DNA from: a virus
Virus record (IMG/VR): IMGVR_UViG_3300034104_005469
Coordinates: 1-28,377 of that record
Length of the DNA: 28,377 nucleotides
Strand: one strand, 5' to 3'
Made by a program: the position numbers and the translations under genes. Positions 1 through 28,377 of this stretch are shown piece by piece (within the stretch, counting starts at the first letter, position 1; each line of letters opens with the position of its first letter). The notes under the pieces are model-generated. The model ran no database searches. It worked only from the letters and a program-made list of their open reading frames with translations, and had not been told where the DNA came from.

Positions 1-32
1 GGTACTAAAAGGGTTTTTAACGAGATTCCCAT
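1..32 (-). CDS. 5' end of next virion gene (partial)
   Basis: On the minus strand an ATG at 32 opens a frame that stays open to the window edge (about 10 codons, MGISLKTLLV). An AGGA at 47-44 lies about 11 bases upstream and is the only ribosome-site evidence. Position after the tail tube gene would suit a tail assembly protein, but nothing in ten residues shows function. Confidence 0.4.
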   Translation of the reverse strand, partial: MGISLKTLLV

Positions 33-68
33 GTTTTAATTTTTCCTGTTATAATCGAAACTTAAGGA

Positions 69-88
69 GTGGGGGCTAGTGCCCCCAC
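69..88 (-). terminator. hairpin after tail tube gene
   Basis: GTGGGGGC and GCCCCCAC form a perfect 8-bp stem with the loop TAGT, three bases beyond the stop codon of the tail tube gene. No U-run follows on the minus strand, so it may act as an mRNA 3' stabiliser or a weak terminator between the highly expressed tail tube gene and the next one. Confidence 0.5.
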
Positions 89-91
89 CAA

Positions 92-1555
92 TTAAGCGTA
101 GTAACGAACCATTAGGTCGCTTGGGTTAGTAATATCGAATGTGTTGCTTGTAGCTGTTGCACTTGCGCTGTAACCTTGTGCGGTAAACGCAATGTTTGTG
201 CTTACAACCTGCTGAACGTCCACAGTAGGAACGGCTAGCACAACGCTAGGCATTTCTAGGTCAACGTGCACTGCGTTTGCAGCCCCACCAACGCTCATTG
301 TTAAGGCGAACATTGGCTCAATGTTTGTAGCAGCTTCGGCCAACATGTCCTTTAGCAGGTCGCCACTTTCCAAATTGGTACCAGTACGCAGATAGGCAGT
401 GATGTTACCGCTAATAGCGCGCGTGCCTGTGTAGTACACAACTGGGCTATTCACAACACCCAGGTTAGCTGGTGTGATGTAGGTAATATTGTTGTTGATG
501 GTGAAGCTGCCACCAGTAATAGGAATGTTGTAGTTAGCGCCAGCACTGATGCTTGTACCGATAGCCTTAACAGCCTTCAATGTAATCGTGCTTAGCTTGT
601 TTGTGATGTACTGTGCGTCAGTTACCTTGGCTGTGTAACCACCAGTACCTACGTCGGTACTTACACCGCCGCTAAAGCTGCCGCCATTAGCACCGATGCC
701 GGTACCAAATTCGCGCAGGGCTGTAGCTTGGCCAGTCCACTGTGCTGTTGCGATTTGATCTAAGCCAAAGTCAATTGTAACTTGGTTTAGAGCACAGTTG
801 TCAACTGCGTACAGTACATTGTCAACTAAGAACAACATGCCGAACTTTTGCAGCTGGTTCTTTTCGCTTAGAGCTGCAGTAACTTGACTGTAGCTACCGT
901 TACTTTCGTTCCAAGCAAATTTGCTGTACTTGACGTTGCCACCAGCGATAGCACCAGTTGCACTGGCAGCTCCGTGGTTGATCATCTGCAAGGTAATACC
1001 AGCTGCTGTAGAGGTTAGCACCTTACCAGCTGCGTTCATGTACTTGTCTTGACCGCTTGGGCTGCTTGAAGTAACACCGCTAATTACCACTACGTCGCCA
1101 ACTGTTGGCAGGGTACCAGTAATTGCTGTGCCACTGATTGTTAGCACACCGGTATTGTTGATTGCTACGCCAGTAACGCTACCAACAGTGGTTGGTGTAC
1201 CAATGTCTGTAGAGCACATTAGCGCGTTCCACAGCACGCTTTCTTCAGCAGTAATCTTTGTAGTTGCGTCCTTTGGACGGATATAGGTACTAAAGCTAAA
1301 GTCAACTGGAGCCAAGCTGGTGTTAAAAGCGCGCTGACCACGTACAGGTGTTTCACTAGCTTCGCTAATGGTAACAGTTTCGCTATTCACGTTTTGGGAG
1401 AATGTAAATCCGTCCAGAACCTGAATTTCAAAAGTGTTGGTGCTAGTAAATGGAGCGGCGCTGCCGCCGCTACCTGCTTGGTTAATTGTGCCGGTTGTAG
1501 AATCTACGTTTGTAGTAAAGAATACTTTACTATTGCGTACTAAATTTAATGCCAT
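92..1555 (-). CDS. putative major tail (tube) protein
   Basis: A 487-residue protein with no signal peptide, rich in G, T, S, A and N and predicted to be nearly all beta. Residues about 25-110 (FEIQVLDGFTFSQNV, then VRGQRAFN) resemble the N-terminal part of phage tail tube proteins. A repetitive Gly/Ala/Thr-rich segment at about 120-205 looks like an inserted beta domain. Start is ATG with AAAGGA six bases upstream. It follows connector, neck and tail-terminator genes, the usual place for the tail tube. It should be one of the most abundant virion proteins. The assignment rests on position and composition more than on a diagnostic motif; a decorated tail or other structural protein is the alternative. 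Confidence 0.6.
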   Translation of the reverse strand: MALNLVRNSKVFFTTNVDSTTGTINQAGSGGSAAPFTSTNTFEIQVLDGFTFSQNVNSETVTISEASETPVRGQRAFNTSLAPVDFSFSTYIRPKDATTKITAEESVLWNALMCSTDIGTPTTVGSVTGVAINNTGVLTISGTAITGTLPTVGDVVVISGVTSSSPSGQDKYMNAAGKVLTSTAAGITLQMINHGAASATGAIAGGNVKYSKFAWNESNGSYSQVTAALSEKNQLQKFGMLFLVDNVLYAVDNCALNQVTIDFGLDQIATAQWTGQATALREFGTGIGANGGSFSGGVSTDVGTGGYTAKVTDAQYITNKLSTITLKAVKAIGTSISAGANYNIPITGGSFTINNNITYITPANLGVVNSPVVYYTGTRAISGNITAYLRTGTNLESGDLLKDMLAEAATNIEPMFALTMSVGGAANAVHVDLEMPSVVLAVPTVDVQQVVSTNIAFTAQGYSASATATSNTFDITNPSDLMVRYYA

Positions 1556-1630
1556 AATATTTCCTTTATGGTTTCCTGGTACTTTAGCGTGTTAGTAGAC
1601 ATTTATCTATTGTAACGCCTGTATACCAAA

Positions 1631-2071
1631 TTAAGTTAGTGCATATCGCACTTCTAGATTGATTTCACCAACACCGTAAGGAGCCAGTAAACCTTCGTCC
1701 GTGGTAATACTTTGAATCAATATTTCTGTTGTTTCTAAATTATTATCCACGTCGTATTTAAGCACGCGATTTTGGTCAATGCATAGCTCCAAGTCGTCTA
1801 GTAATTCTTCCAACAACTCTTGAGCATTGTCCTCACTACGCACATAAACTTTTATGCATACATATAACATGCCCCACGTAAAACTACTTGGTAAATAGTC
1901 GCGGGTTTCTCTGCCTGGATGCATATACACGCAAGGAAAATCTTGCACTTCGTCCCAAAATTTCAGTTTTGGAAAGCTGTTTTGGAACAAGTTAGTTTTG
2001 TACTGACCTGTTCCGTCTATTTCTTTAAACTTTTCGCTAAGTGCTTTTACAATACTTGTTCTTTTACTCAT
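1631..2071 (-). CDS. putative tail terminator / tail completion protein
   Basis: A 146-residue protein. It starts with a short helix (SIVKALSEKFKEIDG), followed by alternating strands (FPCVYMHPGRE, MLYVCIKVYVRS), a helix DNAQELLEELLDDLELCID and C-terminal strands (GEINLEVRYAL). This alpha-beta order, the length and the position between neck and tail tube genes fit the tail terminator family (lambda gpU / HK97 gp10 type), which caps the tail tube and meets the head. The gene start overlaps the end of the upstream gene by four bases (ATGA), so translation is probably coupled. Confidence 0.6.
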   Translation of the reverse strand: MSKRTSIVKALSEKFKEIDGTGQYKTNLFQNSFPKLKFWDEVQDFPCVYMHPGRETRDYLPSSFTWGMLYVCIKVYVRSEDNAQELLEELLDDLELCIDQNRVLKYDVDNNLETTEILIQSITTDEGLLAPYGVGEINLEVRYALT

Positions 2072-3780
2072 AATGGAACCGCCCTTAGCCTGTTTTGAAC
2101 CCTGCTTTGCAAAATTTCACGTATTGATTTGCCGATCAGCAGCTTAGGGTCTCGTGATCTTGGTAGTTCTTGTCTTCCACCAGCACTAAAAGTTGCATAA
2201 GGATTTTTCATGTAACTATAAAATGCAGTTATCATTCCCTCTCTGCTCTGACTAAGTCTTTCAACTTTTACGCTTTCTGCGAAACGGCCAGTTCTTAAAT
2301 TAAGAATATCAGTTCTACCGCCACCGCCCATGTTTTGTTTAACCTGGAGAACTAGTAGCTGGTCTAGTATTCTTTGTAACGAAACTAATGATTCGGATTC
2401 TACTCTCTGCTCCGTCCTAGTCTTTTTAACTATGGGTTTTGTTGGAGCTGTTTTAGCTTTTCCTGACTTTACCGATTTTGCTTGAATAAGAGTTTTAGCT
2501 TTTAATACTTTGCTATCGACTCTTTTCTTAGCGTTTCCTTTGCCTACAATGGCTTTGGCTGCTTTACCTGTCAATGCAGCTATCATTTGTAGCTCTATCG
2601 CCTCTTTCATAGTGGGCGATAGACGCAGAGCAGACTTTAAGTTTTCTAAACCTTCTCTGGATACTAGCTTCTTGAAGAACTTGTCGCGCAAGCTTTTAAC
2701 TGTAGTATTTAAAGCCCGCCTAATGGTGGAATCCATTGCCTGTACTTCTCTATTTCTTAGCGTAATAGAGTTATACTCGGTTTCCATAGATATTAAGAAT
2801 GAAAATCCTATAGACAACAAAGTTTTTGCGTCTTTTGAATAATTTTCTGTTATCTGTATAGCTGTATCAACGTGTCCGGATTCTCTTACAAAACTTTCTA
2901 AGTCTATTCGTTTTTCAGCTGTTTGCTGAGCTAATAGAAGTGTAGACTGTGTTAGTGGAGTATTGATTCCAATTACTTCTCGAACGTTGTCGATTGTTCC
3001 ACTAATTGCGGCCGCGTGACCTGCTGCTGTAAAACTACCTGCGGTCAGGGTTTTCTTAGGAATAATTTTATGTCGCTTTAATATCTCGTGCAGTGCAGGA
3101 GTTAAGCTATCTTCGTTTACCAGCGTTAGTGCTCTTGAATAAGAGTCTACAATTATTATACGCTGAGTACTTGGATCATACTTATTTAATACTGTTTGAG
3201 GGTTCTCTAAGAACGCCGGAGACGATGCTCTAATATAAGTACGAAACTTTTTGCCTTCTGCTCTAATAGCAGACTGAAACCTAGATGTTGTTTCCGACTT
3301 TAGAGCTGCATTGTTAGTATTTAAGCCCACGCTATATATTGCTGTTGCTTCAGACAAAGCATTTAGTACGCCTTGAGCCTGCCCAGCAAGATCTGCAATA
3401 CTGATAGTCTTTTTTACTTTTTTATCTAAAGCCTCTAACAGTATCTTTCTGTCTATGTCTTTGGAACTAACCAACTCATTATATATTTCGTCCCACCAGT
3501 TCATGAAGTCAACGTCTGTTGGGCTGACTACACCTTCGGGCGTATTTATTTGCACTAAGTATTGGTCAAGCTCGGGCTGATCCATTTGACCTATTGCAAA
3601 GTATAAATTTCGTAATACTTGGTCAACATCTACCAAGTATACAACAGGCATACTGCCCTCTATTGCTGCTCTTAAATCTTTTTGTGCACGCTCAACGAAT
3701 GCATCAAAGCCTGCTTGATCTGTTTTTGATACAGCCTGGGCAGAGCCTATCATAAAATTAAGAAACTGGGCAATATCCAT
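2068..3780 (-). CDS. large neck/structural protein with tail-completion-like C-terminus
   Basis: A 570-residue, mostly helical protein. About 390 N-terminal residues are unfamiliar; residues about 410-460 are Lys/Ala/Thr-rich and look like a flexible linker. The last 110 residues (LRTGRFAESVKVERL, YMKNPYATFSAGG, RDPKLLIGKSIREIL) resemble C-terminal parts of phage neck or tail-completion proteins. It touches the connector gene upstream and overlaps the tail-terminator gene downstream by ATGA, placing it in the head-tail junction set. The base composition looks more AT-rich than that of the capsid gene and AGA codons occur, so this gene may have a different history. The role of the long N-terminal domain is unknown. 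Confidence 0.55.
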   Translation of the reverse strand: MDIAQFLNFMIGSAQAVSKTDQAGFDAFVERAQKDLRAAIEGSMPVVYLVDVDQVLRNLYFAIGQMDQPELDQYLVQINTPEGVVSPTDVDFMNWWDEIYNELVSSKDIDRKILLEALDKKVKKTISIADLAGQAQGVLNALSEATAIYSVGLNTNNAALKSETTSRFQSAIRAEGKKFRTYIRASSPAFLENPQTVLNKYDPSTQRIIIVDSYSRALTLVNEDSLTPALHEILKRHKIIPKKTLTAGSFTAAGHAAAISGTIDNVREVIGINTPLTQSTLLLAQQTAEKRIDLESFVRESGHVDTAIQITENYSKDAKTLLSIGFSFLISMETEYNSITLRNREVQAMDSTIRRALNTTVKSLRDKFFKKLVSREGLENLKSALRLSPTMKEAIELQMIAALTGKAAKAIVGKGNAKKRVDSKVLKAKTLIQAKSVKSGKAKTAPTKPIVKKTRTEQRVESESLVSLQRILDQLLVLQVKQNMGGGGRTDILNLRTGRFAESVKVERLSQSREGMITAFYSYMKNPYATFSAGGRQELPRSRDPKLLIGKSIREILQSRVQNRLRAVPL

Positions 3781-4343
3781 TATGTATAATCCGCTGTGTA
3801 CAAGTCTAGGATACGCTTAATATGTGATGGCAGGTTAGTGGTGCTGATGTATTCAATCTGCACGCTGTTTGTGCCTGGCGACTTTGTGCTGTGGATCGCG
3901 CTATCGTTTTTGCGATAGTAAGTAATCAAATCCATTACAGCCAGCTTCAAATCTTGTGGTACGTTCTCGTATCCAGCAAAGTAAGTAATTTTGTAACCGT
4001 TAATGTTTTCTTTGAATACTGGGTAACCAGTAGAGAAAATATAATCGCCGTTTTGAACCCAGTCTGTAAACTTCACTAGTTTTGTGTAAGTTTTACCGTA
4101 GTCTTGACTAAACTCAACGCTGATAACTTGTGTAACTGGAGATTCTTTTAAGATTAGCTTGTCGTAGCCACCATTTAGCACTTCCACCTTGGCTTCGTCA
4201 ACAAAGTCCACAAAGCTGCGTCGGCAGTAAGTTTTTACTAATTCCGATACTTTAGGAATTAGTAATTCAATCTCGGCATCTTGGTTAGTACTGTTGATGC
4301 CAGCGTATGTTTTATACTCTTGTTTTGTAATTAAGTCTGCCAT
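3780..4343 (-). CDS. head-tail connector protein (HK97 gp6-like)
   Basis: A 187-residue protein. The N-terminus (LITKQEYKTYAGINSTNQDAEIELLIPKVSELVKTYCRRSF) is the helical signature of gp6-type connectors, which form a ring under the portal and admit the tail. A beta-rich part follows (KLILKESPVTQVISVEF) and a helix near the C-terminus (LKLAVMDLITYYRK). I chose the ATG at 4343 rather than the upstream TTG because AGGAGG at 4357-4352 lies eight bases before it. An elaborate hairpin pair sits directly upstream. The stop codon adjoins the next gene start. Confidence 0.8.
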   Translation of the reverse strand: MADLITKQEYKTYAGINSTNQDAEIELLIPKVSELVKTYCRRSFVDFVDEAKVEVLNGGYDKLILKESPVTQVISVEFSQDYGKTYTKLVKFTDWVQNGDYIFSTGYPVFKENINGYKITYFAGYENVPQDLKLAVMDLITYYRKNDSAIHSTKSPGTNSVQIEYISTTNLPSHIKRILDLYTADYT

Positions 4344-4355
4344 CAACCAGTCCTC

Positions 4356-4416
4356 CTGTCTTTTAATTGGACTCTGTAAAATCCAATTAAAAGACAGGGA
4401 TTTTTCAATCCCTGTC
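4356..4416 (-). promoter_or_regulatory. tandem overlapping hairpins between capsid and connector genes
   Basis: Read on the minus strand, a 10-bp stem (4416-4407 with 4402-4393, GACAGGGATT/AATCCCTGTC) is followed by TTTT and looks like an intrinsic terminator. A second, perfect 16-bp stem (4397-4382 with 4371-4356) uses the last five bases of the first stem again, so the two cannot be complete together. The second stem ends against the connector Shine-Dalgarno site. It probably lowers expression of connector relative to capsid; the order of transcription means the terminator forms first. Confidence 0.7.
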
Positions 4417-4427
4417 CTGCTTAAAAA

Positions 4428-5759
4428 TTAAGCTACGTAACGGATAGCGCTTACGCCAGCACCGTTGTTTGTTGTAACTTGTGTTAGACCTGTACGCAGG
4501 CTAGCAACCATTACACGACGCTGTGTCTCTACCAGGTCGTCTGTGTCAACGCGTAGACCACGCTGATTGCCAACCAGGAAGTTCATTGGTGCATATGCAA
4601 TAGCAGCAACTTCACCAGCAGCCTTGCTGTTGAACTCAGCGCTTACTAGCACTGGGCTGTTTGCAACAGTACCGATCTGACCTGTCAAGAAGGTAGCTTG
4701 TGTACCAACCTTGTCCATTGTCTGGAAGTTAGCGTCGTCTAGCAGGTCGTAGTAACCTTCTGTAGAGACAACGTAGATAACTTCAGCTGGGTCCAGACCC
4801 CAAGCACCTAGGTCACGACGTGCGGCACGCAGAGCTGTAACAGTTAGCTTGTCAGCATTGCTGATATCTAGAGTTACGGCGCTTGCGGCGTCATAAGCGG
4901 CCAGACCCTTAACAGGATCAGCACCTGCACCAGCACCCAGAGAGAATGCCTTGTCAACTGCACGAGCAACACGGCGAACCATGGCGTCACGTACAACTGG
5001 CATAATTGCTAGCAGAGCGTCTTCTTCCTCTTCGAAAGCGACGTACTCGTTTGTAGCAACCTTGTATGCATTCAGGGTGATTTCCTTTAGGGCGTGAGTA
5101 GCATTGCCACCAGCGCTGCCAGAAGTACCGAACTGGTTGTTCTGTACCCATGTTGCCATGCCAGCCTCTGGGTTTACAGGGATGGTCATAACGTTGGTCT
5201 GCATAGCGATAGCACGCAGAGTAGGAGCGATCACCAGGCGACGGCGAACTTCGTTTTCCATGTTCAGGCTAACTTCTAGTTCCCATGTGGCGCTTGGTAC
5301 GTGTGCACCGTACTTTTGAACCAGTTGGCTGCCCAGCTTGGTAGCTTCTAGGCTCTTGCCACTCATCTTAGCCAGCAGAACAGCCTTTTCCTTGTCCTGA
5401 TAGCTCATTTCACCTTGCTTGTTGTCGGTGAATTGCATACGGCTCTTCTGGATAGCTTCCAGTTCAGCAGCCTTCTCTTTTAAGGCAGCTTCCAGGCCTT
5501 CTACAGCCTTCTTGGTGTCAGCGCGCTCGGCTTCGAAACGCTTTTCAACTTCAGCCAGCAGCTTCTCAGCACCGGTTTCAGTAGGAGTAACGGCAGCAAC
5601 AGCAGCCTTGATGCGGGCTTGCAGTTCAGCTTCAGCCTTTTCTTGAGCAGCCTTCTCAGCAGCAGCCTTTTCTTGAGCAGCAACTAGAGCCTTTGTGGCC
5701 TGCTCAGCAGCCTTAGCAGCAGCGTCGGCTAGCATCTTTTCTAAATCTTTTGGATCCAT
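4428..5759 (-). CDS. nested in-frame start: delta domain plus major capsid protein
   Basis: Within the fusion gene, Met199 (WNMDPKDLEKML) is preceded by AAAGGA with seven bases between AGGA and ATG. Translation from here gives a 443-residue protein starting exactly where the coiled-coil delta domain begins, the same N-terminus as a stand-alone HK97-type capsid precursor. This would supply hundreds of capsid subunits per protease, as heads need, while a minority of chains carry the protease. It is inferred from the ribosome site and domain boundary only. Confidence 0.5.
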   Translation of the reverse strand: MDPKDLEKMLADAAAKAAEQATKALVAAQEKAAAEKAAQEKAEAELQARIKAAVAAVTPTETGAEKLLAEVEKRFEAERADTKKAVEGLEAALKEKAAELEAIQKSRMQFTDNKQGEMSYQDKEKAVLLAKMSGKSLEATKLGSQLVQKYGAHVPSATWELEVSLNMENEVRRRLVIAPTLRAIAMQTNVMTIPVNPEAGMATWVQNNQFGTSGSAGGNATHALKEITLNAYKVATNEYVAFEEEEDALLAIMPVVRDAMVRRVARAVDKAFSLGAGAGADPVKGLAAYDAASAVTLDISNADKLTVTALRAARRDLGAWGLDPAEVIYVVSTEGYYDLLDDANFQTMDKVGTQATFLTGQIGTVANSPVLVSAEFNSKAAGEVAAIAYAPMNFLVGNQRGLRVDTDDLVETQRRVMVASLRTGLTQVTTNNGAGVSAIRYVA

Positions 5760-6353
5760 GTTCCATTCCTTTGTAATGTCGCTCTTTGCTTCCGTTGAGG
5801 ATTCTAGCCCTTTAGCTGACTCGCCGCTGGGTGCAAATTGCTGTTTAAATAAACTATATTCCTCGTCTGTGTCAAACGACTTGGAAAGGTTAAATAAAGT
5901 GTTTTGATTAGCTGGCACTGACACTACTGAAATTTCATGTAGTTCCAAATCTTTAACTAAGAAAACTTCCGCCGCTGTATTGTACTCTGCATCCTTAATG
6001 CGGAAGCCAATACTAAAAGCACTCAAAATGCCCTTTTTAATGAGCTTGTACACATCCCCGGCCGCATCAGAGATCTTGGCTTTAATCCACAATCCCTTAT
6101 CGTCCACTTTGTGTTCTACCATTTTACCAACTGGCATTGTGTGGTTGTGATAAGCAAGAATAACAGGATTCTTTATGTATTCCTGTAGTCCCTTTTCCCA
6201 AACACCTGTAGGCACCACGTCGCCGTGGCGGTCCTTGTCGTTGGTAGACGCGTAACCTTCGATCATTATGCTCTGATCTTCGTCATCGTCTTGTGGTAGT
6301 GCCTTTGCAGTAAATTTACTATTAAAGTACAGTATTTTTTCTTTGTCTACCAT
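4428..6353 (-). CDS. HK97-type prohead protease - major capsid protein fusion
   Basis: A 641-residue polyprotein. Residues 1-155 are an S78-family prohead protease: IEGYASTNDKDRHGDVV at 31, catalytic candidates His69 (LAYHNHT), Ser114 (LSAFSIGF) and Glu140 (LHEISVVSVPAN). Residues 199-320 form a long Ala/Lys/Glu coiled coil, equivalent to the scaffold-like delta domain. Residues about 345-641 are an HK97-fold capsid protein (VQNNQFGTSGSAGG, NFLVGNQRGLRVDTDDLVETQ). In most relatives protease and capsid are separate genes. AGGAG lies four bases before the start. The portal gene is immediately upstream. An internal in-frame start with its own ribosome site allows capsid protein to be made alone (separate entry). 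Confidence 0.88.
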   Translation of the reverse strand: MVDKEKILYFNSKFTAKALPQDDDEDQSIMIEGYASTNDKDRHGDVVPTGVWEKGLQEYIKNPVILAYHNHTMPVGKMVEHKVDDKGLWIKAKISDAAGDVYKLIKKGILSAFSIGFRIKDAEYNTAAEVFLVKDLELHEISVVSVPANQNTLFNLSKSFDTDEEYSLFKQQFAPSGESAKGLESSTEAKSDITKEWNMDPKDLEKMLADAAAKAAEQATKALVAAQEKAAAEKAAQEKAEAELQARIKAAVAAVTPTETGAEKLLAEVEKRFEAERADTKKAVEGLEAALKEKAAELEAIQKSRMQFTDNKQGEMSYQDKEKAVLLAKMSGKSLEATKLGSQLVQKYGAHVPSATWELEVSLNMENEVRRRLVIAPTLRAIAMQTNVMTIPVNPEAGMATWVQNNQFGTSGSAGGNATHALKEITLNAYKVATNEYVAFEEEEDALLAIMPVVRDAMVRRVARAVDKAFSLGAGAGADPVKGLAAYDAASAVTLDISNADKLTVTALRAARRDLGAWGLDPAEVIYVVSTEGYYDLLDDANFQTMDKVGTQATFLTGQIGTVANSPVLVSAEFNSKAAGEVAAIAYAPMNFLVGNQRGLRVDTDDLVETQRRVMVASLRTGLTQVTTNNGAGVSAIRYVA

Positions 6354-6362
6354 AATACTCCT

Positions 6363-7541
6363 TTATTGCTCTGGTCTACCACCTTGCGATGGATCAGCAG
6401 CACTACCGGCTATATTAGCCGGTATTCTCAATGTGTCATGACCGGCGAGCGGATCATAACGCAATTCTTTGCGGGCTTCGTTTGGAGTGATAACGCCGCC
6501 GTTTACTAAACTTACGTGATACTGGGCAATGTCTTTGAGTTCAGGCTGCAGTGCACTAACACTGCTTGTGATTGGTTCCACATCGTATCCAAAGTATCGT
6601 TCGAGACTGGAAACATACCGCCTAACCATTGGTAGTACTGTTTCCAAGTAAAATAAGCGCAGATTAGGGGAAATGTTAGCATTGTTACCACCCATTAGTA
6701 GTAGTGGTGGCACGCCTACAGCCGCCATAATCTTCTCCGAATGGGTCTTGATGGACTGATCAAAATCCATTTCTTTGAAATTGGTATCCGAAATGTTGTG
6801 TGGCTTTAAACCGCTGTCCAAGATCACAGGACGCTTGCCACCGTTTTTCGAATTGTATTTTTGCAGCCAGTAGTTGATGGTTTTGTCTTTGGCGACCTGC
6901 GACAGTGTATTTTCCGAAGTAAGTACCAAACCAAACACAGCACCGTTATCAAAGAACTGTTCTTGAAACTGCTGCATCGAATATAAAATCTTGATACTAC
7001 GCTCGGCTGCGTCCAGGCGACTAGCCCCGCGGTAGATCGATTCTGAACTTACATCACGGAAGTAAAAGACTTCAGACTCCTTAAAGTCTACTGCACCGTT
7101 GTAGCGATAGCCTTTGATGAAGGTTTTGGAATCAGTTAAGATCTCCACGTTTGCGCTGGGTAGGTGGTACAAGAACGTACCATCAAAGTGCACAAACGCA
7201 TTTCCCTCCAGGATCAAGTCAGTGAATATACACTGACGAAACTCCACTGCACTCTGGTAAGGATTTGGACGGAAGTTGAGTAAGGTGTTCAGTGATTTTT
7301 GACGCAAGCCAACAAACACGCCGTCGTTTACTTTTGACTTGATATCATAGTCTAAGGAGGCTGCAGCGCTTACCAGCAAGCTCACCGACCTGTTAACTGA
7401 CTCCAACCGCTTAAACGCCTGTATGTTGGTTAGCGGCTTTGAATCGGTACCAACTTGTGTACCTTCTTGTTCTGCAATTCTGTACTGCGCAGGATTTAGC
7501 TTTTCCACTAAATAATGCCGCAGATTTGTTACAATACCCAT
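6363..7541 (-). CDS. portal protein, HK97 family
   Basis: A 392-residue portal, forming the dodecameric DNA channel at one vertex. Family features: NRSVSLLVSAAASLDYDI near the N-terminus, FRQCIFTDLILEGNAFV, LPSANVEI, and the clip/stem region HSEKIMAAVGVPPLLLMGG followed by NLRLFYLETVLPMVRRYVSSLERYF. Length is normal for the family. The C-terminus ends in a Gly/Ser/Pro-rich tail. It lies between the HNH gene and the protease-capsid gene, with nine bases on each side, so it is part of the leftward virion operon. Confidence 0.92.
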   Translation of the reverse strand: MGIVTNLRHYLVEKLNPAQYRIAEQEGTQVGTDSKPLTNIQAFKRLESVNRSVSLLVSAAASLDYDIKSKVNDGVFVGLRQKSLNTLLNFRPNPYQSAVEFRQCIFTDLILEGNAFVHFDGTFLYHLPSANVEILTDSKTFIKGYRYNGAVDFKESEVFYFRDVSSESIYRGASRLDAAERSIKILYSMQQFQEQFFDNGAVFGLVLTSENTLSQVAKDKTINYWLQKYNSKNGGKRPVILDSGLKPHNISDTNFKEMDFDQSIKTHSEKIMAAVGVPPLLLMGGNNANISPNLRLFYLETVLPMVRRYVSSLERYFGYDVEPITSSVSALQPELKDIAQYHVSLVNGGVITPNEARKELRYDPLAGHDTLRIPANIAGSAADPSQGGRPEQ

Positions 7542-7550
7542 AATTTTTCC

Positions 7551-7982
7551 CTAGCAAAATTCGCTGAAAAATGAACCGAAACTTTGCTTAGGTATTGTTT
7601 CCGAACCGCTTTGATGCTTTTCTCGCTGTCGTTCAATCCAGTGTTGTTGCTTAGGCTCCGACCCTGGTTTTGGAGTTTTACCGTAAACACCGTGCAGTGC
7701 TACATGATGGCGATTACATAGGGTGTAAACCTGCTCATATAGTTCTGCATGATGTTGCTCGATAAACTCGTCTCGTACAGCTAAAATGCCTTCATCAGTG
7801 CTGATATCGTACCCGCAACGTTGTGCCCAAGTTTCCAGCAATACGGTTATGCTGTGCAAATGATGTAGTTCCAAATCATGTGTTGTACCACATACGTAGC
7901 AGGTTTGTTGCTTTTCATAAGCAGCTTTTGCTCTGTCACGAACCCACTTAACGGGTATTCGTTTGTTGGTATTTTTTGCCAT
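7551..7982 (-). CDS. HNH endonuclease
   Basis: A 143-residue protein with the zinc-binding HNH arrangement: Cys28-x2-Cys31, the His-His pair at 40-41 (LELHHLH), and CNRHHVALHG at 89-98 with Cys89, His92, His93 and His97. HNH proteins next to terminase and portal in HK97-like phages often assist genome packaging as terminase partners; a free-standing homing endonuclease is the alternative. It lies between TerL and portal and has a consensus promoter of its own at 8039-8011. No good Shine-Dalgarno site is seen before the ATG. Confidence 0.85.
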   Translation of the reverse strand: MAKNTNKRIPVKWVRDRAKAAYEKQQTCYVCGTTHDLELHHLHSITVLLETWAQRCGYDISTDEGILAVRDEFIEQHHAELYEQVYTLCNRHHVALHGVYGKTPKPGSEPKQQHWIERQREKHQSGSETIPKQSFGSFFSEFC

Positions 7983-8010
7983 GTTGTGGTTACACCTGAA
8001 AACTATGGTT

Positions 8011-8039
8011 ATTATACACTAAAGCCACTCGCATGTCAA
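8011..8039 (-). promoter_or_regulatory. consensus sigma-70 promoter upstream of HNH gene
   Basis: On the minus strand TTGACA (8039-8034), 17-bp spacer, TATAAT (8016-8011): both hexamers are perfect. The start point would fall near 8004, giving a leader of about 20 bases before the HNH ATG at 7982. It sits in the 78-bp gap after the terminase gene and can drive HNH, portal and capsid genes independently of the terminase genes. Confidence 0.8.
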
Positions 8040-8060
8040 TATGCAATTTTTTACTGCCCA

Positions 8061-9362
8061 TTAGATAGTGTAGGTGTACAGTGGATAGCGGACCGCGTCA
8101 CCCATGTGCGAGTATTTATCATGGTGTGGCCGTTCACGCTGCAAACCTTCACGAGTATCCCAACGATACTGCTGAAACATCCCCAGCACATGCTCACACG
8201 ACCTGTGAACCTTTAATCTACCTTGTTGGATCAGGGTTTGCACGTAGGCAATGCCTGGCAGCACATCTTTCTTAGCTTTGGTGGTTGCTATATCGTAGAG
8301 ATAGGCAAGGTCACTGGCAAATTGTGCTGCTGCCGAGTCGATGAACACATTCCCAACTTGCCAACGTTGACATAGCTCCTGAAACACTTTGGCGTGTTCG
8401 GCAGTGGTCTTCTCTGCCTGCAGGTATTCTGCTACAATGTAGAATTGATCACGGTCGAAACTGTACACAATGACCACAAACGCAGTTTCGTCGCGGTAGC
8501 CAGGGTCGCAGCCTGCAATCACTTCACAGCGGTGCAGCCCTTGAATATCCTCAGGCAGCTCGTCCACAATGTGATCCTCGCTCAAGTTATAAATTTGACC
8601 CTCAAACGTGGTGAACGAGGCCAAATATTCCTGCTCAAATTCCGCCTTGCTCATGCTGCGGCGGGCTTCGTCCACGTCGGACTGTGCCATGCGCACGTTC
8701 TCCGAGTAGTCGGCTTGTAAACTAACCCATTCCTTAAAGTTAGGGTCAAAGCCGCGGTTCCAAAACTGCGAAAACCAGTTCTGTTTACCGCGCGGTGTAC
8801 TGATAAATATGGCTTTTGCGTTTGGCTTGTCTAGTGTGGGTCTGAGGGCAACGTTGAAAGCTGCCTCACCGCCTTCACCCAGTGCAGCTTCGTCGAATAT
8901 GATCAGGTCGTAGCTACGGCCTACAGTGCTGTCCACTGTGGATAAGCTGCCCATGCGGATAGTCGAGCCGTTTTCCAGCTCAATGATCTTGTCCTTTAGG
9001 TTATCTCGTGCCACCTCCAAGTCAAAGTGCTTGATCAGCCTGCGCTGGAGCTCAAACGATATTGAGCTGAGGTTGTAGTTGGGCGAGATGATGAGTACGT
9101 TGCAGTTTGGGACTAGGGTAACCAGCTGCCCAATCACGTTGGCTATGTAAGTTTTGCCTAGGCGTCGTGCTAAGGCTGCGCAAACAAAACGGTACTTGGG
9201 GTCGTTAATTGCGTTGATTAGTGCGATTTGGGGTCTGTTGATGGTTTCGTACAAACCCAACAGCTTTAGGTAGTTTTGGATCGGCAGCTTAATAAACCGC
9301 TGGTCTGGCGGAAACTCTTGTATAGCATCGCAGTTTACGTCGTCACGGGAAACTAGTAACAT
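8061..9362 (-). CDS. terL: terminase large subunit
   Basis: A 433-residue packaging motor with ATPase and nuclease halves. Walker A is ALARRLGKT at 63-71, Walker B is YDLIIFDEAAL at 151-161 with catalytic Glu158, coupling motif ISTPRG at 187-192. The RNase H-like nuclease starts at VIAGCDPGYRDETAFVVIVY (Asp286), with FIDSAAAQFASDLA and HMGDAVRYPL carrying further acidic residues. The start codon shares one base with the TerS stop (TAATG), so the two subunits are translationally coupled. Length and motif order are normal. Confidence 0.93.
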   Translation of the reverse strand: MLLVSRDDVNCDAIQEFPPDQRFIKLPIQNYLKLLGLYETINRPQIALINAINDPKYRFVCAALARRLGKTYIANVIGQLVTLVPNCNVLIISPNYNLSSISFELQRRLIKHFDLEVARDNLKDKIIELENGSTIRMGSLSTVDSTVGRSYDLIIFDEAALGEGGEAAFNVALRPTLDKPNAKAIFISTPRGKQNWFSQFWNRGFDPNFKEWVSLQADYSENVRMAQSDVDEARRSMSKAEFEQEYLASFTTFEGQIYNLSEDHIVDELPEDIQGLHRCEVIAGCDPGYRDETAFVVIVYSFDRDQFYIVAEYLQAEKTTAEHAKVFQELCQRWQVGNVFIDSAAAQFASDLAYLYDIATTKAKKDVLPGIAYVQTLIQQGRLKVHRSCEHVLGMFQQYRWDTREGLQRERPHHDKYSHMGDAVRYPLYTYTI

Positions 9363-9835
9363 TAAACACCTTCTCCCGACATTAGTTGTTTAAGCAGCTG
9401 ACCGTACTTGGTGCCGTCGTCGTTAATCTGCACGTTGACTTGCTTTTGCGGCCCTTGTGGTGCCTGCCGCAACTTCTCTAGCTGAATTTCCCGATCTAAA
9501 TAGTCCATGGCCATTTTGTGTGATAGCTGGAGCAGGTCTGCAATGTCTTTGGTGCTGCCAGTTTGCGACTCCTCCAGCTCTTGAAACTTTTGCTGGATAA
9601 TGGCGTCCATGGCTTTACGCATCTTGAACCTGTTATTGAAGCCGATATCCATAAACACGTTGTCTACGTACTGCTTTACTTCGCGACGCTTTAGGATCTC
9701 CGAGACAACTTCGGGCGTCAAGTCCAGTTCGTCGGCGACTTTGCGGGTGTCTTGCAGCTGCAGGTACGCGTTGGCCACTTCCAGGGCTTCGGGTGAGATA
9801 TGTATGGTTTCGGCAGGTAGGTGTTGTGGTTGCAT
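9362..9835 (-). CDS. terS: terminase small subunit (putative)
   Basis: A 157-residue helical protein. Residues about 15-50 (ALEVANAYLQLQDTRKVADELDLTPEVVSEILKRREVKQYVDNV, in parts) form a helix-turn-helix like those of small terminases, which recognise the packaging start site; residues 60-130 form the long oligomerisation helices, and the Gln/Pro-rich end with YGQLLKQLMSG is typical of TerS tails that touch TerL. It is the first gene of the leftward virion operon and directly precedes TerL. The leader holds AGG eight bases before the ATG. Confidence 0.8.
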   Translation of the reverse strand: MQPQHLPAETIHISPEALEVANAYLQLQDTRKVADELDLTPEVVSEILKRREVKQYVDNVFMDIGFNNRFKMRKAMDAIIQQKFQELEESQTGSTKDIADLLQLSHKMAMDYLDREIQLEKLRQAPQGPQKQVNVQINDDGTKYGQLLKQLMSGEGV

Positions 9836-9861
9836 TTTTGATACCTGTGGTAGTTTTTGTG

Positions 9862-9891
9862 ATTATAGCATTGTGGCAGGTTGGTGAGCAA
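9862..9891 (-). promoter_or_regulatory. promoter of the leftward virion operon
   Basis: Minus strand TTGCTC (9891-9886), 18-bp spacer, TATAAT (9867-9862). The start would be near 9855, about 20 bases before the TerS ATG. The -10 is perfect and the -35 poor, as in promoters needing an activator. Confidence 0.55.
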
Positions 9892-10086
9892 GTTGAGTTT
9901 TTGGCACCCTAGGTGTTTTGATAAAATTCCCTTATAGGCCGCGTGTGGGTGGGCCCGCCGGCCTGTGTGGTTTTTAGAGTCTAATAACCGCCCTGTCCTA
10001 TTGTACCAGTCCTATCCTCTCCGCGTCAAGCCCCTAGCCAATTAATTTTTTCTATGGCGTGTGCGTGTGCGATAGAAATTTTTGTG
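9892..10086. other. non-coding divergence between late and early operons
   Basis: No convincing reading frame. The region contains a GC-rich patch near 9941-9965 with GGCC/GGGCCC/GGCCTG palindromic words, and the stem TTTCTAT/ATAGAAA around 10050-10078 with a GTGTGCGTGTGCG core. A stretch at about 9929-9955 may be a decayed copy of the leftward promoter cassette (CGCGGCC next to TATA), but the match is weak. Position next to TerS makes it a candidate for packaging or control sites. Confidence 0.35.
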
Positions 10087-10146
10087 TTGACTGCCATGCT
10101 GAACTCAGGCACAATAGACTCTGTTGATTCGATAAACCCTTGCCAA
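10087..10146 (+). promoter_or_regulatory. promoter and conserved leader of HTH paralogue A
   Basis: TTGACT (10087-10092), 17-bp spacer, CACAAT (10110-10115). The leader from 10121 reads TGTTGATTCGATAAACCCTT and recurs almost unchanged at 14457 before paralogue B and in part at 15201 ahead of the paralogue C unit. Confidence 0.55.
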
Positions 10147-10159
10147 ACAGGAGATTGCT

Positions 10160-10483
10160 ATGGCTGACAAAACTGTGAACTACACCCCTGAGATGACTCA
10201 GAAGATGGTTGCGGATTATACCGCAGGCGTTAGCGTTGAGAAGATTGCCGAGGAGTTGGGCAAGACTGTGCGTAGCGTTGTTGCCAAACTCTCGCGTGAG
10301 AAGGTTTACAAGGCTAAGGAATACAAGACCAAGACGGGCGAGGTTCCCGTGAAGAAGGATGCTCACGCTGATTTCATTGGCATGGCCCTTGGCTTGACTG
10401 AGGCGGATGCTGATTCGCTGACCAAGGCTAACAAAACTGCACTCGCTAAGATTGCGGAATTTATCAAGGCTGAGAAGGCCTGA
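10160..10483 (+). CDS. small helix-turn-helix phage protein, paralogue A
   Basis: A 107-residue basic protein. The N-terminal half holds a helix-turn-helix: GVSVEKIAEELGKTVRSVVAKLSRE at about 29-53, with the recognition helix TVRSVVAKL. It is followed by the shared motif VYKAKEYKTKTGEVPVKK and a C-terminal helical part (DSLTKANKTALAKIAEFI) that may dimerise. Similar small HTH proteins are common as uncharacterised genes in marine and T4-like phages. Four related copies lie in this window (this one, 14497, 15407, and 17157 on the minus strand). AGGAG precedes the ATG by seven bases. DNA binding is inferred; targets are unknown. Confidence 0.8.
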   Translation: MADKTVNYTPEMTQKMVADYTAGVSVEKIAEELGKTVRSVVAKLSREKVYKAKEYKTKTGEVPVKKDAHADFIGMALGLTEADADSLTKANKTALAKIAEFIKAEKA

Positions 10484-10486
10484 CAC

Positions 10487-10515
10487 TTGACAGGGGCATT
10501 TGCCCCTGTTATACT
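10487..10515 (+). promoter_or_regulatory. promoter filled by an inverted repeat
   Basis: TTGACA (10487-10492), 17-bp spacer, TATACT (10510-10515). A perfect 9-bp inverted repeat, ACAGGGGCA (10490-10498) and TGCCCCTGT (10501-10509), runs from the last three bases of the -35 to the base before the -10. It immediately follows the stop codon of paralogue A. It may be an operator, and as RNA it would form the 3' hairpin of the upstream message. Confidence 0.75.
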
Positions 10516-10538
10516 GATCGCTTACTACTGGAGGATTT

Positions 10539-10814
10539 ATGCCCTACACTTATGATGATATGTCGGTTTCTGATCTGCACAAGGATGCTTTCGGATTCCG
10601 TCCTAGCGAAACATTTTGGCAGGAATGGGAACTCTCAGACCGAGATGCAAGACAACGAATCTGGGATGATTTGATTAACGCATTGCGATGGGCTAATGAA
10701 AACGAGCCTCCCTATGACGACAGCATGGACGGCGACGAGGCATCTGCCCTTGCCTCCGCAGGTTGGGGTACTGATGAGGACTATGGCAGTTACGACAGCG
10801 ATAGCGATTGGTAA
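10539..10814 (+). CDS. acidic small protein, function unknown
   Basis: A 91-residue protein with a very acidic C-terminus (DDSMDGDEASALAS, DEDYGSYDSDSDW) and a Trp-rich middle (FWQEWELS, RIWDDLINALRW). GGAGG five bases before the ATG. It has its own promoter and ends in a strong hairpin. Strongly acidic small phage proteins often mimic DNA or bind host nucleic-acid proteins, but no family is recognised here and this is only a possibility. Confidence 0.7.
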   Translation: MPYTYDDMSVSDLHKDAFGFRPSETFWQEWELSDRDARQRIWDDLINALRWANENEPPYDDSMDGDEASALASAGWGTDEDYGSYDSDSDW

Positions 10815-10816
10815 TG

Positions 10817-10908
10817 CAATAACCCTGCGGTTTGCAGGGTTATTGGCGCCAAAATTATAACATATAATTTTGGGCCGTGTCAAGGACTTTTTTGTAGGTA
10901 TTTTCCCT
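10817..10908 (-). promoter_or_regulatory. cassette copy 1: hairpin plus leftward promoter
   Basis: 12-bp hairpin (10817-10828 with 10834-10845), then on the minus strand TTGACA (10883-10878), 18-bp spacer and TATAAT (10859-10854). The -10 lies in the palindrome AAAATTAT/ATAATTTT and is followed by GGCGCC at the expected start point. The upstream box AGGGAAAATACCTA is present but 12 bases further from the -35 than in the other copies. Confidence 0.75.
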
Positions 10909-10911
10909 AGG

Positions 10912-10939
10912 TTGACAACTGGTCGGCACACTGTAGAAT
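10912..10939 (+). promoter_or_regulatory. rightward promoter, probably leaderless transcript
   Basis: TTGACA (10912-10917), 16-bp spacer, TAGAAT (10934-10939). Seven bases separate the -10 from the ATG at 10947, so the mRNA starts at or one base before the AUG. No Shine-Dalgarno site exists. Confidence 0.75.
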
Positions 10940-10946
10940 AGAACCC

Positions 10947-11276
10947 ATGAAACTGCTAAATGACCTCATCGCTCACTTGAATATTCGTTTTCCTGTGACC
11001 ATTACAATCAAAACTCGCAAAGGTAAAGATTGTGACGCGCTATATTTGCCACATTATAGCGACCGCACTGGTAAACTAATCGGGCACAAAATTACTATTT
11101 ATACTGTAGGTAATACTCGCAGTTTTGAAACCCTGCTTGCCCATGAGTTAATTCACGCATGGCAGGAAGAAAAGCGGGTAGCAGAGTTTCACGGCCCATT
11201 TTTTGCAGAAATGGCAAAAATAATAGAACGGGATTTTGGCATCAAGGAAATTTATTTACAGGAGATTGACGAATGA
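10947..11276 (+). CDS. SprT-like zinc metalloprotease 1
   Basis: A 109-residue protein with the zinc-binding motif HELIH at 66-70 (LLAHELIHAWQEE) and FHGPFFAEMAKII downstream, the order seen in SprT/Spartan-type domains (HExxH, then HG..F). Spartan relatives cut proteins crosslinked to DNA; the phage role is unknown. The preceding strand RTGKLIGHKITIYT fits the fold. The message is predicted to be leaderless. The stop overlaps the next start by ATGA. A second, divergent SprT-like gene lies at 13738. Confidence 0.75.
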   Translation: MKLLNDLIAHLNIRFPVTITIKTRKGKDCDALYLPHYSDRTGKLIGHKITIYTVGNTRSFETLLAHELIHAWQEEKRVAEFHGPFFAEMAKIIERDFGIKEIYLQEIDE

Positions 11277-11461
11277 GGAAACTATACTACAAGGTAACTG
11301 ACCTTTTCGATAAGGGTTTGACTGCTGATGAGATTGGAAAGATTCTTTGTATTAATCCCAATCTTGCCGCTGATATAATTGACGATTATATTGCGTGGCA
11401 GGAGGAAGAATTTATGGAAGATCAAAAGAATCAAATGCACAGTTTTATGAATTTACTCTAG
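11273..11461 (+). CDS. small protein with HTH-like N-terminus
   Basis: A 62-residue protein, ATGA-coupled to the metalloprotease gene. Residues 8-40 (VTDLFDKGLTADEIGKILCINPNLAADIIDDYIAW) have the spacing of a helix-turn-helix of the sigma-70 region 4 type. The rest is acidic and amphipathic. No named family is recognised. Confidence 0.6.
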   Translation: MRKLYYKVTDLFDKGLTADEIGKILCINPNLAADIIDDYIAWQEEEFMEDQKNQMHSFMNLL

Positions 11462-11470
11462 GAGATAATC

Positions 11471-11614
11471 GTGTTTTTGCGTTTAATGCTTGCTGTTGAG
11501 GTTGCTAAAAAACTGGTAACCCTTACTGGAATGAATTTGTGGGATGCGTGCCGCGCGGCCGCTAATCGGTATGATGTTGACTCTGAGCGAGTTTACCGAA
11601 TCCTGACGGAATAA
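11471..11614 (+). CDS. 47-residue protein starting with GTG
   Basis: A frame too short for most callers: GTG at 11471 preceded by GGAG (11461-11464) with six bases between, ending TAA at 11612-11614. Product starts MFLRLMLAVEVAKKLVTLTGM and ends SERVYRILTE. It follows the previous stop by nine bases and ends at the next hairpin, filling the operon. Function unknown; one amphipathic helix is likely. Confidence 0.55.
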   Translation: MFLRLMLAVEVAKKLVTLTGMNLWDACRAAANRYDVDSERVYRILTE

Positions 11615-11689
11615 CCCCACAGCCCGTAGGGGCTTTGGGGCGCCAATTTTACTCTATAAAATTGGGCCGGCGCAATAGGTACTTTCCCT
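11615..11689 (-). promoter_or_regulatory. cassette copy 2: hairpin plus leftward promoter
   Basis: Hairpin 11615-11640 (CCCC and AGCCC pair with GGGCT and GGGG). Minus strand promoter: TTGCGC (11675-11670), 18-bp spacer, TAAAAT (11651-11646) inside the palindrome AATTTTA/TAAAATT, followed by GGCGCC. The box AGGGAAAGTACCTA abuts the -35. The -35 is weaker than in other copies. Confidence 0.7.
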
Positions 11690-11735
11690 GATGTTGTATT
11701 TTTGCACATTAGGGTTTGTCCCTAGAAAAAAGTTG

Positions 11736-11763
11736 TTGACAGGGTTGCGGAAATCGCTAGAAT
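11736..11763 (+). promoter_or_regulatory. rightward promoter of the HAD gene
   Basis: TTGACA (11736-11741), 16-bp spacer, TAGAAT (11758-11763). The expected start point is exactly the A of an ATG at 11770, in frame with the gene; a second ATG at 11791 has AGGA eight bases upstream. Confidence 0.75.
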
Positions 11764-11790
11764 AGGGGCATGACAACAAGGAACAGCAAC

Positions 11791-12264
11791 ATGATTAACA
11801 GGATTGCAATTTATGACATGGACGGCACAATTGTTTGTTCACTGCATCGGTATCGTACCATTATTGATTCAAATGGTGAGCGTATCGACCTCAATTATTG
11901 GCGCGAAAATGAATATCGTGCGGCTGATGATTCTCTGCTTCCCCTTGCCGAGAATTACAAGCGCGACTTGGCAGATATTAACTGTTTTACTGTTATTGCT
12001 ACTGCCCGCATTTTGCGTTCCGTTGATCTTGCATTTATCGCTGAGAAACTAGGTAATCCTGATTTTATTGTATCGCGTCCTGAAGGTGAAACTATTTCAG
12101 GCGGTACTCTCAAGATTAATGGTTTGCGTAAGGTATTCGATATGTTGCCTAATGTAAATCGTGCAGATTGTGTATTTTATGAGGATAATGTTAGTTACCT
12201 CAAGGCAGTTTGCGATTACTATGGTATTCGCGGTGTTTATATTCCAAGCAAGCAAGGACATTAA
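11791..12264 (+). CDS. HAD-superfamily phosphatase
   Basis: A 157-residue protein of the haloacid dehalogenase fold: motif I YDMDGT at 8-13 (Asp9 nucleophile, Asp11), motif II in VIATAR, a Lys near ISGGTLKINGLRK as motif III, and FYEDN as motif IV. Small phage HAD proteins act on nucleotides or on the 3'-phosphate of nucleic acids, as in the phosphatase half of polynucleotide kinase; substrate cannot be read here. I prefer the ATG at 11791 (AGGA eight bases before it and a normal HAD N-terminus) over the leaderless ATG at 11770, which would add seven residues. Confidence 0.75.
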   Translation: MINRIAIYDMDGTIVCSLHRYRTIIDSNGERIDLNYWRENEYRAADDSLLPLAENYKRDLADINCFTVIATARILRSVDLAFIAEKLGNPDFIVSRPEGETISGGTLKINGLRKVFDMLPNVNRADCVFYEDNVSYLKAVCDYYGIRGVYIPSKQGH

Positions 12265-12265
12265 T

Positions 12266-12343
12266 ATGTTTGAGGTTATTTTGTGGTTCACATTTATTAT
12301 ATTGGGGTTTTTGATTATGTTTTGGGTAACTGGCGAATGGTAA
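12266..12343 (+). CDS. 25-residue single-span membrane peptide
   Basis: ATG one base after the HAD stop codon, with AGGA eight bases upstream, encodes a 25-residue peptide whose central part VILWFTFIILGFLIMFW is one hydrophobic membrane span, ending VTGEW. Tiny membrane proteins in phages can affect the host envelope or act as lysis accessories; nothing more specific can be said. Confidence 0.5.
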   Translation: MFEVILWFTFIILGFLIMFWVTGEW

Positions 12344-12362
12344 ATTGTTTCACATGAAACAT

Positions 12363-12438
12363 CCGAAGTTAGCGCTCGCTAACTTCGGGCGCCAATTATA
12401 TATTATATAATTGGGCCGCGTCAATAGGGACTTTCCCT
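12363..12438 (-). promoter_or_regulatory. cassette copy 3: hairpin plus leftward promoter
   Basis: Perfect 12-bp hairpin (CCGAAGTTAGCG with CGCTAACTTCGG, 12363-12388). Minus strand: TTGACG (12424-12419), 18-bp spacer, TATAAT (12400-12395) in the palindrome AATTATAT/ATATAATT, then GGCGCC. Box AGGGAAAGTCCCTA abuts the -35. Confidence 0.78.
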
Positions 12439-12482
12439 AAGGGGCGATTGAAATTTTTTATCGTGGTCATAGGAATTTTCAA

Positions 12483-12511
12483 TTGACACTGGGCGCGCAC
12501 AATGCTACATT
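12483..12511 (+). promoter_or_regulatory. rightward promoter of the exonuclease operon
   Basis: TTGACA (12483-12488), 17-bp spacer, TACATT (12506-12511). The start should be near 12518, which excludes upstream in-frame starts of the exonuclease gene. Confidence 0.7.
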
Positions 12512-12540
12512 ATCGGTTCTGTCAACGCATGAGGCACATA

Positions 12541-13239
12541 ATGGCTCGCAAACAATTTTTCGCAATTCTCGATACTGAAACTACCATTAATGATACTGTG
12601 GCAGATTTCGCTATTGTAATTTGCGACCGCGAAGGTAATATCTATAATCAATGCTCGGTTTTGGTTCACGGCCATTATGATGCAATGGAATTGTTCCACG
12701 ACAAAAATACTAATGATATTTGGGGTTATGCTGGTTTGCAAAAGCGCAAAGCCCAATATTCTGCAATGCTAGATTCTGGTGTGCGTATGCTTGCCTCAGT
12801 TAATGCGATTAATCGCTGGATTAATCAAGCCATTGGCAAATATAATCCTACCCTTACTGCATATAATCTTGCGTTTGATTTGTCAAAATGTGCAAATACT
12901 GGTATTGACCTTTCTGTTTTCAATAATAAGTTTTGTTTGTGGCAAGCCGCTGTTGGTAATATCTGCCATACCAAAAAGTTTCGTCAATTTGCGCTAGATA
13001 ATCACCAATTTAATCCTGCTACTAAACACGGCAATATGACATTCAAAACTAATGCCGAGGTTGTTTGCGGTTTTCTCAATAATAATATTATTGACGAACC
13101 CCATACTGCACTGGAAGATGCGCGAGATTTTGAATTGCCTATTTTGGTTAATATTCTCAAAAAGCGTGATTGGCAAAACAAGATTATCCCCTACGATTGG
13201 AAACAATTTCAAGTCAAAGATCACTATATTGCACGATGA
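12541..13239 (+). CDS. DEDDh 3'-5' exonuclease (DnaQ-like)
   Basis: A 232-residue protein with all exonuclease motifs: ExoI FAILDTETT (Asp11, Glu13), ExoII LTAYNLAFDLSKC with its Asp, and ExoIII EPHTALEDARDFELPIL with the His and Asp of the DEDDh type. It removes nucleotides from 3' ends of DNA or RNA. It stands alone, with no polymerase domain. The ATG at 12541 has GAGG six bases upstream; an ATG four codons earlier is also possible, but the longest frame runs into the -10 element. It begins an operon with two membrane proteins. The region is markedly AT-rich. Confidence 0.82.
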   Translation: MARKQFFAILDTETTINDTVADFAIVICDREGNIYNQCSVLVHGHYDAMELFHDKNTNDIWGYAGLQKRKAQYSAMLDSGVRMLASVNAINRWINQAIGKYNPTLTAYNLAFDLSKCANTGIDLSVFNNKFCLWQAAVGNICHTKKFRQFALDNHQFNPATKHGNMTFKTNAEVVCGFLNNNIIDEPHTALEDARDFELPILVNILKKRDWQNKIIPYDWKQFQVKDHYIAR

Positions 13240-13349
13240 AATACCTTTGGATTTTGGCATTAATTCTGCATTTAGTAACTGACAAGCGTCTAGATACTGA
13301 ACAAGATACTAGACCATTTCAGATTCAGACAATATCTGCGAGAATATAA
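13236..13349 (+). CDS. 37-residue protein with hydrophobic N-terminus
   Basis: ATG overlaps the exonuclease stop as ATGA and the frame ends TAA two bases before the next gene. Product MKYLWILALILHLVTDKRLD and a polar tail: either a signal-anchor or a small secreted or lipid-facing peptide. The tight packing between two genes supports it; there is no Shine-Dalgarno site apart from coupling. Function unknown. Confidence 0.5.
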   Translation: MKYLWILALILHLVTDKRLDTEQDTRPFQIQTISARI

Positions 13350-13351
13350 TC

Positions 13352-13609
13352 ATGGAAATTATAGGCTGGATTGGTTCGATTCTATTAGCATTTTGCGGAT
13401 TACCGCAGGCTATAGAATCCTACCGCACAAAATCATCCGAGGGATTAACTTGGGGATTATTGCTAATGTGGTTTTGGGGTGAGATATTCACCATTATCTA
13501 CATTATTCCTAAATGGCATTGGCCCTTAATATTCAATTACACGGCAAATATTATCTTTTTGCTAGTAATTCTATATTATAAAATCAAACCGGGAAACCCT
13601 GCCAAGTAA
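13352..13609 (+). CDS. PQ-loop (SemiSWEET-like) membrane protein
   Basis: An 85-residue protein with three hydrophobic spans: IIGWIGSILLAFCGLPQAI, LTWGLLLMWFWGEIFTIIYII and LIFNYTANIIFLLVILYY. The first span carries the Pro-Gln pair (Pro18-Gln19) followed by SYRTKSSEGLTWG, the signature of PQ-loop proteins, whose bacterial SemiSWEET members dimerise to move sugars. Length and topology match SemiSWEET. The start is two bases after the previous stop. A transporter of this kind in a phage is unusual; the substrate is unknown. Confidence 0.75.
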   Translation: MEIIGWIGSILLAFCGLPQAIESYRTKSSEGLTWGLLLMWFWGEIFTIIYIIPKWHWPLIFNYTANIIFLLVILYYKIKPGNPAK

Positions 13610-13615
13610 GTGAGT

Positions 13616-13679
13616 GCCCGCTAACGCGGGCGCCAATTTTACTAGTAAAATTGAGCCGGTGTCAATAGGTGTTTTCCCT
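13616..13679 (-). promoter_or_regulatory. cassette copy 4: hairpin plus leftward promoter
   Basis: Hairpin GCCCGC/GCGGGC with loop TAAC (13616-13631). Minus strand: TTGACA (13665-13660), 18-bp spacer, TAAAAT (13641-13636) in the palindrome AATTTTAC/GTAAAATT, then GGCGCC. Box AGGGAAAACACCTA abuts the -35. Confidence 0.78.
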
Positions 13680-13702
13680 TAACCCTACAACGCACTCGGG
13701 TA

Positions 13703-13731
13703 TTGCCAAGTCTCCAAAAATGTGCTACAGT
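13703..13731 (+). promoter_or_regulatory. rightward promoter, leaderless transcript
   Basis: TTGCCA (13703-13708), 17-bp spacer, TACAGT (13726-13731). The seventh base after the -10 is the A of the ATG at 13738. There is no ribosome-binding site. Confidence 0.65.
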
Positions 13732-13737
13732 CACCAC

Positions 13738-14094
13738 ATGACGCGAACCGAACTGCTCCAAAAATGCCAAGCCCAAGCCGCTAAGGTATGGGATATTTAC
13801 TGCGAGATTTATCCGCAATTGGTAAAGTATGATCCGCCGAAAATCGTGCTCAATGGCCGATTTACTAAAACCGCTGGTAATTGCGAGGTTGAAAATAATG
13901 TTATTAATTTGGGTGTAAAGTTTTTTGCAAAACATTATGACAGAATGATGCACGAAATTATACCGCACGAAATTGCTCATCAAATAGATTATAACTTGAA
14001 CGGAATACCTAAGCGGTGGCATGGTGCAAACTGGCAAGTTATTATGAGCGACTATGGTTTAGAACCCCGCACTTATCACAACATGGAGATTTAA
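13738..14094 (+). CDS. SprT-like zinc metalloprotease 2
   Basis: A 118-residue protein with HEIAH at 77-81 (EIIPHEIAHQIDYNLNG), then WHGANWQVIMSDYGLEPRTYHNM, the arrangement of SprT domains (HExxH followed by HG..W and a conserved YH). The preceding strand NVINLGVKFF matches the family. I start it at 13738 because the promoter lies just upstream; a longer frame from 13669 would start inside the cassette. It is clearly different in sequence from the metalloprotease at 10947. The target is unknown; SprT-like domains elsewhere repair DNA-protein crosslinks. Confidence 0.8.
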   Translation: MTRTELLQKCQAQAAKVWDIYCEIYPQLVKYDPPKIVLNGRFTKTAGNCEVENNVINLGVKFFAKHYDRMMHEIIPHEIAHQIDYNLNGIPKRWHGANWQVIMSDYGLEPRTYHNMEI

Positions 14095-14096
14095 TA

Positions 14097-14312
14097 ATGC
14101 ACAAATTTATTAGTTGGTTTGGCACTTTTGCTAGTATCTTTGGCAGTTTCCTAGTTGCCATGCAGTATTTCAAGTTTGGTTATGTTGCGTTTATTTTCGG
14201 TTCGGCCAGTTGGTTATATATTGCCTATAAAAATAATGATCGCGCATTATTGGTGCTGAATACCACATTTTTTATTGCAAATATTATCGGTATTTACAAC
14301 GCGTTCGCTTAA
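14097..14312 (+). CDS. 71-residue membrane protein
   Basis: ATG at 14097 has GGAG eight bases upstream. Three hydrophobic stretches: FGTFASIFGSFLVAMQYF, GYVAFIFGSASWLYIAY and LLVLNTTFFIANIIGIYNAF. The pattern of a span ending WLYIAYKNND and a span with FFIANIIGIY recalls short PQ-loop-like or PnuC-like membrane proteins, but no Pro-Gln pair is present. It is the second small membrane protein of the region. Function unknown. Confidence 0.65.
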   Translation: MHKFISWFGTFASIFGSFLVAMQYFKFGYVAFIFGSASWLYIAYKNNDRALLVLNTTFFIANIIGIYNAFA

Positions 14313-14315
14313 TAG

Positions 14316-14390
14316 GCAATAAGGGTTTACCCTTATTGCGGCGCCAATTTTATTATATAAAATTAGGCCGGGTCAATCGGGACAAACCCT
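14316..14390 (-). promoter_or_regulatory. cassette copy 5: hairpin plus leftward promoter
   Basis: 10-bp hairpin GCAATAAGGG/CCCTTATTGC (14316-14339). Minus strand: TTGACC (14376-14371), 18-bp spacer, TAAAAT (14352-14347) in the palindrome AATTTTAT/ATAAAATT, then GGCGCC. The upstream box is diverged (TAGGGTTTGTCCCGA). Confidence 0.72.
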
Positions 14391-14422
14391 AATGTGACAA
14401 AAATACGACAAAAACCCCACAC

Positions 14423-14480
14423 TTGACTTGGGTATTGGTTTACTATATACTATGGGCTGTTGATTAGATAAACCCTGCCA
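14423..14480 (+). promoter_or_regulatory. promoter and conserved leader of HTH paralogue B
   Basis: TTGACT (14423-14428), 17-bp spacer, TATACT (14446-14451). From 14457 the leader reads TGTTGATTAGATAAACCCTG, almost the same as that of paralogue A at 10122. Confidence 0.7.
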
Positions 14481-14496
14481 TTTGAAAGGATATATT

Positions 14497-14823
14497 ATGG
14501 CGACCAAACTGGTGAATTATACTCCCGAGCAAACCCTGCAAATGATTCAGGATTATCAGTCGGGTATTACTGTAGAAAAGATTGCCGAGAATATGGGCAA
14601 AACTGTTCGTTCGGTGGTTGCAAAACTGTCGCGCGAAAAGGTATATAAGGCAAAAGAATATGTTTCCAAAACTGGCGAAAAGCCGGTTAAAAAGGATGTT
14701 CACGCCGAAATGATCGGCCGTATTTTGAATATGCCTGAAAATGATGTAGATTCACTTACCAAAGCAAATAAATCTGCACTTAAAAAGATTTTCGAGGCTT
14801 TGGCAAATTCAAAACCCATTTAA
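14497..14823 (+). CDS. small helix-turn-helix phage protein, paralogue B
   Basis: A 108-residue protein closely related to paralogue A: VNYTPEQTLQMIQDYQSG, helix-turn-helix ITVEKIAENMGKTVRSVV, then AKLSREKVYKAKEY, which is nearly identical in A, and a C-terminal DSLTKANKSALKKIFEAL. The ATG at 14497 has AAAGGA six bases upstream; the TTG start giving five extra residues lies inside that site. Codons are AT-rich compared with copy A, so the duplication is not recent although the protein is conserved. It ends in a strong terminator. Confidence 0.8.
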   Translation: MATKLVNYTPEQTLQMIQDYQSGITVEKIAENMGKTVRSVVAKLSREKVYKAKEYVSKTGEKPVKKDVHAEMIGRILNMPENDVDSLTKANKSALKKIFEALANSKPI

Positions 14824-14826
14824 TTC

Positions 14827-14851
14827 AAAACCCGCGAAATGCGGGTTTTTT
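14827..14851 (+). terminator. intrinsic terminator of paralogue B
   Basis: AAAACCCGC (14827-14835), loop GAAAT, GCGGGTTTT (14841-14849) with further T residues: a canonical 9-bp stem with a U-run, starting three bases after the stop codon. Confidence 0.85.
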
Positions 14852-14861
14852 ATTATCCCGC

Positions 14862-14940
14862 AAGTTAGTAAGCGCTTACTAACTTCGCTGCGCCAAAATT
14901 ATACCATAATTTTGCGGCGCGCGTCAATAGGTACTTTCCC
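14862..14940 (-). promoter_or_regulatory. cassette copy 6: palindrome plus leftward promoter
   Basis: A perfect 24-bp palindrome at 14862-14885 (half-site AAGTTAGTAAGC). Minus strand: TTGACG (14927-14922), 18-bp spacer, TATAAT (14903-14898) in the palindrome AAAATTAT/ATAATTTT, then TGGCGC. Box GGGGAAAGTACCTA abuts the -35. The palindrome half shares GTTAG with the hairpin of copy 3. Confidence 0.76.
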
Positions 14941-15092
14941 CAATGTTGCGCTGGCACAACATATTGGTCTATACGCATATAAGCACCCACGCATATTGCT
15001 ACCAGGCGAAGTGAGCACCCACTAACCCCTGCCAGCATGCTGCGCCAGTGCAAAACCTTCAAGTGCAAAACCTTGATGGTTCCGGCGCGCCC
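14941..15092. other. non-coding interval with a 15-bp tandem repeat
   Basis: No convincing gene on either strand in 14824-15224. Apart from promoters listed separately, the interval holds a direct tandem repeat at 15050-15079 (AGTGCAAAACCTTCA then AGTGCAAAACCTTGA) and several GCGC words. A minus-strand frame of 105 codons across it has no ribosome site, an odd composition, and overlaps three control elements, so I leave it out. Confidence 0.5.
15050..15079. repeat. 15-bp tandem repeat, two copies
   Basis: AGTGCAAAACCTT(C/G)A is present twice head to tail with one mismatch, 20 bp from the leftward promoter at 15122-15093 on its downstream side. Confidence 0.8.
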
Positions 15093-15122
15093 ATTATACA
15101 GTGGAAAACCTTTCTTTGTCAA
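15093..15122 (-). promoter_or_regulatory. leftward promoter, copy 7
   Basis: Minus strand TTGACA (15122-15117), 18-bp spacer, TATAAT (15098-15093), both hexamers perfect, followed by GGGCGCGCC. The words CACTTGACAA and CACTGTATAAT are shared with copy 8 at 16706-16678; palindrome and upstream box of copies 1-6 are missing. Confidence 0.75.
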
Positions 15123-15166
15123 GTGTATTTTCGGCCTGGCTGCCAATAACCACCAGAAATAGTCAC

Positions 15167-15195
15167 TTGTCACAAGTGCCAAAACTTTTTATAAT
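15167..15195 (+). promoter_or_regulatory. rightward promoter with inverted repeat over the -35
   Basis: TTGTCA (15167-15172), 17-bp spacer, TATAAT (15190-15195). CACTTG (15164-15169... 6 bp) and CAAGTG form an inverted repeat around TCA that covers the -35. The leader holds TGTTGAGTCGATAAA (15201-15215), related to those of paralogues A and B. Confidence 0.75.
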
Positions 15196-15224
15196 TTATT
15201 TGTTGAGTCGATAAAGGATTGGAA

Positions 15225-15365
15225 ATGGAAATAAGCCAAGAATTCAGCGATTTTTTGTGGGAATGGAACAGGGAAATCGTGAATGCAGAACTTCGTGAAA
15301 TTTGGTCTGAGGCTACCCAACACGACAAATTTTTTGAAGTTGAACCCGAAGTCGAAGTGCAGTAA
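15225..15365 (+). CDS. 46-residue acidic protein
   Basis: ATG at 15225 with AGGA six bases upstream, stop TAA at 15363. Product begins MEISQEFSDFLWEWNREIV and ends in an acidic tail EVEPEVEVQ. It is the first gene of the unit carrying HTH paralogue C and takes over the leader that paralogues A and B have. No family recognised; acidic and helical. Confidence 0.6.
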   Translation: MEISQEFSDFLWEWNREIVNAELREIWSEATQHDKFFEVEPEVEVQ

Positions 15366-15406
15366 AATAATATCTTTCAATGGCTGAGAAACCTAGAGGA
15401 CATATC

Positions 15407-15712
15407 ATGACCGAAAAAGTGCAAAACTACACCCCTGAGCAAACCAAGCTGGTTGTTGAGGGTTACCAAGCAGGGCAAACTGTGGAAGCCCTGGCCGAGT
15501 TGGTTGGCAAGACCACTCGCAGTGTTGTGGCCAAGTTGTCACGCGAAGGCGTGTACCAGGCCAAGGTTAGGGTCAAGAACCCTAACCGCGTCAAGAAGGC
15601 TGAGCTGGTGGAAACCCTGGCTACGCGTTGCCAAGTTCCGGTGGAAGTGTTTGAGTCGCTGGAAAAGGCAACTCACGAAGCCCTGGAGCTGCTGGTGGCA
15701 AATCTGCGGTGA
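15407..15712 (+). CDS. small helix-turn-helix phage protein, paralogue C
   Basis: A 101-residue protein: VQNYTPEQTKLVVEGYQAG, helix-turn-helix QTVEALAELVGKTTRSVVAKL, then SREGVYQAKVRVKNPNRVKKAELVETLA and a C-terminal helix FESLEKATHEALELLVANL. The ATG at 15407 follows AGAGGA by six bases; an ATG nine codons earlier lacks a site. GC content is higher than in copy B. The KNPNRVKK stretch is encoded by a perfect inverted repeat (GGTTAGGGT/ACCCTAACC, about 15564-15586). It is followed at once by the promoter of the giant RNA, whose control by this protein would be a natural hypothesis. Confidence 0.8.
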   Translation: MTEKVQNYTPEQTKLVVEGYQAGQTVEALAELVGKTTRSVVAKLSREGVYQAKVRVKNPNRVKKAELVETLATRCQVPVEVFESLEKATHEALELLVANLR

Positions 15713-15718
15713 CAAACC

Positions 15719-15766
15719 GGGGACACAAAATATTGACTTGATTTGTGTCCCCAAACCGTATATAAT
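15719..15766 (+). promoter_or_regulatory. promoter of the giant RNA with 11-bp inverted repeat
   Basis: TTGATT (15738-15743), 17-bp spacer, TATAAT (15761-15766). GGGGACACAAA (15719-15729) and TTTGTGTCCCC (15742-15752) form a perfect 11-bp inverted repeat whose right arm overlaps the end of the -35 and the spacer. It starts seven bases after the stop of paralogue C. It can act as an operator or as the 3' hairpin of the preceding mRNA. Confidence 0.75.
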
Positions 15767-15774
15767 AATATCTT

Positions 15775-16661
15775 AGACAGTTGGAAAGGGCCAAGGAGTA
15801 CAACGCAAGTTGTTGCCCGACCCACACAGACCCACTCATCCGCAAATCAGCGACTTAGTCGACAAGCCTGTAGTGCAACTGGTCTGGTGAACAACTGTTA
15901 AAATTTCGACTTGAAGTTACTCCTTGATTCAAGTTATAATATATTTATATTATTAAGGGTGTCAGCGGTCACTAAGCTAAACATAGTGATACGACTTAAT
16001 TGTGGAAAAGCTACTCACCGAGCCACAGCCCTAACCGAGCACGGGTAAACAAGGCCAGGCGAATGTGCTTGATAAGTTTTTGATTGGTGTTGAACAGCAC
16101 GCCTATACACCAGCCCAACTAACCCTCTGATGAGCACATGCAAGTTGTGCGAAACCTTAAGGAGCGCGGTGCAAGCTTGCGGCTATTCGCCCGCTTGCAA
16201 CACCTTAGGGTCAGGAAGTCCAGTTTTTAACTGGTCTACTGCTGTCGCGGTTTTGGCAGTGTAAAAATAGAACCGTGCGGTATATCCTTGGTATGGTACC
16301 GATAGATACACCTTGGCAGTGCATTCTGACTAACCCACAAAGAAGTGGCTAAAATACAGCTATCATCTAACATAAGACCCCGCCAGTGGCGGGAAATGCA
16401 GGTTTGGAGTCCTGCTAGCGAACGGGCACAAGGATTGGGAATCAAGTGCCTACAACCTAATGCCAGTCACACGCACTGACAACGTGTGTGGTTGTGTCTC
16501 CTGTTGAGCGCATTGGGGGCTAGTTGGAGGGATAAGTCGCCGAGGTCAAGGCGCACACAATCCACTAGCACGTTAAGTCCCCGAATAGGGGCAACCTAGG
16601 TAAAAACTGCGTAGTTCAAAAGCCCTGTACAAGGTATCGCCCTTGCAGGGCTTTTGTTTTT
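15775..16661 (+). ncRNA. giant structured non-coding RNA (GOLLD/ROOL-like candidate)
   Basis: About 890 nt between a good promoter and an intrinsic terminator with no plausible protein on either strand. Paired elements include: a GNRA hairpin (15800-15813, loop GCAA); 15909-15915 with 15928-15934, whose loop TACTCCTT pairs with AAGGAGTA at 15793-15800 (pseudoknot); TCACTA/TAGTGA near 15969-15990; 16134-16138/16146-16150; CCTTAAGG 16155-16162 with 16203-16210 enclosing a GCAAGC/GCTTGC arm; CCCGCC/GGCGGG 16379-16393; 16399-16416; GGCAC+GATT 16425-16450; and a 3' pseudoknot of 16490-16497:16555-16562 crossed by 16519-16524:16564-16569. Length, complexity and phage location recall GOLLD (about 800 nt) and ROOL, which are ornate RNAs of unknown function. 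Family membership is not proven. Confidence 0.8.
16618..16661 (+). terminator. intrinsic terminator of the giant RNA
   Basis: AAAAGCCCTG (16618-16627) pairs with CAGGGCTTTT (16646-16655); the loop holds a further CAAGG/CCTTG stem. TTTTGTTTTT follows. It has a U-run only on the plus strand, which fixes the direction of the RNA. Confidence 0.88.
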
Positions 16662-16677
16662 GGTGCGCTCTGCGCCA

Positions 16678-16706
16678 ATTATACAGTGCTGAATCAATTT
16701 TGTCAA
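16678..16706 (-). promoter_or_regulatory. leftward promoter copy 8, antisense to the giant RNA
   Basis: Minus strand TTGACA (16706-16701), 17-bp spacer, TATAAT (16683-16678), followed by TGGCGC as in the cassette copies. The start, near 16671, lies ten bases beyond the giant RNA terminator and transcription would run antisense through it. A terminator at 16769-16805 insulates it from the genes upstream. Confidence 0.75.
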
Positions 16707-16768
16707 GTGGGAATTCTTGAACTGTCTGACCCTAAACCGCAACAAGTCCACACAATCAAATACCCATG

Positions 16769-16805
16769 AAAAAAGCCCCATAAGTGTCAAAACTTATGGG
16801 GCTTT
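16769..16805 (-). terminator. intrinsic terminator of the leftward HTH paralogue D unit
   Basis: AAAGCCCCATAAGT (16772-16785) and ACTTATGGGGCTTT (16792-16805) make a perfect 14-bp stem; read leftward it ends in six U residues. Confidence 0.88.
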
Positions 16806-16842
16806 GTGCTATTATGTGGCGATAAGTGCATTTTGCTCCGGT

Positions 16843-17157
16843 TTAGGGTCCGGTTTCCCGCAGCTTCTGGATTAGGAGCTCCAAAACACGTTTGTTGACC
16901 TTTTCTAGCGATTCTAGGTGGTCACTGGGGACTTCAAGCAGCTGTGCAAGCGTGTCGATGTGCTCGGACTTTTTCACGGGCGGTTGACCCAGCTTGTTTA
17001 AGTAGGTTTTCTTTTGGTAGCAGCCTAGGCTGGAGAGCTTGGCGATTACGCTACGCTCCGGCACCTGCAGCCGTTCAGCTAGCATTTTGACGGTCACTCC
17101 CGACCTATAGTCGCTGACCAATTGATCTGTAATTTCCTTTGTATATTTCATAGCCAT
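16843..17157 (-). CDS. small helix-turn-helix phage protein, paralogue D
   Basis: A 104-residue, more distant member of the paralogue family: MKYTKEITDQLVSDYRSG, helix-turn-helix VTVKMLAERLQVPERSVIAKL, then SSLGCYQKKTYLNKLGQPPVKK and a C-terminal helix LESLEKVNKRVLELLIQKL. It is the only copy on the minus strand. The ATG at 17151 overlaps the stop of the upstream gene as ATGA and may be the true start; the ATG at 17157 adds two residues. It is cotranscribed with the unknown 255-residue protein behind a structured leader. Confidence 0.78.
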   Translation of the reverse strand: MAMKYTKEITDQLVSDYRSGVTVKMLAERLQVPERSVIAKLSSLGCYQKKTYLNKLGQPPVKKSEHIDTLAQLLEVPSDHLESLEKVNKRVLELLIQKLRETGP

Positions 17158-17915
17158 GGCAGTAATTTGTCGTGTTTCTGTGATTTGAATTGTTCTACAG
17201 CTTTGTTGGTGCTTTCAAAAAGCTCCATGCTGATAAGCGGTTCTGGCATGCGATCCCAGTTTGTGGGGTCTAAGATCATGTAGCTGGTGCGTTTGCTAGG
17301 GTGTGCAAGCCAGATTTGTGTTAGCATGGTTTGTGTCAGCTTAGGCAGGTGACCGATTGCGGTATTTCTCACACCAGTCAGCGACCAAGTGCTCTCCGCA
17401 GGCTTTAGTGAGCCTGCCTTTTGACCAGTTTTATTCATCAAACCTTGGTTGCGGATTTCCAGCAACTCATCTGACCCTAAACCAGGGCACTCAACGCAGA
17501 CCGCATCCAAGAGTCTAGGCTCCATTATGTAGTCCAGGTCATCCAGCCCACGCCACTGTTCATATTGCACACCCTGAAAACGCTTAAACCCCATCATGAT
17601 AAGTGGGGTAAACTGAGCGTACTCAGGTTGTTGGGTCTGTGACTTGATTAGCTGCGATCTAGGAACTCTGGTAAGTCGCCACAGTCCTTGCTGTTTAGGG
17701 TCATCCTTGCAGTTTCTGCGAATAGTTTCCTTTACTAGAATCCTATCACCCTGTTTAGCTAGAGTCCATTGACCAAAGTTCGCTACCATTTGGGGTAAGA
17801 GCCACTGCTGGTGTGGTTGCAGGTGGGTTTGGGCAAATTCTTCCAATTCCACGTCCGTGAAACCAACCAACAGTTCCCAGTCGACGTGATCCAAATCTTG
17901 TTTTTTCAAGTACAT
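17148..17915 (-). CDS. 255-residue protein, function unknown
   Basis: A soluble, Trp-, Gln- and Leu-rich protein with no signal or membrane segment. Visible features: an N-terminal helical acidic part (DVELEEFAQTHLQPHQQWLLPQM), a basic middle (RILVKETIRRNCKDD, LWRLTRVPRSQL), and AVCVECPGLGSDELLEIR with two Cys. No catalytic motif is recognised. It is coupled by ATGA to HTH paralogue D, so the two probably act together, for instance in gene control. A stretch AAAGAA precedes the ATG. Its 5' leader of about 200 bases is highly structured. Confidence 0.7.
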   Translation of the reverse strand: MYLKKQDLDHVDWELLVGFTDVELEEFAQTHLQPHQQWLLPQMVANFGQWTLAKQGDRILVKETIRRNCKDDPKQQGLWRLTRVPRSQLIKSQTQQPEYAQFTPLIMMGFKRFQGVQYEQWRGLDDLDYIMEPRLLDAVCVECPGLGSDELLEIRNQGLMNKTGQKAGSLKPAESTWSLTGVRNTAIGHLPKLTQTMLTQIWLAHPSKRTSYMILDPTNWDRMPEPLISMELFESTNKAVEQFKSQKHDKLLPWL

Positions 17916-17967
17916 TTCTTTTTTAGTTTTTAAGTGTTTTAGACGTAATTATCCAAAGGATTTTATT

Positions 17968-18100
17968 GCCTGTGTTCTTGCTGTCGCCTGACCCTAAATC
18001 TGCACACATTACACAGGACTTCCCGGGCCCCTTCCCTTGCGGGAGCCTTCCCAGGCCTGTGTATGTTCAGGCAGTTAGCGTAGGCTAGCTGAACACAGGC
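17968..18100 (-). ncRNA. structured leader upstream of the 255-residue protein
   Basis: GCCTGTGTTC (17968-17977) and GAACACAGGC (18091-18100) form a perfect 10-bp outer helix. Inside, ACACAGG (18011-18017) pairs with CCTGTGT (18056-18062) around a GC-rich arm, and GTTCAG (18065-18070) can pair with CTGAAC (18089-18094), which overlaps the outer helix. Thus the four copies of the CCTGTGT/ACACAGG word allow competing folds. A leftward promoter at 18158-18129 would place it in the 5' leader of the 17915 gene. Confidence 0.55.
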
Positions 18101-18128
18101 TGTTATTGAATTCATAAAATTATAACAA

Positions 18129-18158
18129 ATTATATCACACTGAGCGTATGCTCTGCAA
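18129..18158 (-). promoter_or_regulatory. leftward promoter before the structured leader
   Basis: Minus strand TTGCAG (18158-18153), 18-bp spacer, TATAAT (18134-18129). The start would be near 18122. A second TATAAT lies ten bases downstream. Confidence 0.55.
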
Positions 18159-18168
18159 GTGTAAATTT

Positions 18169-18873
18169 TTATTGGGGAAGTAGTTCTTTTGCAGCTTGAT
18201 ACCTCTGTGTGGAATTCTTATGACCCAGCAGGATAATTGCTTGTTGTTGGTGCAACATGACCACACACTTGCCAGCTGCTTGAGTCGTGCCAGTTTTGCT
18301 TATGCTTAGGTTGTGGGTTTTGGTATGGGGATTTGTGTTGTATACGGTTTTGTTTTTAAGCTGCAGTTTAGGGTCTGCACTGTGTTGTAGCAGTGGATGG
18401 GTTTGCAAGTTGGGCAGGACTTTCACCAAGTCTTCCACAGTGCTTTGGTTAGTGCTTAGTAGGCCGCTTGCGTCAGTGATTGTTGTATTGAGCAGCCCAA
18501 AACCTTGAATCCACTGATTGGTGTCTGTGAGGAACTGTTTGTAGCCGCCTGGGTAGTTGTGTGCTAGAGTATCTGCTGCCACGTTATCACTAGCAATCAG
18601 CATTAGCTTTAGCAACTCACGGCGTGTGTATAGCTCACCACGCTTTAGGTACCTGCTTGTTTGTTTAATCTTTAGCAGCTCCTCCAGCGGTTGACCTTGA
18701 CGGAGTATGGTAGCGGCCGTAAACAGCTTGGTGATGCTAGCAATTGGCTGTTTATTTTGGTGGTTGTGCTCTACAATGTAGGTGTTGGTTTGGTAGTCAA
18801 AAACACCAATAGCCACCTCAGCGTGGGCTGGGGCGGCTATGATGGCGACTGCTATGATGAGTCGTTTTAGCAT
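18169..18873 (-). CDS. D-alanyl-D-alanine carboxypeptidase, S11-like, secreted
   Basis: A 234-residue penicillin-binding-type serine peptidase with all three active-site motifs: SITK (Ser46-Lys49), SDN (95-97) and KTGT (193-196). Residues 1-18 form a Sec signal peptide (LIIAVAIIAAPAHA) with likely cleavage before Glu19. It is shorter than host DacA-type enzymes and lacks the C-terminal beta domain and membrane anchor, closer to PbpG-type endopeptidases. In the periplasm it would trim peptide stems or cut crosslinks of peptidoglycan. Phage-borne copies are rare; roles could be remodelling the wall of the infected cell, blocking superinfection, or helping lysis. Confidence 0.85.
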   Translation of the reverse strand: MLKRLIIAVAIIAAPAHAEVAIGVFDYQTNTYIVEHNHQNKQPIASITKLFTAATILRQGQPLEELLKIKQTSRYLKRGELYTRRELLKLMLIASDNVAADTLAHNYPGGYKQFLTDTNQWIQGFGLLNTTITDASGLLSTNQSTVEDLVKVLPNLQTHPLLQHSADPKLQLKNKTVYNTNPHTKTHNLSISKTGTTQAAGKCVVMLHQQQAIILLGHKNSTQRYQAAKELLPQ

Positions 18874-18927
18874 GGTTTAGTGCAGGTACATTGCCTGCCT
18901 TGGTTGCAGTTTTGGTTACAAGCACTC

Positions 18928-19572
18928 TTAGTCCCAAAGAGCTTGATAGTACTTGCCAAAAAGTTCGAAAGCTTTTTGCTTACGGTGATGATGTTGGTTG
19001 TAGGCTGGTTCATCTAGTTTGCTCCGCTTTAGTTGTTCCTTGAAGCTCAGGGTTTCGTCTGCACAGTGCTCCCAGAACTGGTCGTCTTCGTCCTCGCTGT
19101 TGTGCTGCTCAAAGGCCCAGATCATCTCGTCTAAAACATAATCCCAACGAGCCTGCCAGTTGCTGTCCGTATCCCACTCCTCTTGCTTAGGCTCCTTAGC
19201 GTGGGTACTCCACAGGTGTTGTGGACAATCAAAGTCGTCAACGTGCGGTGCTCCGTGCTTGGTAGCTTTGAGCTGCTTAAGCATAGGCAGGATGATGGTG
19301 GCAAGCGTGTCGTCCATTGACCAAGTATCGTAGCGGTCGATACGAACATACACTTGCCGCTGGCGCTTTCGCTCAATCCACAAACACAGCTTGGTGATCC
19401 AAGTATCCTTGCCGGTTTTAGTTTCTGCTAGCCAGGTGCCAAAGTTGTGAACCCACTCAGGCTTGCTCTCAAAGCCGAACTTGTCCTTGACTGGCTTAGC
19501 CCAGAAGCACAGCAGCTCAGCAATTTGATAGGGGCCAATCCACGATTTGTAGGGGCCAATAACAACCTTCAT
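18928..19572 (-). CDS. conserved phage protein, 214 residues
   Basis: N-terminus MKVVIGPYKSWIGPYQIAE, middle YVRIDRYDTWSMDDTLATI followed by ILPMLKQLKATKHG, and a tail WQARWDYVLDEMIWAFEQHN. This pattern recurs in T4-like and other aquatic phages as an uncharacterised protein, possibly a virion or DNA-metabolism component; the function is not known to me. ATGA overlap with the gene upstream. No signal, no membrane span. Confidence 0.75.
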   Translation of the reverse strand: MKVVIGPYKSWIGPYQIAELLCFWAKPVKDKFGFESKPEWVHNFGTWLAETKTGKDTWITKLCLWIERKRQRQVYVRIDRYDTWSMDDTLATIILPMLKQLKATKHGAPHVDDFDCPQHLWSTHAKEPKQEEWDTDSNWQARWDYVLDEMIWAFEQHNSEDEDDQFWEHCADETLSFKEQLKRSKLDEPAYNQHHHRKQKAFELFGKYYQALWD

Positions 19573-19826
19573 AGTAGTTCCTCTAGTTTACGAACAATAG
19601 CGTGTTTACAACTTTCTGAGATAGCCTGATCGTAGCTGGTGTACACAAGGTGACTCATGTTAGTATCACGAACCTTGTCCACTAGGTAACGAACAAGACC
19701 TTGTGCAAATTCTTCCAAGTCTTGTGTATCTGTGTGTGCACTAATAAAGTAGTGCCGTGGAGTTTCGTTGTCCACGTAGTTAATGAGTCCTGCGTCCAGT
19801 GCAAGCTCGATAAGTTTAGGATTCAT
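19569..19826 (-). CDS. conserved small phage protein
   Basis: An 85-residue protein, MNPKLIELALDAGLINYVDN, DLEEFAQGLVRYLVDKV and a C-terminal helix AIVRKLEELL. Short proteins starting in this way and carrying an EEFAQ-like motif are widespread in T4-like phages, without known function. The frame is open further upstream, but those codons belong to the overlapping 50-residue gene; hence the ATG at 19826 (or the adjacent one at 19829). Confidence 0.65.
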   Translation of the reverse strand: MNPKLIELALDAGLINYVDNETPRHYFISAHTDTQDLEEFAQGLVRYLVDKVRDTNMSHLVYTSYDQAISESCKHAIVRKLEELL

Positions 19827-19968
19827 CATTAGTGTCTTCAGGTTCGCAGTTGCAGGGCTGTTCACATTCGGGAATTGGAAACGGCCAGTAGTCTGGTTGT
19901 TGAAAGGTAGTCTCCAGCTCTTCCACTCGCTTGATCCAGTCTGCAATAGTTTTGATTGGTTCAGTCAT
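19816..19968 (-). CDS. 50-residue protein, overlapping gene
   Basis: ATG at 19968 directly follows the stop of the 64-residue gene (TAAATG) and has GGAG nine bases upstream. The product starts MTEPIKTIADWIKRVEELET and ends in a Cys-rich acidic tail (CEQPCNCEPEDTNDES). It overlaps the start of the next gene by 11 bases. It explains the false N-terminal extension of that gene. Confidence 0.6.
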   Translation of the reverse strand: MTEPIKTIADWIKRVEELETTFQQPDYWPFPIPECEQPCNCEPEDTNDES

Positions 19969-20163
19969 TTACACTTCTCCACCAAAGTACTGGATTACTA
20001 CTTTAAGTGCTTTAGCCACTTTAATGTTTTGGCTTACATCTTCAGGGTGCAGCCACTCACCGTCTTCATAGTTTTTTAGCTCCAAGTCAATCCGCTTAAA
20101 GCAGTCTAGCAAGTTAAGCAAGGTAATCTTGTCTGCCACTTCACAATCAATTTCAAGTTTCAT
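19969..20163 (-). CDS. conserved small phage protein, 64 residues
   Basis: MKLEIDCEVADKITLLNLLD followed by GEWLHPEDVSQNIKVAKAL: a pattern found in small uncharacterised proteins of T4-like phages. AAGGA six bases before the ATG; the start lies inside the end of the preceding gene by 11 bases. Confidence 0.65.
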   Translation of the reverse strand: MKLEIDCEVADKITLLNLLDCFKRIDLELKNYEDGEWLHPEDVSQNIKVAKALKVVIQYFGGEV

Positions 20164-20578
20164 GCTGGTTCCTTACGTGCTCTTCACAAGCAGTGTGTAA
20201 CCAGCCACCTCCACGAAGTTTGCCTGGGTTGCCACAGGTTTCGCAAGTTTTGCTAGCCCAGGACTCTGCCATGTGGACTAGGCCACGAATGTAGTCGTCA
20301 CCGCCACTATAGTAAAAACGCAAACCACCAAACTTCTCCTTGATCTGGTGCACAACCACCGGCGGTACCTTATCAGGAATTGGCCTATCGTCTGGACTAA
20401 AATCCAGCAAGTATTCACGAGACTGTTCGCGATGGTCGATGTGTTGTTGAATGTTATCGCACAGTGCTACCAAGATGGGCCACCAGCCCTCGCCAACGTC
20501 AAAGCCGCCAAATGGCTGCTGGAACATCCTAGGAAACTTGGTTTTCATCCCTTGAGAAAATTCTGTGTACTTGTCCAT
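20153..20578 (-). CDS. zinc-ribbon phage protein
   Basis: A 141-residue protein with a central motif VVVHQIKEKFGGLRFYYSGG and a C-terminal Cys/His cluster CETCGNPGKLRGGGWLHTAC followed by EEH, which fits one zinc-binding site. This combination is common in uncharacterised phage proteins. The ATG at 20578 has GGAAAG ten bases upstream; the frame extends 12 codons further but into the previous gene. Confidence 0.7.
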   Translation of the reverse strand: MDKYTEFSQGMKTKFPRMFQQPFGGFDVGEGWWPILVALCDNIQQHIDHREQSREYLLDFSPDDRPIPDKVPPVVVHQIKEKFGGLRFYYSGGDDYIRGLVHMAESWASKTCETCGNPGKLRGGGWLHTACEEHVRNQHET

Positions 20579-20579
20579 G

Positions 20580-20741
20580 TTAAAGGTGCTTTCCAAATAG
20601 GCAGTAAATGGCAAACCATTTCCATCGAGGGTCGTATTTGCGTTCTACTTCGTGAATGTGGTTGTAGCTCCAACGCATACCGTCAGGCCCCCACTGCCAG
20701 TGATAATTACCAAATCGGATATTAAACCACAGGTTACTCAT
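20580..20741 (-). CDS. 53-residue aromatic-rich protein
   Basis: Starts at ATG 20741 with GGAAG five bases upstream, overlapping the preceding stop as ATGA. Sequence MSNLWFNIRFGNYHWQWGPD then WSYNHIHEVERKYDPRWKWF: dominated by Trp, Tyr, His and Asn, a composition seen in small conserved phage proteins. Function unknown. Confidence 0.6.
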   Translation of the reverse strand: MSNLWFNIRFGNYHWQWGPDGMRWSYNHIHEVERKYDPRWKWFAIYCLFGKHL

Positions 20742-20914
20742 TGGTGCTTCCAGTCTAGGATAAGTAGGCCTGCAACCAAGAAGTTGGCAAGGGCAATAAA
20801 TGGGTGGCCTATCAGCAAACACGAGAGTCCGCTAAGCAAGTTAAGGCCTACAGTAGTCTTGTATACCTTGCTGCGATGTTTTGTGAGCCAAAGATCAATT
20901 TTATTGAACATCAT
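20738..20914 (-). CDS. 58-residue membrane protein
   Basis: Below usual size limits but locked into the operon by ATGA overlaps on both sides. MMFNKIDLWLTKHRSKVYKT is followed by two hydrophobic stretches, VGLNLLSGLSCLLIGHPFIA and NFLVAGLLILDW, giving a likely two-span inner-membrane hairpin. Function unknown. Confidence 0.65.
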   Translation of the reverse strand: MMFNKIDLWLTKHRSKVYKTTVGLNLLSGLSCLLIGHPFIALANFLVAGLLILDWKHQ

Positions 20915-21171
20915 TCCACCCTAAAGTAAGTGCCGTCTTTGCGGCACATAATCTGCTTGACAGCTTTGCCCTCAACCGGATAACCCTCGCTGATAAACGG
21001 GCCGCCGCTAGGGTCAAAGAACCCTAAGTCGTCGTAATCTACGTAATCCTGGCCCTGCTTACCACCAAAACGGCAATACTTTGCTTCACCACCAAGCCGG
21101 TACAGGTCGGGTTCCACTAGCTCAAGCCACAGCTTGTCACCATAGCGGTTGTGCAGTTTAATATTATGCAC
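20911..21171 (-). CDS. conserved phage protein, 86 residues
   Basis: I start at GTG 21171, seven bases after GAGGAG; the upstream ATG at 21186 lies inside that ribosome site. The product (VHNIKLHNRYGDKLWLELVE then YRLGGEAKYCRFGG and YFRVE) is mostly beta. It recalls small uncharacterised proteins of aquatic phages. Overlaps the previous gene by eight bases and the next by four. Confidence 0.65.
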   Translation of the reverse strand: MHNIKLHNRYGDKLWLELVEPDLYRLGGEAKYCRFGGKQGQDYVDYDDLGFFDPSGGPFISEGYPVEGKAVKQIMCRKDGTYFRVE

Positions 21172-21376
21172 TTTCAAACTCCTCATTCATGTAAAACTTA
21201 ACCAGCTCACGCTGGATTTGTGTAATCAGGTTCGAACTGGTGTCGGCTAGGATAAACCTGACAGGGCAGTGGCCCCATGTGTGATTCTTTTGAAACTGGT
21301 TGTACCAAAGACGATGTTGTGCATCGTTGGCGTTGAACACAACCCAAGGCCGGCCAAAATAGTTTAGTTTACTCAT
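21164..21376 (-). CDS. conserved small phage protein, 70 residues
   Basis: MSKLNYFGRPWVVFNANDAQ, then TWGHCPVRFILAD and LITQIQRELVKFYMNEEF. The words NYFGRPWVVFN and TWG.CPVRF are typical of a small conserved protein of T4-like phages with no known role. ATGA overlap with the upstream gene. Confidence 0.68.
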   Translation of the reverse strand: MSKLNYFGRPWVVFNANDAQHRLWYNQFQKNHTWGHCPVRFILADTSSNLITQIQRELVKFYMNEEFESA

Positions 21377-21669
21377 GATTTAGGATAGTCCGTAGTATTT
21401 TCTAGTTTAAAGATTAGCCGCTCAATGCACTCTGCTTCGTCAAAGTTTTGCTCGTCTAGGTGGTAGTAAAGCTCCAGCTTAAGCAAGTAGATTGCCAGCC
21501 TACGACCCTCAACCGCACCAGCCATATACGCTTCACGCATCCAGAAGTTGCGGTGGTCTGGGTTGTTGATATCACAGTACTGGTGCATCCAGCCGTTGCG
21601 GTTGTGGTTGGGTTCTGCGTACACTTCGTCGTAGAACCAGGTGACGAATTTTTTGTCCAATTTGCTCAT
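21373..21669 (-). CDS. conserved phage protein, first gene of operon
   Basis: A 98-residue, helical protein with REAYMAGAVEGRRLAIYLLK and a C-terminal helix EAECIERLIFKLE. The arrangement WF..E.......N..NFW..EAY.AG is shared with the protein at 22752. The mRNA starts near 21687 from the fused terminator-promoter; no Shine-Dalgarno site is seen. Confidence 0.62.
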   Translation of the reverse strand: MSKLDKKFVTWFYDEVYAEPNHNRNGWMHQYCDINNPDHRNFWMREAYMAGAVEGRRLAIYLLKLELYYHLDEQNFDEAECIERLIFKLENTTDYPKS

Positions 21670-21693
21670 AGCAGTTATTGCGTTGAAAATAAT

Positions 21694-21752
21694 ATTTTAT
21701 CAAAAACAAAAGGGGCAATCAAGCCAAAAATAATTGGCCTGAATTGCCCCTT
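21694..21752 (-). promoter_or_regulatory. fused terminator-promoter 1
   Basis: Leftward: stem AAGGGGCAAT/ATTGCCCCTT (21752-21743 with 21719-21710), inner stem TGGC/GCCA, then TTTTGTTTTTGA. The hexamer TTGATT (21722-21717) lies in the 3' arm, the U-run is the 17-bp spacer, and TAAAAT (21699-21694) is the -10. The element ends one operon and starts the next within 59 bp. Confidence 0.75.
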
Positions 21753-21933
21753 ATACTGGATAACCCTCAACTTCTCGCAAAGCTTTTTGGTTGTCAACCA
21801 GGTTATCAAATTCCCAATCGGTTAGGTGTGTATAGTACTCGTCCATAACCAGCCTCTTTAATTTCTCGTAGCGTTCTTTGTACAGCTGCAACTCTTGCTG
21901 CTGATCGTGAAAGCCTTGTCCCAATGCGCTCAT
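21751..21933 (-). CDS. 60-residue helical protein
   Basis: MSALGQGFHDQQQELQLYKE continues as a probable coiled coil (RYEKLKRLVMDEYY), then LTDWEFDNLVDNQKALREVE. GAGGA five bases before the ATG; TAATG overlap with the previous stop. The stop overlaps the terminator stem. Function unknown. Confidence 0.6.
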   Translation of the reverse strand: MSALGQGFHDQQQELQLYKERYEKLKRLVMDEYYTHLTDWEFDNLVDNQKALREVEGYPV

Positions 21934-22127
21934 TAGTATTCCTCTGCAAAAATGCGTTTAGCTTCCTCAATTGAGGTGTTATGGTACTGATAGCACACAA
22001 TCTCGTCTTCGTAGGGATTGTTGCTGGTAAAGTCCAAGACCTCAATCTCGTAGTGATAGTTGCCGCGCTGCCAGAGTACAACATGCTTGTCCGGCCCCAG
22101 CTTTTTGGTTTCGATAAAGTGCAACAT
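21933..22127 (-). CDS. 64-residue protein
   Basis: Starts at ATG 22127, one base after the previous stop (TAATATG). MLHFIETKKLGPDKHVVLWQ, YHYEIEVLDFTS, then TSIEEAKRIFAEEY: two strands and a helix. The longer frame above it is the shadow of the zinc-ribbon gene. A HHVVLW..G.Y.YE-like pattern is seen in small phage proteins; no function known. Confidence 0.6.
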   Translation of the reverse strand: MLHFIETKKLGPDKHVVLWQRGNYHYEIEVLDFTSNNPYEDEIVCYQYHNTSIEEAKRIFAEEY

Positions 22128-22128
22128 A

Positions 22129-22335
22129 TTAAAAGTACTTTTGGTTACCGCCCTTGCTGTTGATGCCAACAAGGTCTTGGAGGTTGTGGATAGGCACATA
22201 GTTCGATTTGTGCATAGGCACAATGCAATGCTTGTGCTCCTTAGCACGCTTGTCGCCGCAAGGCAAACAAGTGTGGTAGCCAAGCTGCCAGCGTTGGGGC
22301 TTTACATCGTCACTGCAAACTACACAAAAGAACAT
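22129..22335 (-). CDS. small zinc-ribbon protein
   Basis: A 68-residue protein with CVVC at the N-terminus and CLPCGD after GYHT, forming a four-Cys zinc site, then CIVPMHKSNYVPI and DLVGINSKGG, a pattern of conserved aquatic phage proteins. ATG at 22335 has GAGGT six bases upstream; the ATG six bases earlier overlaps that site. First gene after a leftward promoter. Confidence 0.68.
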   Translation of the reverse strand: MFFCVVCSDDVKPQRWQLGYHTCLPCGDKRAKEHKHCIVPMHKSNYVPIHNLQDLVGINSKGGNQKYF

Positions 22336-22361
22336 GGTCATACCTCAGTTGAATAACAACT

Positions 22362-22391
22362 ATTATACGGCATTTTAAGCAACACAATCAA
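22362..22391 (-). promoter_or_regulatory. leftward promoter of the zinc-ribbon operon
   Basis: TTGATT (22391-22386), 18-bp spacer, TATAAT (22367-22362); the start would be near 22355. Confidence 0.6.
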
Positions 22392-22392
22392 A

Positions 22393-22755
22393 TTAAGATT
22401 TTTTGCGGTTTTTAAATATAATGTCCACAGCATCGCGCAAATTGTCGCGGTACCAGTTTACCGCCTGCACTTGACCGGGCAGCCACTCAGGGCGTAAGCT
22501 CAACGCCAGCTCGTCGTTGGGTGTGCACACAATAGTTTTTAGTGTGCCATCACTCCATCTGAGCTTATTGCAGTACAGCGTGAGTATATCTGGCCTGCTG
22601 TCTAGGGGCTGGTTGCCTTCCAAGTCCTTGAGCGTAAGCGGCCTTTGCACAGCTACTCTAGCACCACCATCACGCTCCAGCTGCTCTAGCAAGTGTAGCG
22701 GCAAATCAATAATGGTAATTGGTTCAAAATCGGCGGTGTAGAGAACTGTATTCAT
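22393..22755 (-). CDS. conserved phage protein, 120 residues
   Basis: MNTVLYTADFEPITIIDLPL followed by a long alpha-beta part (LTLYCNKLRWSDGTLKTIV, EWLPGQVQAVNWY). The N-terminal motif LYT.DFEPITIIDLP resembles uncharacterised proteins of T4-like phages. AAAGG eight bases before the ATG and ATGA overlap with the AbrB-like gene. Confidence 0.65.
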   Translation of the reverse strand: MNTVLYTADFEPITIIDLPLHLLEQLERDGGARVAVQRPLTLKDLEGNQPLDSRPDILTLYCNKLRWSDGTLKTIVCTPNDELALSLRPEWLPGQVQAVNWYRDNLRDAVDIIFKNRKKS

Positions 22756-23069
22756 GTTTTAGCCTTTATTGTCCAGGATCCGTCTTTATTATCATGCCAT
22801 TCTAGTACGGTTCCTGCTTGCCAGCCCGTCTGTGCCAGCAGTTCTTTTGGTAGCTGAATATACAGCCCGTGTTGATCTTCTTCGACTACGATTTGATAAC
22901 TGTTTTCCATACGTCCTGCTAAGAATGCAGCTTCCAGCCAGTGCTGCAAGTTTTTAAATGGGCCTATGTTTTTGTGCATTTCGTAGTCGTCATAGCAGCG
23001 CTCGCTACGCAGTGTGTGCCCTTCCAGCTCGTGAAACCAGTTGCTAAACTGGTCATACTTTTTAGTCAC
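22752..23069 (-). CDS. AbrB-like C-terminal domain protein
   Basis: A 105-residue protein. Residues 66-103 (QHGLYIQLPKELLAQTGWQA, TVLEWHDNKDGSWTIK) match the swapped-hairpin AbrB/SpoVT fold found in transition-state regulators and antitoxins. The first 55 residues (FSNWFHELEG, LQHWLEAAFLAGRMEN) resemble part of the protein at 21373. Start is GTG at 23069 after GGAGA, overlapping the ThyX stop by eight bases. It may regulate genes, or be an enzyme accessory; no toxin gene lies next to it. Confidence 0.7.
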   Translation of the reverse strand: MTKKYDQFSNWFHELEGHTLRSERCYDDYEMHKNIGPFKNLQHWLEAAFLAGRMENSYQIVVEEDQHGLYIQLPKELLAQTGWQAGTVLEWHDNKDGSWTIKAKT

Positions 23070-23727
23070 AAAAATCTCCGATAATTGGGAATACTTCTTG
23101 GATCACCTTAGCACACTCTTTAGCCACCAGTTGGTGCTCTAGTTGCGTGCCGTTTGCACTACGCAGTTCAACAAAGTGTACCCAGCTGCGTAGTGTACCG
23201 TTCATGTATAGTCGGCTTTCAATCAAGCCTTCAGGCAGCACAGCACGTGCCTGCTCTTTAGCAATGCCTGCACTAATAGCCCACTCATACGCCTCTCTAG
23301 CTTCACGAATAACACGATCTTGGCGCTGCTCCCAGAATGCTTGCAGTTGCAAGTTGTCGGTAGTTACACTATTCTGACGATTTTTTGGGTCTTGTAGCCT
23401 AGCCTCACGATTAACAAAGTTCAGATCCTTTGTAGGGTCTGCATAGCGCTGCGAAAACTCTTGAAAACTAAATGACCTGTGTCGCAGGATTTGACGTGCA
23501 ATGTCGCGGGTAGTGGTAATCTCTAAGCACAGCGAAACCATTTCCAGCGGCGACCAGTGCTTGTGCTTAACCAAGTACTTGATCAGCTTATCGCTGGTTT
23601 CCATGTTGAATTGATTGCTGGGGTTGCTAACACGGGCACAAAAAGCAATCAGCTCTTGTGCGTCTTGCAAGCCCTCGGAATACATTTCACGGCTAGGTTT
23701 GCTATAACTAATTAATTTTACGTGCAT
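23062..23727 (-). CDS. thyX: FAD-dependent thymidylate synthase
   Basis: A 221-residue enzyme with the ThyX signature RHRSFSFQEFSQRY at 82-95 (consensus RHRxxSxxExSxRY). It makes dTMP from dUMP using FAD, NADPH and methylene-tetrahydrofolate. Other conserved parts are HWSPLEM at 57-63 and QARAVLPEGL, followed by LYMNGTLRSWVHF and RSANGTQLEHQ. First gene after the second fused terminator-promoter; no Shine-Dalgarno site. Its product supports phage DNA synthesis. Confidence 0.95.
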   Translation of the reverse strand: MHVKLISYSKPSREMYSEGLQDAQELIAFCARVSNPSNQFNMETSDKLIKYLVKHKHWSPLEMVSLCLEITTTRDIARQILRHRSFSFQEFSQRYADPTKDLNFVNREARLQDPKNRQNSVTTDNLQLQAFWEQRQDRVIREAREAYEWAISAGIAKEQARAVLPEGLIESRLYMNGTLRSWVHFVELRSANGTQLEHQLVAKECAKVIQEVFPIIGDFCD

Positions 23728-23760
23728 ATTGTGTGGTTAGTTTTTGTTGTGCAAAATAAT

Positions 23761-23818
23761 ATTATATCAAAAACAAAAAGGGCAGACAAGTTATAAATTT
23801 ATAACCTATCTGCCCTTT
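23761..23818 (-). promoter_or_regulatory. fused terminator-promoter 2
   Basis: Leftward: AAAGGGCAGA/TCTGCCCTTT (23818-23809 with 23786-23777) with an inner palindrome GTTATAAATTTATAAC, then TTTTTGTTTTTGA. TTGTCT (23789-23784) overlaps the 3' arm and TATAAT (23766-23761) follows after 17 bp. It ends the wall-hydrolase gene and starts the thyX operon, by the same design as the element at 21694. Confidence 0.8.
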
Positions 23819-23820
23819 GC

Positions 23821-24300
23821 TTACTGGTGGTAGAAAACGTGGTTGCCTATAATTCTATGGCCGTTTCGCTTTTGTCCGTGTTCAACAGTTTTGTTATGAA
23901 AATGTGTATGATTAAAGTTATTGATCCACAAATCACCGTTTAGTATTCCAAAGGCAATTTGTTTTGCATCATACCATGCTTTGCTGTCAGTTACCTTCAA
24001 GTTTTGCATAGTAGTCCAGCTAAACTGGGCAACACCCTTAACCTTGTGATAAACTACTTCGCACAGTGTACTAGGCCACTTGCTTGGATTGTTTAGCCGG
24101 TTAATAGTAACCTGCGCAACAGCTAGCTTTCCTAAATATGATTCGCCGCGTGCTTCGTGATAAATGTTTTTTGTTAAGCAGTATAAATCTTTGTGTGTAA
24201 AGTTTGAGTATTCGTTTACTGGTTCTGATTTGGCAAATTGAATAGGAAATGCTAATGCTGCTGCCAATGCTGTCCAACGGACAATATTTAGCAGTAACAT
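23821..24300 (-). CDS. SleB/CwlJ-type cell wall hydrolase, secreted
   Basis: A 159-residue protein of the Hydrolase_2 family: LYCLTKNIYHEARGESYLGK with catalytic Glu49, then LAVAQVTINRLNNPSKWPSTL, AQFSW and a C-terminal HTHFHNKT. The first 24 residues are a hydrophobic signal or signal-anchor (TALAAALAFPIQFA), so export is by Sec and the protein could be a holin-independent (SAR-like) endolysin. The family cleaves the glycan backbone of peptidoglycan. AGGAG seven bases before the ATG, own promoter, and a strong terminator: a stand-alone unit. Confidence 0.88.
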   Translation of the reverse strand: MLLLNIVRWTALAAALAFPIQFAKSEPVNEYSNFTHKDLYCLTKNIYHEARGESYLGKLAVAQVTINRLNNPSKWPSTLCEVVYHKVKGVAQFSWTTMQNLKVTDSKAWYDAKQIAFGILNGDLWINNFNHTHFHNKTVEHGQKRNGHRIIGNHVFYHQ

Positions 24301-24332
24301 TTGAGTGCTCCTTTACAAAGTTATAAAACTCA

Positions 24333-24361
24333 ATTATATACCAGGGGATAAAAAATTTCAA
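24333..24361 (-). promoter_or_regulatory. leftward promoter of the wall hydrolase
   Basis: TTGAAA (24361-24356), 17-bp spacer, TATAAT (24338-24333). Confidence 0.72.
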
Positions 24362-24405
24362 GTGAATGTTCGGTGTGGTCGGCGCCAAAGCTGCAAAATT
24401 TGATG

Positions 24406-24434
24406 TTGAAAATTGCTTGCCTGGCTGCTATAAT
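24406..24434 (+). promoter_or_regulatory. rightward promoter of the hsp20 unit
   Basis: TTGAAA (24406-24411), 17-bp spacer, TATAAT (24429-24434). The start falls near 24441, next to an ATG at 24442; an ATG with GGAG at six bases lies at 24454. Confidence 0.72.
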
Positions 24435-24453
24435 ATAGGAAATGGAGCGTACA

Positions 24454-24648
24454 ATGTCTGACCAAAATACCTATATACGAGAACTGGAACGGCTTATAGC
24501 CACAACCTTGCTGCCAGTTTATGAAAAGCACTGCTTGGATCATAACATAGATATTTACAACTCGGGCATACCTGTGCAGTTGTTGGCTAAAGTTAAGCAA
24601 CAAAGTAATCTGCCTGCCCTCCTAAAACCGAAGCAAACGGGGTGTTAG
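24454..24648 (+). CDS. 64-residue helical protein
   Basis: MSDQNTYIRELERLIATTLL, PVYEKHCLDHNID, IPVQLLAKVKQQSNLPALL: helical, no motif recognised. ATG 24454 has GGAG six bases upstream; ATG 24442 (four residues more) would need a leaderless start. The 248 bases after it are a structured leader for the small heat-shock gene. Confidence 0.6.
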   Translation: MSDQNTYIRELERLIATTLLPVYEKHCLDHNIDIYNSGIPVQLLAKVKQQSNLPALLKPKQTGC

Positions 24649-24649
24649 G

Positions 24650-24896
24650 CGTCTGACCCTGTACCGCCTAGAGGCAAGAAACAACTCAAACTGCCTTAAT
24701 CCTGCATCGAAGGCTTAGTGTCAGCAGCGCTAACCGGGACAGCTAGGATGAATGTGGCGTAATATGCCCAGCTGCTGCTGGTTGCCACCGATCTCACACT
24801 AAGGTGTGGGATCACTGAAGTGCATAAGGTGTGCACTTCATTGATCCTAAACCGCGGTGCCTTAGGGGCCGCACAAGTTTGCCGTAAAGGAAACAT
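24650..24896 (+). promoter_or_regulatory. structured leader of hsp20 with alternative folds
   Basis: No protein is encoded. Hairpin 1: 24790-24799 with 24804-24813 (GATC.CACAC/GTGTG.GATC). Hairpin 2: 24809-24824 with 24832-24847 (GGATCA-TGAAGTGCA and its complement, one mismatch). They share 24809-24813. A long-range helix CTTAGTGT (24714-24721) with ACACTAAG (24796-24803) would break hairpin 1 and free hairpin 2. CAGCAGC (24722-24728) can pair with GCTGCTG (24771-24777). The two-state layout resembles a riboswitch or thermosensor; neither a U-run nor a classical ROSE motif is seen. Confidence 0.6.
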
Positions 24897-25310
24897 ATGA
24901 CAAAATTTTCACTGAGTATTCCAGAGCTGCACCGTCATGTAATTGGCTTTGACCGACTATTTGAACAAGCCGAACGCAGGCTGCAAAACTTAACACAATA
25001 TCCTCCACACAACATCGTTAAAGTATCCGAGTCGGACTACGAAATTGAGTTTGCAGTTGCAGGCTTCCAACGCGATGAACTGAGTGTAGAACTACACGAA
25101 GGCGTGTTGACTGTGACGGGCGAGCATAAGCTCAATCAAGACCGTCACTATATTCACCAAGGCATTGCTAACAGGCACTTTAAAAAGTCGCTGCAACTTG
25201 GCGAGTATATGGAAATTGTGGGTGCTCAACTGGAAAATGGCATCCTGGTGGTTCATGTTGAACACCAGCTACCTGATGCTAAAAAGCCCAAGCAAATTGA
25301 GATTAGTTAA
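24897..25310 (+). CDS. small heat-shock protein (Hsp20/IbpA-like)
   Basis: A 137-residue alpha-crystallin-domain chaperone. YPPHNIVKVSESDYEIEFAV, AGFQRDELSVEL and VTGEHKLNQD, followed by YIHQGIANRHFKKSLQL, ILVVHVEHQLP and the C-terminal IEIS (the I-x-I anchor) follow the IbpA family order. It holds unfolding proteins in solution. Similar genes occur in many aquatic T4-like phages. AAGGA precedes the ATG by five bases; the long leader may control translation. A terminator follows. Confidence 0.92.
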   Translation: MTKFSLSIPELHRHVIGFDRLFEQAERRLQNLTQYPPHNIVKVSESDYEIEFAVAGFQRDELSVELHEGVLTVTGEHKLNQDRHYIHQGIANRHFKKSLQLGEYMEIVGAQLENGILVVHVEHQLPDAKKPKQIEIS

Positions 25311-25324
25311 CTAACTTTAATTCA

Positions 25325-25346
25325 GGGGGCGCAATGCCCCCTTTTT
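25325..25346 (+). terminator. intrinsic terminator of hsp20
   Basis: GGGGGC, loop GCAAT, GCCCCC and TTTTT, 14 bases after the stop codon. The next ATG lies only four bases beyond the U-run. Confidence 0.88.
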
Positions 25347-25350
25347 CACA

Positions 25351-25758
25351 ATGCCTAAATTAGAAGATAACATGACGCCAGAACAACTACTAGAACACCA
25401 AGCAGTATTTGGTCAATTGCCTCAGGGCACTGCTATCAAGCACGACCAAGACAAACTACCCATGAACCTGCTTAGCGGCGAAGCACTAATGCAAACTGCA
25501 GCAGTACTACGATTTGGTGCCGAAAAGTACGCTGAACACAACTGGCGTAGCGGCTTTTTGTGGAGCCGACCCTTAGCTGCAGCAATGCGGCACCTTGTGG
25601 CGTTTAACGACGGTGAAGACAAAGACCCTGAGTCGGGGTTGTCGCACCTAGCACACGCCGCGTGTTGCATTATGTTCTTGCTGGAGTTTGAGAAAACCCA
25701 CCGAGAATTGGACGACCGATACAAGCCTAATGTACAAACGACTAACCCGACACCTTGA
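25351..25758 (+). CDS. dATP/dGTP diphosphohydrolase-like protein (DUF5664-like)
   Basis: A 135-residue helical protein: KHDQDKLPMNLLSGEALMQT, VLRFGAEKYAEHNWRSG, RPLAAAMRHLVAFNDGEDKD and ESGLSHLAHAACCIMFLLEF. This string of motifs belongs to the phage DUF5664 group annotated as dATP/dGTP diphosphohydrolase, relatives of MazG-type all-alpha NTP pyrophosphatases; the EDKD acidic cluster would bind Mg. It may shape the dNTP pool. It starts five bases after a terminator and has no clear ribosome site; ATG 25372 is an alternative. Confidence 0.75.
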   Translation: MPKLEDNMTPEQLLEHQAVFGQLPQGTAIKHDQDKLPMNLLSGEALMQTAAVLRFGAEKYAEHNWRSGFLWSRPLAAAMRHLVAFNDGEDKDPESGLSHLAHAACCIMFLLEFEKTHRELDDRYKPNVQTTNPTP

Positions 25759-25945
25759 TAAAACCAGAATCCCACTGTGGCAAGCCTGCAAAGACCTGGG
25801 CATTCCCTACGATTCGATAGACTTTGACCAGTTCGAGCAGGAGATAACACAGTGCACACACTGTGATATTTGGACTACAACACCAGTCACAGACTTGGAC
25901 GGAAATCCAATCTGTAAAGTTTGCGTAGGCATATCAGGGCTATAA
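25730..25945 (+). CDS. small zinc-ribbon protein
   Basis: A 71-residue protein starting MYKRLTRHLDKTRIPLWQAC, with CTHC and CKVC 22 residues apart forming one zinc ribbon. It overlaps the previous gene by 29 bases. A longer frame from 25688 lies fully in that gene. No Shine-Dalgarno site. Function unknown. Confidence 0.6.
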   Translation: MYKRLTRHLDKTRIPLWQACKDLGIPYDSIDFDQFEQEITQCTHCDIWTTTPVTDLDGNPICKVCVGISGL

Positions 25946-25953
25946 ATTTGAAG

Positions 25954-25982
25954 TTGCTGTGCGGTGCTATTTAGGGTATAAT
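25954..25982 (+). promoter_or_regulatory. promoter of the phosphatase - tRNA-Arg unit
   Basis: TTGCTG (25954-25959), 17-bp spacer, TATAAT (25977-25982). The leader of about 20 bases has no Shine-Dalgarno site. Confidence 0.6.
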
Positions 25983-26008
25983 ATATACTCTTTAACACAC
26001 AAACCATC

Positions 26009-26452
26009 ATGAACGAGTTTCAACCAGGCACAATGAACCGTGCCATTTTTGAGTTGACAGCACCTTACGACAACCCGTATCAGGGACAATTTCCCCGCTG
26101 GTTGTTTGTGTGCAGTGCTGGACTCCTACGCTCGCCGACGGGTGCTGCACTGGCTAACCACCGAGGCATCAATGCCCGTGCGTGTGGTGCAATGCTAGAC
26201 TATGCGCTCATCCCCATTAGTGCCAACTTGGTCGCGTGGGCACACAAGATCGTATTTGTGCATCCAGAAGTGCACCACGAAGCACTAGAGTACGTGTTCG
26301 AGGACAGTGCTGAAATCCGCCAAGCTATCCAGAGCAAGGAAGTGGTATTAGACATTCCTGATATGTACCCGTATATGCACCAACACCTTGTTGAACTGTT
26401 TGAAGAACAGCTGTTTAAGCCGCTGGGCATAGAGTACCCTGGCCATAGTTAA
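26009..26452 (+). CDS. tyrosine-phosphatase-like protein (COG4551 type)
   Basis: A 147-residue protein with the P-loop CSAGLLRS (Cys35-x5-Arg41) in WLFVCSAGLLRSPTGAAL, the signature of low-molecular-weight phosphatases, and LVAWAHKIVFVHPEVHHEAL, in the position of the COG4551 motif around the conserved WA. The C-terminal aspartate of the catalytic pair could be in LDIPDMYPYM. Substrate unknown. Its last 14 bases, including the stop codon, are also the 5' end of tRNA-Arg, so maturing the tRNA destroys this mRNA end. Confidence 0.75.
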   Translation: MNEFQPGTMNRAIFELTAPYDNPYQGQFPRWLFVCSAGLLRSPTGAALANHRGINARACGAMLDYALIPISANLVAWAHKIVFVHPEVHHEALEYVFEDSAEIRQAIQSKEVVLDIPDMYPYMHQHLVELFEEQLFKPLGIEYPGHS

Positions 26453-26513
26453 ATGGATATAACAGGGGTCTTCTAAGCCCTAGTTCCAGGTTCGATTCCT
26501 GGTGGCCGGACCA
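26439..26513 (+). tRNA. tRNA-Arg (UCU)
   Basis: 75 nt with encoded CCA. Acceptor CTGGCCA pairs with TGGCCGG (one U-G), D stem GTTA/TAAC, anticodon stem GGGGT/GCCCT (G-U pairs at both ends) with loop CTTCTAA giving anticodon UCU, T stem CCAGG/CCTGG with loop TTCGATT. Reads AGA, a codon often rare in hosts. The 5' end overlaps the upstream gene. Confidence 0.93.
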
Positions 26514-26517
26514 CATT

Positions 26518-26579
26518 GGCAGACCTGTAACAATTGATATGTAAAGATATCATTCTGCCTCCGCTGACGCGAAAACAGG
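26518..26579 (+). ncRNA. pseudoknotted element after tRNA-Arg
   Basis: GGCAGA (26518-26523) pairs with TCTGCC (26554-26559), enclosing a hairpin TGATAT/ATATCA (26535-26552). CCTGT (26524-26528), inside the loop, can pair with ACAGG (26575-26579) downstream, making a pseudoknot. It lies between the tRNA and its terminator and would be part of the same transcript. Confidence 0.5.
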
Positions 26580-26600
26580 ATGGGCTGCGCTCACGGGGTT

Positions 26601-26633
26601 AGTAGTTATCCTGACACAACAAAACTACTTTTT
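26601..26633 (+). terminator. terminator of the tRNA-Arg transcript
   Basis: AGTAGTT (26601-26607) pairs with AACTACT (26623-26629), followed by a run of five T residues. Confidence 0.7.
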
Positions 26634-26667
26634 AACACTTGATTTTTTAGATCGGGTGTTATATAAT
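26633..26667 (+). promoter_or_regulatory. promoter with inverted repeat around the -35
   Basis: TTGATT (26639-26644), 17-bp spacer, TATAAT (26662-26667). TAACAC (26633-26638) and GTGTTA (26656-26661) flank the -35 and touch the -10. Confidence 0.72.
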
Positions 26668-26690
26668 ATTTTCTTTGCGGGAAATATTAT

Positions 26691-26891
26691 ATGGCACAAG
26701 GTTACACAAAAGAATTTCTAGTTGATGCTTTCTTGAGCAGGTACATTCACTGCCGCTTAATTACAGTTGAGCAACTGGAGAGCTTGGAGCAGCTAGCTAT
26801 TCAATTATACGACCGCGTAGGCCGCGATAAGTTTCGTGACTACTGCAGCCTAGACGCTAACGCAATCAAACTGTACAAGGCACAGCTATGA
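26691..26891 (+). CDS. 66-residue helical protein
   Basis: MAQGYTKEFLVDAFLSRYIH, QLESLEQLAIQLYDRVG, KFRDYCSLDANAIKLYK: three helices, no family recognised. Own promoter; ATGA overlap with the next gene. Confidence 0.62.
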   Translation: MAQGYTKEFLVDAFLSRYIHCRLITVEQLESLEQLAIQLYDRVGRDKFRDYCSLDANAIKLYKAQL

Positions 26892-27214
26892 GCAAGAATA
26901 TTCCTGATACCTGGCACGTGTTGAAATTTCAGCGCGGTAGTGAAGTGAACTACAAAGTGTTTGCTGGCTGGTATGGTGGATACACTGGTGGTGACGCTTG
27001 GAAGCTGAGCAGTGGCATCGTTGCGGTCAAGCAGTATAATGATCGCTACGAGTTCACAAACCACAGCGGCAGCATCTACATTTGCTACTTGGCCTGCAAT
27101 AAGCTCAGCGGTTACCAGCGCGATATATTGAGTCGCTGGGAAAAAGACCTTGAAGGCAGCGGCGCAAGTGTAGAAATTGTGCCTGTCCGTGAAGTTGGCG
27201 TAGAGCTAGTATAA
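26888..27214 (+). CDS. conserved phage protein, 108 residues
   Basis: DTWHVLKFQRGSEVNYKVFA followed by GWYGGYTGGDAWKLSSGI, YEFTNHSGSIYICYL and a C-terminal acidic helix: a beta-rich N-terminal domain found in uncharacterised phage proteins (pattern DTW.VL......Y.V.AGWYGG...GD.W..SSGI). ATGA coupled to the gene upstream; tRNA-Leu follows after six bases. Confidence 0.66.
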   Translation: MSKNIPDTWHVLKFQRGSEVNYKVFAGWYGGYTGGDAWKLSSGIVAVKQYNDRYEFTNHSGSIYICYLACNKLSGYQRDILSRWEKDLEGSGASVEIVPVREVGVELV

Positions 27215-27220
27215 ATAATC

Positions 27221-27303
27221 GCCCCGATGGTGGAATTGGTAGACACGCTGGTCTTAGAAGCCAGTGCTTGCGCGTGCGAGTTCGAGTCTCGCTTGGGGCA
27301 CCA
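27221..27303 (+). tRNA. tRNA-Leu (UAG)
   Basis: 83 nt with encoded CCA. Acceptor GCCCCGA/TTGGGGC, anticodon stem CTGGT/GCCAG with loop CTTAGAA giving anticodon UAG, a long class II variable arm, T stem GCGAG/CTCGC with loop TTCGAGT. The type II variable arm and the discriminator A confirm tRNA-Leu. Reads CUA and related codons. Confidence 0.95.
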
Positions 27304-27608
27304 CTTTTAGCAAGGCACTTCACTGATAAGGAAGCATGGCTGGCTGTATTCAACCAGCTAGTGCCTTGCCTATAAACAAGCACATCACCACTTAATAAAT
27401 AGATGCGGAGCTATCCGGTATGCCTTCCGCGGGTTGGGTTAGAGGTTGCAAACTCGCCTACAGATGTGCTTGTTTATGGGTCAAAGCAAAAGCGTACTCA
27501 ACATCCTAACTAGCAAGGAAGATCATCGGCTTCAAGCTACAGGTTGAGAACTGTATACTAAAAGAAGCTGGCTAATTACGGGCCTTAAAATGGTGCTAGT
27601 ACCCATAA
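27304..27608 (+). ncRNA. structured RNA region after tRNA-Leu
   Basis: No gene in 27304-27642. Domain 1: GCAAGGCACT (27310-27319) with AGTGCCTTGC (27360-27369), enclosing GCTGG/CCAGC. Domain 2: a perfect 15-bp helix 27372-27386 with 27463-27477, enclosing GCGGA/TCCGC (27405-27430) and a GAG/CTC hairpin. Domain 3: TTATGGGT (27474-27481) with ACCCATAA (27601-27608), enclosing CTCAAC (27497-27502) with GTTGAG (27543-27548); it competes with the base of domain 2 for four to eight bases. No own promoter or terminator is evident, so it is probably cotranscribed with tRNA-Leu. Confidence 0.62.
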
Positions 27609-27642
27609 CTTACACTTGATTTTATAAACAAAAACAGTTAAA

Positions 27643-27885
27643 ATGACAGTCCAAGAACTTATTGAAGAACTCAAACAGTTCGACCCTAAACTGCCCATTA
27701 TGCTCAAAGGCTATGAAGGCGGTGTCTACGACGGCCCGCACAACCTCAGCGTTGTGCCGGTAGCACTCCATGCCAACCACCCCGACGAGTGGTGGTATGG
27801 TGCACACGAAGTAGTTTGGGACGACGAAATGCTAAAAATGTATCCCAACCACCAAGGCCTTATCGAGGCGCTTTACATACGATAA
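27643..27885 (+). CDS. conserved phage protein, 80 residues
   Basis: MTVQELIEELKQFDPKLPIM then LKGYEGGVYDGPHNL: a frequent small phage protein pattern of unknown function. A TTGATT and TAAAAT pair 17 bp apart lies directly before it, but that -10 overlaps the ATG, so this promoter, if real, could not serve this start. No ribosome site. TAATG overlap with the next gene. Confidence 0.68.
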   Translation: MTVQELIEELKQFDPKLPIMLKGYEGGVYDGPHNLSVVPVALHANHPDEWWYGAHEVVWDDEMLKMYPNHQGLIEALYIR

Positions 27886-28377
27886 TGTTTAATCAAAATA
27901 TAAAACGAATTGGCTTTGCCTGCAAGATTCAACAGAGTCATGATGTGGCAGACCCTAAACTGAACACAAAAACAACTACTCTTACTTGGTTGAATAACCA
28001 AACACGCGACAAAGCAGTGGAAAAGCTGTGGATGGTGATGGAGCACAATGTGCACGCACTCAAACAGCAGATCCTGTGGCTAGCGAAACAGCCACCCGGT
28101 CAGCGTATGTTTCGCCTGAGTAGCGACCTGTGCCCGGCATACACACACCAAGACTGGTTGTGGTGGTATTTCGAGCCGGACGTTATGCAGTATATGGAAA
28201 AACACTATGGTGAGATCGGTGAACTCATCAGACAACACGATGTTAAAGCCAGCTTTCACCCTGGTCAATTTTGCGTATTAGCTTCAGAAAATGATGGAAT
28301 TGTTGACAACAGTATTGCTGAGTTTGAGTATCATTGCGACCTCATCCGCTACATGGGCTTTGGTCGAACTTTTCAGG
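27885..28377 (+). CDS. uvdE: UV-damage endonuclease UvdE (partial)
   Basis: The first 164 residues of a gene cut by the window end. RIGFACKIQ near the N-terminus, TTTLTWLNNQTRDKAVEKLW, a FRLSSDLCPAYTH strand, and ASFHPGQFCVLASE with IAEFEYHCDLIRYMG match the UVDE TIM barrel; HPGQF carries a metal-binding His and EYH another. The enzyme nicks DNA 5' of UV photoproducts. Present in several aquatic phages, where it fits exposure to sunlight. TAATG start overlap with the preceding gene. Confidence 0.88.
   Translation, partial: MFNQNIKRIGFACKIQQSHDVADPKLNTKTTTLTWLNNQTRDKAVEKLWMVMEHNVHALKQQILWLAKQPPGQRMFRLSSDLCPAYTHQDWLWWYFEPDVMQYMEKHYGEIGELIRQHDVKASFHPGQFCVLASENDGIVDNSIAEFEYHCDLIRYMGFGRTFQ

Follow-up and report, generated by a model that had tools for sequence, protein, structure and literature searches.

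A gene-free locus between paralogous HTH genes

What does a phage keep in 887 nucleotides (positions 15775-16661) that hold no plausible gene on the + strand? An earlier note on this DNA, which had rightly called the region gene-free, proposed a giant ornate RNA that was either GOLLD-like or of a new class. The window analysed here comprises all 28,377 bases of an IMG/VR viral record, which encodes terminase, portal and head genes. Its terminase is ~50% identical to those of T5-like Vibrio phages of ~115 kb; PG07, a T5-like Vibrio phage, is placed by classification in the Demerecviridae. The locus lies in a 7-kb stretch with four paralogous small D5-like HTH proteins, at 10160-10483, 14482-14823, 15380-15712 (+) and 16843-17157 (-). 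The genes of the last two flank the locus, and both resemble PHROG 1725, one of them also the D5-like PHROG 323. As a single sequence, the 887-nt region folds better than 20 of 20 dinucleotide shuffles, albeit modestly (z = -2.07), and the case must therefore rest on homologues. No Rfam family matches within the region. Judged on these, the region is a real structured RNA locus, neither a gene nor a product of chance.

Homologues in one phage clade

Neighbouring proteins led to seven loci of the same layout as the window, and blastn revealed conserved islands inside an otherwise gene-free ~0.9-1.4 kb in each. The position between paralogous HTH genes is kept in the first eight homologues. From the 8-way alignment emerged the motif TTAATTGTGG-N-GAGCCACAG, and a scan of viral contigs for it returned 71 stretches, including one chance match (L035), which was dropped. 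The ~70 viral contigs with homologues were reduced to 47 representatives at 90% identity.

The same terminase occurs in all 15 carrier contigs tested (62-81% identity), which makes them one phage clade; relatives of the terminase number several hundred. A covariance model of one domain of the RNA (the A domain, model R1) matches once in each of 16 of 16 carrier contigs, apart from one with copies at both ends; E-values of this model and of the hammerhead model R2 are rough, and members used in building them match by construction. Among 21 terminase-centred loci, at least nine carry the hammerhead described below and at least seven the A domain, while most others end short or were left out of the closer look. 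The window and three different homologues gave only short chance matches by blastn against 50,697 cultured-phage genomes, the A-domain model found no match in two whole cultured T5-like Vibrio phages, and the motif, when looked for in 84,980 genomes of bacteria and archaea, gave 10 matches, all by chance and mostly within coding sequence. The carriers form one T5-like phage clade known only from environmental DNA, and the presence of the RNA in all tested carriers of this clade argues that it matters to infection.

Members of the family measure 600-1500 nt and contain more than a dozen helices. Larger relatives carry an extra module between the A and B elements, a tRNA, and a 3' domain of up to ~870 nt. 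A short version of ~400-500 nt, in which S and A are contiguous and the 3' part is different, was observed in L029, L059, L069 and L076; it has neither the second promoter nor the hammerhead. In L021, L043 and L033 other large modules, one of them closed by AGCUAUC...GAUAGCU, replace the extra helix that usually stands between A and B; domain swapping thus seems to occur in this RNA.

Covarying modules

The following modules were delineated in the window copy.

15776..15899 (+), S domain of ~125 nt, closed by GACAGUUG/CAACUGUU, with GGGC/GCCC and an inner hairpin
15957..16031 (+), A domain, a three-way junction with GGGU/GCCC, GUC(A)G/CGAC plus a variable hairpin, and UGUGG/CCACA
16043..16116 (+), B module, two hairpins within a GGG/CCC closing helix, with covariation in 34 sequences
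16213..16661 (+), 3' domain, the predicted 3' cleavage product, which contains the C module
16334..16420 (+), C module, a hairpin with an AAAGAA loop, the invariant AAAUACAGCUAUCNUCUAA and two further hairpins

Covariation scores of S, A, B, the hammerhead and C lie above all 500 shuffles and every slid control. In the S domain the score is 0.216 against 0.134 for shuffled alignments, with 34 cells changed on both sides in a 24-sequence alignment. The A domain is 98.3% paired across 37 distinct sequences, and its GUC/GAC pairing in the window and L005 is replaced by GAC/GUC in other members. Module B scores 0.618 (shuffled 0.207, slid at most 0.219) with 101 cells changed on both sides, and in module C, aligned in 12 sequences, 100% of cells are paired and the score is 0.611 against 0.174. 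Hairpin arms vary freely and loops stay fixed. Many of the helices checked in the homologues, a check the earlier note had proposed, show compensatory changes far above shuffled and slid controls.

Two crossing helices of that note fared less well. The first, 15793-15800:15918-15925, pairs over 9 bp in the window and, with different letters, over 8 bp in the nearest homologue, L005, and is absent from the other ~30 checked; its 3' arm falls inside the spacer of the second promoter, and it is regarded as lineage-specific or due to chance. At 16490-16497:16555-16562 and 16519-16524:16564-16569, where the helices of the second can be drawn in the window, no homologue aligns, and the 3' half of the window copy has no alignable relative outside module C.

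Module C also occurs alone in L113 (~1171-1260), directly before a terminator and ~10 kb from an A domain and a weak hammerhead match on the same contig, which suggests that it is a separable RNA module. Some further loci from the module-C scan, such as L094, L096 and L100, were rejected as chance matches in coding sequence.

Promoters, terminator and an operator-like repeat

Signals for transcription bracket the modules.

15719..15752 (no strand assigned), operator-like inverted repeat around the -35 of promoter 1, GGGGACAC...GTGTCCCC, from direct reading
15738..15766 (+), promoter 1, TTGATT-17-TATAAT, with ACTTGAT..TATAAT conserved in the 8-way alignment
15911..15940 (+), promoter 2, TTGAAG-18-TATAAT, with the ACTTGA and TATAAT columns invariant in the 8-way alignment
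~16618..16661 (+), intrinsic terminator, AAAAGCCCTGTACAAGG..CCTTGCAGGGCTTTTGTTTTT, a hairpin with a T-run, conserved in relatives

Promoter 1 lies upstream of the S domain and promoter 2 upstream of the A domain; the latter is missing from a few relatives whose S and A adjoin. The earlier reading had identified promoter 1 and the terminator with its U-run, and both are borne out; it had missed promoter 2, the hammerhead (16118-16221) and the tRNAs embedded in relatives. The arms of the inverted repeat change together in homologues (TTTAGGGTCA/TGACCC..., and GGGGAGAAG/CTTCTCCCC in L029). The repeat looks like the operator of a fast-evolving repressor, possibly a flanking HTH protein.

Just 3' of the terminator, a perfect TTGACA-17-TATAAT promoter on the other strand (16678-16706, -) points leftwards, so that transcription from it would enter the 3' end of the RNA in antisense. 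The block that contains this promoter is conserved in the first eight homologues.

A hammerhead ribozyme inside the RNA

Between modules B and C, reading of the alignment revealed the order CUGANGA-stem II-GAAA-stem III-GUC-stem I, that is, a complete hammerhead.

16118..16221 (+), complete hammerhead between modules B and C, with predicted cleavage between C16212 and A16213
16124-16126/16213-16215 (+), stem I
16127-16133 (+), core CUGAUGA
16134-16138/16146-16150 (+), stem II
16151-16154 (+), GAAA
16154-16211 (+), stem III

The full descriptor matches once in the window (16127-16212) and never in 200 shuffled windows. Its core (CUGANGA, GAAA, A-U, GUC) is invariant in 34 full-length aligned copies and in copies with enlarged stems, while all three stems change in compensation across the family: stem I occurs as CCU/AGG, CCA/UGG or CUU/AAG, and stem II as GCACA, GCUGA, GCCUA, UGGUC and others with partners changing to match. 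Covariation amounts to 0.341 against 0.138 for shuffled alignments, with 12 of 18 pairs changed on both sides. Model R2 scores the window copy at 79.7 bits and finds the hammerhead in all 47 representatives except four that do not have it and one cut by a contig end. L029, L059, L069 and L039 keep the A domain and have no hammerhead; given four such representatives, self-cleavage is not essential to every member. L012, L014 and L023 had been considered as a further hammerhead-less group, which was ruled out by a hammerhead ~1 kb further downstream.

By every structural feature testable in sequence, the element is a hammerhead of type I topology. With the type I hammerheads of the closest Rfam model (Hammerhead_3, RF00008) it shares CUGANGA, GAAA, the A15.1-U16.1 pair, the GUC triplet and three helices. 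The phage copies differ in a long stem III (~50-68 nt), a stem I often of only 3-5 bp, a stem II that sometimes reaches ~90 nt, and in being embedded in a giant structured RNA. Rfam hammerhead models reach their gathering score, a value set for curation that does not define the ribozyme biochemically, in no member tested; Hammerhead_3 gives 21.8 bits (E = 0.012, cut-off 48.5) on the L034 copy, and the window copy is unmatched. The match is probably missed on account of the long stem III and the short stem I. In the window, stem I reaches an internal loop after only 3 bp, so that tertiary contacts would be required for fast cleavage.

A probable self-cleaving RNA in two parts

With a hammerhead in its middle, this RNA probably cuts itself in two. 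The reading favoured here, as reasonably likely on the comparative evidence, is that the locus encodes a large, modular phage RNA of a new class, which would cleave itself into a 5' RNA and a 3' RNA. Host-type promoters P1 and P2 would drive transcription to the terminator at ~16661, and along the transcript S, A, B, the hammerhead, C and the variable 3' helices would each fold independently, one module after another; other members add the large extra helix module and a tRNA-Glu(UUC). Cleavage after C16212, during or after transcription, would leave two RNAs. The 5' RNA would comprise S, A, B and the ribozyme, with the tRNA in members that have one, and would end in a 2',3'-cyclic phosphate; the 3' RNA would run from the C module to the terminator and begin with a 5'-OH. 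We infer that cleavage takes place in the cell and that the products are the functional species. Cleavage would likely serve maturation, with two structured RNAs made in fixed proportion from a single transcript and product ends that would resist RNase E and 3' exonucleases. In L022, L034 and L067 a promoter lies directly upstream of the hammerhead; there the ribozyme would shorten the 3' RNA at its 5' end, in keeping with maturation. In the infected cell, the products may then serve as stable RNAs of a structural or scaffold type, a role that has been proposed for GOLLD and ROOL, and by analogy with these perhaps form particles (PMC12286853).

An optional tRNA-Glu

An intact tRNA-Glu(UUC) with encoded CCA, and never another isoacceptor, lies inside the RNA in 17 of the 47 representatives. 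It usually stands just upstream of the hammerhead, with 5-9 nt from CCA to CUGANGA in seven. The carriers hold 14 to 27 tRNA genes in all, often with a tmRNA, and besides the embedded tRNA-Glu there is often another; in G002 no other was found. All this could indicate that the RNA mainly carries or protects the tRNA, for example against tRNA-cleaving host defences, with modules and hammerhead serving to release or tether it and tRNA-less copies being decayed or specialised. However, the other 30 representatives, the window among them, retain the other modules without a tRNA, the tRNA occurs at more than one position (before module B in L004), and the cut falls ~85 nt or more downstream of the tRNA rather than at its end. 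Such a carrier role is therefore unlikely, if the best placed of the alternatives. Since the embedded copy can be a second tRNA-Glu, the tRNA is an optional passenger or a specialised part and not the core of the RNA.

Relation to other hammerheads and giant RNAs

Prophage hammerheads, which lie in phage genomes and share the standard core, are found next to protein genes, frequently with several at one locus, and have been suggested to process polycistronic transcripts (PMC3088659). The present hammerhead could likewise process an mRNA, the remainder being untranslated spacer, but it is single and inside a noncoding RNA. Here the conserved terminator ends the transcript, no + strand gene follows the hammerhead, the genes next after the terminator are on the opposite strand, and the flanking modules co-vary as RNA. 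These points make mRNA processing improbable.

Alternatively, the RNA could be a highly diverged GOLLD or ROOL. GOLLD (RF02032) is an ornate RNA of phages and prophages, at least ~800 nt long, with tRNA islands nearby and a variable linker that sometimes holds tRNAs (PMC12286853), and ROOL (RF03087), phage-linked and ornate, measures ~600 nt and also lies near tRNA islands; size, origin, fold and tRNAs inside or nearby are thus similar. Yet the Rfam models to which the earlier note had pointed do not match: GOLLD (whose model represents the conserved 3' region), ROOL, OLE and HEARO were absent from the window both at gathering scores and in a whole-Rfam cmscan at E<=10, and from 14 homologous loci at E<=1, and GOLLD and ROOL were not found in 18 carrier contigs, in a search that gave no positive-control signal. 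Module order and conserved motifs are unlike the descriptions found, neither RNA has a described hammerhead, and in contrast to GOLLD the family has different modules and is limited to one T5-like clade. ROOL is abundant and forms RNA-only cages. Descent from either is very improbable. Of the two options in the earlier note, the new class stands, as supported by covariation in five elements, the HTH-gene position in the first eight homologues and no conserved reading frame noticed across homologues; the likeness to GOLLD holds by analogy only.

Equally improbable is multi-part regulatory DNA, with operators, promoters and repeats mimicking RNA structure. Inverted repeats of the GACCCTAAAC type do recur at the promoters and within the 3' domain, and D5-like HTH proteins flank the locus, but features that belong to RNA and to one strand only are present in the core of the hammerhead, the bulges, the sequences of the loops and the multi-branched junctions, and loops stay fixed beside freely varying arms. 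Hammerheads are typical of circular RNA replicons, but a viroid- or retrozyme-like circular or mobile RNA is extremely improbable here: the locus belongs to a DNA phage and has its own promoter and terminator, and the hammerhead lies on one strand and in at most one copy per genome (except on the contig with both ends), which also rules out a two-ribozyme circular-RNA system.

Significance

To our knowledge, the structures of GOLLD and ROOL are known and their function is not, and little is known of what hammerheads do in bacteria and phages. The present family joins a giant phage RNA and a hammerhead; its predicted self-cleavage site is invariant and its tRNA can be exchanged. It is regarded as a new class of giant phage RNAs that contain a ribozyme; in open-licence papers, no giant RNA with a hammerhead was found. 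More tentatively, it may be the first such giant ornate phage RNA, cleaving itself into two co-folded RNAs that would form an RNA-only particle carrying or shielding tRNA-Glu in infection. If so, the RNA would be a core trait of a large clade of uncultured T5-like phages. Cleavage is simple to assay, and cleavage-dead mutants offer a handle on what such RNAs do.

A last observation concerns the host. Phage tmRNA genes lie beside the arrays of ~14-27 tRNAs in L034 (7630-8007), L039 (1-60) and contigs G001, G007 and G010. That of L034 scores 137 bits against the betaproteobacterial tmRNA model, a match that suggests a betaproteobacterial host.
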